Shown here: positions 1 through 64,000 of the stretch, in pieces | Layout of the letters: every line of letters begins with the position of its first letter | Position numbering within the stretch: the stretch's first letter is position 1 | Origin: Inonotus obliquus | Lineage: Eukaryota; Basidiomycota; Agaricomycetes; Hymenochaetales; Hymenochaetaceae | Length of the DNA stretch: 64,000 nucleotides | Direction: 5' to 3' | Assembly (NCBI GenBank): GCA_032164295.1 | Contig: JAJHTX010000008.1 | Location: 1,054,001-1,118,000, forward strand | Made by a program: the position numbers and the translations under genes | Notes under the pieces: generated by a model | Told to the model about the DNA's origin: nothing | The model's input: only the letters and a program-made list of their open reading frames with translations | The model's database searches: none

Positions 1-222
1 TTTGGGCTTGACAAAGGATGGCTTGACAAACGAAGGATATCTATGTACTGAGTGGTCCATCCATTATGGTACTTGGGTGTAGATTGTGTTTCCGCTGATG
101 CCGACGAAGTTCGGTATCTCTAGGCCGAACATATTCTCCTTTGTGCGCTTATGCTTATAAGATGTTACGAGGTGGATCCAGAGCATACGAGATTCTGAGT
201 TAATACTAGTACTGATGAAGTC

Positions 223-239
223 CATCACGCTTTGACATT
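223..239 (+). promoter_or_regulatory. Recurrent upstream motif CATCACGCTTTGACATT, distal copy
   Basis: This copy is followed by a pyrimidine-rich and then AT-rich tail (CTTTCCTTTATTACATAAA). A second copy with a similar AT-rich tail lies at 460-476. The pair recurs ahead of the other A-type genes, and single or diverged copies precede the B-type genes (near 9030 and 36907) and the genes at 49326 and 52723. Position and repetition suggest a regulatory site, but the bound factor is unknown. Confidence 0.4.
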
Positions 240-459
240 GCTTTCCTTTATTACATAAATAGAATGTAAACAAATTCAGCGACGGGGTCCTTGATAACCT
301 CGGCACCACCATCGCGGATAAACCTCCAAAAGAGAATAATGGTCGGGTACGGTCTGATCACAGAAACTTTACTTTCCCTTATTCAGTCTCAACTTTGTAG
401 CACTGACTAGGAGGATAATTGCGCGTACAATAAAATCGGCATCTAGTGCATTTTCTACT

Positions 460-476
460 CATCACGCTTTGACATT
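460..476 (+). promoter_or_regulatory. Recurrent upstream motif CATCACGCTTTGACATT, proximal copy
   Basis: This is the second copy in the unit, about 400 bp before the ATG. The AT-rich tail here reads TTTCAATTAATAAAT. It is the better conserved of the two across subtypes A and B. Confidence 0.4.
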
Positions 477-761
477 ACTTTTCAATTAATAAATCTGAGC
501 TTTCGCCTTGGATGAGAAAGCGTGAGCGGTGACCCTGAGTGATCAATAGGATGCTCCCTCAACCTCCCAAACCTTATCTATATCTATAAGCACAGCCACG
601 GGTATCGAAGCACGCCGGTTGCCGCGTCTCCCGCGTCTCGCATCCACAGTCCCAGAAAGTAATCGCCAAGAATTGTCAATGGCGAAGACCTTGAAAAAAT
701 TCAGTCATTGTTGTATTTTCTTCTGGGCATCTAGAGCTAGCGCTTTGACAAAGGAAAAGGG

Positions 762-768
762 TATTTAA
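762..768 (+). promoter_or_regulatory. TATA box (TATTTAA) of zinc-finger gene 1
   Basis: TATTTAA lies 99 bp upstream of the ATG at 867. The same box (TATTTAA, or TACTTAA in B-type and the 52723 gene) is found at 5841, 9334, 13064, 16767, 34224, 37220, 40701, 45250, 52617, 56849 and 58689, about 90-140 bp before each start. The gene at 49326 has only a weak TTCTTAAA near 49236. Confidence 0.6.
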
Positions 769-866
769 GCAGTGGGAGCTTGAGGCCATCACCTCCCAAC
801 ATCCACTTCGTTCTCGCTTCTCATCCAACAGCTCTCCACCCAGTAACTACCTCGACTCTCAACAAC

Positions 867-2052
867 ATGTCCGACTTTCTGCAGTACGTCCTCGATATGG
901 GCACCATACACCCCACAATCTACAGCGACCTCCAGGTGGCATCGGACGGTTCGTTCGTGTCAACCGAAGAGGCCAATAGCCTGAACCTGCCAGATTTCTC
1001 CGGCATCGGCTTGGAGACATCGTTCGAATATGACATGGACAGCGCCAACGCCCCGTTCGGTGCTAATCCATCCCTTGCGTATGGCGCGCTCGATAGCGAG
1101 CCATTCTCGATGGGCGGAAATTTACTCGTGAGTATTGCTTTGTCCCAGTAAACAAACATGTCCTGACGAAGAGACCTAGGATGACTGGTCCATCATCCCG
1201 TCCTCGCCGGGTGCTGCCGACACGGTTCACGAGGAGCTTGTCGCTCATATCCCTCCTCCGCCTCCAATTAAGAGAGGCTTTGGTAACGACCTCTCAAATA
1301 TAGAGAGGTCCACGGCAGATCTTCCTCCTCTGGTTTCCTCCTCCTCCTCCTCGTCGCCATCGTCCGGAGTCTCGACTCCAGAGGTGGCAACACCAACGCA
1401 TCTGCCCTCTCCCATCTCGGCTCCCGCACCGTCCTTGTCCCCGTTGTCCCTGTCCCCACCGTCCTCGCCATCGTCCGGAGTCTCGACTCCAGAGGTGGCC
1501 ACACCAGCAGACATGCCTTCCCCCATCTCGGTTCCCGCGTCCGCATCCTTCTCTCCCATCTCGGCTCCCACTCCCTCGTCCTCCTCAGAGACACTCTCGC
1601 CCTCCTCTCCCGCATCGGCTCCAGCACACTCGTCCTCCTCTCCGGCCGGCAAAAGCTCGAAGCAGAGGAGGAATGCCGCCCCGTCAACTCGCCTTCCAAA
1701 CCGCTCATCTGCATCTCGCCCTCGCAACACCACCATTGTCCCCGCGCATCACAAAGTCATTTGCAGTGTTGAAGGATGCACTAAAGGCTTCAGTGATCGG
1801 ACTGCCATGCTCCGGCATGTTATGTCCAAGCACGCAGGGGAGAGGCACGAATGTCACGCCTGCGGTAACAGTTTCACGCGTCCCGACGCACTGGTGCGCC
1901 ATCTGAACACAACTATGTTGGGCTCTGAGTGTCGTCTGGCGGCAATGGTGAACGGGTGGGTGCAAGTCGCTGGTAAGAAGGGGATCCAAATGAAAAGAAC
2001 AGAGAGAACGGATAGGGTGAAGAAGGTCGCCGAGTTCCTTTCACTGTTGTGA
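867..2052 (+). CDS. C2H2/C2HC zinc-finger protein, A-type copy 1 (two exons)
   Basis: Exons 867-1127 and 1180-2052 give 377 aa. The 52-nt intron (GTGAGT...CTGAC...CTAG) is phase 0, and removing it joins two open frames. Exon 1 (87 aa) is acidic. Exon 2 starts with a short GDWSI-like motif, then a KRGFGND motif, then a Ser/Pro/Thr-rich linker with two copies of a repeat built on SGVSTPEVATP, and a basic patch (KSSKQRR), a likely nuclear localisation signal. Finger 1 begins near residue 282 (C-x4-C-x12-H-x4-H). Finger 2 is C-x2-C-x12-H-x9-C, so its last ligand is Cys. The start was chosen because MSDFLQ is conserved in all A copies; an upstream in-frame ATG at 780 lies close behind the TATA box in presumed leader. 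A DNA-binding nuclear role is inferred from the family; the target is unknown. Confidence 0.88.
1128..1179 (+). other. Conserved 52-nt intron of the zinc-finger family
   Basis: GTGAGT donor, CTGAC branch-like site about 20 nt before the end, CTAG acceptor. The same intron is present in every copy at the exon 1/exon 2 border: 6204-6255, 9629-9681, 13482-13533, 17133-17184, 34588-34639, 37514-37572, 41128-41179, 45616-45667, 49587-49638, 52972-53024, 57186-57238 and 59057-59107. Position and phase are fixed although the coding sequences have diverged. Confidence 0.85.
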
Positions 2053-2220
2053 ATCACTTCCGGTCTCTTGCTCCATCCTTGCCCTTTCCATCTTCCTGCT
2101 CCTCGTTTTATCATTTGCGTGTACCTTCTGTTTTAATTGCTTTCCCCTTTGTTCTCATCTGTACTGGATGCTCTGTAGCTCACTTCTGCTTGTACTTACC
2201 GTGTTGTAATTCATCGCTGT

Positions 2221-2345
2221 GTTCATAGAACGGTGTGAAAGGCTGTGAGCCTCTGAGTATAGGTGATAAGTTGCAAGCTATATCACAATCTGATGTGAAG
2301 GTGATGACGAGTTGCTTTGGTCTTGCTTGGCTCATCACGTGTTCC
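2221..2345 (+). promoter_or_regulatory. Conserved 3'-flank block: CATAGAACGGTGTGAAAGG element and downstream CACGTG
   Basis: About 170-290 bp after the stop lies a block with CATAGAACGGTGTGAAAGGC, then GTGAAGGTGATGACG, then TTGGCTCATCACGTG (CACGTG at 2336-2341). Equivalent blocks follow the array genes, even those whose coding parts are very different, and also follow the pseudogene near 55434. It may be the polyadenylation/termination region or a regulatory element; the sequence alone does not decide. Confidence 0.45.
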
Positions 2346-5300
2346 GAAATACACCACACGATTCCGATTCGACGAACGTCTTCGGTTGATAATATGATAT
2401 ATACTCGACTTACTGTTGTTCAATAATGAGGCAACAGTCAGCGCGTGCTCCATGTACTTTCCTCTCCAACTTCCGCTCATTGAGACAAAACGTACCACAG
2501 CACCATGGATTTACTGGCACGGATGGAAGGTAACACGCATAGCATCTTCGATTCTCATATATAGACCATCTCATTCGCTCCCGGAGGTCATAAAGCTTGG
2601 TCATTATTGACGCCTTAGCTATGTGCTTAACTTCGTTGAATGAGATGACTGCACTCAGGGAAGATGGAGGTACTTCGAGAGAATTATTGACACGTCGCTT
2701 TATAAGAGCCAACAGTGCGTGCTAAGCTCTCGCTTCCTCGAAATCACTTCTAACTTTGAATTCCTTTTCATCGGGATTGATGGAAGGGGATCGCAAACAC
2801 TCGAGTGAACGTAATTCGAACGACCGAGTTTAGACGGCAAGTGAGCCATCGTTCTGCGCCGCCGGAAGCTTCTGACTTGCATTAACTACACCCCATGATT
2901 AGCGGATGGCGACCAGCAGAAACAACACCTAAATAAAGATTGTTCCGGAATCGGCCTTCTAGAAAGACTACTATGGCAAGTGTCCCATCGAAGATAATTC
3001 AACACCTTTCGCATTCTGTGGTTCCTGTGCCGGTACCCCTATAGTCATTATGCACTATTTTAGTTGATGAGTATTAACGTCGACTCCAGCAGATGATTCA
3101 TCGTGTTGCAGTTTTGAGCAGACCTACTCGCGAAACTGTATCGACGGCACCATCCCTACCGTGCATCAAGCACGATTCCTTGAACTCATTCAGTCAGTTC
3201 TTTGTAGAACACCAGGTCCGTCTCTCCACAAACAAGTGGTCCCCCTTGCACTTGCTACAGACACATCGCGACTCGAAAAACTCCAGGTTCGCTGAATCTA
3301 GATAATGGAGTGGCTCTACATGTCAACCATACCAAGCGATTTTGACTGACACTGCTGGGCCTTCCGGACTTCTTTATGACTCCTGGCTCTTTTTCCTGAC
3401 CAGAGCACCTCGGCAACACCAAGCTCCCCGGAGGAATTAGCATCTCGTGGAGGTTCAGTACTGTTTGAGTTACTCTGAATGATGTATGTTTTATTATAGT
3501 TGTTGCGGTACTACTCACCGACACCTCTTGTTCGTGATTATCTTCACTGAAAGGAAAGTTGGTATTCGAAGAGTTGTCTACCAGCGGGAGGTCATGCTTA
3601 ATAATATCAGTAGTCGATGTCGAATCTTCCTGTCGATGAGGATTACACAGAATGAAATGTATCTGTGAGTAGTACTGTCACTCCAGGAGAGTAGCGAGCA
3701 TTCAAGCTGCACGAGATAACCCTTACACGTGTCCTGACTGCGACCATAGTACTCTTCCTTGTTCCCGAGGTTTGTGATACAATGTCCCACTCACGGACCA
3801 TCCACTGCGATGCAAATTTTCACAGAATTGCTTCTGCAGAGCACCACACTATTTCTAGGATCTACAGATGGACCCGCAAAGCTGCATCTATACATGGCAA
3901 GAACACCACCGCCATGAATCAAGGGATAGATGTACTATCGCCACTGCGAGGTAAGTTTTGGTGTCGACTGTCGTTCCACTCACACAAGGAAGGCTTATGC
4001 TTGTTTACTGCTTTCTTCTCAACAAATGAGGAACGCCTTCCTCGACAATACGGAAGCTCTTCGTAATCCACACGTCGCTCCAGGGTCGGCACTGTCACTA
4101 ACGGGATAATGTATGTACTGTCCATTTATTTATTTGAAGAGATACTGTTATACTCGGGGGATATCTAGCATTTATCTCATAATAATTGTAGGTGGAACCT
4201 GACGGAAAGATTCACTGTAGTCTGGCTGTTGGGCCATGTTACTGGGAACCAATAGGCGGCGGAACGAATCATTTCGATGCTCTAGTGAAAAGGTCTCCAA
4301 CATAGGAGATGTTGAACTCCACCGGTACAGACCCTACTATCACCATGTGATAAAGAAGTGCCCGTATACATCACAAAGTGAGAGCGATGTTCGGACTCGC
4401 ACCTCAGTACCAGTCCTCTATCTCCTCTTGACTATGCAGTTAACGATTTCAAGTGGATAAAGTGGACCCTGACGCATACTCGTACTGCCACGCGTCGGTG
4501 TGTATTGTACCTCAGCGGCTGCTGACAAGGAACGTGCTTCGGGCAGGAAATTCAAGAATGGTCCATTAAGGGTTCATCTTCGAGTCCTGTGCTCGCAACG
4601 TCCTTCGAATCGGTGAAAGTACGCCCTGGTGGATGCCGGACTTCTCCCCATCAGACGCGTTTGTGCGCTTTAAATAACGGAAGAAATAATACAAGGATGA
4701 ATACGGTACATCGGGAGCGTCTGAGATTTCAAACCTTGTCCCGCTTTGCCATTGCCTATCGTTTATCAATCACAAGCACATATCGGGAGTATCGGAGGGA
4801 AACATAAAGGAAAGGTAATGAATCCTTCATCCCTCTATACCACGATCTACAGCTCGTAGCCCAAATCTCATCACGGAGCTGGCGCCAAAAGGACGGAACT
4901 TTCTTCATTAGGGAATTTTTCAGGATCATAATCGCAGTTTTCTGGGTCTGTCGCCAAGCGTGTCAATGGCACAAGTTCAGGAGAGATATTCGCAGGCCAG
5001 TTGTATCTGTCTGGTCACAGTATCTGAAAGGCGAATATGTTTTGACTTGACAAAGGATGGCTTGACAAACGAAGAATATTTATGTACTGAGTGGTTCATC
5101 CATTATGATACATGGGTGTAGATTGAGTCTCTGCTGATGCCGACGAAGTTCGGTATCTCTAGGCCGACCATATTCTCCTTTGTGCGTTTGTGAAGATTTA
5201 GGGAGTAGATCCAGAGCATACGAGATTCTAAGATAATACTAGTACTAGTACTGATCAAGTTCATCACGCTTTGACATTGCTTTCCTTTATTACATAAATG

Positions 5301-5942
5301 GAATATTAACAAATTCAACGACGTTGTATTCCTGGCGGAGTCTTGCCAGCCAGGGGTCCTTGATGACCTCGGCACTTCCATCGCGGCTAACCCTCCAAAA
5401 GAGACCTCTGGACGATGGTAGAGTATGGTTGTGTCACAGAGAATTTGCTTTCCCTTAATCTCAACATTCAGTCTTTTTTGTGCACCGCGGGAATAATTGC
5501 GCGTACGATTAAATCGACATCTAGTGCATTTTCTACTCATCACGCTTTGACATTACTTTTCAATTAATAAATCTGAGCTTTCGCCTTGGATGAGAAAGCG
5601 GGAGCGGTGACCCTGAGTGACCCTGTCAAAAGGATGTTCCCTCAACCTCCCAAACCTTATCTATATCTATAAGCACAGCCACGGGTATAAAGGCACGCCC
5701 GTTGCCGATTCCTCCGCGTCTCGCATCCTCGCTGAAAAGAATCGCCAAGAATTGTCAATGGCGAAGACCTTGAAAAAATTCAGTAATTGTTGTATTCTCT
5801 TCTGGGCATCTAGAGCTAGCGCTTTGACAAAGGAAAAGGGTATTTAAGCAGTGGCAGTTTGAGGCCATCACCTCCCAACATCCACTTCATTCTCGCTTCT
5901 CATCCAACAGCTCTCCTAGTAACTACCTCGACTCTCAACAAC
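2346..5942. repeat. Intergenic repeat modules between A copies 1 and 2
   Basis: No gene is supported. The stretch contains modules found between most array genes: a CTCTCCAACTTCCGCTCAT module (near 2460), a block around GACTGCACTCAGGGAAGATGG (near 2647), GACTGACACTGCTGGGCCTT (near 3345), GGGGGATATCTAGCATTTAT (near 4157) and the CAAAAGGACGGAACTTTC block (near 4888). The next unit starts at about 5041 with its own promoter, including the paired CATCACGC motif and a TATA box at 5841. Short frames here are broken in the homologous copies. Confidence 0.55.
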
Positions 5943-7200
5943 ATGACCGACTTTCTGCAGTCCATCCTCGATATGGGCACCATACACCCCACCATCTACA
6001 GCGACCTCCAGGTGGCATCGGACGGCTCGTTCATGTCAACCGAGGAAGCTGATCGTTTGACCTCGCCAGATGTCTCTGGCATAGGTTTTGACAACCTACT
6101 TGAATCTGACACGGACAGCGCCTACGCACCCTTTGGTGCTAGTCCATCCTTCCCATATGGCGCGCTTGACGGCGAGCCATTCTCGATGGACGGCAATCTA
6201 CTCGTGAGTATTACTTTGTCCCAGTAAACAAACATGTCCTGACGAAGAGACCTAGGGTGACTGGTCCATCCCCCTGTCCTCGTCGGGTGCTGCCAACATG
6301 GCCCACGAAGATCTTGTCACTCAAATCCCTTCTCCGCCTCCGATCAAGAGAGGATTTGGTAACGATCTCTCAAATATAGAGAGGTCCACGGCAGATCTTC
6401 CTCCTCTGTTTTCCTCCTCCTCGTCATCATCGGGAGCATCGACTCCAGAGGTGGCAACACCAACGCATCTGCCCTCTCCCATCTCGGCTCCCGCACCGTC
6501 CTTGTCCCCGTCGTCCCTGTCCCCACCGTCCTCGCCATCGTCCGGAGTCTCGACTCCAAAGATGGCAACTCCGACGGACCTTCCCTCTCCTGTCTCGGCT
6601 TCCGCACCGAGCCCGTCCCTGACCCCGTCACCGTCGTCCTCGCCAACGTCCGGAGTCTCAACTCCAGCGGTGGCCACACCAGTAGACATGCCTTCCCCCA
6701 TCTCGGTTCCCGCGTCCGCATCCTCCTCTCCCACCTTGGCTCCCACTCCCTCGCCCTCCTCTCCCACACCGACTCCAGCACACTCGTCCTCCTCTCCGGC
6801 CAGAAAAAGCGCAAAGCAGAGGCGGAACGCCGCCCCGTCAACTCGCCCTCCGAACCGTTCATCCGCATCTCGCCCTCGCAACGTTCCCGTCGTCCCCGCA
6901 GTGCACAAAGTCATGTGCATCCTGGAAGATTGCGACAAAGGCTTCGGCGATCGGACTGCCATGCTCCGGCATGTTATGTCGGGGCATATGAGGCAGAGGC
7001 ACAAATGTCACGGCTGCCCCAAAAGTTTCACGCGTCCCGACGCACTGGTGCGCCATCTGAACACAACTGTGTTGGGCTCTGAGTGTCGTCTGGCGGCGAT
7101 GGAGAACGGGTGGGAGCAAGTCGTTGGTGAGAAGGGGATCCAAATGAGAAGAACAGAAAGAACAGACAGGATCAAGATAGTCGCTGACTTCCTCTCATAG
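5943..7200 (+). CDS. C2H2/C2HC zinc-finger protein, A-type copy 2 (two exons, longest linker)
   Basis: Exons 5943-6203 and 6256-7200 give 401 aa, the longest member. The linker has three copies of the S-G-x-S-T-P-x-x-A-T-P repeat, against two in most other A copies, so the length difference comes from in-frame repeat gain. The basic patch reads KSAKQRR. Finger 1 starts with CILEDC and keeps C-x4-C-x12-H-x4-H; finger 2 is C-x2-C-x12-H-x9-C. The protein ends ADFLS with a TAG at 7198-7200. The TATA box is at 5841. It is the second A gene of the first A-A-B-C block. Confidence 0.88.
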
Positions 7201-9427
7201 TTGCGAATCACTCCCGGTTTCCGCTGGATTTTCCGATCTGTCCATTCCTGCTCTAACCTCACCCTTTCCGTCTTCCTGCTGCTTGTTGTATCATTCGCTG
7301 TACCTTCTGTTTCACTTGCTTTCCCCTTTGTTCTCATCTGTACTGGATGCTCTGTAACTCACCTCTGCTTGTACTTATCGCGTGTTGTAATCGATCGCTG
7401 TCCTCATAGAACGGTGTGAAAGTCTGTGAGCCTCTGAGTATAGGTGACAAGTTGCAAGCTGAATCACAATCTGATAAGGTGAAGGTGATGACGAGTTGCT
7501 TTGGTCTTGCTTGGCTCATCACGTGTTCCGTAATACACCGAGACTCGAAATGATTCTGGTGTGGTGGACGACGTCGCCGCGTCGGTGTTCGGTTGATATA
7601 TACTCGACTTACTGTTGCTCAATTATGAGGCAGCAGTCAGCGCGTGCTCCATGTACTTTCCTCTCCAACTTCCGCTCATCATGACAAACCGTGCTACAGC
7701 ACAATGGATTTACTAAGGAATCAAGGATAGTCTTCAGTTTTCATATGTTGGAAAGGCCGTGATAAAGGTCATATTATCCACGCTCGAGGTCATGAAGCTA
7801 GGTCCGTACTGATACACTTTCTACATGCTTGCATAACGCTAACTTCGCGGAAGCGGATGACTGCATCCAGGGGAGATGGGGGTACTTCGAGAGAATTGTT
7901 GACGTGACGCATTTTTAGAACCAACAGTGCGTGCTGAACACTCACTCCTCAAAATCACTTCTAATTTTTCACCGGGATTGATTGAGGGGAAGCAGCACAC
8001 ATGTCGGAGCTGAACGTAATTCGAACGACTGGTTTCCGACGCAAGTGTGCCGTTGTTCTGCGCGCCCAGGAGATCTCATCTCTAAGGGATGGCGACCAAA
8101 TGCAACGACGGTGAGGTATTATCTCCATCCGGCCGTCTAGAAAGACTACCATGGCCGATGTCTCATTAAATACATTACAATTCCTTTCGCATATCGTGGT
8201 TTTGGTGCTGATATCCCCAAACTTACTATGCATCGTTCTTTAGTAGTTGAGTATGAACGTCGATGATTCGTCGCGTTGCAGAACTATGCGCGAAGCTGTG
8301 TCGACAGCACCCTTCCTACAGTGTATCAAGCAAGACTACTTGAACGCACTTGAGCGCATTCATCCAGTTCTTTGGAAAACACTAGGTCCATCGCTCGACA
8401 AACAAGAGGTCCCACCTACACTTACTAGACACACGTCGCGCAGGTTCACTCAATCGCAATAATGGAGTGGCTCCATGTTTCTATTCTACCAAGCGATTTT
8501 GACTGACACTGCTGGGCCTTCCGGACTTCTTTATGACTCCTCGCTCTCTTTCCTGACCAGTGCACCTCGACAGCATTAAGCGTATCTGGAACTGACATCT
8601 CGTGCAGATTCAGTACCGTCACTTGCTAACCGACTCGATGGTTCACCAGTCACAGCCATGAACCATCGACTCGGCACTATTTTCTAGAATGGGATTGCTA
8701 TCCGCCTGTCGAATAGAATAATATTCCATGAAGAGATGATTGACGCATTCAATAATTAATACCTGGGAGCTGATTGGAGAACCATATAATTGTTTTCACT
8801 GCGGATGTGTCCGCGGATAAAATTAGACGCAGTATTACATAACATTCCACTGGCGGCGTCTGTGATGATCCGAATCGATACCTCCGACACTGCCACCGTG
8901 GCTCTTTCAAAATAGGATCACGGTCACACCGCCACAACGACTCCTACTCTCACTTCCACCTCTTCTTCGTGAGCCGGACCAGAGAACCGATTACGCGACG
9001 AGTGAATCGGCATCTAGTGAGTTTCGCACCCATCACGCATTGACATTATTTATCATTAATTAAAGCTTTGGCCAGGCTAGGATGTCAAAGCATGCGCAGT
9101 ACTAGTGACCCTGTCACAATAGTTGCAACCTCCCAAGGGACACAGCCACGAATTGGAAGCGGTAGTTGCCGATGGATCTGCCTGCATCTCAAAGGCCATC
9201 CACACTCGCTGAGAAGAAACCGCCAAGAATCCACAATGGCAAAAGCCTCGAAAATTCACAGTCAAAGTCGTGTATTTCTCTCGGCATCTAGAACTAGCGG
9301 TCACGCGTGTTTGTCTTGACCATTAACGAAGGATACTTAATGAGAGGGACTTTGGGCCATCCACCTCTCCCATTATTCACTCACTCCTCATCCTCTCCAT
9401 CCAGTGACTACCTCGACTCCCGACAAC
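7201..9427. repeat. Intergenic modules and B-type promoter
   Basis: The 3'-flank element is at about 7403-7525 (CACGTG 7520-7525). The array modules follow (CTCTCCAACTTCCGCTCAT near 7660, GACTGACACTGCTGGGCCTT near 8500). From about 8600 the sequence becomes B-type-specific and matches the 36,480-37,310 region closely. A CATCACGCATTGACATT motif near 9030 and a TACTTAA box at 9334 precede the next gene. No coding gene is supported. Confidence 0.5.
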
Positions 9428-10035
9428 ATGTCCGACTTTCTGCAGTCCATCCGCGACACGAGTCCCGCACATCCAACCATCAATAGCGGCCGCCAGGTGG
9501 CATCGGACGGCTCGTTCCTGTCAACCGAAGAGGCTGAGCTTCTCGCCCTGCTAGATTTCTCTCGCATGGGCTTGAACAACCACGGCGCACACACTACTCT
9601 AAACAACGCGACGGGTATCAGTTTACTCGTGAGTATTACTTCGTCTTGGTATGGGAAGATTTCCTGACAAATGAGTCCTAGGGTGGCTGGTCCATCCACT
9701 CATCCTCATCCTCTGCAACTGGTTCTGTAAACACCACCACCGGCCTCATAGAGAACGGAGCCCTGTGCTCCGTCAAATGTTGCGGTAAAGACTTCCACGA
9801 TGAATCAACCATGCGTCGGCATAGACTGACCATGCACAACATGCACAAGAGGCATAAGAGGGACGGCCCCAAGTGTCCTGGTTGTAACAGGACCTTCTCG
9901 CGTATCGACTCACTGGGGCGCCATTTGAATCGCACGGAGATGTGGTCCAGATGTCGGACGGCGGCGATGAAAAGTGGGTGGGTAGAAGTTATCCGTAATG
10001 GAGACCTTAGATTGTCCCATCCGAGAGGGGGCTAA
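9428..10035 (+). CDS. Short zinc-finger protein, B-type copy 1; C-terminus frameshifted
   Basis: Exons 9428-9628 and 9682-10035 give 184 aa. Exon 1 is 67 codons and exon 2 goes almost directly into the fingers: the Ser/Pro linker and basic patch of type A are missing. Finger 1 keeps the ligands of C-x4-C-x12-H-x4-H; finger 2 is CPGC...H-x9-C. The frame stops at 10033-10035. The next frame continues with a peptide ANRSKLVAAYM that matches the conserved C-terminal tail of relatives, so one extra G in the G run near 10026 has probably cut off the tail. Both fingers are untouched, so it may still be functional. TATA-like box TACTTAA at 9334. Confidence 0.65.
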
Positions 10036-13000
10036 TCGGTCTAAGCTGGTCGCCGCGTACATGTAATATTCATAGCTGCGAATCACTCCCAGTGTCCGTT
10101 GAATTTTTCCGAATCGTCCATCCCATATTCCATCTCTGGCGTCCTCCTTCTGGTTCCTCCAGTATCCTAGATCTCAATCTGTGTACCCTGTGTTTCATTT
10201 GCTTTCCCCCCTTCTCCAAATTGCTCTGTACTGAGTACTCGGTCACTCACCTATGCTTGTACTGGCGTGTTGTAATTTGTTACTGTCCTCATAGAGCAGC
10301 GTAAAGGATGGTGAGCCTCTGAATGACATGTTGCAAGCTGAACCTGATAAAGATAAGGTGATGACGTTGTTGGTCATATTTTGCCCATCACGTGTTTCAT
10401 CACTTTTCGTCACGGTGTTGGACTAATTTTATCATCTACGATGATGTCATGTTTCGGGACACTCGAAACCCGCGTGCAGAACGCCTTTGACTGTTGAAGA
10501 ATCACTGCACTTCCTTGAGATTTCAAGGCGTGCAGGATACTCGAAAGAAGGAAAACATCGATATTGGCCCGTCTCAACGATCTCACTGGATGGCAATGCG
10601 AGGCTTTCGGTGAACATGCCGCAACGCATCGCAATTCTATAGCGAGAAAACTCAGAGTCAGCCTGCCTGATCGAGGATGCTGAGAATGCATAAATCGAGT
10701 GTGGCGCGATGGCTCGTTGATGGTGCGTTCACTTGCATGAGATTCCGTCGTCTTTTCATCTCTAAAATATTCCCTGCTGACGACACCGTTCAACCATTAA
10801 TGCGCTCTTTTCTAGTCTTGCTATTGTTACTGGAATCATCCGAACGCAGTCTTCAATCAACCTTTCCGGACAGGAACGGGAAAATTGCTATTCCTGAAGT
10901 CTCAGTCCGGTAGGATTTCATTGCCTTTCTGCGTGTAGAGAATGCACTCGTCTTGGATTACTCTGAGTGATGCGTATTTAACAGTTCTTGCGGTACTACT
11001 CACAGACTATACTTGGGGGATATCTACGCATCCCATAATACTAATGGTTGGAACCTGACGACAAATACACTGTTGACTGGCTGGTGGGCCATTTTACTGA
11101 TGACCAATAGGACGGTGGATCGAATCATCTAGATTCTCTGACTAGTTTCTTGAAAGGAAGGGAATAATAGTTACGGATAAACATGTCAAGCCCTCCGATA
11201 CTCCATCGGTGCAGACTCTACTATCACCATGTGAGATCGAAGTGCCCTTGTTCCGTCACAAAGGGAGAGCGATGGTGGGACTCGCACCTCGCCTAAGCAC
11301 CAGTTCTCTACCACCTCTGGACTAGGCCGTGAATGATTCAAAGTGGATAAAGTGGACCTTGACGCATACTCGTTCTGCCACGCATCGCTGTTTCTTGTAC
11401 CTCAGATGATGGGAACGTGCTTCAGGTGGGAAATAATTAAGGGTGAATAAGGTAGATCGGGAGCATATGGGATACTAAACATTCGCGCGCTTTGCAATTG
11501 CCCATCGATAGTAGCCATCCAGACGTGCACTGCTTGCTTGAAGCTTCCTAAATATCCCAGCGCAAATGGGCGGAACTTTTATTATTATGGAAATTTACAG
11601 GGTTGTAATCGCTCAAAATCAGACATGATTCCAAGCGTATCATATATACAAGTTCAGGAAAGATATTCACAGGCGAGTATTGTCTTTCGGATCGCATCAT
11701 CTCATAGGTGACCACGTTTAGTCTGACAAAGGATGACTTGGCAAATTAAGGAGCGGGTCGGTCAGGATATCTCGCTGTACTGGAGCATCGGAATTTAAAC
11801 ATCACTGAAACTTGGTTCCAGACAAGAAAGAATCTAGATCGTTGCATCATTGACGCCGGGCCTTACAATACTTTCGTTACTTGCATAGTATACTCTCACG
11901 GATCTGCGAACATCGCTCTGCAATGGCGCGCTGGCAAAGGCGATGGCACTCTACATTCTACTTCTACGACTCGGAGACAGCGGCTTCAACGTTCACTGAT
12001 GGCAACGCTGTTCCATTTGTTGCCTCCTGGTCTTGCTATTGACTCTGATATATACTTGTAGAGTTGTATCAACACTCAGCGTTCTCTATCTACTCGCGAT
12101 AGTCTTGTACGTCCGAGCGCTTCTGAAACCTTGTGGCAACGCAGCTCAATCTATTCTTGAGGTCCCAGAAAAGGTGACTACAGTTTGTCGTTCAACTGGA
12201 GCTCTCCAGGGAGAGTTACTCATAGCACATGCTCAGACTCACTCGAACTGTGGAAACCGGTCCCTGTGGTCCAGCAGGTTCTCGGAATATTCCGCCGAAC
12301 CCAGGACCTCGATCGAACCGCCATTTCCCATTGTGGAACTACCAAAGGCAATCGCTAATATTCCGTTTGAATGTAATTTACCTGGTGACGTTTTCGCACA
12401 GTATCCGGAATACTACTTGGAAACATTGTCTTCCTTCTAACCTGGCACAGCAACGAGATATCTGGGTCATCTGTATGCCTTGAGTCACCGTTCAAACCTG
12501 GCGTTGCTTTCATCCAGTTGGTCTAGCCATACCGAACATCGTTGGCAGCGTTGGAAGCAGTATAGCCTACTCCACAAAAGGACACAAAGGGACGGAGTCA
12601 GATCTCCACGTGGTTCGCTTCGCCTTTGTGCGCTTACACCTCAGACCTTAGGGTCGGGGTGAATGACGCTTCACGCTTTGCCATTGACTATGAGTATCGA
12701 GGTACAAAGGAAAGGTACAGGGTCTTTCATCCCTTTGTGGCACGATCTGCAACCGATAGCCAATCCAGGCCTGCACCGCTTGCTTAAAACTTCCTGAACC
12801 TCCCGCACCTCCCGCAACCTCATTCAGCCGAAGGCACCGAAGAGCCGAAAACTTTCCTCATTTGGTGTTTTTAAACAGATGGGATCTGAACGTCTTGCTG
12901 CATAGTACAGTACTTGGCTCTTCCCTTTCTTCGTCTTTCGTTTTACCTCAAAATACTGGTCGCCAAGGCCGTCAATGGCGCAAATCTGGAAGGGTATTCA

Positions 13001-13193
13001 CTGACCAGTCATTTCTTTCTGGTTACGCTAATTGGTAGCTGACCTAATTTTACAAAGGAAAGGTATTTAAGCGTACAACTTTCTCGTTCATCCACTCCTC
13101 ATCCCTCTCTTCCAGCATCCTCTCTACTCGCGCTCTACGCCCTACAACAACAACAACTTCCTACCTTGTATCTCCTTCAATCATCCTCCGACG
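10036..13193. repeat. Intergenic modules and C-type promoter
   Basis: A diverged 3'-flank element is at about 10283-10394 (CACGTG 10389-10394). A block around GCATGAGATTCCGTCGTCTTTT (near 10736), the GGGGGATATCTACGCAT module (near 11017) and a C-type-specific upstream region follow, all repeated at 38,220-40,830. A 135-codon frame at 12033-12440 is broken in that second copy, so I do not call it a gene. TATTTAA at 13064. Confidence 0.5.
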
Positions 13194-14187
13194 ATGTCTG
13201 GATTCACGCCCCATCTCGAAGCAACATCTATCTCTCCCACAATCTACGACGGCTTAGAGGCCGTACTAGACTACCCGGTTGCATCCAAGAGAAGCTTCCT
13301 GGATCTGACGCCGCGGGATTTCGCCGCGTATACCGGTTGCTCCGGATGTGGTGGATTTGGGACGGGTATCCGTTCTTCAAGCTTGATCGACATCGAGGTC
13401 TCTCTCGATATTGAATCGTACTACGCGTACGACCTTCCCCTGGTTGAGCCTTCAACTGACAACTTAGAGCACAGCGAATCCGTAAGTATTACCGTCTCTC
13501 TTCAAAGAAACACATTCTGACGGGAACATCTAGGATCAACATTCTGCCCCAGCTAAAGTCAAACTGGATAAGAATATTAAACCTCAGACCGATGCTCAGA
13601 GGAAATTCGGGGGAGACCTCTCGAACCGGCAGGATCTACCCGCGAACGAGGCTCATCCGCCGGTAACGTCGCCCGAGCCATCATCACGAGCCTCGAAGCT
13701 TGGAGTGAAGGCGCCGACGGGTTCCATCTCCTCCGATACGGCCATTGCCTGGAGTTCCTCTTCCTCCCCAGCCAGGAAGAGTGCTAGGCAACGGAAGAAT
13801 GCCATTCCGTCATCCTCGTCGACGGTGAAAAAGGGCAAGCCTCCCGTCCGCTCGCGCAGGGTCACGGCACGTTCCACAGCACCTCCCGCAGAACAACTTA
13901 GTAGTATCTGCAAGGGATGCGGGGTGGACTTCTTCTCTGTGTCGGACAAGGACAGGCACGCCATGTCCAATCACATTCGGTTCCGTGAACAATGTCCAGG
14001 CTGCCTTAAGATCTTCTCGCGATACGACTCGCTCAAGCGTCATATTGAGAGCGAGACTACAATCGAGAGCTGTAGAAGTGCGGCGAAGGCCGACGGATGG
14101 CAGGAAACATTCAAAGACGGGAAGGTCAAGTATTCGAAACCGGGGCGCACAAACAGGCGTGAGATTGTCGCCGCGTACGGTTACTAA
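13194..14187 (+). CDS. Zinc-finger protein, C-type copy 1 (two exons)
   Basis: Exons 13194-13481 and 13534-14187 give 313 aa. Exon 1 (96 codons) opens MSGF and keeps a PTIYDGLE motif that aligns with PTIYSDLQ of type A. The intron has a GTAAGT donor. The linker lacks the STPEVATP repeat but keeps a basic KSARQRKN patch. Finger 1 is C-x2-C-x12-H-x4-H (two residues between the cysteines rather than four) and finger 2 is CPGC...H-x9-C. The tail RTNRREIVAAYGY represents the intact form of the end that type B has lost. TATTTAA at 13064. The copy at 40837 is its close partner in the second block. Confidence 0.87.
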
Positions 14188-16871
14188 AACCGCTCTCGTT
14201 CACCCCGCTCGGTTCCTTTGTGCTCGACCTTTCTCTTCCTCTCGCTGCTTTCCCATTTCCCAACTCTCTCTGTGTATCAATAGCTCTGCTTTCTGCTCTG
14301 ATCTATCCAGATTCCACGCATTTCCAGCTCTGTTCTTTGCTTTCCCGCTTGTCTCTCCAGTAGAATCTTGGATAGTTTGTTACTGTTTGTGACTCACTTG
14401 CACTTGTACTTGTAGCGCGCGCAAATGTATCGTTGTCCTCATAGAACGGTGTGAAAGGCATTGAGCCTCCCAGTGTGAATGACGATGCAAATTTATACGT
14501 CACAGAGGTGACGTGACAGTGATGACGCGACGCGTCGCGTCGTTTGTTTGGCTCGTCACGTGTGTCGCGGTGACTGGGAAGCAAATTAAAGGTGATCTCT
14601 TCCTTCATGTCTGGAACAGTATCGGGTCCCCCTTCACTTCCCTATGATGCTGTGCATACGAGATTGAGCATGACCTCAGGGGAAACTCTATCATGTCAGC
14701 TCAGACTTGCGGTTTGACCCCGCAGTTTTAGACGTCGCGAAACTGGTTAGTTATCCAATGAAGTCTATGAAACAAGCAATATCAGCTCGCTCCAGCACAG
14801 TACATCGGATGTTGTCGACTGAGATCTAGGTGGGTTGATTGAGAGGTCAGCGTCGGAGGGGACAGCGACGAACCACTCTGACCATGGTGTGAGGAGTATG
14901 CTTAAATTACTCTCCCTAATTGATTGTCCATAAACCCTTATCAAGCTCCGCAATAGTAAGAACGCATTGCGGTGACGACTCTCCACGTTCCACTCATACG
15001 ATGAATGCCTATGATCGCTGTTGACTAGTCTAGTACCTTCCTTGGACCACTAATGTGAAGTTGTATTATTCATTTACTGGATGGAATGGTATTCTCGGGG
15101 GATATCTAGTACGCATCTCATAATACTATTCGGTGGAACTGACGGGAATATTCACTGTAGCTTTGCCGGTGGATCATTACACTGGGGACCAACAGAACGG
15201 TGGAACGAATCATTTCGATTCACTATTCAAAAGCTCTTCAATATAGGAGATATTCGGAACAACACCTGAGCAGCACCATGTGAAACCGAAGTACCTATAT
15301 ACGTCACAACGGGAGAGCGAGTGATGGTCGGTCTCGCACCTCAGAGCCAGTCGTCTACCTCCTCTGGTCTAGGCAGTTGATGATTCCAGGTAGATAAAGT
15401 GGACTCTGGCACACACTCGTTCTGCCACGCGTCGGTGTTTACTGTACCTCACTGGCAGCTAACAGGGAACGTGGGGCTGGAGTTTCAGGAATAGTGCATT
15501 AAGGGATCTCCTTCGAGTCCTGTGCTCGCAATGTCCTTGGAATCGGTGAAAGCACATCCCGGACGATGCCGGACTTCTCCCCATCAGACATTAAATCTTG
15601 ACACGCTTTGCCATTGTTTATCTTCTAACAATCAAAAACACATGATATTGGGTGTATCGACGGGAAAGGTAAAGGAAAGGTAAAGGATCCTTCATCCCTT
15701 TATGGCATGATCTACGGCCAGTAGCCAATCCAGACGTGTACTGCTTGCTTGAAGTCCCCCAAATCTCATCCCGGAGCTGGCGCCAAAAGGACGGGACTTT
15801 CCTCATTAGGGAATTTTGCAGCGCGGTTTCCTGAGTCTTCGTCTCAAAATCATGCTTGTTGCCAAGCGCATCAATGACACATCTTAAGAAAAGATGTTCA
15901 GGTTGTGTCCTTGTGGTGGTGTCTCATTATGAGATAGGTGAATTAATGAGAAAGGAATGTCAGTGCTGAGCGCATAAGTGCGACTAAGTCATGTTTGTGA
16001 CGCGACGAGTAGCTTTGTTTGTCTCGTCAGCCGTGAACGAGATTACTTGGTTTCCGCTGATGCCGAGGATGTTCTGTATCTCTAGGTCGACCATATTCTC
16101 CTTTGTGTGCTTGTGAAAATTTACGGAGTGGATCCAGAGCATACGAGATTCTAAGATAATACTAGTACTGATGATGTTTATCACGCTTTGATATTTCTTT
16201 CCTTTATTACATAAATGGACTATACCCTTCTTTGCTTTCCCAAATTTAGCGACATTGTATTCCACTGCTATTACTGAGGAGCCAGTAATGATGATGCAAG
16301 TCATTGCCAGGCGTCCTTTGATAACTTCCGCACCGCCATCAGTGACCGGTCCAGTCTGGAGACAGAGACTCTGCTTCAAGAATCAACATGCATACTTTCT
16401 GTATAGCGCCAACTAGGAGGATAATTGTGCGTACGATTAAATCGGCATCTAGTTCATTTTTCTACTCATCACGCTTTGACATTACTTTTCAATTAATAAA
16501 TCTGAGCTTTCGCATGAGAAAGCGTGAGCGGTGACCCTGAGTGACCCTGTCAATAGGATGCTCCCTCAACCTCCCAAACCTTATCAATTCTATAAACAGC
16601 CACGGGTATCAAGGCACGCCGTGGCTGCCGCGTCTCCTGCGTCTCGCATCCACAGTCCCAGAAAGTAATCGCCAAGAATTGTCAAAGGCGAAGACCTTGA
16701 AAAATTCAGTAATTGTTGTATTTTCTTCTGGGCATCTAGAGCTAGCGCTTTGACAAAGGAAAAGGGTATTTAAGCAGTGGCAGTTTGAGGCCATCACCTC
16801 TCAACATCCACTTCATTCTCGCTTCTCATCCAACAGCTCTCCACCCAGTAACTACCTCGACTCTCAACAAC
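14188..16871. repeat. Intergenic modules between C copy 1 and A copy 3
   Basis: The 3'-flank block at 14437-14580 includes GACGCGACGCGTCGCGTCG and a CACGTG (14557-14562). The corresponding position in the second block carries the TIR element at 42198, so this is its unoccupied site. The GGGGGATATCTAGTACG module (15098) and the CAAAAGGACGGGACTTTCC block (about 15786) follow. A GTGACGCGACGAGTAGCTTTG variant lies near 15998. The A-type promoter has the CATCACGC motif at 16467 and TATTTAA at 16767. Confidence 0.5.
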
Positions 16872-18042
16872 ATGACCGACTTTCTGCAGTCCGTCCTTGA
16901 TATGGGCGCTATACACCCCACCATCTACAGCGACCTCCAGGTGGCATTGGATGGTTTGTTTGTGTCAACCGAAGAGGCTAATCGCCTGAATCTGCTAGAT
17001 TTCTCTGGCATGAGTTGGGACACCCAATTCGAACTAGACATGGACAGCGCATCTGCACCCTTTGGTGCTGGTCCATCCTTCCCATATGGCGCACTTGACA
17101 GCGAGCCATTCTCGATGGGCGGACATCCACTCGTGAGTAATACTTTGTCCCAGTAAATAAACATGTCCTGATGAAGAGACCTAGGGTGACTGGCCCATCA
17201 CCCCATCCTCGCCGGGTGCCGCCAACACCGCCCACGAAGACCTTGTCACTCAAATCCCTTCTCCGCCTCCGATCAAGAGAGGCTTTAGTAAAGATCTCTC
17301 AAATATAGAGAGGTCCACAGCAGATCTTCCTCCTCTGCTTTCCTCCTCCTTGTCATCATCGGGAGCATCGACTCCAGAGGTGGCAACACCAACGCATCTG
17401 CCCTCTCCCATCTCGGCTCCCGCACCGTCCTTGTCCCCGTCGTCCCTGTCCCCACCGTCCTTGCCATCGTCCGGAGTCTCAACTCCAGAGGTGGCCACAC
17501 CAGCAGACATGCCTTCCCCCGTCTTGGTTCCCACGCCCCCACCCTTCTCTCCCATCTCAGCTCCCACTCCCTCGTCCTCCTCAGAGACACCCTCGCCCTC
17601 CTCTCCTGCAGCGGCTCCAGTACACTCGTCCTCCTCTCCGGCCGGCAAAAGCTCGAAGCAGAGGAGGAATGCCGCCCTGTCAGCACGCCCTCCGAACCGT
17701 TCATCTCCATCTCGCCCTCGCAACGCTCCCATCGTTCCTGCGCATCACAAAGTCATTTGCAGTGTTGAAGGATGCACTAGAGGCTTCGGTGATCGGACTG
17801 CCATGCTCCGGCATGTTATGTCGAGGCATATAAAGCAGAGGCACCAATGTCACGGCTGCTGCAAAAGTTTCACGCGTCCCGACGCACTGGTGCGCCATCT
17901 GAACAAAACTGTGTTGGGCTCTGAGTGTCGTCTGGCGGCGATGGCTAACGGGTGGGAGCAAGTCGTTGGTGAGAAGGGGATCCAAATGAGAAGGACAGAA
18001 AGAACGGACAGGATCAAGATAGTCGCTGACTTCCTCTCATAG
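16872..18042 (+). CDS. C2H2/C2HC zinc-finger protein, A-type copy 3
   Basis: Exons 16872-17132 and 17185-18042 give 372 aa. Two STPEVATP-type repeats are present in the linker, and the patch reads KSSKQRR. Finger 1 opens CSVEGC as in copy 1, while finger 2 (CHGCCKSF) resembles the copies at 34324 and 45355, so the gene looks like a mosaic of copy-1-like and other sequence. Gene conversion within the array would explain this, though I have not tested it. The retrotransposon sits 269 bp after the stop, so its 3'-flank block is split: the element at 18225-18250 stays on the left and the CACGTG ended up at 30655-30660. Confidence 0.88.
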
Positions 18043-18306
18043 TTGCGAATCACTAATCTTTCCGATCTGTCCATTCCTGCTCTATCCTTACCCTTTCCGT
18101 CTTCCTGCTGCTTGTTGTATCATTCGCTGTACCTTCTGTTTCACTTGCTTTCCCCTTTGTTCTCATCTGTACTGGATTCTCTGTAACTCACCTCTTCTTG
18201 TACTTAATGCTGTAATCGATCGCTGTCCTCATAGAACGGTGTGAAAGGCTGTGAGCCTCTGAGTATAGGTAACAAGTTGCAAGCTGAATCATGATCTGAT
18301 AAGGTG
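18043..18306 (+). other. 3' flank of A copy 3, interrupted by the retrotransposon
   Basis: Contains the CATAGAACGGTGTGAAAGG element at about 18230-18250 and ends in GATAAGGTGAAGG. The natural continuation, GTGATGATGGCGTTGG, is found after the retrotransposon at 29588. Confidence 0.6.
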
Positions 18307-18311
18307 AAGGT
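18307..18311 (+). repeat. Left target-site duplication AAGGT
   Basis: AAGGT directly precedes the 5' LTR and is repeated exactly at 29585-29589 directly after the 3' LTR. Confidence 0.95.
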
Positions 18312-18354
18312 TGTTAGAAAGGTAGTATTATCCATCATTAATAAGCCAATAACT

Positions 18355-19116
18355 ATGAGCGTCCTACGTTGGATACAAGAACGGTTAGCGGCAGTAATAC
18401 AAGTACTAGAACAGCCTATCGTTCCACCGACACCACGAAGCAATATACTACGATGTTGCAACACGTGCCGCCCAGCTAAAGAACTAGCAGGAGGGCTAAT
18501 GCGAGAATTAATCAGAGAGATCACGTACGGGGACATAATGAACGGACAAGCCGATATAATGATACGACGTCGATTTGTAGAACTAACCTACGACCCTAAC
18601 CAACAAATACAAAAAGCTTATGAAAGGGAGATACGAGTATTATCCTACGACGCCGGACACTTTGTAATGATGATCGGAATACGAAACGTAGCACAGGAAG
18701 GAAGACACGAACGATGCGACGCAGCTATAGTAGATGTCGACATTGCCTACAAGCGAGACCAAGCCGGAACGAATGAGAGAACTGCATATGCTTGGGGGCA
18801 TTGGATAATGAATTACATAAGTCGAGGATTACCTTATGGATATACCATAATGGAAATAAAGGTAGAACAGTACGGCGGAGTAATACACCTACAAGGAGTA
18901 CAAGGGGTAAACCTACAACGTGCCAGGACAACGCTAGGATATACACGAGTGCAAACTATTCGAAACTGGCTGACTGTACCACGACCGATACCAACGAGAC
19001 CCGAAATACAAGGACAGGTGACTCAGCAATTACCTAGAATAGCTGAATTAGATCAAGTGCCGTTACCTATACAAGAATCAAACCTATCTGCGAGATGGTA
19101 CCGCCCACTGCACTAA
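18355..19116 (+). other. U3 part of the 3' accessory ORF, present in the 5' LTR
   Basis: This 253-codon frame is the LTR-borne portion of the ORF described at 28051-28935. In this LTR it lies upstream of the LTR TATA box and lacks the 41-codon N-terminal extension that comes from internal sequence, so it is probably a passive copy made by reverse transcription. Confidence 0.7.
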
Positions 19117-19263
19117 ACTAATCAAAGAGAGGCTAGTAATACAGAGGTAGTGAAATGAGGAAGGAAGTAAAGAGAAAGCACGGACCAGGTATCATGGAGG
19201 AAGAAACAGATAAATACCATAAACAGTAAGTAACAAGGTAGTAACGTCACACATGTAAATTAG

Positions 19264-19270
19264 TATATAA
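19264..19270 (+). promoter_or_regulatory. LTR TATA box (TATATAA)
   Basis: TATATAAGG is the only strong TATA box in the LTR. ATG triplets disappear from the + strand just downstream of it, which supports transcription starting here. The equivalent in the 3' LTR is 29083-29089. Confidence 0.7.
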
Positions 19271-19767
19271 GGAGGCCATCGTAGAGCCGACCTAGCAGTT
19301 TAATCCAAGTCAAGGGACCCTACCATAAGTCCCTAAGTTAAATCGTAACATCAATTACTTGCGAGCCAGTAAATTACCAGTAGCGACACGGCTGAACTGA
19401 ACCGATTGTGTGAAATCGAAGTAAAGCTAAAATACGGATTGCAACTAGATTGTTCTCCCTATTGTCTGCACGGTACGAGCTACTCACAACGTAGTGCGAT
19501 TCCCGATATTCCCTTATCGTGAATAACAATCAGTATAACAATCGCGTATTCCCGCCGACTTAATACTGTACGATTATAGTATCAGGTTCAACTGCAATAT
19601 TAGTTAGTTGCTAGTTGTTTCAGATCGGATCAGCTACACAGTCCACTAAGGTGATTAGCAATTCCATAACCAGTATTGTAGAATTTGGATTAACCCCTCA
19701 AACCGAGGAATTAGCCAGATTGGTCCGTCGATCAAGAATCAACGAACCCTCCACGGAGATAAACATC

Positions 19768-19781
19768 TGGATTAAACTCCC
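19768..19781 (+). promoter_or_regulatory. Primer-binding-site candidate
   Basis: TGGATTAAACTCCC begins 2 nt after the 5' LTR, the usual position. It begins with TGG, the complement of a tRNA CCA end. The priming tRNA is not assigned. Confidence 0.55.
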
Positions 19782-19867
19782 TTCTTGGCAAGCTTAAAGG
19801 AACAAGCGCAGACTATTGCCAATAAAGGTAATTGTGATAGCACGAACTAGTCATTCAAATAGACTGA

Positions 19868-20257
19868 TTGAATAATTCCCTTATCCAATCAGTAGGCCAC
19901 CTGGAACGGCAAATAGATATCAGTAACAACCACCGAAACCTAGAACCACAGGTCGGGTTAACATTGGAGCGTGCAAAACAAACGCAGGAACGAGAACAAG
20001 GAGCGCCGAAAGATATAGATGCGTGGAAGCTAATAGCGAGGCAACCAATTTGGCAAGATCTCTACTGGGATCATTTCAAGACAGGAAGGGTTATAGGCAA
20101 AGTATCACCTACACCGCACGAGAGTGTATTTAAGAGAGCACTAGAAAACGGAGGAGGAACGTTGTACTCCGCGCAAGCACACGCCAACCTATTACACCGA
20201 ATACTACTAGCCCTACTCAACGGAAAGAAAGAGAAAGCAAAAGCAAGTAAAGTATAA
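19868..20257 (+). other. Leader open frame without any ATG (129 codons)
   Basis: Open from 19868 to the TAA at 20255-20257 with no ATG in frame. The encoded sequence looks protein-like (Gln/Glu/Lys-rich, ending in a Lys-rich tail) but matches no family I know. A plausible 65-nt intron (donor GTAATT at 19828, acceptor AATCAG at 19891-19892) would extend it upstream, also without an ATG. A second candidate intron (20247-20298) would fuse it in frame to the next open frame. It could be translated from a non-AUG codon, or the frame may only reflect an older arrangement. Confidence 0.4.
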
Positions 20258-20298
20258 GCGCAAAAAAAAACCGAATACATAATTAAATATAACTATAG
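20247..20298 (+). other. Candidate 52-nt leader intron that creates an ATG when removed
   Basis: The donor is A|GTAAAG and the acceptor is TATAG|TGG. Removal joins GCAA to TGGCT, giving GCAATGGC: an ATG with G at -3 and G at +4, a favourable context, in frame with the 530-codon frame that follows. The 129-codon frame is also joined in frame. The length matches other introns in the window. The branch site is not clear (TATAAC lies very close to the acceptor), so this is a candidate only. Confidence 0.45.
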
Positions 20299-21890
20299 TG
20301 GCTTACGAAGGAATATACGCGGGGCTGGTTACAGTATTCATATTTGGTACGATCTACTATAGGACAGCGATCGCAAGTGCGCTCAGACGAGGAACAAGAC
20401 TACTTCAATACCTGTCTATTTACGAACCCTACGCAACGCAGTGGGGGATATATCACTACTCAACTGCCATTGGAACGCAAGTGGACCGATTGGCCGGAAG
20501 GATCGAACTAATCCTCAACACACAGGCTGAAAAGGATCAAGCGTTGGGAGTGTACCTAGACCATCAGTTCAATCAACATATCGAGAAACATAGCCGCTGG
20601 CACAGGAGTAACGACGAGGCACACCATATCACCAGAACGTTAGTAAGGTACAACCAGACAGAGCTAGGCATCCTCCGGACTATAACGAGAGAAGTACAAC
20701 ACACCTTCGAGACGCTACAGCGAAGACAAGAAGAGCACATAGAGCGGTGGACTGCCCGAGAACACCGAGACGCCGAATTTCAGCGCGAATTATTAGATAA
20801 AGTAAGCCGCATCGAGACAAACTTCCTACGCCTAAGGAATCAAGTGTCGGATATCAGAGTCGCACTCGCCGCGTGGGAAGGAGAAGAAAGACAGCGAGAG
20901 GAAGCGGAAATCCAACAAGACTGGAACACCGTCGGATCGTTATTGGGAGACGATCAAGATCAACCAACGCCGGAACTAACTCAGTCCGAAGCCAGTTGGG
21001 AATCACCGAACGAATCGGAGCAGAACGGAGGAGAGTGGGGAACAGGGAGCCGTTGGGCAAATTCAGAGCCAAACGGGTTTAGGGACTTCAACGGAGACGA
21101 AAGTTACAGGCACCCAGACTCGCCAATTCCCACCATTCCAGACGAGGAACCGGAAGAAGGAGAGATACAATTACACGTAGTCGACTTCAGGGCCCAGAAC
21201 GAAAGTGAGAACCTAACTACCATCACGGAAGAAGAAGAAGGCATTAACCAAGAAAGTAGTACCTCCGGGATTACATTTGATAACGGGAGAAGACTACCAA
21301 GCGGCATTAACGTTACTCGAGATCAGGCAGGGAACGTCCGCATAGACCTGCGAGGATTGGCTAGGTTAAACATAAACGAGATAGTCGAGGAAGTAATTAC
21401 AGAGCTACAAGAAGAACTAAAACCGACAAACGAACAAATCCCAACAATAACCATTAGTCGCAAATATCATCGAAAAGCAGATCAGGACAGAATAGCTAAA
21501 GGAATCATAGGTCGAATCCGAGAACAAAGAGAAGCAAACAATAGGAAAGAAGAAACCAGAGAAGTCCAGAAAACCGAACGAGAACAGGGGATCATTGAAG
21601 AGGTAGAAACAAGAGGAAGGTTGGTATTGTATTATTCCCCAGGATCCACGACCAGTGGCAATTCAGAAGAATTCTCCAGCCCATTCAGCGACGTTAGTCA
21701 AGCCCACAGTAGCAATACCACAGAAGACGAATACCTAGAAGACAATTATCGAAGGCATTTAGCGTTACTAGAATTCGACCCGGCAGAACTCGAAATCTCG
21801 GAACAAGAACTGAGAGACCGATTGACTTGGGATTCAAGCGAAGATGACGAGCCTACAAATGAGTATGTCGCAGAAACCACCGAAGTTTAG
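20298..21890 (+). CDS. Long accessory frame upstream of gag; membrane segment plus coiled coil
   Basis: 530 codons with no ATG in frame. The frame opens after a stop at 20280 and the first possible start is GTG at 20298, or an ATG made by splicing out 20247-20298. Residues about 5-27 form a hydrophobic segment, probably a membrane anchor. About 60-205 are charged and heptad-like, consistent with coiled coil. The rest is acidic and low in complexity, ending with a Glu/Asp-rich region. It overlaps the gag start by 47 nt in another frame. No known domain is recognised. A signal-anchored protein that acts with Gag is one idea; an N-terminal Gag extension is another. Confidence 0.5.
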   Translation: MAYEGIYAGLVTVFIFGTIYYRTAIASALRRGTRLLQYLSIYEPYATQWGIYHYSTAIGTQVDRLAGRIELILNTQAEKDQALGVYLDHQFNQHIEKHSRWHRSNDEAHHITRTLVRYNQTELGILRTITREVQHTFETLQRRQEEHIERWTAREHRDAEFQRELLDKVSRIETNFLRLRNQVSDIRVALAAWEGEERQREEAEIQQDWNTVGSLLGDDQDQPTPELTQSEASWESPNESEQNGGEWGTGSRWANSEPNGFRDFNGDESYRHPDSPIPTIPDEEPEEGEIQLHVVDFRAQNESENLTTITEEEEGINQESSTSGITFDNGRRLPSGINVTRDQAGNVRIDLRGLARLNINEIVEEVITELQEELKPTNEQIPTITISRKYHRKADQDRIAKGIIGRIREQREANNRKEETREVQKTEREQGIIEEVETRGRLVLYYSPGSTTSGNSEEFSSPFSDVSQAHSSNTTEDEYLEDNYRRHLALLEFDPAELEISEQELRDRLTWDSSEDDEPTNEYVAETTEV

Positions 21891-22782
21891 AGGAAGAGAT
21901 AAGGAGAACGTGGATGTATTTATAAATAAAATGATTAGTAATTTTGCATGGATGGATGCGCAAAATCAGAGCAACAAACAAGCGGCACTAACAGATAGTA
22001 ACAAAGCCTACATCATGTGCCAATGCATGGAAGAGAAGGCTGCCACGTGGGTAAGCACAGCGTTAAAAACAAATCCGCTAGATATGATAGGAAAAGGGCA
22101 AGTATGGGAAACGTTTGAAGAATTCTTAACCTACATAAGGAGTAACCACAAACAATACTATGACCCTGTAGAAGACGCAACGAATAAATTAGTAAATATT
22201 GTACAAGAAGGCTCCATATTGCAGTACAATAGTGATTTCGGAAAGATAGTATCAGAATTAGATAAGGCAGTATGGCCGGATAAGGCACTTACAGTATTAT
22301 ACAGAAGAGGGATGAAAGATTATATTTATGCGCAGTTAGCAGGACAAACGGAAAGCGCGAAATGGACACTGGCAAACTGGATGAGCCGAGCAGTAGCACT
22401 AGAAGGCGCAAGATATGGCGCCAAGGCAAGAACTAAGACCTTCACGAGCAACTGGGAAAAACCCCAGAGGAGAAAAGACGATGTAGTCCCAATGGACGTA
22501 GACGTACGAAAATTCAGAAAGAGGACTAATAAAGGAAAACCCAGGTACCGGAGTAACCAAAAACCGAAGAATACGACGGGTTGTTACAGATGTGGTAAAC
22601 CAGGTCACATTGCCAGAGAATGCAGAGTGAAACCACGAGAAGGAAAACCTCCGAGTAGACCGGGCTATCAAAAATTCAAGAGAAGATTGATAGGAGAAGA
22701 ATCGGAATATGAAGGCTCCAACGAGGCTAGCGATAACGAGAAAGAAAGAGAACCTAAAGAGGATTTTCAAGAAAGCGACTGA
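21844..22782 (+). CDS. gag: Gag (capsid/nucleocapsid) of the retrotransposon
   Basis: 312 aa. The N-terminal two-thirds resembles the retrotransposon Gag domain (about residues 15-190, with a WETFEEF-like helix). A Cys-Cys-His-Cys zinc knuckle lies near residue 247 (C-x2-C-x4-H-x4-C), followed by a basic then acidic tail. The protein forms the particle and packages the RNA. The ATG at 21844 has A at -3 and is only the second ATG after the LTR TATA box; the other, at 20019, opens a five-codon frame including its stop. This supports start-site choice by scanning. It overlaps pol by 25 nt, pol being in the -1 frame. Confidence 0.93.
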   Translation: MTSLQMSMSQKPPKFRGRDKENVDVFINKMISNFAWMDAQNQSNKQAALTDSNKAYIMCQCMEEKAATWVSTALKTNPLDMIGKGQVWETFEEFLTYIRSNHKQYYDPVEDATNKLVNIVQEGSILQYNSDFGKIVSELDKAVWPDKALTVLYRRGMKDYIYAQLAGQTESAKWTLANWMSRAVALEGARYGAKARTKTFTSNWEKPQRRKDDVVPMDVDVRKFRKRTNKGKPRYRSNQKPKNTTGCYRCGKPGHIARECRVKPREGKPPSRPGYQKFKRRLIGEESEYEGSNEASDNEKEREPKEDFQESD

Positions 22783-25700
22783 TCGAATCGGCTGATCAGC
22801 GCGCAAGGAAAGGGACCATAACGAAACCAGAAGGAAGATGGTCGCGGGTAAAAGCGAAATGGAAACGCCGATGGACGACCCCGGTAAAACCAAATACCGA
22901 TCATCCAAAACTGAGGATATACCTCAGTCAGGGGGGAAAGAGAAACCTGCCAATAACAGCAATGATCGACTCAGGATCAGTATTAACAACGATTAGTCCT
23001 AATACCGTCAAACGATATGGACTAGATACAATAAAGAAACAGAATCCTGCCCAAATTAGAAATGCAGATGGAACGCTAACGAATAACGGGTGGAAGGAAA
23101 GCGTTAGAGCATGGGTGGATACCGGAGCATCAAAAGGAAATATGGAACTCGCAGTAGTAGAAACTACAGGAGACAAATTTTTATTAGGAAATGATTGGAT
23201 AGCTAATTATAAGCCAGTCATAAACTGGGAAACGGGTAAGGTAACAACTAGATTTGGGGAAGCCAAATTGTTAGGAACTCGGAATATGGTAACGATGGAA
23301 AGAATGGCTCGATATCAACAGAAAAGAAGAAGAAAATCCCGTAGAATTAGATCTCCACTGCGAAGAGACTCCGAAGAAGGGTCCGAATCCGAAGGAGACA
23401 CGGGATTAACAATAAGGTGGAATACCATGGGAAAGGCAAGCTTAGGGAATCTACCGACACCACCACCAAGGTCCGTACAAACCGCGGTGATTGTGGTGCC
23501 TCCAGAAGGAATACGGCCAACCACACTAACGCCTAAGGACGTCACAGTATTGCCAGCCCCAGTAATGCAGTATAGGGAGTCGCAAGAAGGAATCGAATCC
23601 GACCCAGAGGAAGTCGAAGAAATAGAAGAAACTACGGAAGAAAGGGACGAATTCCAAGAACAAATCTTGAGAAACTTTGGGAAATTAGCTGAAGAACTGC
23701 AAAGACTAGAGGAAACAAATCTCGAAGACCCGCCGAGATCACCAGAAAGAACGGAAATAGCACTCCCAAGCATAGAACAAATAATATCCGGGGAAACACC
23801 GAGTAAGAGATTACCACCGCAACCACCGCCAAAGATGCACCAAGTAGGGCAAGGCGGAAGTAGAATAACTAGAGAGAGGAAAACGAGTTACCAAAAGGCC
23901 CGAGAAAATAAAACTAAACCAGAAGAAGTGGTATACGACCGAAACATGAGAATAACTGTACAAGTAAACGATCAAAAACCCCAAAACCGAGATTATAGCC
24001 GAAACAGCAGGATGAAAAAGGAAAGGACCGAGCAGGAAACAACCGCAATTAAGAAATTAAATAAGTATAGCAGTATGGCACAAAAGTACTCCCAAGAAAA
24101 AGCAAGGGAACAAGGACGATCACAAATAGGAACGACTAAGCATTGGAAATCCTTGGTGCCTAAGGAGCTATGGGATTTCGGGGAGATATTTAGCGAGAAC
24201 AATTCAAAACGACTACCGAAGCACAATCAATGGGATATGAAAATAGTGTTTAAAGAAGGACAGGAACCAACAGCGAAACGAACCATTTATCCGCTAATGC
24301 CACTAGAACAAAAAGCAGTGGAAGAATTCATAGAAGACAATTTGGCAAAAGGATGGATCAGGAGATCCACTTCAAAGTACGCAATGCCGGTATTCTTCGT
24401 CGGAAAGAAGGATGCAGGGGCAAGAATGGTAATAGATTACCGACCAGTAAATGCAGTTTGTGAAGTAGATCAATACCCGATACCCATTATGCACACGCTA
24501 CCCGACAATTTGGGAAAGGCCAAATGGTTCACCACGCTAGACCTTCGGTCAGGATACAATAATATACGAATCCAAGAAGGAGACGAACATAAAGCCGCAT
24601 TCCGAACACATAAAGGAGTATTTGAACCATTGGTAATGCAATTCGGAATGATGAATTCGCCAGCAGTCTTTCAACGAGCTATGAACGAACTATTTGGAGA
24701 CATGTTGAACCATGGAGTGATGATTTATCTAGATGACATCATTATCTATGCTGAAACAAAGGAAGAACTGTTACAAAAGACGAGGAAGGTACTAGCTCGA
24801 ATACGAAGAGCAGACTTCTATCTGAAACTGGAAAAATGCTTCTTTAACAAGCAAGAATTAGACTACCTGGGATTCATAGTGAACAAGGACGGATTAAAAA
24901 TGGACCCGTACAAACTCAAAGCAATAGAAGAATGGCCAGTACCGCAAAACAAACGGGATATAAAGAAATTTACAGGATTTTGTAATTTCTATAGGAAATT
25001 TGTCAAGGACTATGCAGCAATAGCAAGGCCGATGAAGAAACTAGAATCCAAGAAACAAGCCTTTGTATGGGGAGAAGAGCAACAAAGGTCGTTTGAAGCC
25101 CTGAAAAAGGCCGTAATCACAGGACCAATACTAAGAAGACCAGACTATGACAAAGCCTTCGTAGTAGAAACAGATGCGTCAGACTATGGCATGGGAGCAG
25201 TATTATCACAAGAACACAAAGGAAAACTACATCCTATTGCCTATCTCACGAGATCCTTTACAACAACTGAAAGGAACTGGCCAGTATCCGAAAAGGAACT
25301 GTACGCAATTGTGATCGCCCTAACTACTTGGAGACACCATTTAGAAGGAGCGAAACATACTATCTTAGTACTATGCGACGCGTTGAACCTGAAGACCTTC
25401 ATGAAAGCGCAACGAGTCGGACGAAAACAGGCCCGATGGGTCACGGACGTACTAAGTAGATATCAATTCAAAATCGATTATCGACCAGGAAGCAAGAACA
25501 CGAGAGCCGATGCGCTATCCAGGAGATCAGGATATGACGAAGGAAAGAATGATAACAAGGACGTGATCGTATTACCGAGCGAGAGATTCGTCAACCCAAA
25601 AATATTTGATCGACAAGCTAGAAACAGCACAAGCGAAGGAATGGTACCACCAAACGATAAATTAATACCCGGACAGGATCGGAAAAGAGATGTATTATAT

Positions 25701-27323
25701 ACCTTCCACGACTCACCAATGAGCGGACATCCAGGAACAGACAAGACGATAGCGGCAATAGAAGAAATCTATTGGTGGCCGGATATGAAGGAAGAAATTA
25801 GGGAATACGTTGCCTCATGCCACATTTGTCAAAAGAACAAACCTAGGAGGGGACGAACACAACCACCGCTGAAACCATTGGAAATACCAACGGGACCATG
25901 GAAACATATCACCATGGATTTCATTACAGGACTTCCAGAAAGTGAGGGCTATGATGCGGTACTAGTGGTAGTAGACCGGTTTTCAAAAATAGCAACGTTT
26001 ATTCCCTGTACTAAAGAAACAGACAGTAAGAAAACAGCGAAGATGCTATTGGACCACGTATTCACGAAACACGGACTACCAGAAAGAATTACTAGCGACA
26101 GAGGCCCACAGTTTACAAGCAACTTTACACAAGAAGTATATAAAGCCATGAACATTGACAATGCGCTTAGCACGGCACATCACCCACAAACAGATGGGCA
26201 AAGCGAAAGAGTAAACCAGGAACTAGAACAATACCTAAGGCATTACGTAAACACAGCGCAAGATAACTGGGCGCAGTACATCCACATGGCAGAGTTTGCT
26301 TATAATAATAGAGTACACGCAGCAATAAAGAAGTCACCATTTGAACTCCTTTATGGAAGAAAATTGGAAATATTGCCCATGGGGCAAGCGAACGCACCAG
26401 ACGCACAGGAATATATTAAAAAGGTATGGGAAATACAGAAACAAGCAGAACAAGCGCTGATGGCGTCAAATGAACAAATGAAGAGATACACCGATAAACA
26501 TAGGAGGGCAGAATTAGAATTCAAGGTAGGAGATAAGGTAATGATAGATGCTAGAAACTACAATATAGTAGTACCCAGCCGAAAGATAGGACCGAAGAAT
26601 TTAGGACCATATAGAATAATCAAACAACATGGGCCATTGAATTACGAACTAGAATTACCAAAGAAGATGCGCATACATCCAGTATTATATGCAGGCAATC
26701 TTATTAAATATCAAGATAGAATAGTAGATAACACCACGGAAGACCAAGAAGTACCTTCGAATCCAGTCATTGTAGAGGATGACGAATACGAAGTAGAAAG
26801 GGTACTAAATTCAAGGAAAACAGGACGGAAATATTACTTCTTAATAAATTGGAAGGGATACGGGGCAGAACACGATTCATGGGAGCCATTAGGGAACCTA
26901 GGAAACGCCACGGAAAAGATCGAGGAATACTATCAGAAACACCCACAAGCGGAGAAACCAAATTACATCGACGGATGGATTAGAAGGAATAACGAAAACG
27001 AAGAGAAAGGAAAACGAACAGCCAAGAGAAGGATGATAAATACCAGGAACCCGATAAAAATAAAGGATTTCGCGTATGACGAAAATAACCCATTACACAC
27101 CAATCCTAGTGGTTCATCGAGAACGGATAATCTAGAAGAAACATACCGGAGAGTCAAAAGTCCACTATCCAAGGGACAACATTGGGAGGAAGACGACGAC
27201 AACATCAGGAGGAATCCTGATCATGCCATAAAAAGGGATGAGAACGGAGGCCGCATCCGGCAAAGAAGTAGACGGTTAACGAAGCGGAAACCTACGGGTT
27301 CACACGAGGAACAGGGTATATAA
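22758..27323 (+). CDS. pol: Pol polyprotein: protease, RT, RNase H, integrase, chromodomain
   Basis: The frame opens at 22758 after a stop and is probably entered by -1 frameshifting; the first in-frame ATG (22962) is right at the protease DSG motif, too far in to be a natural start. Counting from 22962: protease DSG at residue 3; RT core with YLDD near 588; RNase H around 735 (TDASDYG); integrase zinc-binding H/C motif around 914-960; integrase catalytic residues around 986 (MDF), 1045 (SDRG) and 1082 (QSERVNQE); GPY/F-like module near 1210-1245; chromodomain near 1275-1327 with WKGY and W-E-P. All catalytic motifs are intact. Gene order and chromodomain place it with chromoviruses of Ty3/gypsy. 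The stop codon overlaps an internal TATA box. Confidence 0.95.
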   Translation, partial: RGFSRKRLIESADQRARKGTITKPEGRWSRVKAKWKRRWTTPVKPNTDHPKLRIYLSQGGKRNLPITAMIDSGSVLTTISPNTVKRYGLDTIKKQNPAQIRNADGTLTNNGWKESVRAWVDTGASKGNMELAVVETTGDKFLLGNDWIANYKPVINWETGKVTTRFGEAKLLGTRNMVTMERMARYQQKRRRKSRRIRSPLRRDSEEGSESEGDTGLTIRWNTMGKASLGNLPTPPPRSVQTAVIVVPPEGIRPTTLTPKDVTVLPAPVMQYRESQEGIESDPEEVEEIEETTEERDEFQEQILRNFGKLAEELQRLEETNLEDPPRSPERTEIALPSIEQIISGETPSKRLPPQPPPKMHQVGQGGSRITRERKTSYQKARENKTKPEEVVYDRNMRITVQVNDQKPQNRDYSRNSRMKKERTEQETTAIKKLNKYSSMAQKYSQEKAREQGRSQIGTTKHWKSLVPKELWDFGEIFSENNSKRLPKHNQWDMKIVFKEGQEPTAKRTIYPLMPLEQKAVEEFIEDNLAKGWIRRSTSKYAMPVFFVGKKDAGARMVIDYRPVNAVCEVDQYPIPIMHTLPDNLGKAKWFTTLDLRSGYNNIRIQEGDEHKAAFRTHKGVFEPLVMQFGMMNSPAVFQRAMNELFGDMLNHGVMIYLDDIIIYAETKEELLQKTRKVLARIRRADFYLKLEKCFFNKQELDYLGFIVNKDGLKMDPYKLKAIEEWPVPQNKRDIKKFTGFCNFYRKFVKDYAAIARPMKKLESKKQAFVWGEEQQRSFEALKKAVITGPILRRPDYDKAFVVETDASDYGMGAVLSQEHKGKLHPIAYLTRSFTTTERNWPVSEKELYAIVIALTTWRHHLEGAKHTILVLCDALNLKTFMKAQRVGRKQARWVTDVLSRYQFKIDYRPGSKNTRADALSRRSGYDEGKNDNKDVIVLPSERFVNPKIFDRQARNSTSEGMVPPNDKLIPGQDRKRDVLYTFHDSPMSGHPGTDKTIAAIEEIYWWPDMKEEIREYVASCHICQKNKPRRGRTQPPLKPLEIPTGPWKHITMDFITGLPESEGYDAVLVVVDRFSKIATFIPCTKETDSKKTAKMLLDHVFTKHGLPERITSDRGPQFTSNFTQEVYKAMNIDNALSTAHHPQTDGQSERVNQELEQYLRHYVNTAQDNWAQYIHMAEFAYNNRVHAAIKKSPFELLYGRKLEILPMGQANAPDAQEYIKKVWEIQKQAEQALMASNEQMKRYTDKHRRAELEFKVGDKVMIDARNYNIVVPSRKIGPKNLGPYRIIKQHGPLNYELELPKKMRIHPVLYAGNLIKYQDRIVDNTTEDQEVPSNPVIVEDDEYEVERVLNSRKTGRKYYFLINWKGYGAEHDSWEPLGNLGNATEKIEEYYQKHPQAEKPNYIDGWIRRNNENEEKGKRTAKRRMINTRNPIKIKDFAYDENNPLHTNPSGSSRTDNLEETYRRVKSPLSKGQHWEEDDDNIRRNPDHAIKRDENGGRIRQRSRRLTKRKPTGSHEEQGI
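22761..22767 (+). promoter_or_regulatory. Candidate -1 ribosomal frameshift heptamer GGATTTT
   Basis: The heptamer lies inside the 25-nt gag/pol overlap (22758-22782) with the right phasing: gag reads GAT TTT, and slipping back one base gives GGA TTT in the pol frame. It resembles the GGAUUUA type used by some retroviruses. I did not identify a downstream pseudoknot by eye. Confidence 0.55.
27317..27323 (+). promoter_or_regulatory. Internal TATA box (TATATAA) overlapping the pol stop codon
   Basis: TATATAAAG lies 94 nt before the next ATG (27417). It is followed by a pyrimidine-rich stretch (TATCCTTATCAATTCC near 27351) and no ATG until 27417. The layout is that of a compact fungal promoter and suggests a subgenomic transcript for the downstream genes. 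Confidence 0.5.
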
Positions 27324-27416
27324 AGAAAAGAGTCGCCGACGAGATACCAGTATCCTTATCAATTCCTTTCACCACCGCCATCAAAACCCTAAACACGAAT
27401 ACCAACGCCGAACAAA

Positions 27417-28044
27417 ATGTCGAAAACCGTAGAACTCGTACTCGCGATAGTAGCGTTTGGATTGGTAATCATGATGAGTCTGATAATACAATGGAGACTG
27501 CAATTTTGGATATGGAGACAGGTGCGCAGTCATTACAATAGAGAGGTAGCAACCGTTAACCAGCTATCAGGAATTAAATCACCCGCCTGAAGAAGGCGTA
27601 GACCAAAACCCGATAGCGTTCGCGCACGGAAATGAAGATGAAGATGAAGATGAAGATGAAGATGAAGATGACGATTACATCCCGATGCCGTTCATCCCCT
27701 GGCCAGCCGAGCAACAAATGGCGCAACAAGAAGAACTATGGGCAAACGTAACAGCGCCCTCAAATGAAGATTGGGGAGACATCTCTACGTGGGGAGCAAG
27801 CTGGTCAGCAACGAACGACCCAGATCACGAAACGTTCTGGACGGACGACGAGTTTATTTGGGACAACTGGACGCCGGAACAATTAAACGAAATCTACGAG
27901 ATAAGAAGGACCGCGAGAGAACAAATGAGAAACGAGTTAGTGAATCGAGCAGCGCTGGAGAGAGCGCTAGAAGAAGAACAGAACGCAGACGACGAAATAT
28001 GGGTGGACATTCAGTTGTGGTCGTCAAATGTAGAGGAATTTTAG
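27417..28044 (+). CDS. Accessory protein: N-terminal membrane segment plus acidic, Trp-rich tail (spliced)
   Basis: Exons 27417-27521 and 27571-28044 give 192 aa if the 49-nt intron (GTGCGC...TATCAG) is removed; the splice is phase 0 and joins two frames that otherwise make no sense apart. Unspliced, the first frame ends at 27590 (57 aa) and the second has no ATG before 27685. Residues about 6-27 are strongly hydrophobic, followed by a short basic stretch, then a Glu/Asp repeat coded by an ATGAAG-type microsatellite (27632-27670), and an acidic Trp-rich domain. It could be a small single-pass membrane protein in the place where some elements carry env, but no env similarity is visible. Confidence 0.6.
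27632..27670 (+). repeat. GATGAA hexanucleotide microsatellite in the accessory gene
   Basis: Six copies of ATGAAG plus ATG. In the accessory-gene frame it codes for alternating Glu and Asp, so changes in copy number would alter the acidic stretch without shifting the frame. Confidence 0.8.
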
Positions 28045-28050
28045 CTCAAA

Positions 28051-28935
28051 ATGGGCTTAAGAATTATGAATAAAGAATATGTGTCATGCATTCCTTATGA
28101 TTATGTCAGATGCATTCCTAGAAGGGGGAGTGTTAGAAAGGTAGTATTATCCATCATTAATAAGCCAATAACTATGAGCGTCCTACGTTGGATACAAGAA
28201 CGGTTAGCGGCAGTAATACAAGTACTAGAACAGCCTATCGTTCCACCGACACCGCGAAGCAATATACTACGATGTTGCAACACGTGCCGCCCAGCTAAAG
28301 AACTAGCAGGAGGGCTAATGCGAGAATTAATCAGAGAGATCACGTACGGGGACATAATGAACGGACAAGCCGATATAATGATACGACGTCGATTTGTAGA
28401 ACTAACCTACGACCCTAACCAACAAATACAAAAAGCTTATGAAAGGGAGATACGAGTATTATCCTACGACGCCGGACACTTTGTAATGATGATCGGAATA
28501 CGAAACGTAGCACAGGAAGGAAGACACGAACGATGCGACGCAGCTATAGTAGATGTCGACATTGCCTACAAGCGAGACCAAGCCGGAACGAATGAGAGAA
28601 CTGCATATGCTTGGGGGCATTGGATAATGAATTACATAAGTCGAGGATTACCTTATGGATATACCATAATGGAAATAAAGGTAGAACAGTACGGCGGAGT
28701 AATACACCTACAAGGAGTACAAGGGGTAAACCTACAACGTGCCAGGACAACGCTAGGATATACACGAGTGCAAACTATTCGAAACTGGCTGACTGTACCA
28801 CGACCGATACCAACGAGACCCGAAATACAAGGACAGGTGACTCAGCAATTACCTAGAATAGCTGAATTAGATCAAGTGCCGTTACCTATACAAGAATCAA
28901 ACCTATCTGCGAGATGGTACCGCCCACTGCACTAA
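28051..28935 (+). CDS. 3' accessory ORF running through the polypurine tract into U3 (294 aa)
   Basis: ATG at 28051, only 6 nt after the accessory-gene stop, an arrangement that suits termination-reinitiation on one transcript. The frame crosses the polypurine tract and LTR border (28131) and ends at 28933-28935 in U3. Another ATG at 28174 would give a 253-aa form fully inside U3. The protein has paired cysteines (RCCNTC near residue 86) and otherwise mixed alpha/beta-like composition; I recognise no family. The layout recalls nef or sag of complex retroviruses, which also extend into U3, but that is analogy of position only. The LTR copy is intact in both LTRs. Confidence 0.6.
   Translation: MGLRIMNKEYVSCIPYDYVRCIPRRGSVRKVVLSIINKPITMSVLRWIQERLAAVIQVLEQPIVPPTPRSNILRCCNTCRPAKELAGGLMRELIREITYGDIMNGQADIMIRRRFVELTYDPNQQIQKAYEREIRVLSYDAGHFVMMIGIRNVAQEGRHERCDAAIVDVDIAYKRDQAGTNERTAYAWGHWIMNYISRGLPYGYTIMEIKVEQYGGVIHLQGVQGVNLQRARTTLGYTRVQTIRNWLTVPRPIPTRPEIQGQVTQQLPRIAELDQVPLPIQESNLSARWYRPLH
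28120..28130 (+). promoter_or_regulatory. Polypurine tract
   Basis: AGAAGGGGGAG lies immediately before the 3' LTR, as expected for the plus-strand primer. It is read through by the 28051 ORF. Confidence 0.85.
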
Positions 28936-29584
28936 ACTAATCAAAGAGAGGCTAGTAATACAGAGGTAGTGAAATGAGGAAGGAAGTAAAGAGAAAGCAC
29001 GGACCAGGTATCATGGAGGAAGAAACAGATAAATACCATAAACAGTAAGTAACAAGGTAGTAACGTCACACATGTAAATTAGTATATAAGGAGGCCATCG
29101 TAGAGCCGACCTAGCAGTTTAATCCAAGTCAAGGGACCCTACCATAAGTCCCTAAGTTAAATCGTAACATCAATTACTTGCGAGCCAGTAAATTACCAGT
29201 AGCGACACGGCTGAACTGAACCGATTGTGTGAAATCGAAGTAAAGCTAAAATACGGATTGCAACTAGATTGTTCTCCCTATTGTCTGCACGGTACGAGCT
29301 ACTCACAACGTAGTGCGATTCCCGATATTCCCTTATCGTGAATAACAATCAGTATAACAATCGCGTATTCCCGCCGACTTAATACTGTACGATTATAGTA
29401 TCAGGTTCAACTGCAATATTAGTTAGTTGCTAGTTGTTTCAGATCGGATCAGCTACACAGTCCACTAAGGTGATTAGCAATTCCATAACCAGTATTGTAG
29501 AATTTGGATTAACCCCTCAAACCGAGGAATTAGCCAGATTGGTCCGTCGATCAAGAATCAACGAACCCTCCACGGAGATAAACA
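28131..29584 (+). repeat. 3' LTR (1454 bp)
   Basis: Same start (TGTTAGAAAG), end and length as the 5' LTR, with one difference seen at 28253. The TATA box is at 29083-29089. Confidence 0.96.
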
Positions 29585-29589
29585 AAGGT
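29585..29589 (+). repeat. Right target-site duplication AAGGT
   Basis: Matches 18307-18311. The following GATGATGGCGTTGG restores the 3' flank of A copy 3. Confidence 0.95.
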
Positions 29590-29600
29590 GATGATGGCGT

Positions 29601-30626
29601 TGGGGAGTGGCAATCTCCAAGTGCCGCGCGAGCCCCCTTTTTTTCAAGCGGAGTTGTAACACTTACCATATATGGTAAGAAACAGCGATCCATATTTACC
29701 GCCTTTCGATACAATGTACCAATCCTTCATGAGACCAGATAATTAGCATTTTATGAGAAATATACCAGAGAATTAAATAAAGACATTCACTTGATATGAT
29801 ACTAGACAAATTAAGACCAAAATGAGCATACATAGCATGTTTTATTGTAGATTATTACCGGTCAACAGTACTCATGGTCTTGAACAAGGTCTTTGGTGAT
29901 GTTGCTGGTTATTCATTTGTATACACAGTGACTTTCTAATATGAATATATCAGAAGCATACTATCTGCTGTATTTCAAAGCTTGCTAAACTGATTCCTTG
30001 ATGTAGATGGTGTCACTGTATGCATCTCTGAGAAAGACTAAGATAAGCACTATGCAGTATCATTGATGGCATTTTTGGAGCTTGTACAGGTACCATGGTA
30101 TATTTACTTGATTTATCAAATGAATTTTGTGCTTACAGACATTTTGCAATATTTTCTTGCATTATTGCTCTTTTGCTGGTTCGTGCACCCATACAAATGC
30201 AATGTCACGTGACAGAGTTTTCCTTTATTCGGTGAGATTCAATGCACTCTTCGAACACTCAGAACTCACTGAATTTCTCAACGATTTCCATGTAAATGTA
30301 CAAATCGCATTTTTTCATGACTATCTTCATTTTGTTGAGAAAAAATTTTCAAGAAATTATCTAGTTCCTTAGATATGACCTAAAACTATACAATATCTCG
30401 GCGGATTTTAGTAAAAGTCGATTTCTTTTTTGAAGATATTGGTCTAAAGACATCAAAGACATGATATACACACTTAATACTAGTGATCTTTGTGATGTGG
30501 GAGGGTTACATGGAGTCGAATGTGTCTCTCAAAAACCGGTCATCGCTTATACTTAAGCGAGCTCCGGCACGACGCGGCAACGACCGTGAGAACGGTCGTT
30601 TTTTTGATAGGGATTGCCACTCCCCA
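29601..30626. mobile_element. Non-autonomous TIR element, copy A (about 1.03 kb)
   Basis: Left end TGGGGAGTGGCAATCT and right end AGGGATTGCCACTCCCCA are inverted repeats. ATGGCGT occurs just before the left end (29594-29600) and again at 30630-30636, three bases after the right end, probably a target duplication of about 7 bp with small changes. The interior is AT-rich with no gene. Two hairpins lie near the right end: TCGCTTA/TAAGCGA (30543-30560) and AACGACCGT/ACGGTCGTT (30579-30600) followed by a T run. Copy B at 42198 is homologous over its length but clearly diverged. The transposase family is not clear; the TIR and duplication size do not settle it. Confidence 0.8.
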
Positions 30627-33600
30627 TCAATGGCGTTGGTCTTGCTTGGCTCATCACGTGTTCCGAAATACAGGTGTTAGGTAATAGGTTGATATCATAT
30701 ATTCTCGACGTACTCTTGCTCAATTATGAGGCAGCAGTCAGCGCTTGCTCCATGTACTTTCCTCTCCAACTTCCGCTCATCGTGACAAAACTTCCTACAG
30801 CACAATGGATTTACGAAGGAATCAAGGATAGTCTTCAGTTTTCATATATTGGAAAGACCGTGATAAAGGTCATCTTATCCACGCTCGGGGTCATGAAGCT
30901 AGGTCCGTACTGATACATTGCCTACATGCTTGCATAACGCTAACTTCGCGGAAGCGGATGACTGCATCCAGGGGAGATGGGGGTACTTCGAGAGAATTAT
31001 TGACGCGACGCATTTTTAGAACCAACAGTGCGTGCTGAACACTCACTCCTCAAAATCACTTCTAATTTTTCACCGGGATTGATTGAGGGGGAGCAGCACA
31101 CTTTTCGGAGCTGAACGTAATTCGATCGACTGATTTCCGACGCAAGTGAGCTGTTGTTCTGCGCCTACGGGAGCTTCTGACTCGCGTCAACTAGAAGAGG
31201 ATGGCGATCAGCAGAAACGACAGACACCCAAATCAAGATTGTTCCCCTTGGGCCGTCTAGAAAGACTACCATGGCGAGTGCCGCATCAATACCTTTCGCA
31301 TTCTGCGGTTCCTGCGCCAGTGTCCCTATAGTCATTATGCACTATTTTAGTCGCCGGGTGTTAACGTCGACTTCAGCAGATGGCTCGTCACTTTGCAGCT
31401 CTACCCGCGAATCTATGTCGATGACACCATTCCTACAATGTATCAAGCACGACTTCCTGAACGCATTCATTCAGTTCTTTGGAGAGCACGAGGTCCGTCG
31501 CTCGACAAATAAGAGGTCCCACCTTTACTTACTAAAGATACAGCACGACTCGAAAAACTCTAGGTTCGCTGAATCGCAATAATGGAGTGGCTCTACATCT
31601 CAACCATACCAAGTGATTTTGACTGACACTGCTGGGCCTTCCGGACTTCCCTTATGACTCCTTGCTCTTTTTCCTGACCAGAACACGTCAGCAACACCAA
31701 GCTACCCGGAGGAATCAACATCTCGTGCAGATTTAGCACTGTCACTTGCTAACCGACTCAATTTCCTTGACTTTCTGCGTATAGAGAGTGCACTCGTCTT
31801 GAGATATTTTGAATCATGCATGTTTTATAGTTGCGGTACTACCACCGACACCTCTTGTTCAGGATTGTCTCCACCGAAAGGAAAGTTGGTGTTCGAAGAG
31901 TTATCCACCAACGGGAAGTCATGCGCTTTTTATTACAGTAGCCGTCGTCGAACGTTCCTTTGGACGAGGACTACACGGAAGGCAAGGTATCTGTGAGTAG
32001 AACTGTCACTCCAGGAGAGTATCGAGTGTTCAGGCTGCACGAGATAACCCTTACGCGTTGCCTGTCTGCGATCATAGTACTCTTCCTTGTTCCCGAGGTT
32101 TGTGATACAATGTCCCACTCACGGACCATCCACTGCGATGCAAATCTTCACAGAATTGCTTCTGCAGAGCGCCACACTATTTCTAGGATCTACAGATGGA
32201 CCCGCAAAGCTGCATCTATACATGGCAAGAACACCACTACGTTGTATCAAGGGATAGATGTACTATCGCCACTGCGAGGTAAGTTTTGGTGTCGACTATC
32301 GTTCCACTCACACAAGGAAGACTTATACTTGTTTTCTGCTTTTTGTTCAACAAATGAGGAACGCCTTCCTCGACAATACGGAAGCTCTTCGTATTCCACA
32401 CGTCGCTCCAGGGTCGGCACTGTCACTAACGGGATAATGTATGTACTGTCCATTTATCTATCTGATGAGATACTGTTATACTCGGGGGATATCTAGCATT
32501 TATCTCATAATATTAGTAGGTGGAACCTGACGGAAAGATCCACTGTAGTCTGGCTGTTGGCACATGTTACTGGGAACCAATAGGCGGCGGAACGAATCAT
32601 TTCGATGCTCTAGTGAAAAGGTCTCCAACATAGGAGATGTTGAACTCCACCGGTACAGACCCTACTATCACCATGTGATAAAGAAGTGCCCGTATACATC
32701 ACAAAGGGAGAGCGATGGTCGGTCTCGCACCTCAGCACCAGTCCTCTACCTCCTCTGGACTAGGCAATGGATGATTTCAAGTGGATAAAGTGGACCCTGA
32801 CGCATACTCGTACTGCCACGCGTCGTTGTTTATTGTACCTCAGTGGATACTGACAGGGAACGTGCATCGGGCAGGAAATTTAAGAATAGGGCATTAAGGG
32901 TTCACCTTCGGATCGTGTGCTCGCAACGTCCTTGCCTTGTAATCGGTGAAAGCACACCCTAGAGGATGCCGGACTTCTCCCCATCAGACGTCTTCGTGAG
33001 CTTACAATAAGGGGTAAATAATATAAGGATGAATACGGTACATCGGGAGCGTCTGGGATATTAAACCTTGCCACGCTTTGCCATTACTTATCTTCTAACA
33101 ATCAAAAACACATATCGGGAGTATCGACGGGAAACATAAAGGAAAGGTAAAGGATCCTTCATCCCTTTATGGCATGATCTACAGCCAGTAGCCAATCCAG
33201 ATATGCACTGCTTGCTTGAAGTTTTCTAACTCCCCCAAATCTCATCACGGAGGTGGCGCCAAAAGGACGGAACTTTCCTCATTAGGGAATTTTGCAGCGC
33301 GGTTTCCTCAGTCTTCGTCTCAAAATCATGCTTGTTGCGAAGCGCATCAATGGCACAAGTTAAGGAAAGATGTTCACAGGCCGGCTATGTCTTTCTGGTG
33401 GTGGTCGCATTATCAGATAGGCGAATTAACGAGAAAGGAAGGTCAGTGGTGAGCGCATGAGTGCGACTAAGTCAGGATTGTGACGCGACGCGTAGCTTTT
33501 TGGCTCGTCAACCGTGAACGAGATTATCTGGTTCCCGCTGATGCCGACGACGTTTCTGTATCTCTAGGCTGACCATATTCTCCTTTGTGCGTTTGTGAAA

Positions 33601-34323
33601 ATGTACGGAGTGGATCCAGAGCATGCGAGATTCTAAGATAATACTAGTACTGATGAAGTTCATCACGCTTTGACATTGCTTTCCTTTATTACATAAATGG
33701 AATATTAACATATTCAGCGACGTTGTATTCCTGGCGGAGTCTTGCCAGCCAGGGGTCCTTGATGACCTCAGCACCGCCATCGCAGCTAACCCTCCGAAGA
33801 CCTCTGGAAGGATGATGGCATGGTACGATCTGATCATAGAGAATTTGCTTTCCTTATTCAGTCTTATCTTTGTAGCGCCGACTAGAAGGATAATTGCGCG
33901 TACGATTAAATCGGCATCCGGTTCATTTTCTACTCATCACGCTTTGACATTACAGTACTTTTCAATTAATAAATCTGAGCTTTCGCCTTGGATGAGAAAG
34001 CGGGAGTGACCCTGACAATAGGACGCTCCCTCAACCTCCCAAACCTTATCTATATCTATAAGCACAGCCACGGGTATCGAAGCACGCCGGTTCCCGCGTC
34101 TCGCATCCACAGTCCCAGAAAGTAATCGCCAAGAATTGTCAATGGCAAAGACCTTGAAAAATTCAGTCATTGTTGTATTTTCTTCTGGGCATCTAGAGCT
34201 AGCGCTTTGACAAAGGAAAAGGGTATTTAAGCAGTGGCAGTTTGAGGCCATCACCTCCCAACATCCACTTCGTTCTCGCTTCCAACAGCTCTCCACCCAG
34301 TAACTACCTCGACTCTCAACAAC
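30627..34323. repeat. Intergenic modules between A copy 3 and A copy 4
   Basis: Begins with the displaced CACGTG (30655-30660) of A copy 3. The usual modules follow: CTCTCCAACTTCCGCTCAT (near 30762), GACTGCATCCAGGGGAGATGG (near 30959), GACTGACACTGCTGGGCCTT (near 31621), GGGGGATATCTAGCATTTAT (near 32483). A 178-codon frame at 31960-32496 is interrupted by a stop in the sister region near 3690, so it is not called. The A promoter follows: CATCACGC motifs near 33661 and 33936, TATTTAA at 34224. Confidence 0.5.
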
Positions 34324-35497
34324 ATGTCCGACTTTCTGCAGTACGTCCTCGATATGGACACCATACACCCCACCATCTACAGCGACCTCCAGGTGGCATC
34401 GGACGGCTCGTTCATGTCAACCGAGGAAGCTAATCGATTGACCTTGCTGGATTTCTCTGGCATAGGTTTCGACAAAGATTCACTTGAATTAGACATGGAT
34501 AGCGCCTACGCACCCTTTGGTGCCGGTCCATCCTTCGCATATGGCGCGCTTGACAGCGAGCCATTCTCGATGGGCGCAAATCTACTCGTGAGTAATACTT
34601 TGTCCCAGTAAACAAACATGTCCTGACGAAGAGACCTAGGGTGACTGGCCCATCACCCCGTCCTCGCCGGGTGCTGCCGACGCCACTCACGACGACCTTG
34701 ACGCTCATATCCCTTCTCCGCCTCCGATCAAGAGAGGCTTTGGTAAAGATCTCTCAAATATAGAGAGGTCCACAGCAGATCTTCCTCCTCTGCTTTCCTC
34801 CTCCTCGTCATCATCGGGAGCATCGACTCCAGAGGTGGCAACACCATCGCATCTGCCCTCTCCCATCTCGGCTCCCGCACCGTCCTTGTCCCCGTCGTCC
34901 CTGTCCCCACCGTCCTTGCCATCGTCCGGAGTCTCAACTCCAGAGGTGGCCACACCAGCAGACATGCCTTCCCCCATCTCGGTTCCCGTGTCCGCATCCT
35001 TCTCTCCCATCTCGGCTCCCACTCCCTCGTCCTCCTCAGAGACACTCTCGCCCTCCTCTCCTGCATCGGCTCCAGCACACTCGTCCTCCTCTCCGGCCAG
35101 AAAAAGCGCAAAGCAGAGACGGAACGCCGCCCCGTCAGCACGCCCTCCGAAACGTTCATCTCCATCTCGCCCTCGCAACGCTTCCATCGTCCCCGCAGTG
35201 CACAAAGTCATGTGCATCCTGGAAGATTGCGACGAAGGCTTCCGCGATCGGACTGCCATGCTCCGGCATGTTATGTCGAGGCATATGAAGCAGAGGCACC
35301 AATGTCACGGCTGCCCCAAAAGTTTCACGCGTCCCGACGCACTGGTGCGCCATCTGAACAAAACTGTGTTGGGCTCTGAGTGTCGTCTGGCAGCGATGGA
35401 GAACGGGTGGGAGCAAGTCGTTGGGGAGAAGGGGATCCAAATGAGGAGTGCAGAAAGAACGGACAGGGTCAAGATAGTCGCTGACTTCCTCTCATAG
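34324..35497 (+). CDS. C2H2/C2HC zinc-finger protein, A-type copy 4
   Basis: Exons 34324-34587 and 34640-35497 give 373 aa; exon 1 is one codon longer than in other A copies (in the FDKDSLE stretch). The linker has two STPEVATP repeats. The basic patch KSAKQRR and finger 1 (CILEDC) follow copy 2, whose block position it shares. Finger 2 is CHGCPKSF...H-x9-C. It is the second A of the second A-A-B-C block. Its 3'-flank element is at about 35685-35812. Confidence 0.88.
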
Positions 35498-37312
35498 TTG
35501 CGAATCACTAATCTTTCCGGTCTGTCCATTCCTGCTCTATCTTTGCCCTTTCCATCTTCCTGCTCCTCGTTGTATCATTCCCTGTACCTTCTGTTTTACT
35601 TGCTCTCCCCTTTGTTCTCATCTGTACTGGATTCTCTGTAACTCACCTCTTCTTGTACTTATCGCGTGTTGTAATCGATCGCTGTCCTCATAGAACGGTG
35701 TGAAAGGCTGTGAGCCTCTGACAAGTTGCAAGCTGAATCATGATCTGATAAGGTGAAGGTGATGATGATTCAGATGAATGAATGGCGTTGGTCTTGCTTG
35801 GCTCATCACGTGTTTCGTAATACACAGTACTCGAAATGATTGGACGACGTCTGTGTTCGGTTGATATATACTCGACTCACTGTTGCTCAATTATGAGGCA
35901 GCAGTCAGCGCGTGCTCCGTGTACTTCCTCTCCAACTTCCGTTCATCAAGACAAAACGTGCCGCAGCACCATGGATTTACGAAGGAATCAGGGATAGTCT
36001 TCAGTTTCCATATGTTGGAAAGGCTGTGATAAAGGTCATCTTATTCATGCTCGAGGTCATGAAGCTAGGTCCATTACTGACAACTTGTATAAGTGTTTGC
36101 ATAATGCTAACTTCGCGGAAGCGGATGACTGCATCCAGGGGAGATGGGGGTACTTCGAGAGAATTATTGACGCGTCGCATTTTTAGAACCAACAGTGCGT
36201 GCTGAACACTTACTCCTCAAAATCACTTCTAACTTTTCACCGGGATTGATTGAGGGGGAGCAGCACACACGCTGGAGCTGAACGTAATTCGAACGACTGG
36301 TTTCCGACGCAGGTGTGCCGTTGTTCTGCGCGCCCAGGAGATCTCATCTAAGGCTATTTTTCTACTCTACCAAGCGATTTTGACTGACACTGCTGGGCCT
36401 TCCGGACTTCTTTATAACTCCTCGCTCTTTTTCCTGACCAGTGCACCTCGACAGCATTAAGCGTATCTGGAACTGACATCTCGTGCAGATTCAGTACCGT
36501 CACTTGCTAACCGACTCGATGGTTCACCAGTCACAACCATGAATCATCGACTCGGCACTATTTTCTAGAATGGGATTGCTATCCGCCTGTCGAATAGAAT
36601 AATATCTCATTAAGAGGGGATTGATGCATTCAATAATACCTCGGAGCTGATTGGAGAACCATATAATTGTTTTCACTGCGGATGTGTCCGCGGATAAAAT
36701 TAGACGCAGTATTACATAACATTCCACTGGCGGCGTCTGTGATGATCCAAATCGATACCTCGACACTGCCACCGTGGCTCTTTCAAAATAGGATCACGGT
36801 CACACCGCCACAACGACTCCTACTCTCACTTCCACCTCTTCTTCGTGAGCCGGACCAGAGAACCGATTACGCGACGAGTGAATCGGCATCTAGTGAGTTT
36901 CGCACCCATCACGCATTGACATGATTTATCATTATTAAAAGCTTTGGCTAGGTTAGGATGTCAAAGCATGCGCAGTACTAGTGACCCTGTCACAATAGTT
37001 GCAACCTCCCAAATCTTATCAGTGAGCACAGCCACGAACTGGAAGCGGTAGTTGCCGATGGATCTGCCTGCGTCTCAAAGGCCATCCACACTCGCTGAGA
37101 AGAAACCGCCAAGAATCCACAATGGCAAAAGCCTCGAAAATTCACAGTCAAAGTCGTGTATTTCTCTGGGCATCCAGAACTAGCGGTCACGCGTGTTCGC
37201 CTTGACCACCAACGAAGCGTACTTAAGCAGAGGGACTTTGGGCCATCCACTCTCCCATTATTCACTCACTCCTCATCCTCTCCATCCAGTGACTACCTCG
37301 ACTCCCGACAAC
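35498..37312. repeat. Intergenic modules and B-type promoter, second copy
   Basis: Shorter than the matching 7201-9427 region: the stretch between the GACGCG...TTTTTAGAACC block (near 36170) and GACTGACACTGCTGGGCC (near 36382) has lost a few hundred bases. B-type-specific sequence begins near 36460. TACTTAA at 37220. No gene. Confidence 0.5.
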
Positions 37313-37878
37313 ATGTCCGACTTTCTGCAGTCCATCCGCGACACGAGTCCCGCACACCCAACCATCAATAGCGGCCGCCAGGTGGCATCGGACGGCTCGT
37401 TCCTGTCAACCGATGGGGCTGAGCTTTTCGCCCTGCTAGATTTCTCTCGCATAGGCTTGAACAACCACGGCGCACACACTACTCTAAACAACGCGACGGG
37501 TATCACTTTACTCGTGAGTATTACTTCATATTCGTCTTGGTAAGGGAGCATTTCCTGAGAAATGAGTCCTAGGGTGGCTGGTCCATCCACTCGTCCTCAT
37601 CCTCTGCAACTGTTTCTGTAAACACCACCGGCCTCATAGAGAACGGAGCCCTGTGCTCCGTCAAATGTTGCGGTAAAGACTTCCACGATGAATCAACCAT
37701 GCGTCGGCATAGACTTCACATGCACAAGAGGCATAAGAGGGACGGTCCCAAGTGTCCTGGTTGTAGAAGGATTTTCTCGCGTATCGACTCACTGGGGCGC
37801 CATTTGAATCGCACGATCTGGTCCAGATGTCGGACGGCAGCGATGAAAAGTGGGTGGGTAGAAGTCATTCGTAATTGA
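37313..37878 (+). CDS. Short zinc-finger protein, B-type copy 2; early stop after finger 2
   Basis: Exons 37313-37513 and 37573-37878 give 168 aa. The intron is 59 nt, slightly longer than the others. Both fingers keep their ligands, but finger 2 has H-x8-C because codons present in copy 1 are missing. An in-frame TGA at 37876-37878 stands where B copy 1 has GGA, removing the tail; further on the G run near 37905 is also out of frame. With two independent-looking lesions this copy is probably on its way to becoming a pseudogene, though the finger region could still be made. Confidence 0.55.
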
Positions 37879-40836
37879 GACCTTAGATTGTCCCATCCGA
37901 GGGGGGGCTAATCGGTCTAAGCTGGTCGCCGCGTACATGCAAGTTTCCGAACCGTCCATCCCATATTCCATCTCTGCCGTTCTCCTTCTGGTTCCTCCAG
38001 TATCCTAGATCTCAATCTGTGTACCCCGTGTTCCATTTGCTTTCCCCCTTCTCCAAATTGCTCTGTACTGAATACTCGGTCACTCACCTATGCTTGTACT
38101 GGCATGTTGTAATTTATTACTGTCCTCATAGAGCGGCGTGAAGGATGGTGAGCCTCTGAATGACAAGTTGCAAGCTGAATCTGATAAAGATAACTTGTGA
38201 TGATGACTTGTCAGTCATATTTTGCCCATCACGTGTTTCATCACTTTTCGTCACAGTGTCGTTTGGGACTAAATTTATTCTTCTACGATGGCGTTATGTT
38301 TCGGGACACTCGAAACCTGCGTGCAGAACGCCTTTGACTTTTGAAGAATCACTGCACTTGTTTGAGATTTCAAGGCGTCCAGGATACTCGAAAGAAGGAA
38401 AACCGCCCGTCTCAACGATCTCACTGGATGGCAATGCGAGGTTTTCGGTGAACATGCCGCAACGCATCGCAATTCTATTGCGAGAAACTCAGAGTCAGCC
38501 TGCCTGTTCGAGGATGCTGAGAATGCGTAAATCGAGTGTGGCACGATGGCTCGTTGTTGGTGCGTTCACTTGCATGAGATTCCGTCGTCTTTTCATCTCT
38601 ACATTCCCTGCTGACGACACCGTTCACTCATTAATGTGTTCTTTTCTCCTCTTTCTATTGAAGCTGGAATCATCCGAAACGCAGTCTTCAATTAACGTTT
38701 CCGGACATGAACGGGAAAATTGCTATTGCTGAAGTCTCAGTCCGGTAGGATTTCATTGCCTTTCTGCGTGTAGAGAATGCACTCGTCTTGGATTACTCTG
38801 AGTGATGCGTTTTTAACAGTTCTTGCGGTACTACTCACAGACTCTACCTGGGGGATATCTACGCATCCCATAATACTAGTGGGCGGAACCTGACGCAAAA
38901 TGCACTGTTGACTGGCTGGTGAGCCATTTTACTGATGACCGATAGGACGGTGGAACGAATCATCTCGATTCTCTGACTAATTTCTTGAAGGGAAGGAAAT
39001 GATATTTACGGATTAACACGTCAAGCCCTCCAATACTCCACCGGCGCAGACTCTACTATCACCCTGTGAGATCGAAATGCCCATGTTCCGTCACAAAGGG
39101 GAGCGTATGGGATATAAATTTTCGCACGAATGACCGTTGCCTATCGTTTATGGCACGATAGTAGCCATCCAGACGTGAACTGCTTGCTTGAAGCTTCCTA
39201 AGTCTCCCAGCCTCATCCCGAGGCGCAAAATGGCAGGGAATTTTACAGGATTATAATCGCTCAAAATCATTCACGTTGCCAAGAGTATCAATTACACAAG
39301 TCCAGGAAAGATATTCACAGGCCAGTATTGCCTTTCAGGTCGCATCATCTAACAGGTGACGACGTTTAGTCTGACAAAGGATGGCTTGGAAAATGAATGT
39401 CAGTGCTCACTGCTGAGCGGTTCGGTCGGGATATCTCGCTGTACTGGAGCATCGGAATTGAAACATCACTGCTACTTGGTTCCAGACAAGAAAGAATCGA
39501 GATCGTTGCATCATTGACGTCGGGCCTTACAATACTTTCGTTACTTGCATAGTATACTCTCACGGATCTGCGAACATCGCTCTGCAATGGCGCGCTTGCA
39601 AAAGCGATGGCACTCTACATTCTACTTCTACGACTCGGAGACAGCGGCTTCAACGTTCACTGCTGGCAACGCTGCTCCATCTGTTGCCTCCTGGTCTTGC
39701 TATCGACTCTGCTATATACGTTAGTCATATTAACACTCGGCGCCCTCTATTTACTCGCGATAGTCTAGTACGTCTAAGCACTTCTGAAACCTCGTAGCAA
39801 CGCAGCTCAACTGTTCTTGAGGATCCAGAAAAGGTGGCTACAGTTTGTCGTTCAACTGGAGCTCTCCAGAGAGAGTTACTCATAGCGACATGCTTAGACT
39901 CACTCGAACTGTGGAAACCGGTCCCTGTTCTCAGAATGTTCCGCCGACCACAGAAGCTCGGTCGAACCGCCATTTCCCATTATGGAACTACCAAAGGTCG
40001 ACGCTGATATTCCTTTCGAATGTAATTTACCTGGTGACGCTTTCGCATCTCCAACTACAGTATCCGGAATACTACTTGGAAACATTGTCTTTCTTCTAAC
40101 CTGGCACAGCAACGAGATATCTGGGTCATCTGGATGTCTTGAGTCACCGTCCAAACCTGGCGTTGCATTCATCCAGTCGGTCTAGCCATACCGAACGTCG
40201 TTGGCAGCGTCGGAAGAAGTAATTCCGCAAAAGGACACAAAAGGACGGAGTCGGATCTCCACGTGGTTCGCTTACACCTCAGACCTCAGGGAGGATGACG
40301 CTTCACGCTTTGCCATTGACTATGAGTATCGAGGTACAAAGGTACAGGGTCCTTCGTCCCTTTGTGGCACGATCTGCAATCGATAGCCAATCCAGGCCTG
40401 CACTGCTTGCTTAAAACTTCCTGAACCCTCCTGAACCTCCCGCACCTCCCGCAACCTCATTCAGCCGAAGGCACCGAAGAGCCGAAAACTTCCCTCATTT
40501 GGTGTTTTTAAGTAGATGGGATCTGAACGTCTTGCTGCGTAGTACAGTACTTGGCTCTTCCCTTTCTTCGTCTTTCGTTTTACCTCAAAATACTTGTCGC
40601 CAAGGCCGTCAATGGAGCAAATCTGGAAGGGTATTCACTGACCAGTCATTTCTTTCTGGTTACGCTAATTGGTAGCTGACCTAATTTTACAAAGGAAAGG
40701 TATTTAAGCGTCCAACTTTCTCGTTCATCCACTCCTCATCCCTCTCTTCCAGCATCCTCCCTACTCGCGCTCTACGCTCTACAACAACTACGACAACAGC
40801 TTCCTACCTTGTATCCCCTTCAATCATCCTCCGACG
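37879..40836. repeat. Intergenic modules and C-type promoter, second copy
   Basis: Parallels 10036-13193, with CACGTG at 38230-38235 and the GCATGAGATTCCGTCGTC block near 38570. The frame corresponding to 12033-12440 contains stops here (near 39722 and 39767). TATTTAA at 40701. Confidence 0.5.
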
Positions 40837-41836
40837 ATGTCTGGATTCACGCCCCAGTTTCTCGAAGCAACATTCAACTTTCCCACGATCTACAACGGCT
40901 TAGAGGCCGCACTAGACTACCCGGTTGCATCCAAGAGAAGCTTCCTGGATTTGACGCCGCGGGATTTCGCCGCGTATACCAATTGCTCTGGATGTGGTGG
41001 ATTTGGGACGGGTATCCGTTCCTCAAGCTTGGCCGACATCGAGGTCTCTCTCGATATTGAATCGTACTACGCGTACGACCTTCCCCTTGTTGAGCCTTCA
41101 ACTGCCAACTCCGAGCACAGCGAATCCGTAAGTCTTAGCGTCTCTCTTCAAAGAAACACATTCTGACGGGAACATCTAGGGTCAACATTCTGCCCCAGCT
41201 AAAGTCAAACCGAGAAAGAATATTGAACCTCAGACCGATGCTCAGAGGAAATTCGGGGGAGACCTCTCGAACCGGCAGGATCTACCCGCGAACGAGGCTC
41301 ATCCGCCGGTAACGTCGCCCGAGTCATCATCATCACGAGCCCCGAAGCTTGGAATGAAGGCGCTGACGGGTTCCACCTCCTCTGATACGGCCATTACCAC
41401 GAGTTCCTCTTCCTCCCCAGCCAGGAAGAGTGCTAGGCAACGGAAGAATGCCATTCCGTCATCCTCGTCGACAGTGAAAAAGGGAAAGCCTCCGGTTCGC
41501 TCGCGCAGGGCCACAGCACGATCCACAGCACCTCCCGCAGAACAACTTAGTAGTATCTGCAAGGGATGCGGGGTGGATTTCTTCTCTGTGTCGGACAAGG
41601 ACAGGCACGCCATGTCCAATCACATTCGGTTCCGTGAACAATGCCCAGGCTGCCTAGAGATCTTCTCGCGATACGACTCGCTCAAGCGTCATATTGAGAG
41701 CGAGACTACAGACGAGAGCTGTAGAAGTGCGGCGAAGGCCGACGGGTGGCAGGAAAAATTCAAAGACGGGAAGGTCAAATATTCGAAACCGGGGCGCACA
41801 AACAGGCGTGAGATTGTCGCCGCGTACGGTTACTAA
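40837..41836 (+). CDS. Zinc-finger protein, C-type copy 2
   Basis: Exons 40837-41127 and 41180-41836 give 315 aa. It is very close to C copy 1; exon 1 has one extra codon and exon 2 has one extra Asp/Ser codon in the acidic stretch. Basic patch KSARQRKN. Finger 1 is C-x2-C-x12-H-x4-H; finger 2 is C-x2-C-x12-H-x9-C. The intact tail RREIVAAYGY is kept. Both C copies remain intact while both B copies are damaged, which suggests the C type is under stronger constraint. Confidence 0.88.
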
Positions 41837-42197
41837 AACCGCTCTCGTTCACCCCGCTCGCTTTTGTGCTCGTCCTTTCTCCTCCTCTCGCTGCTTTCCC
41901 ATTTCCCAACTCTCTCTGTGTATCAATAGCTCTGCTATCTGCTCTGATCCATCCACGCATTTCCAGCTTTGTTCTTTGCTTCCCCCCTTGTCTCTCCAGT
42001 AGAATCTTGGATAGTTTGTAACTCACTTACACTTGTACTAGTAGCGCGCGCAAATGTTTCGTTGTCCTCATAGAACGGTGTGAAAGGCATTGAGCCTCCG
42101 AGTGTGAGTGACGACGCAAATTTATTCGTCACAGAGGTGACGCGTCGCGTCGCTTTTGTTTGGCTCGTCACGTGTGTCGCGGTGACTAGTATAGGAA
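41837..42197 (+). other. 3' flank of C copy 2 up to the TIR element
   Basis: Contains the CATAGAACGGTGTGAAAGGC element (about 42070-42089), the GACGCGTCGCGTCGC stretch and CACGTG (42169-42174). It ends in ATAGGAA (42191-42197), the left target duplication of the inserted element. Confidence 0.6.
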
Positions 42198-43246
42198 TGG
42201 GGTGTGGCAATCCCTGAGTGCCGCGCGAGACAAGTTTTTTCGAGCGGAGTCAAAATACTTACCAGAAATGGTGCAAAACGCCGATCTGTTTTTACCGCCT
42301 TATGTATCTCGTGTCTACATCCCACCGAAGGACAAATAATTTGCAATTTTACAAGACGTGCGCCAGAAATTTAATTACAGGTTCATAATATGAAAGACAA
42401 GACATATGTGAGAGAAAAATGTGCATATACGATGTATTACATTGTTATTTTTTAATTATTATGAGTCAACCTAGAACAACAATTACAGCCCTGAACAAGT
42501 CCTTCAGCAATTAATGTTTCCAAGCAGTTATTTCCATCAATAATGGCACATTAAACCGGAATCAATCTCAGCATATTCTTTCTTGTAGCTTTAAGCTTGT
42601 TAGGCCAATACTACAATACATATAGTGCTACTAGTGACTATATGCACCTCTGAGACAGACTATGATGGGTGTTTCACAGAGATGGCATTAGCTTTTGCTT
42701 TTTATGCATCAATAACATAATAAGATGACTTAAAAAATATAATGGTTAGTGCACTTCAAGTGTTTTATAATGTTTTCCATAATTTTGCTCAGTTCACTGG
42801 CTCGCAGTCCTCACAAATTGAGCATCACGTGATTGAGTTTTCCCTTTTTTATCGAGATTCAATGTATTCATCCAAGTCTCAGAACTCAATGAATTCCTTA
42901 ACGATTTCCGTATAAATGCGCAAATGGTATTTTTTCATGCATACCTTCATTTTGTTAAGAATACATTCTTAAGAATTTCATTATTTCTTGAGATATGGCC
43001 ATGTAATAGGCCATATCTCAATGACTTTTTGTAAGATTCAAGTTTTTTTTGCAGATAAATATTCCTTAGCATTTAAAACATAATATCTACTCTTTACTTT
43101 AGCAATTTATGGCTTGTGGAAGTGGAGACAGGAAGTCGAATGTGTCTCTCAAAAACCGGTAATCGCTTAAGCATAAGCGAGCGCCGGCATGACGCGGCAT
43201 GGACCGTGAGAAGTCTCGTTTCTTCATTAGGGATTGCCACACCCCA
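42198..43246. mobile_element. Non-autonomous TIR element, copy B (1049 bp)
   Basis: Perfect 18-bp terminal inverted repeats (TGGGGTGTGGCAATCCCT) flanked by ATAGGAA on both sides (42191-42197 and 43247-43253). The AT-rich interior has no gene. The TCGCTTA/TAAGCGA hairpin of copy A is kept (43163-43180) although its loop differs. The empty site is visible at the sister position near 14571 (CGGTGACTGGGAAGC), which shows the insertion came after the block duplication or was not copied. Confidence 0.85.
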
Positions 43247-43253
43247 ATAGGAA

Positions 43254-45354
43254 GCAAACATGATCTCTTCCTCCTTCATGTCTGGAACAGTATCGGGTCC
43301 TCCTTCACTTCCCTGTGATGCTGTGCATATGAGATTGGGAATGACCTCAGGGAAAACTCTACCATGTTCGCTCAGACTTGCGGTTTGACCTCACGGTTTT
43401 ACCGTCGCGAAACTGGTTAGCTATCAAGTGAAGTCTACAGTATCAGCTCGCTCCAGCACAGCACAGCACATCGGATGTTGTCGACGGAGATCTAGGTGGG
43501 TTGATTGAGAAGTCAGCGTCGGAGGGGACAGAGACCAACTACACTGACCATAGCGGGTGAGGAGGATGCTTAAATTACTCTTCCTAATCGATTGTCCATA
43601 AAACGCATCTCATGTTACGACAGTGGGTGGAAGTGACGGAAGATGCACTGTAGCCTGGCCGGTGGATCATTACACTGGGGACCAACAGAACGGTGGAACG
43701 AATCATTTCGATTCACTATTCAAAAGCTCTGCAATATAGGAGATATTCGGAACAACACCCGAGCAGCACCATGTGAAACCGAAGTACCCATACACGTCAC
43801 AAAGGGAGAGCGAGCGATGGTCGGTCTCGCACCTCAGAGCCAGTCATCTACCTCCTCTGGTCTAGGCAATTAATGATCCCAAGTAGATAAAGTGGACTCT
43901 GGCACACTTGTTCTGCCACGCGTCGGTGTTTACCGTACCTCACTGGTAGCTAACGGGGAACCTGGGGCTGGAGCTTCAAGAGTAGTTCATTAAGGGTTCA
44001 TCTTCGAGTCCTGTGCTCGCAACGTCCTTGGAATCGGTGAAAGCACGTCCCGGGCGATGCCGGACTTCTTCCCGTCAGACATTAAATATTGACACGCTTT
44101 GCCATTGTTTATCTTCTAACAATCAAAAACACGTATCGGGAGTATCTACGGGAAACATAAAGGAAAGGTAATGAATCCTTCATCCATTTATGGCATGATC
44201 TACAGCCGTTAGCCAATCCAGACAGATCCAGACGTGTACTGCTTTCTTGAAGTCCCCCAAATCTCATCCCGGACCTGGCGCCAGAAGGACGGGACTTTCC
44301 TCATTAGGGAATTTTGCAGCTCGGTTTCCTGAGTCTTCGTCTCAAAATCATGCTTGTTGCCAAGCGCATCAATGGCACAAGTTAAGGAAAGATGTTCACA
44401 AACGGGTTATGTCTTTCTGGTGGTGGTCACATTATCAGATCGGTGAATTGATGAGAAAGGAAGGTCAGTGGTGAGCGCATGAGTGCGACTAAGTCAGTAT
44501 TGTGACGCGACGTGTAGCTTTTTGGCTCGTCAACCGTGAGCGAGATTACCTGGTTTCCGCTGATGCCGACGACGTTCTGTATCTCTAGGCCGACCCTTTT
44601 ATCCTTTGTGCGCTTATGAGACATTACGGGGTGAATCCAGAGCATACAAGATTCTAAGATGATACTAGTACTGATGAAGTTCATCACGCTTTGACATTTC
44701 TTTCCTTTATTACATAAATCTGGAACTCTTTGCCTTCCAAATCCAGCGACGTTGTATTCCACTGCTAGTACTACGGAGCCAGCATGATGATACAAGTCGT
44801 TGCCAGGCGTCCCTTGATAACCTCCGCAGCGCCATCGGTGGCCGGTCCAGTCCGGAGATAGAGACTTTGCTTCAAGAATCAACATGCATACTTTCTGTAT
44901 AGCGCCGACTAGGAGGATAATTGCGCGTACGATTAAATCGGCATCTAGTGCATTTTCTACTCATCACGCTTTGACATTACTTTTCAATTAATAAATCTGA
45001 GCTTTCGCCTTGGATGAGAAAGCGTGAGCGGTGACCCTGAGTGGCCCTGTCAATACTCAACCTCCCAAACCTTATCTATATCTATGAGCACAGCCACGGG
45101 TATCGAAGCACGCCGGTTCCCGCGTCTCGCATCCACAGTCCCAGAAAGTAATTGCCAAGAATTGTCAATGGCGAAGACCTTGAAAAATTCAGTAATTGTT
45201 GTATTTTCTTCTGGGCATCTAGAGCTAGCGCTTTGACAAAGGAAAAGGGTATTTAAGCAGTGGCAGTTTGAGGCCATCACCTCCCAATACACACTTCGTT
45301 CTCGCTCGTCATCCAAGAGCTCTCCACCCAGTAATTACCTCGACTCTCAACAAC
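43254..45354. repeat. Intergenic modules and A-type promoter
   Basis: Matches 14580-16871. Contains the ACTGGGGACCAACAGAACGG module (near 43673), the GGACGGGACTTTCC block (about 44288), a GTGACGCGACGTGTAGC variant (near 44500), CATCACGC motifs (near 44682 and 44966) and TATTTAA at 45250. No gene is supported. Confidence 0.5.
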
Positions 45355-46498
45355 ATGTCCGACTTTCTGCAGTACGTCCTCGATATGGGCACCATACACC
45401 CCACCATCTACAGCGACCTCCAGGTGGCATCGGACGGCTTGTTCATGTCAACCGAGGAAGCTGATCGTTGGGCCTCGCTAGATTTCTCTGGCATGGGCCT
45501 CGATAACAGCCTGAAGTTGTACATGGATAGCGCCTACGCCCCGTTCGGTGCTAATCCACCCTTCCCATATGGCGCGCTTGACAGCCAGCCATTCTCGATG
45601 GGCGCCAATCTACCCGTGAGTATCACTTTGTCCCAGTAAAGAAACACGTCCTGATGAAGAGACCTAGGGTGACTGGCCCATCCCCCCGTCCTCGCCGGGT
45701 GCTGCCGACACCGTCCACGAAGACCTTGTCGCTCATATTCCTTCTCCGCCTCCGATTGAGAGAGGCTTTGGTAACGATCTCTCAAATATAGAGAGGTCCA
45801 CGGCAGATCTTCCTCCTCTGGTTTCCTCCTCCTCGTCGTCATCATCCGGAGTCTCGACTCCAAAGATGGCAACTCCGACGGACCTTTCCTCTCCCATCTC
45901 GGCTCCCGCACCGACCCCGTCCCTGTCCCCGTCCCCGTCGTCCTCGCCATCGTCCGGAGTCTCAACTCCAGAGGTGGCCACGCCAGCAGACATGCTTTCC
46001 CCCGTCTCGGTTCCCGCGTTCCCATCCTCCTCTCCCAGCTCGGATCCTACTCCCTCGACCTCCTCTCCCGCACCGACTCCAGCACACTCGTCCTCCTCTC
46101 CGGCCAGAAAAAGCGCAAAGCAGAGGCGGAACGCCGCCCCGTCAGCTCGCCCTCTGAACCCTGCATCTCGCCCTCGCAACGCTCCCATTATCCCCGCAGC
46201 GCACAAAGTCATGTGTATCCTGGAAGATTGCGACAAAGGCTTCCGCGATCGGACTGCCATGCTCCGGCATGTTATGTCGGGGCATATGAGGCAGAGGCAC
46301 AAATGTCACGGCTGCCGCAAAAGTTTCACGCGTCCCGACGCACTGGTGCGCCATCTGAACACAACTGTGTTGGGCTCTAAGTGTCGTCTGGCAGCGATGG
46401 AGAACGGGTGGGAGCAAGTCGTTGGTGAGAAGGGGATCCAAATGAGAAGAACAGAAAGAACGGACAGGATCAAGATAGTCGCTGACTTCCTCTCATAG
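45355..46498 (+). CDS. C2H2/C2HC zinc-finger protein, A-type copy 5
   Basis: Exons 45355-45615 and 45668-46498 give 363 aa. The linker carries two repeats, the first of the STPKMATP variety seen as the middle repeat of copy 2. The linker is shorter after the basic patch because a few codons (RSSA...) are deleted. Finger 1 CILEDC, finger 2 CHGCRKSF, both complete. It begins the third series of the array. Confidence 0.88.
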
Positions 46499-49325
46499 TT
46501 GCGAATCACTTCCGGTCTCTGTTGGATTTTCCGCTCCATCCTTGCCGTGTACATCTCCCTGCCCTGCTCCTTCAAGTTTCTAGATCCCAATCTCTGCTGT
46601 AACTTTTGTGTACCTTCTGTTTTACTTGCTTTCCCCTTTGTTCTCATCTGTACTGGATGCTCTGTAACTCACCTCTGATTGTACTTATCGCGTGTTGTAA
46701 TTTATCGCTGTCATCATAGAACGATGTGAAAGGCTGTGAGCCTCTGAGTATAGGAGTATAGGTGATGAAGCTCCTGATATTGTGATAAGGTGAAGGTGAT
46801 CACGCTGCCTTGGTCTTGCTTGGCTCATCACGTGTTTCCCGAAATATATGGAAATGATGTTCGTAATTATTAAATTAATAACTACTTGGACGAGGATGAC
46901 GGTACTACTGTACTTGGTTGATATACTCGACTTACTCTTGCTCGATCATGAAGAAACAGTCAGCGCGTGTTCCATTTACTTCGCTCTCCAAGCTCTGGTC
47001 ATCAGGACGAAACGTGTTGCAGCACCATGGATCTACTAGACCTTGAGTACGGATGAAAGGTGACACGCAAAGCATCTTCGGTATAGACCATCTCATTCAC
47101 GCCCGGAGGTCATGAAGCTAGGTACATATTGGCACCTTAACTATGTGCTTAATTGCACCCTGGGGGATGGGTTACTTCGAGAAAATTATTGACGCGTCGA
47201 ATTATAAGAACCAACAGTGCGTGCTGAACAAGTACTCGCTCCTCAAAATCGCTTCTTACTTTGAATTCCTTTTCACCGGGATTGATGGAGGGGAGTGCAA
47301 ACACTCGGGTGAACGTAATTCGAACGACCGAGTTTAAGCAGCAAGTAAGCCATCGTTCTGCGCCGCCGGAAGCTTCTGACTTGCAATAACTACATCCCAT
47401 AATTTGCGGGTGGCGACCAGCAGAAACAACCTCTAAATAAAAATTGTTCCAATTCGGCCGTCTAGAAAGACTACCATGGCAAGTGTCTCATCAAAATAAT
47501 TTCAATACCTTCCACATTCTGTGGTTCCTGCGCCGGTGTCCCTATAGTCACTATGCACTATTTTAGTCACTCAGTATTAACGTCGATTCCAGCAGATGAT
47601 TCGTCGCGTTGCAGGTTCGAGCAGAACTATGCGCGAAACTGTGTCGATGGCACCATTCCTACAGCGTATCGAGCACAACTTCTTGAACGCATTCAGTCAG
47701 TTCTTTGGAAAGTACTAGGCCCGTCGCACGACAAGCGAGAGGTCCCCCTTGCTCTTACTAAGATACATCGCGACTCGAATAATTATAGGTTCGCTGAATC
47801 GAAATAATGGAGTGGCTCTACATTTCAGCCATACCAAGCGAGTTTAGCTGACACTGCTGGGTCTTCCAGACTTCTTCTTTGCTTTTCCTGACCAGAGCAC
47901 CTCGACAACACCAAACTTCTAGAAGAACTTACATCTGGTTCAGCACTGTCACTTGATAACCGACTCAATAGTTCACCAGTCACAACCATCTACTTAGCTC
48001 TATTTTCTAGAATCCGTTTGTCGAATAAAATAATATCTCATCAGGAGGGCATTGACGCATACAATAGGACCCGGGAGCTGATTGGAGAACCCAACCACCA
48101 AGTATTTTCTTTCACCGGAGGTGATTGCATAATCCTAGTCGGATGCATAAGTACCTGCCCGTGCCCGAATGATCTCCTCTATGGGTTAAAATTAGCTCCT
48201 CGAGGTGTTGTATTACATAATATTTTGACTGGATGATCCATACCTTCGGCACCGCCACCGTGGCCTCACAATGACTATCATTTTCACTTCTACCTCTTCT
48301 TCGTGCGCCGGACCAGAGAATCGATTACGCGTACGAACAAATCGGCACCTGGTGCGCTTTCTAAGCCTCACGCATTGGCATTACTTATCATTTATTAAAC
48401 CTGAGCTTTGGCCAGGTTGCAACCTCCCAAACCTTATCAGTGACAACTGGAAGTGGATGGATCTGCCTGCTTCCCAAAGGCCACCCAAATCGCCAAGAAT
48501 TCACAACGTCACCGTACTCTCTTCTAGGCCGTGTATAGCTGAAGTCGACGACGTTTGGTATCACTAGGCCGACCATATTCTCCTCTGTACGCTTATGAAA
48601 ATTTACGGCATGGATCCAGAGCAAACGGCATTCTGAGATAATACTATGAAGTTCATTAACGCTTTGACATACATAAATAGACTATTAATCTGGAACCCTT
48701 CTTTGCCTTCCAGATCTAGCGACGTTGTATTCCACTGCTTGTACTGCGGAGCCAGCATGATGATGCAAGCCGTTGCTACTGTTGCTAGGTCCACAATAGC
48801 GCTTTGATAACCTCGGCACCGCCATCGCGGCTAACCCTTAAGACCTCTGGAGTATGGTCGTGTCGCAGAGAATTTGCTTTCCCTTCATCTCAACATTCAG
48901 TCTTTTGTGTGTAGCGCGGGCTAGGAGGACGATTACGCGTACGAATACATCGGCTTTTAGTGAATTTTCTACCCATCACGCTTTGACCTTACTTTTCATC
49001 TCATTAATCTGAGCTGTCGCTAGGGAAATGAGAAAGCGTGAGCGGCGACCCTGAGTGACCCTGTCAATAGGATGCTCCCTCAACCAGCCTCAACCTCCCA
49101 AACCTTATCTATGAGCACACCACAGAAATCGGTTCCGAAGAGAGGTCGCCAAGATTTGTCAATGGCAAAGACCTTGTAAAAAATCACAGTCAATGTCGTG
49201 TATTTTTCTCGGCATCCGAACGGACGAAGGAAGAGTTCTTAAACAGCGCGAATTAAAGGCTTTCACCTCCCAATATCCACCTCGCTCTCGCTTTTCATTC
49301 AACAGCTACTTGGAATCTCAACAAC
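46499..49325. repeat. Intergenic modules between A copies 5 and 6
   Basis: 3'-flank element near 46711-46735 (CATAGAACGATGTGAAAGG) with CACGTG at 46829-46834. More diverged modules follow: CTCTCCAAGCTCTGGTCAT (near 46984), GCTGACACTGCTGGG (near 47848). A frame at 47553-47807 looks protein-like but its relatives in other units are broken. The promoter is weaker: TTCTTAAA near 49236. Confidence 0.45.
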
Positions 49326-50379
49326 ATGACCGACTTTCTGCAGTCCATCCTCGATATGGGCACCATACACCCCACCATCTACAGCGGCCTCCAGGTGGCA
49401 TCGGACGATTTCTTCGTGTCAACCGAAGAGGCCAATCGCCTGAACCTGCTAGATTTCTCCGGCATCGGCTTGGAGACATCGTTCGAAACTGACACGGATT
49501 CCGTCTACGCACCCTTTGGTCCTGATCCATCCTTTGCGTATGGCGCGCTTGACAGCGAGCCATTCTCGATGGACGGCGATTTACTCGTGAGTATTGCTTT
49601 GTCCCAGTAAATAAACATGTCCTGACGAAGAGACCTAGGGCTACTGGTCCATCCCCCCGTCCTCGTCGGGTGCTGCCGACACGGCCTACGAAGACCTTGT
49701 CGCTCATATCCCTTCTCTGCCTCCGATTAAGAGAAGTTTTGGTAGCGACCTCTCAAATATAGAGAGGTGCACGGCAGATCCTCCTCCTCTGGTTTCCTCC
49801 TCGACGCCATCGTCCGGAGCCTCAACCCCAGAGGTGATAACACCAGCAGACATGCCTTCTCCCGTCTCGGCCCCCATATCCCCCTCTCCCATCTCGGCTC
49901 CGACATTCTCGTCCTTTTCTCCTACACTCTCGCCCTCCTCTCTCGCATCGGCTCCAGCACACTCGTCATCCTCTCCGGCCAGCAAAAGCGCAAGACAAAG
50001 GAGGAACGCCGCCCCGTCATCTCGCCCTCCGAACCGTCCATCTGCATCTCGCCCTCGTAGCGCTACCATCGTCCCAGCGGATCACAAAGTCATGTGCATT
50101 GTTAAAAAATGCAAGGAAGGCTTCGGAGATCGGACTGCCATGCTCCGGCATGTTATAACCAAGCATATCAGGGAGAGGCACAAATGTCACGGCTGCGATA
50201 AAAGCTACACGCGTCTCGACGCACTGGGGCGCCATTTGAACACAACGGAGCTGGGCTCTGAGTGTCGTCTGGCGGCAATGGAGAACGGCTGGGTGCAAGT
50301 CATGAGTGAGGATGGGATCAAAATGTCCCGACCACAGAGGACGGACAGGGTCAAGAAAGTCGCTGACTTCCTTTCATAG
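49326..50379 (+). CDS. C2H2/C2HC zinc-finger protein, A-type copy 6 (one linker repeat)
   Basis: Exons 49326-49586 and 49639-50379 give 333 aa. Only one S-G-A-S-T-P-E-V-I-T-P repeat is present, so the linker is shorter. Basic patch KSARQRR. Finger 1 CIVKKC and finger 2 CHGCDKSY...LGRH-x9-C are more diverged than in copies 1-5 and share LGRH with type B and with the gene at 52723. It appears intermediate between the recent A copies on the left and the older ones on the right. Confidence 0.87.
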
Positions 50380-52722
50380 CTGCGAATCACTCCCAGTCTC
50401 TGTTGGATTTTCCGATCCGTCCATTCCTGCTCCATCCTTGCCGTGTACATCTCCCTGCTCCTTCAAGTTTCTCCTGAATCCCAGATCCCAATCTCTGTTG
50501 TAACGTTTGTGTACCTTCTGGTTTACTTGCTTTCCCCCTGTTCTCATCTGTACTGGATGCTCTGTCACCTCTTCTTGTACTTATCGCGTGTTGTAATTTA
50601 TCGCTGTCCTCATAGAACGGTGTGAAAGGCTGTGAGCCTCGGAGTATAGGTGACAATTTGCCTTGAAGGTCCCAATAAGGTGAAGGTGATGACGCGTTGC
50701 GTAATGCGTTGGTCTTTGCTTGGCTCATCACGTGTTTCCGGAAACACTGGTCGAACGCAGGAACATCGGACAAGACATTCTTTGCTTTGTTCGTTGTGTT
50801 GTTCATCACCAGGACTCCGACGGTGTTCGGCAGATACTTATTCATCTTACTCCCGTTCAGTCGCAAATCAGCGTGCAGCCCCTATGCATCAAAAACGAAA
50901 GTTCAACTCATCGAGGCACAGCGTGCGCCATGCCAGATATACGACCATGGACTTCGATGTTCTTCAACACGGATACGAAGGTAGCACGCATAACGCTTTC
51001 TGCTTTCATTTGCTGAAGAGGTAACCTCTTCCGCAAATCGCTTGTATGCTGGCAAGGCGTCTCTATGGACCGAGCTTCGTGTGCCCTGGGCGTGAATAAG
51101 AGGATGGTCACACATGGGAGAATTTCACGAACGGGGGTCATGAAGCTGGGTCCATATTGATACGTGCTTTCATAACGCTAACTTCACGGAACAGCATGAT
51201 TGCACCTAGGGGGAGGTAGTAGTACTTCGAGGAAGTCATCGAAAACGTCTACTCCATCTTATTTCAAGAACCAGCTGTGCGCTGAACACTCTCCCCTCAG
51301 AATCACTTAAATGTTGAACTGCTCTCTTTGCACTGAGATTGACGGAGCGGGAAGCAAGCACTCGTGTCGGAGCTGAACGTAGTTCGGACGGTCGAACTCC
51401 GCTACAAGCGAGTTGTTGTTCTGCGCCTACGGGAATTTCTGATTTGCACCGGATAGATCTCATCATTAGGGGATGACAAACAGCAACGACACCTAAGTAA
51501 AGGTGTCCCTTGCCTCTGTGGGCCGTCTATTACCATGATATGCGTCTCATCAAACGGATTTCAGTTCCTTTCGCATTCTGTGGTCCTGGTGCCGATGTCC
51601 CTGAATTCACCACGCATTGTTCTGTAGCAGTTGAGTATGAACGTCGACTCCGGTAGACGAATCGTCGAATAGCGAGCTGGAGCAGAACTCCTCGCGAAGC
51701 TGTATCGAAGGCACAGTGTATCGATGAATTATTGTCAAACTCATTTAACCGGTCCTTTGGAAAGCAACGGACTCATAATTCAAATACCCATTGAGCATGG
51801 TACAGTACTGTCATCCCCACAAACGATAGGAGCCTCCCGCTCTTACAAGATACCTCGCCAGTCGAAAATTCCTAGGCTCCCATCGCACTAATTAAATCGA
51901 GTGGCTCTACATTCCAACCGTACCAAGCGATTTTGACTGGCAACGCTGGGCCTTCCGGACCTTTTCATTCCCGCTCGCTCTTTTGCCTGACCAGAGCACC
52001 ACGGCAACTGCAAACTTCTCTGGATTGATATCTAAGTACATTTTTCATCGGAGGAGGTTGCATAATGGCGGGGAATGCTGGAATAATCCGGGATAAAATT
52101 TACCTGGTCGAGTCGTTGTATTACATAATATCCCACTGGTGTGACGTGCGACTCGAAGTAGAACGTTACAATCGTGGACGGTCACAATGACTATTGCTTT
52201 CACTTCCACCCCTTCTTCTGGACCGAAAGAGAAGCGATTTCGCGTACGCGTACGAATAAATCGGCAACTAGCGCATTTCGTACCCATCACGCATTGACAT
52301 TATTTATCATTTATTAAATATGTGCTTTGGCCAGAATGTCAAAAGCGTGAGCAACGACCCTGGGTTCAAATATCACGAGGCGATGCTCCCTCAACCTCCC
52401 AAACCTTATCAACGAGCACAGCCGTCCCCTTATTGGGAGTAGTTGACGATGGATCTGTCTGCGTCTCCCAGGCCATCCGCGCTCGCTAGAAAAGAAATCG
52501 CCAAGAATTGACAATGGCAAAGGCCTTGAAAATTCACAGTCAAAGTCGTATATTGCTCTGGGCATCTAGAGCTAGTTGAATGGTCACGCGTGCACACTTT
52601 GACTACCAACGAAGGGTACTTAAGCAGAGGGATTTTGGGCCATCCCATCTCCCAACACCCACTTCGCTCTCGCTCTTCACCCAACAGCTCTCCACCCAGT
52701 GACTACCTCGACTCTCAACAAC
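50380..52722. repeat. Intergenic modules, diverged
   Basis: 3'-flank element at about 50610-50635 and CACGTG at 50729-50734. The modules are recognisable but eroded (GTCATGAAGCTGGGTCCATATTG near 51138; GGGCCTTCCGGAC near 51948). A CATCACGCATTGACATT motif is near 52286. TACTTAA at 52617. No gene is supported. Confidence 0.45.
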
Positions 52723-53901
52723 ATGTGCGACTTTTTGCTCGATATGGGTCCCGTACACCCAACCATCTACAGCGGCAGCCAGGCGGCATCAGACGGCTTG
52801 TTCATGTCAACCGAAGATATTTATCGCCTTGATCAGCTAGATTTCTCTGGCGTAGGCTTGAATAAATTCGAACATGACATGGATTCCGCCTATGCAACCT
52901 TCGGTGCCAATCCATCCTTCGCGTATGGCGCGCTCGACAGCGAGCCATCGGCGATGGGCGGCAATGTACTCGTGAGTGTCACTTAGTCTTAGCAAAGGAA
53001 CGTATCCTAACATAAGAGCCCTAGGGTGACTGGTCCATCCCCTCGTCCTGCGCCGTCAATACGGCTCACAAATCCGCCCTTGCCCAAGTCCCTTATCTGC
53101 CTCCCTCGACTGAGCCATCGTACAGCCGCTACGGTACTCTGGGAAATACTCTGGGAAGTGGACCACCGAAGGACACCAGTCTTCTCGTGAGTATCACTTT
53201 GTCCTAGTAAAGGTACACGTCCTGACGAAGAGCTCCAGGATGAATGGTTCAACCCCTCGTCCTGGTCCAGTGCTGCTGATACGCTTCACGCTGTTGCTCA
53301 TCTCCCTTCTCTGCCTCCGATCAAGAGAGGCTTTGGAAACGACATCTCAAATATAGAGAGGTCTACGCATGTGCATCCCTCTCTGGTTTCCTCCTCGTCC
53401 TCGTCCTCCTCGCCATCGTCGAGAATCTCGATTCCAGACGTGGCAACACCGGCGGATCTGCTGTCTCCCGTCTCGGCTCTTACACTCTCGTCCTCCTCTC
53501 CCGCCGGCAAAAGTGCAAAGCAGAGGAAGACCCCCTCGTCAACTCGCCCTCCGTACCGTCCATCTGCACCTCGTCCCCGGAATGCTGCTACCGGGCCCGT
53601 AGATAACAGATTCCCGTGCGTAGTCCAAGATTGCGTTGATGACTTCCATGACAAGTCAACCATGCATCGTCATATAATAACCGTGCACATGAGGGACAGC
53701 CCCAAGTGTCCCGGTTGTGGCAGGACATACTCGCGTTCGGACGCACTGGGGCGCCATTTGGACAGCACGGAATTGGCGTCCAACTGTCGAATGGCGGCGA
53801 TGGCAATTGGGTGGACAGAAGTCGTTCGTGGCGGAAAGCTCAAAATGTCCAAGTCGAAGAAGACTAATAGGGCTAAGCTAATCGCTGACTACATTTCTTA
53901 G
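52723..53901 (+). CDS. Zinc-finger protein with a duplicated exon-intron junction (three exons)
   Basis: Exons 52723-52971, 53025-53186 and 53239-53901 give 357 aa. Exon 1 (83 codons) is A-like (MCDFLLDMG). The middle exon (54 codons) starts with GDWSIP and ends in a LL sequence before a second GTGAGTATCACTTTGTCC intron, which is a paralogue of intron 1. Exon 3 starts again with a DEWFNP motif, then KRGFGND. The simplest reading is tandem duplication of the intron with its flanks, giving this copy an extra intron and exon. The linker has one degenerate repeat. Finger 1 (CVVQDC) and finger 2 (CPGCGRTY...LGRH-x9-C) are complete. TACTTAA at 52617. Confidence 0.82.
53187..53238 (+). other. Second, duplicated intron (52 nt)
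   Basis: GTGAGT...CTGAC...TCCAG. Its sequence follows the family intron closely (GTATCACTTTGTCCTAGTAAA, then CGTCCTGACGAAGAG), more so than the gene's own first intron does. It may therefore come from a neighbouring copy by unequal exchange. Confidence 0.75.
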
Positions 53902-54690
53902 TTGCGAATCGAATCGCTCCCGGTGTCCGTTAGATTTTTCCGGACTGTCTTTCCCATACTCCGTCTCTGCCGTGTACATTTTCCTGCTCCTTCTGATTTT
54001 TCCAGTATCCCGGATCACAGTCTGCGTACCCTCTGTTTTACTTGCTTTCCTGCTTTGTTCATATTGCTCTGTACTAGATACTCTGTCACTCACCTCTGCT
54101 GATACTCGCGCGTTGTAATTTATCACTGTCCTCATAAACGGCGTGAAAGGTGTGAACTTCTGAGTGAAAATGAAAAATTGCAAGTGTGCGTGGGTGATGA
54201 CGCGTTTCGTTGGTCTTATTTGGCCCATCACGTGTTTACACTATGGGCCATGCCGAAATGCCACATCGCAATTCCGATACGAAAAAAATCCGGGACTCTG
54301 GAAATGCGTAAATTCAGTGTGTCTCGATAGTCTGCTGTTGGCGTGTTCACTTGCTGCACAAGATACTGCTAGCTCAGATCAGGTATCGTTGTGTTTCAGC
54401 ATCGAGAAGGGAAAACTCTTTATTGGTGAATTCTCAGTTACGTGATTGTCATTTCGCGGGTAGAGAATGCACTTGTCGCCAAAAACTCTGCATGATCCAT
54501 ATTCTGTAAGCGTTTCGGAGCTACTCACAGATATCTCTTGTTCAAGATTAACTTTACTATTGCAAGTCGAAGAGTTATCGACCAACAAGATGTCATGCGC
54601 TAGTAGTCGTCGAACTTTCCTTTCGACGAGGACTATACCGAGAACAAAGATTCGATTAACACCGTCAACCTAGAAGAGTAGCTTATTACG
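53902..54690. other. 3' flank of the 52723 gene
   Basis: Contains a diverged 3'-flank element (CATAAACGGCGTGAAAGG, about 54135-54152) and CACGTG (54229-54234). From about 54450 there is a block also seen near 3520 and 31840 (ATCGACCAACAAGATGTCATG here). No gene is supported. Confidence 0.45.
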
Positions 54691-55245
54691 ACTGAGAGAT
54701 CTAGGAGCCCCAGCATGGCACTGAGCATAACAGCGGTTACACGGTCGATGAGGACGCCGCCCCTCCGACTGAAGGACAACCTCAGAGGGCCTTTGGGACC
54801 GATATCTCTGAATGGTGAATGAGATTCCTCACGTCTCTGAATCGTCCCATGAGCCGTCGAAGACTTCGACAAGGGAAGCAGACGCTCCCACTGACGCTAC
54901 TACCCTCGCAGCCATCATTAGCAGTCCTGGATCATCTTCCCCTCCTAATAGTCGAAGCCCTGGGAAATGGTGCAACATCGCCGTCGATTCACTAACAACA
55001 ATTACGGGGCAGAGTTACACGATGAGTCTACGAGGGATAGGCATATCACCTCGGACCACGTAGGGACCTCGCCCACGTGTCCAGGATGCCGAAGGGCATA
55101 CTCGCACGAAGGCTCTCTATAGCATCACATGGAAAGCAAATCTGCGAGCCGACGACGCAGATGCGCGGCGAAGGCCAAATGGGAGGAAACACTCAACCAA
55201 GGGAAGGAGCAGCTTATAGCTGCTATTTGTCGCTTCTCAACGGTT
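54691..55245 (+). pseudogene. Decayed zinc-finger gene copy
   Basis: Remnants appear in order. An intron-3'-end-like GAGATCTAG is near 54696-54704. A QRAFGTDIS peptide matching the KRGFGND motif is near 54782-54811. A Ser/Pro-rich stretch lies around 54850-54965. A finger-1 remnant at 55012-55056 (LHDESTRDRH...H) has no cysteine pair. Finger 2 at 55078-55164 has CPGC kept and an in-frame TAG at 55120-55122 before the His. The tail has shrunk by deletion. The 3'-flank element (CATAGAACAGTGTGAAAGG, about 55437-55455) and CACGTG (55549-55554) are still recognisable, better kept than the coding part. Confidence 0.75.
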
Positions 55246-56951
55246 GCGATAGGCTCTCTTATAGTCATTCCCTCTTCCCTTCTCATCATGATTTACCTAC
55301 TCTGTTCGTCTATCCTTCCGGGTAAGGCTATGTGCCGCCGTTTATTTCTAGATCTCCATCACTTTTTCATAAGCAGTGACCTGCAGCTCACCTCTTCTTG
55401 TAAGTACTTGTAGCACATTAGATTGTACCGCTGACCTCATAGAACAGTGTGAAAGGAAAGGCGTTTCCTGGTGTGACGACCGTCGGACTCGGAGCTTTAC
55501 AAGAGATGTGAAGAACGTGACGCATCGCGTCGCTCTTGTCTAGCTTATCACGTGCGTTATACCGTCCAGCAGACAGTAGCATGCGCGCTCCCCTCTCATG
55601 CTCTTAAGAATTGAGCTTGACGAAAGGGAAGGGGATCAGAAGACAAGCAGAGGCAAGCCTGTCGTCATGATGGATAATTGAGTTCCGATACAATGAAGCC
55701 GCCGTTCTACGCGTCCGGGAGCTCCCGGAGGCTGGATCGCAAGCTGGAAGGTGCAAGTGTTGGGGGATGGCGACCAGTTACAATGGCAACTCAAACAAGG
55801 CCAGCATTTGACTCCATCGAGCTGTCGCAATATTTTACCATGACATGTGTGTCAGTCATCAAGTGAATGTCATTGCGCATCATCTTCTAACATCTGATTA
55901 TGGACTCCATCACTGGTCGATGAGGAATCAAGTCGAGCGAACGATCCGTCGAATACATATTTCAGCGCAAATGCCTGTTCATAGATTGGGGAATTCCCCA
56001 CGAAGTTGTATTGACGGCATCAGCTCCGCCGTATACCGTGGACCGAGACTCAAAATTTGCAAAGGAGTGGCTCTACATCGTACATTCTACACACCCACGC
56101 GAAGCGAACCGGACTGCGGAGGCCGGGCCTTCGTTCACTTTCACCACCCCTTCTCGCCCTTTAGCGTGACCAGAGCACCTCGGCAACACTAGGGCTCTCT
56201 GGGGTCGTCATCACTCAAGCAGGTGTGGCACTGGCATTCGTTAATCCCACATATTAAGATGGTTCAATCGGTCCAATTAAAGCCATCGTGCTTGGCTTTC
56301 ATGGCCGTCACTCGCTTGACACCAGAGACTGATAGGACGGCGCAGCGAATTATCTGGATGCTCTGGATCTAGATGTCACCATAGGAAAAATAGATATTAT
56401 AGTGAGGGAAATTGTGTAATATCCGACGGTGTCGGTCGTGATCCATTTCGTCACTGAGGCGCCACAATAGAGATTCGATGACCTCCTGCGTCCGAGTACG
56501 GTCACGGTCGCAGAGAATATCGCTTCGCTTCTACCACATCTATCAGTCTATCTTGTACACCTAAGTGAGATTAATTACGCGTACGAATCAATCGGCATCT
56601 TAGTGTATTCCGCATCTATCACTTTTGCATTCGCCGGACCTCGGGTGTCTAAGCGTGAACTGTGGCCCTGTCACGGTAGGCCGCAATCGCACGAGATCAT
56701 CAACCACATCCACTGAAATTGCCTTATTTGGAAAGTGGTGACCGATGCATCTGTCCGCAGTGCGGCTCTAGAATTGAATCGACAGCCTCCTTTCCGTTGA
56801 AAGCCATCTATAGCAGGCCGAACCAGCGTGCGTGTCCGTCTCTGACGGTATTTAAGCGCTGGGGAGTTTGGGTCCATCCTCATCTTTATACTTCGCTCTC
56901 ACTCTTCATCCAACAACTCTCCACCCAGTGATTACCTCACCTTCCAACAAC
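55246..56951. repeat. Intergenic sequence with eroded modules; D-type promoter
   Basis: Includes the 3'-flank block of the pseudogene, a weak match to the CTTTCACTTTCACC and GACCAGAGCACCTCGGCAACAC modules (near 56136-56190), and a D-type promoter with TATTTAA at 56849-56855. No gene is supported; a 115-codon frame at 55845-56192 overlaps the old module and is probably accidental. Confidence 0.4.
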
Positions 56952-57895
56952 ATGTCTGAATTTGTGCAAGCAGTCCTCGACATGAGTCCCGTCCGACCTA
57001 CCGTCTACAGCCGCCGGCGGATGGCATCGGACGGCTCGATCATGTCAACCGAAGAGGTTAAATGCCTGACCTCGCGAGATCTCTCTGACTACGACAGCGA
57101 CTCCATGGAAATTGACATGGATAGCGCCTACGCATCGGATCCATATTTCGAGAATGGCAAACCATCGACGGACGACAGTCTAATAGTGAGTGTTACTTTC
57201 ATCCCAGTAATAAAACATGCTCTGATGAAGAGTCCTAGGATCTCTGGCCCACCTTCAAGCCCAACGCCGACAACGCGACTCATAAGGACACCACTCGTGA
57301 CATCTCACCTAAGATTCAGAGGGGTTTTGGAAAAGAACTCTCCAATCAACGGACTACGAAAGAGGTCCCTCCTTTGGTATCACCGTCGCCCTCACCATCG
57401 TCTGGAGTCTCAACTCGAGAGGCGGCAACACCAATGGACCTATCCTCTCCCGTCTCTGCTCCCGTCTCGTCCTCCTCTAACGCAGGCAAAAGTACAAGAC
57501 AGAGGAAGGAGGTCACGTCATCAACTTGCTCTTGGAACAGGATATCCTCGCCTGGTGCTCACAAAGCTACTGGCTCCTCAAGAAAAAGGATACCCTGCAC
57601 GGTCAAAGGTTGCAAAATGACATTCTTCGACCTGTCTACTATGCGCAGACACGTGCTGACCGAGCACATGAAGTTCAACCCCAAATGTCCCGGTTGCGGC
57701 AGGAAGTATTCGCGGGACGATTCATTGAAGCGACACCTGGAACGAAGTGAGAGGTTCTCGGAATATTGTCGAATCGCTGCGAAGGCATGCGGATGGGTAG
57801 AAAGCATACGTACTAATGGCAAGCGTAAGATGTCTAAAGAGGGGCGCACCAATAGACACGAGCTCATATACATAGCCGCACAGGGCAGCTCCTGA
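56952..57895 (+). CDS. Zinc-finger protein, D-type copy 1
   Basis: Exons 56952-57185 and 57239-57895 give 296 aa. Exon 1 starts MSEFVQAVLDM and keeps PTVYS and the STEE motif. The linker has one STREAATP repeat and a KSTRQRK patch. Finger 1 is CTVKGC...H-x4-H; finger 2 is CPGCGRKYSRDDSLKRH followed by x10-C, one residue longer than in most relatives. The tail after the fingers contains RTNRHELI. TATTTAA at 56849. Its 3'-flank element (CATAGAATGGAGTGAAAAG, near 58032) survives, but no CACGTG follows. Confidence 0.85.
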
Positions 57896-58789
57896 TGCGA
57901 CCTGGCTCATCGGGCTTCAAGTTGTGATACTATCCATCCAATATTCCAAGCTTCGCACTTCTCTAGTCTACCCTCTGCTTTGTTTGCTTTCCCGTAATCC
58001 ACCTCAAATTGTACTCCGGCATCGTCGTCCTCATAGAATGGAGTGAAAAGTGCTGAATCCTGTGCATTACAAGTCACAATAGTTGACGTGACGGCGATGA
58101 CGCGTCGCATCGCGTGACGATAGTTGCCTTTGGACTCTTTCATTGAAATTCAATTCAAAGTTTCATTTGGCAATGGTAAGGACTTGCTACGTTTGCTTTT
58201 CTCAAATCTCCAGCAATCGTGTATGTGCCTGGTCTGGTCGACCTATGGATCCTCACTCACAGGCGATGGTCCTCGCACAAAAGTGAGTCCCCTCCGTTTC
58301 ATGTCAACAAGTCAAGCTTATCGCGGTTGAAATCTGAGTAGCAGATCCACCGTGCGTGACATTATCTTTTCGCGTATTAGACTAATTTCTGAAGAATTCA
58401 CTTAGGGAGGTCTACTTATTGTCTCAAATGGCAAAGCGCCAAGGGTTCCCCGCCATTACGGATTGACCGCTGAGCGGCACGAGGCGCCATTTGCCAGTGG
58501 CTGCAGACCCTTCGAATCTCGGTTGTCAAGGAACGGTCAGGGTCATTCTCACTCAACCTCCTTCTTGTCCAGCTTTGACCGCCAAGGATAGTCAACGCAT
58601 ACGTTCCAGATCACACGATGTATCTGTGGTCGAAGATGTAGATATCCGATCTGGGACTATGGATGGATTATCTGGGGAACATTGAACGTATTTAAGAACC
58701 CTTCCTTCGTCCACCCTTCCTCTCCTCTATTCCTCACAGTCTGTGCCCTCGCTAGTCACAACCTAGTATAACTCGACTACCATCCAACA
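57896..58789. other. Intergenic region before D copy 2
   Basis: Short spacer with a GACGTGACGGCGATGACGCGTCGCATCGCGTGACG stretch near 58084, related to the 3'-flank GACGCGTCGCG block, and a TATTTAA box at 58689-58695. The usual intergenic modules are not recognisable. No gene. Confidence 0.45.
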
Positions 58790-59746
58790 ATGTCGGACTT
58801 TTTCTCCAGCATACCTTCGACCTCCTCTCGTGTCTACGGCAATTACCAGTTCGCTCCGGGTAGCGCGTTTGCTCGTAGGCGCTCGGGCTTGCTGGTCAAC
58901 GAGACCCCATATCAAAACATGCTGGACCTTTCCAGTATATGCTATAACAATTTTTCGTCCCACGACGCTGACGCACCAACGAGCGTCGACCCCTTCAACC
59001 CGCTCGGCCTAGAGTTCAGCGAGTCAAACGACAACCAGCTTGAAAGTTATGGATTTGTGAGTGTCACTGCCACCCGCTAAGGAGTGGGTCCTGATGGAGA
59101 CCTCCAGTGGCATCGTTCGGGCCATCATGACTCTGCTGCTGATACTGTATCCAATTCTGCCCTGTACACTGAGAGGAGCTTTGGTCTGGACAACTATATC
59201 AAGCAATATCAGGCTATTGACGAAGCCCTGCCGCTCGTTTCTGGACCTTCGTCGGCAGTCTCAACTCCGTACGTGGAAACACCGGTTTTTGAGTTTCTCC
59301 CTGAGTTAGACACGGGTGGATCCGCCTCGTCTTCCACTCCGCCTGGGCGTATCCCCGTTCAAGATAGGAATGCAACACCATCCGCTTTGACCAATATGGA
59401 GTCTCAGCCGAATTCGCAAAATCCCGCGGAGACAACCAGTACGAAGGAGAGAGTAACCTGTTCGTACCAAGGTTGCGGACAGACATTCTGCGATGCGTCG
59501 ACTATGCGCAGGCATGTCATCACTTGCCATATGAATCTAGGCCCCAATTGTCCCGGATGCGGCCAGAAGTTCTCCCGCGATGACTCTCTCAAACGTCACT
59601 TGGACAGCAAACTAACGAAGCCGCGCTGTAGATTGGCCGCAATGGCGAATGGATGGGAGAAAATTGAGCGTAGAGGCAAGAGGGGTTTATATAGGTCGAC
59701 GTGGGCGAGGAGGCGCAAACTTGTGGCTGCGCGTGATAGCTCTTAA
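58790..59746 (+). CDS. Zinc-finger protein, D-type copy 2 (most divergent, array edge)
   Basis: Exons 58790-59056 and 59108-59746 give 301 aa; the 51-nt intron ends TCCAG. Exon 1 keeps only the MSDFF start and general acidity. Exon 2 opens WHRSG, aligning with the GDWSI start of others, then has a degenerate STPYVETP repeat. No clear KSAKQRR patch is present. Finger 1 CSYQGC...H-x4-H and finger 2 CPGCGQKFSRDDSLKRH-x9-C are complete, followed by a basic Arg-rich tail. This is the last member before the conserved genes and could represent the founder lineage. TATTTAA at 58689. Confidence 0.85.
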
Positions 59747-60114
59747 TGACTGGTCACTCCCCGCCCTGCGCTCCATCGCGTTCCTCCAAAATTCAGTTTC
59801 GTTGTCCTTCTCAATATCTATTGTATAGACTTGGCTGCACTAGAAATTTTGCCTATTCCACGTTTCCGTTGAGTCTGCTCCGTGTGATCAATTTCTCGAA
59901 TCCTGCTCCGTCCTTTGCTTTCGCATGTTGCCCCGCATTGTTTTCAAAAGTAGATATAGTCTTGTAATGCAGCCCTGCGTTTACTCGTGGTGATAAATTG
60001 AGATGTATCGAAGGTAGTGAACCATACAAGGTCAGCGACGCAGACGCGAAGTGGACGCGGAAGTGTTTATCAGTCACAGACGTGACGTGTCATGATGACT
60101 GTGTCTATCGCCTC

Positions 60115-60300
60115 TCAGGATTTCTTCTTCAGCTTACAATAAGCTGCCTCAACCATTTCTTTCCGGGCATGGATTGCACCACCAACTTGATGAATTAGAG
60201 CAAGTACGAGCTGATCTGATCCCCTACCATATTCGACGAAGAGCTTTCCGATTTCGCGTTCATTCAGAGTACCCATTGGTGGGCCAACTCTCTCGAGCAC
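60115..60300 (-). other. Unidentified minus-strand coding-like segment 1
   Basis: 61 codons ending in a Lys-rich KLKKKS and stop; the segment around NEREIGKLFVEYGRGSDQ looks like real protein. There is no ATG at a sensible place, so it would be a terminal exon or a fragment. I do not recognise the family. Confidence 0.25.
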
Positions 60301-60592
60301 CGTTTATCCCGAACACCTCAGCGAGAACCAGAGACAAACCAGAGGAGGGGTTCATGGATGTGGTGAGAGTCGTAAAGTAAGCAGCGTCAGTTATTGCGCC
60401 TCAGCACGGTACAGTGGGAGTACAGCCGTTCGGGAACTTCAACTTGAGTCGAGTCAACTGGAGGCCAGCATCGATTATGGCTACTTGTCGTCCGAATCGC
60501 TATATCATCGCTCTAGGTGCGAAGATGCTCAGTGGTCGGGACCTTCGCTCGCGGTCGTAATCGAGAAGGTGGTAACGTCCCCTCATGCAGCT

Positions 60593-60868
60593 TCAAGTTT
60601 GCCGATGAAAGGCAGGCTCTTTACATTCTACTGGTGCGCAATGATGGTGTTTACGTTGGTCTTTCTGCCCCTTTCTTGCCTCGCTCATAGCTCTAGTCGC
60701 CAGTAGAGCCCTCCCAATCTTACCTTGTCCAGGACGCTTCAGGGCTTGTGAAACTTCGCTATGGTCCAATCTATCCATTCTCAGGTTTTTCGCCAAATTG
60801 ATTGCGTTTACAGCATTACGGCGTTCCTGACCAGGGTAATGGTGGTTTTCTACGACGTGTCGTCTCAA
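60593..60868 (-). other. Unidentified minus-strand coding-like segment 2
   Basis: The part RRHVVENHHYPGQERRNA...LKRPGQ (about 60725-60865) reads like an exon and ends at a GGTAAGA donor-like site. Downstream the frame loses protein character. Together with segment 1 it may be a small multi-exon gene or a relic of one. The family is not recognised. Confidence 0.25.
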
Positions 60869-60915
60869 AACACCCCGTAAGTTTGGGAACGTTGTAGTCT
60901 ACTGGGTCAAACCCT

Positions 60916-60951
60916 ACCACCACCACCACCACCACCACCACCACCACCACC
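60916..60951. repeat. (ACC)12 microsatellite
   Basis: Twelve ACC units in a row, near the upstream end of minus-strand segment 2. Confidence 0.9.
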
Positions 60952-61522
60952 GACCCCACCATAGGGAATCAGGTCAGCGGGATTATCTGATTATTGCCGT
61001 ATCGTTGCTAAGCGTCTGCCATCACGCTTTGACTCAGCACCGCCATCGAGGAGGCCTCAGTACCCTATAGAAGACACGAAAGGCCGCGAAAATCTTGGGT
61101 TCCATGTCTGCACCAATTGTCTTTGTGTGCTATGGTGCTCTGGACTTGGCGGGGAAAATGTGATTAAAGCGAATCCGGGCTCGAATCAAGTTCACCACGC
61201 ATTGGCATTTGTTGTATTTTACTCATCCGGGAACAGATTTAAATGATAAAGTAGAGTGCTAGTTACGCCCAATTTCTTGAAAATAAGATAAGGGTTGGCT
61301 ACTACATCCTGATTGATGGTAGATACTCCGGCTCCGGACTGCCATAGGCCGGACTTCTGGCTGAAGTATGCCGGATCTGATGGTGACCAGTCATGAAATA
61401 TCCGGGCGGCATCCATTCCCTCGTATCTTATCATCTACAATCACTCAAGTTGCAACTACCACTATACCTGACGCGCAAAACAGCTCCTTCAAATAAGATT
61501 CTCCGTATACTTCTCTATAAAA

Positions 61523-62076
61523 ATGACTGGTGCAAAGGGTCTCGGAAAGTGAGTCTGACGGCATCTGCTATTCGCTCGTTGCTCGTACTACTGGCGATTG
61601 TAGTGGTACTTACTCGCCGTCGTGTAGGAGTGGAGCAAAGCGCCACCGCATAATTTGCCGCATAAACAATCCGGGTATCAACATGCATGTAAGTACTCTC
61701 TGAGGAACTTGAGAAGTACCTGATGATAGCTAATTCTTATAAGGAGAGCTGTCGTCTTGCTCGTCGTGGTGGTATTAAACGAATCTCCGCATCCGCCCTT
61801 TATGAGACCCGTTGCCCTAAAGACTTCCTTGATAAAGTACGTTCTTTCGTCATTACTAAGATGGTCGTGTTCACCGTGTTCAATGTCCATGCCATCAGGT
61901 TGCTCGTGACACCATCGCGCACACTGAACACAGAAAGAGGTTCGCACTTTTCTTTATCTATGAAAAGTTCCAGACAGCTGATGGTACGGCACGCGTGTAG
62001 TAAGACCGTCACTTGCCTCGACGTTGTCTATGCGCTCAAGCACTCCGGCCGTACTCTTTATGGGTTTGGTGCATGA
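61523..62076 (+). CDS. Divergent histone H4-like gene (five exons, 98 aa)
   Basis: Exons 61523-61548, 61628-61688, 61744-61836, 61899-61939 and 62001-62076. Intron positions and phases equal those of the H4 gene at 62608, and exon lengths are identical except exon 1 (-12) and exon 3 (-3), both multiples of three. All four introns have GT...AG and the frame is open to a TGA. Compared with H4, the tail lacks four residues (R3 and K5 are lost), K8, K12 and K16 positions remain, K20 is Ile, and helix alpha-2 has many changes including a Pro. The C-terminal third ([23 protein letters not shown]) is nearly normal. It may be a histone variant or a copy evolving without constraint that has not yet broken. 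If made it would be a nuclear protein partnering H3, but the changed core makes this uncertain. Confidence 0.7.
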
Positions 62077-63167
<1,091 letters not shown>

Positions 63168-63486
63168 AAAGCGGAAGTTGTGTGACTACTATACGTTTAC
63201 CCTATGTACACCATGCCCATTCTGTTGTATCTGTTTGAATAGCATGCCGAAATGATCTTCTTTCCCGAGAGTGCCAGAGGATGACTACCCCTAAAGCGTG
63301 TGATATCAATACAGTAAACCAAAATGAAATCGTGAGAAAAAATACCTATGGTGAATAATACAACGTTTATGTAAGCGGATCAGCCTTACAGCGCAGTGGT
63401 CAGCGCAGCACAGTGACGACGTCGGTCGGTCTCAAGGCACTGACGTTGTGCCCACTCTCTCTAACACCATACTCTCACCGTTCGTG
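63168..63486 (+). other. H4 3' flank and AUR1 5' region
   Basis: 319 bp with no gene. The last part, around 63,410-63,486, is probably the untranslated first exon of AUR1, ending at the GTAAGC donor. No TATA box stands out. Confidence 0.5.
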
Positions 63487-63537
63487 GTAAGCAATGAATG
63501 TACATATGTTAATGGATGACCGTTGACCGGTTTACAG
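63487..63537 (+). other. Intron in the AUR1 5' UTR (51 nt)
   Basis: GTAAGC...TTTACAG lies directly before the ATG at 63538. The sequence before it has no usable ATG in frame, so the intron is in the leader. Confidence 0.55.
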
Positions 63538-64000
63538 ATGCTACCACGACGGACAGTGGGCTCCTCACCTGTGCGTGTGTTCAACACGCTTTTCGCAGCT
63601 CTCGTCGCAGGCATAAACAGGCTAGACAAGTCTCTTGATCCACGAGATACCATTGCGAAACTTCAGCGATACTCACTCACGTTCTCCGACTCGATATATA
63701 TCTTCCATGCGGCCCTAGCAATTTTCTGGGTCTGTCTTTGGCCGCTGGCATTGCCTTTCAAGATCATCGTGCCACTCTTATTCGTCGTTGCGTTGCTCGT
63801 CCCGTTCACATCGCAATTGCTCGTGCCGGCGACTCCGGTTTTGTCATGGGTCATAGCATTCTTTAGCTCAAGGTTCATACCTGTCGAGTATAGGCCGTCC
63901 ATCTCCGTGTCACTTCTTCCGACACTTGAAAGTGTTTTGTACGGCGCCAACATTTCGGACATCCTCACACGTTTCACGCATCCTGTATTGGACATACTCG
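63538..64000 (+). CDS. AUR1: Inositol phosphorylceramide synthase, N-terminal part (cut by window end)
   Basis: 154 codons are visible. The SLDPRDT...KLQRYSLTFSD motif, followed by hydrophobic segments at about 68-92 and 97-118, the PFTSQLLVPATPVLSW region and PTLESVLYG.NISDIL, is the typical N-terminal portion of fungal Aur1. The enzyme transfers phosphoinositol from phosphatidylinositol to ceramide in the Golgi and is the target of aureobasidin A. The catalytic C3 and D4-type motifs lie beyond the window. The gene is a conserved neighbour for the histone genes and useful for synteny. Confidence 0.9.
   Translation, partial: MLPRRTVGSSPVRVFNTLFAALVAGINRLDKSLDPRDTIAKLQRYSLTFSDSIYIFHAALAIFWVCLWPLALPFKIIVPLLFVVALLVPFTSQLLVPATPVLSWVIAFFSSRFIPVEYRPSISVSLLPTLESVLYGANISDILTRFTHPVLDIL

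Follow-up and report, generated by a model that had tools for sequence, protein, structure and literature searches.

A conserved, AUG-depleted leader with two AUG-less reading frames in a presumed self-priming chromodomain LTR retrotransposon of Inonotus obliquus

Introduction

The closest described parallel to the arrangement that we report here comes from plant pararetroviruses: in RTBV and the badnaviruses, ORFs I and II are described as having no internal AUG, the main ORF as being reached by scanning over ~900 nt, and ORF I of RTBV as starting at an AUU codon that is used by about 10% of ribosomes (PMC5902531). A smaller example is ORF3a of poleroviruses and luteoviruses, a conserved, AUG-less frame which is reported to begin at a near-cognate codon ahead of an AUG-started ORF (PMC4422679). 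As described there, ORF3a differs from the frames considered below in encoding 45-48 amino acids only, and in belonging to the subgenomic RNA of a plant RNA virus. Among LTR retrotransposons, Ogre is a plant Ty3/gypsy element with an ORF before gag. Retrosat2 of rice, another plant Ty3/gypsy element, is described as carrying an extra, fast-evolving ORF0 before its gag-pol ORF (PMC3485330); as described, it resembles our element in the ORF before gag, with no mention of missing AUGs, and differs in its plant host.

Two further strands of published work bear on this locus. In Tf1/Tj1-type self-priming, the primer for reverse transcription is described as the 5′ end of the RNA itself, which is complementary to the primer binding site (PBS) (PMC4600332). 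In fungal translation, near-cognate starts at ACG, AUU and CUG have been reported for Cryptococcus (PMC7049704), while reporter assays in yeast are reported to show a modest effect when an unstructured leader is lengthened or shortened by an order of magnitude, and inhibition by structure (PMC12415969).

We consider here an element in a 64-kb stretch of Inonotus obliquus DNA (‘the window’: contig JAJHTX010000008.1, positions 1,054,001 to 1,118,000 of the forward strand), in which a reading of the sequence alone had predicted a long leader kept free of AUG in all frames while its own frames stay coding.

Results

The element and its presumed RNA

A Ty3/gypsy chromodomain element of 11.3 kb, family F1, lies on the forward strand at 18312-29584 of the window. 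Comparison of the LTR pair gives a 5′ LTR (TG...CA) of 1454 bp at 18312..19765 and a 3′ LTR at 28131..29584, which are 99.93% identical (one mismatch), and the element is flanked by a 5-bp target site duplication, AAGGT (18307-18311 and 29585-29589). The gag frame (21844..22782) encodes a Ty3 capsid and zinc knuckle; the pol open frame (22758..27323) encodes protease, RT, RNase H, integrase, an SH3_Tf2-1 domain and a chromodomain, the last at residues 1344-1394 by Pfam. The order of domains, gag then PR-RT-RNaseH-IN then a C-terminal chromodomain, is thus that of a Ty3/gypsy chromovirus. A polypurine tract, AGAAGGGGGAG (28120..28130, read by eye), adjoins the 3′ LTR, and the element also has a protein frame in the U3 part of its LTR. 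Members of the Caulimoviridae have no LTRs, form circular episomal DNA and usually lack integrase; membership of that family was rejected for the F1 element, which has LTRs, a target site duplication and integrase. The F1 leader has 18 matches, 16 of them long, in the 36-Mb, 30-contig genome.

Eleven nucleotides at 19297..19307, AGTTTAATCCA, are the exact reverse complement of a PBS, TGGATTAAACT, at 19768..19778, which starts 2 nt past the LTR. The same 11-nt pair is kept in two relatives, L054 and L055. A copy of the sister family F6 (L057) has a similarly arranged pair of 16 nt with another sequence; pairing that is maintained although the bases have changed is expected under Tf1/Tj1-type self-priming. 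Along with this RNA 5′ end complementary to a PBS beside the 5′ LTR, the 5′ end being our inference, the F1 element shares with Tf1, Tf2 and Tj1, as these are described, a chromodomain integrase and a Tf2-1-like SH3 domain (PMC4600332). The spacing from the TATA box (19264..19269 in F1) to the self-primer is 33 nt in F1 and 34 nt in L054, L055 and the F6 copy. Since the self-primer is the RNA 5′ end in a Tf1-type mechanism, the genomic RNA presumably starts at ~19297 and would include the whole leader. A transcription start downstream of the leader, near 21.8 kb, with which the original prediction could not have stood, is rejected in the case of the genomic RNA, whose 5′ end the self-primer puts at ~19297; a second promoter might exist besides.

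ATG is depleted across coding and non-coding leader

From the TATA box (19264) as far as the gag ATG (21844), a single ATG had been read, at 20019, where about 40 should occur at uniform composition; our count confirms the one ATG, which is closed after four codons (20019..20033), and base composition gives an expectation of 39.7 for the leader proper (19297-21843, 2547 nt), or 24.5 if dinucleotide frequencies are respected. ATGs are present just before the TATA box (19253) and again from 21844 onwards, as had been read. No other of the 64 trimers is as depleted in the leader as ATG, and none of 3000 dinucleotide shuffles of it contained fewer than 12 (mean 24.45); the reverse-strand control, CAT, occurs 30 times. 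Depletion extends to the first 571 nt (19297..19867), which are non-coding and have no ATG against 8.4 expected. The U3 upstream has 19 ATGs (17.0 expected), and a gag-pol stretch as long as the leader has 50 (43.7 expected). The two halves of the leader, 1825 and 766 nt, are the longest ATG-free runs in the entire window; the next are one of 519 nt, in the R-U5 part of the 3′ LTR, which repeats leader sequence, and one of 413 nt.

The long frames without in-frame ATG that had been noticed within the leader are a 129-codon frame at 19868..20257 (leader protein 1) and a frame at 20283..21890 (leader protein 2) of 535 codons from stop to stop, or 530 from a GTG at 20298. When synonymous codons were shuffled in the 520 codons of the 535-codon frame that precede the gag ATG, 10000 trials gave a mean of 11.25 ATGs and a minimum of 4, against 0 observed, and CAT was unaffected (22 against 21.4); by this test, as by the dinucleotide shuffles, shuffled sequences are never as poor in ATG as the leader. 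The 129-codon frame alone offers a weak test (1 against 2.92, P 0.07). The same procedure found no depletion in gag (24 against 23.8) or pol (87 against 87.6). Both means of avoidance are visible in the coding sequence: past their presumed starts, the two leader proteins have no methionine in 643 residues, compared with 30 in 1506 for pol, and none of the 9 TGN codons in the 535-codon frame follows a codon that ends in A, compared with 39 of 79 in pol.

Selection in other copies of the family

We compared 16 sequences, the window copy and 15 further F1 copies; L051 and L053, whose 5′ parts are rearranged, were omitted from the counts, leaving 14 including the window. The leader is free of ATG in nine of these 14; each of the other five has a single ATG, no two in the same position, and ATG 20019 is found in the window copy alone, as a private mutation. 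The 129-codon frame is open in all 14 and the 535-codon frame in 13 (L050 has one stop), the latter being 1602, 1605 or 1611 nt long, with differences that are multiples of three. Variants confined to one copy (88) made 5 ATGs where random placement predicts 4.7, whereas variants common to at least two copies (77) made none where 4.2 are predicted (P 0.013), a comparison dominated by the divergence of two subfamilies, and hence by one main event rather than many. Single copies thus acquire new ATGs at the neutral rate, and these are not passed on, with the same proviso that this is largely one event.

Over 48 pairs drawn between the F1 subfamilies, mean dN/dS is 0.11 for the 535-codon frame and 0.16 for the 129-codon frame, with 0.07 for gag and 0.19 for the LTR frame in the same pairs; read in its two other frames, the 535-codon region gives 0.76 and 4.59. 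Both ATG-less leader frames are therefore under purifying selection.

Related elements and other families

L054 (gag 56% identical to F1; pol 64% over the 1044 residues of the stretch compared) has the same layout, with the self-primer and ATG-less frames of 140 and 514 codons. By tblastn both show homology with the leader frames of F1 (E 1e-15 and 1e-29, 29-30% identity), and in alignments the long and short leader proteins are 35 and 33% identical to those of F1. In its 2597-nt leader there are 2 ATGs, which begin short frames of 4 and 30 codons, and synonymous shuffles of the 514-codon frame give 7.3 ATGs where 1 is observed (P 0.0005). In L055, which is decayed with broken frames, there are 8 ATGs in 2585 nt (27.0 in dinucleotide shuffles); placing its 253 differences from L054 at random predicts 11.0 (sd 3.0), so that its count fits a return of ATGs in copies that have decayed.

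The sister family F6 (pol 51% identical over the first part) has 1 ATG in a 1762-nt leader, where 13.3 are expected. This ATG, whose context is weak with U at -3 and C at +4, opens a leader frame of 293 amino acids; the next AUG is that of gag, in strong context with A at -3 and G at +4. The leader ATG is kept in all five copies examined out of 17 long matches (two of the five being identical); two of the five contain a further single ATG, and a single stop interrupts the leader frame in two. A tblastn comparison of the F6 leader frame with those of F1 gave no match. ATGs are likewise scarce in the leader of family F4, for which the transcription start is a guess (1 in 1086 nt, 8.2 expected), and no leader frame there exceeds 90 codons except for about 100 codons of the gag frame that are open before its first ATG. 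L056, a single decayed copy (pol 57% identical) in which we found neither a self-primer nor a match to the F1 leader frames, has 38 ATGs against 39.5 expected in a stretch of F1-leader length, 2547 nt, upstream of the match to gag; it counts against ATG depletion as a general rule. The depletion that was to be looked for in related elements is present in L054 and F6, and absent from this stretch of the decayed L056.

Taken together, both constraints that had been proposed hold: AUG is kept out in all frames, as seen in the shuffles, the comparison of copies and the variant test, and the frames are kept coding, as seen in the dN/dS values and in the homologous frames of L054. The AUG desert is real and functional.

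Where the leader proteins may start

Homology of the long leader protein with L054 begins at GTG 20298 (20298..20300; position 3740 in L054), with A at -3 and G at +4 in both, and the surrounding block, ATAGTGGCTTAC, is identical in all 14 F1 copies, in L054 and in L055. Because homology begins there, the block is conserved and the context is good, we favour this GUG as the most likely start of the long leader protein, despite GUG usually being inefficient as a start codon. The protein would then begin Met-Ala-Tyr and continue into a hydrophobic segment, which suggests an N-terminal membrane anchor. For the short protein, homology with L054 runs from about 19907-19910 and is conserved from CAA-ATA-GA(T/C)-AT(C/T); an AUA at 19913 or an AUC at 19919 (AUC/AUU), the shared near-cognates, both in moderate contexts, are ambiguous candidates for its start.

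No hairpin beyond those of shuffled sequences follows the GUG (z 1.04 in F1, 0.17 in L054), which provides no structural aid to a near-cognate start, and of three F1 stretches and one L054 stretch that were folded, none beats its shuffles by more than z -0.74. Programmed frameshifting from a leader frame into gag was rejected as a conserved device, as F1 would need +1 and L054 -1; frameshifting between the two leader frames was also rejected, the 129- and 535-codon frames having no overlap in F1.

Discussion

We propose, as the probable reading of this locus, a bicistronic, AUG-free leader that is scanned linearly as far as gag, with the leader proteins initiated at near-cognate codons. Selection would remove AUG from all frames of the 2.5-kb leader, and ribosomes bound at the cap would scan from the RNA 5′ end (~19297) to the gag AUG (21844). 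A minority of them might start at a weak near-cognate AUA or AUC near 19913-19919, giving a leader protein of ~115 amino acids; others would start at GUG 20298, in its good context, giving a 530-amino-acid leader protein with a membrane-anchor-like N-terminal segment; and the remainder would leak through to gag. Scanning of the whole leader is favoured by the fact that even its non-coding first 571 nt are ATG-free, and avoidance that runs from the presumed cap to the gag AUG, on the sense strand only and through coding and non-coding sequence alike, is what linear scanning predicts. The scanning itself and the use of the GUG and of the other start are inferred.

The long protein could instead owe its start to splicing: in part of the RNA, joining a donor, A/GTAGGC (19892), to an acceptor, TAG/TG (20298), would create AUG GCU UAC in the long frame, leaving the unspliced RNA AUG-free for gag. 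The joined AUG would have a good context, the acceptor is conserved and in frame, and over about the first 1100 nt scanned this donor is the only GTRNGY at corresponding places in F1, L054 and L055, preceded by A in all three. L054 has a CTAAT ~26 nt upstream of the acceptor, by eye, but F1, read in the same way, has no good branch site before 20298, and the introns would measure 407 nt (19892..20298) and 443 nt, which would be long in a fungus. A second conserved site, TATAG/G (20363; 3805 in L054), could serve with an exon ending in AT, yet no conserved GT with AT before it was listed in both F1 and L054. Moreover, despite its position downstream of the PBS, the putative intron is present in all 14 F1 copies compared, and the sister family F6 uses a plain weak AUG. 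For the 129-codon frame no acceptor at corresponding places builds an in-frame AUG, so that the short frame would still need a non-AUG start. We consider this splicing unlikely; the N-terminus of the long protein is the same under either start.

We judge it less likely again that ribosomes reach the leader frames not by linear leaky scanning but through internal entry, shunting or termination-reinitiation. Retroviral leaders can contain internal entry sites, and the short frame ends 40 nt (F1) or 23 nt (L054) ahead of the GTG, a distance that would suit reinitiation; but internal entry or shunting would need no removal of AUG from the part that is skipped, and the non-coding 571 nt have none against the 8.4 expected. 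To the view that the depletion is ordinary, any long 5′ leader losing its AUGs, and that the frames are remnants or products of chance, we attach very little credence. The leaders of other families are indeed ATG-poor (1 in 1762 nt in F6; 1 in 1086 nt against 8.2 in F4, with its guessed start), and as far as it goes the part concerning AUG is true. Remnants or chance are already refuted for the frames, however, by the dN/dS of 0.11, triplet length differences and homologous 514-codon frame of L054 that attach to the 535-codon frame, and the avoidance reaches inside coding sequence, to the point of no methionine in 643 residues against 30 in 1506 of pol.

Returning to the bicistronic, linearly scanned leader, its logic of leaky scanning is known from RTBV and the badnaviruses; what would be new is the 2.5-kb reach and the setting in an LTR retrotransposon. 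With these members of the Caulimoviridae, as they are described, the F1 element shares long upstream coding frames that are free of internal AUG in all frames and a main ORF that would be reached by scanning. As for the starts of the upstream frames, F1 has a conserved GTG for the long frame and an ambiguous start for the short one, and F6 an AUG in weak context. It differs in that RTBV has, in the published account, a structured, uORF-bearing leader that is first shunted, whereas in F1 the freedom from AUG begins at the presumed cap and extends over all 2.5 kb of the leader, the long leader frame included; and RTBV and the badnaviruses belong to another family, that of plant pararetroviruses. 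From Tf1 and Tj1 the F1 element differs in its extra leader frames before gag and in the protein frame in U3, neither of which, to our knowledge, is part of those elements. In searches of open-access papers we found no report of an AUG-free coding leader in an LTR retrotransposon, which is weak evidence of absence.

The wider form of our proposal is that of a self-priming LTR lineage in which linear scanning of a 2.5-kb AUG-free leader lets a single capped RNA yield three or more proteins, the ~115- and 530-amino-acid proteins having no internal methionine and both being started at non-AUG codons, in an arrangement that evolved independently of the plant pararetroviruses and is stretched almost threefold relative to them; we regard this as evenly balanced between true and false. 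If it is true, leaky-scanning polycistrons exist outside the Caulimoviridae, among LTR elements, and conserved retrotransposon proteins are being missed because annotation requires an AUG. The F1 family would then also be a natural test of long-range scanning, in which AUG is excluded over 2.5 kb and two proteins are preserved.

The leader proteins perhaps have a membrane-linked accessory role. Pfam has no family for either the long or the short F1 leader frame, and those of L054 gave matches far below the cut-off only (E 0.05 and 0.068). Among PDB sequences the long protein had one match at chance level (E 0.54) and the short protein none; in a large protein collection the long protein found no match, alone or as an alignment. 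A scan of viral contigs with one of the two proteins that match F1 gag gave no relative; those two matches, in the same large protein collection, are 55 and 39% identical to gag. The F6 leader protein resembles a kinetochore coiled-coil family below the cut-off (E 0.00018; 22 bits against 31.1), an assignment that we rejected and took as a coiled-coil resemblance.

Each LTR of the chromodomain Ty3/gypsy element F1 carries in its U3 region a 253-aa open frame that has an ATG (18355-19116 and 28174-28935). Sequence comparison gave 45% identity between this frame and one in the LTR of L054, a relative with the same layout, and its dN/dS is 0.19; together these values argue that the frame is a conserved protein, predicted to be encoded within the LTR itself, for which sequence searches of Pfam and the PDB returned no match. 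The interval between pol and the 3′ LTR holds another open frame, of 164 aa (27550-28044), without a match in Pfam; downstream of it comes a stop, and then an open frame in the same frame which runs into the 3′ LTR.

In U5, the block TTTGGATTAACCCCTC (19686-19703) has the same letters in F1, L054 and the decayed relative L055, and partially matches the complement of the self-primer, the 11-nt sequence complementary to the PBS. The block is a possible component of the priming structure.

The more distant sister family F6 (17 long matches; copy L057 at C1:3167000-3173000) has a second self-primer, which differs from that of F1. Its leader protein, coiled-coil-like, has an AUG start in weak context and no later methionine ahead of gag.

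Two F1 copies are disturbed in their 5′ part: the leader of L051 is interrupted at about 20319 by about 1.76 kb of sequence foreign to it, and L053 matches the element only from about 20379 onward.

Elsewhere in the window, five open frames of 276-314 codons (1180-2052, 6256-7200, 17185-18042, 34640-35497 and 45668-46498) resemble one another in their repeat units, as compared without alignment, and a large part of 15.3-18.3 kb recurs at 32.7-35.8 kb; the five frames thus apparently represent a duplicated gene family. The frame at 17185 has one weak C2H2 zinc-finger match in Pfam.
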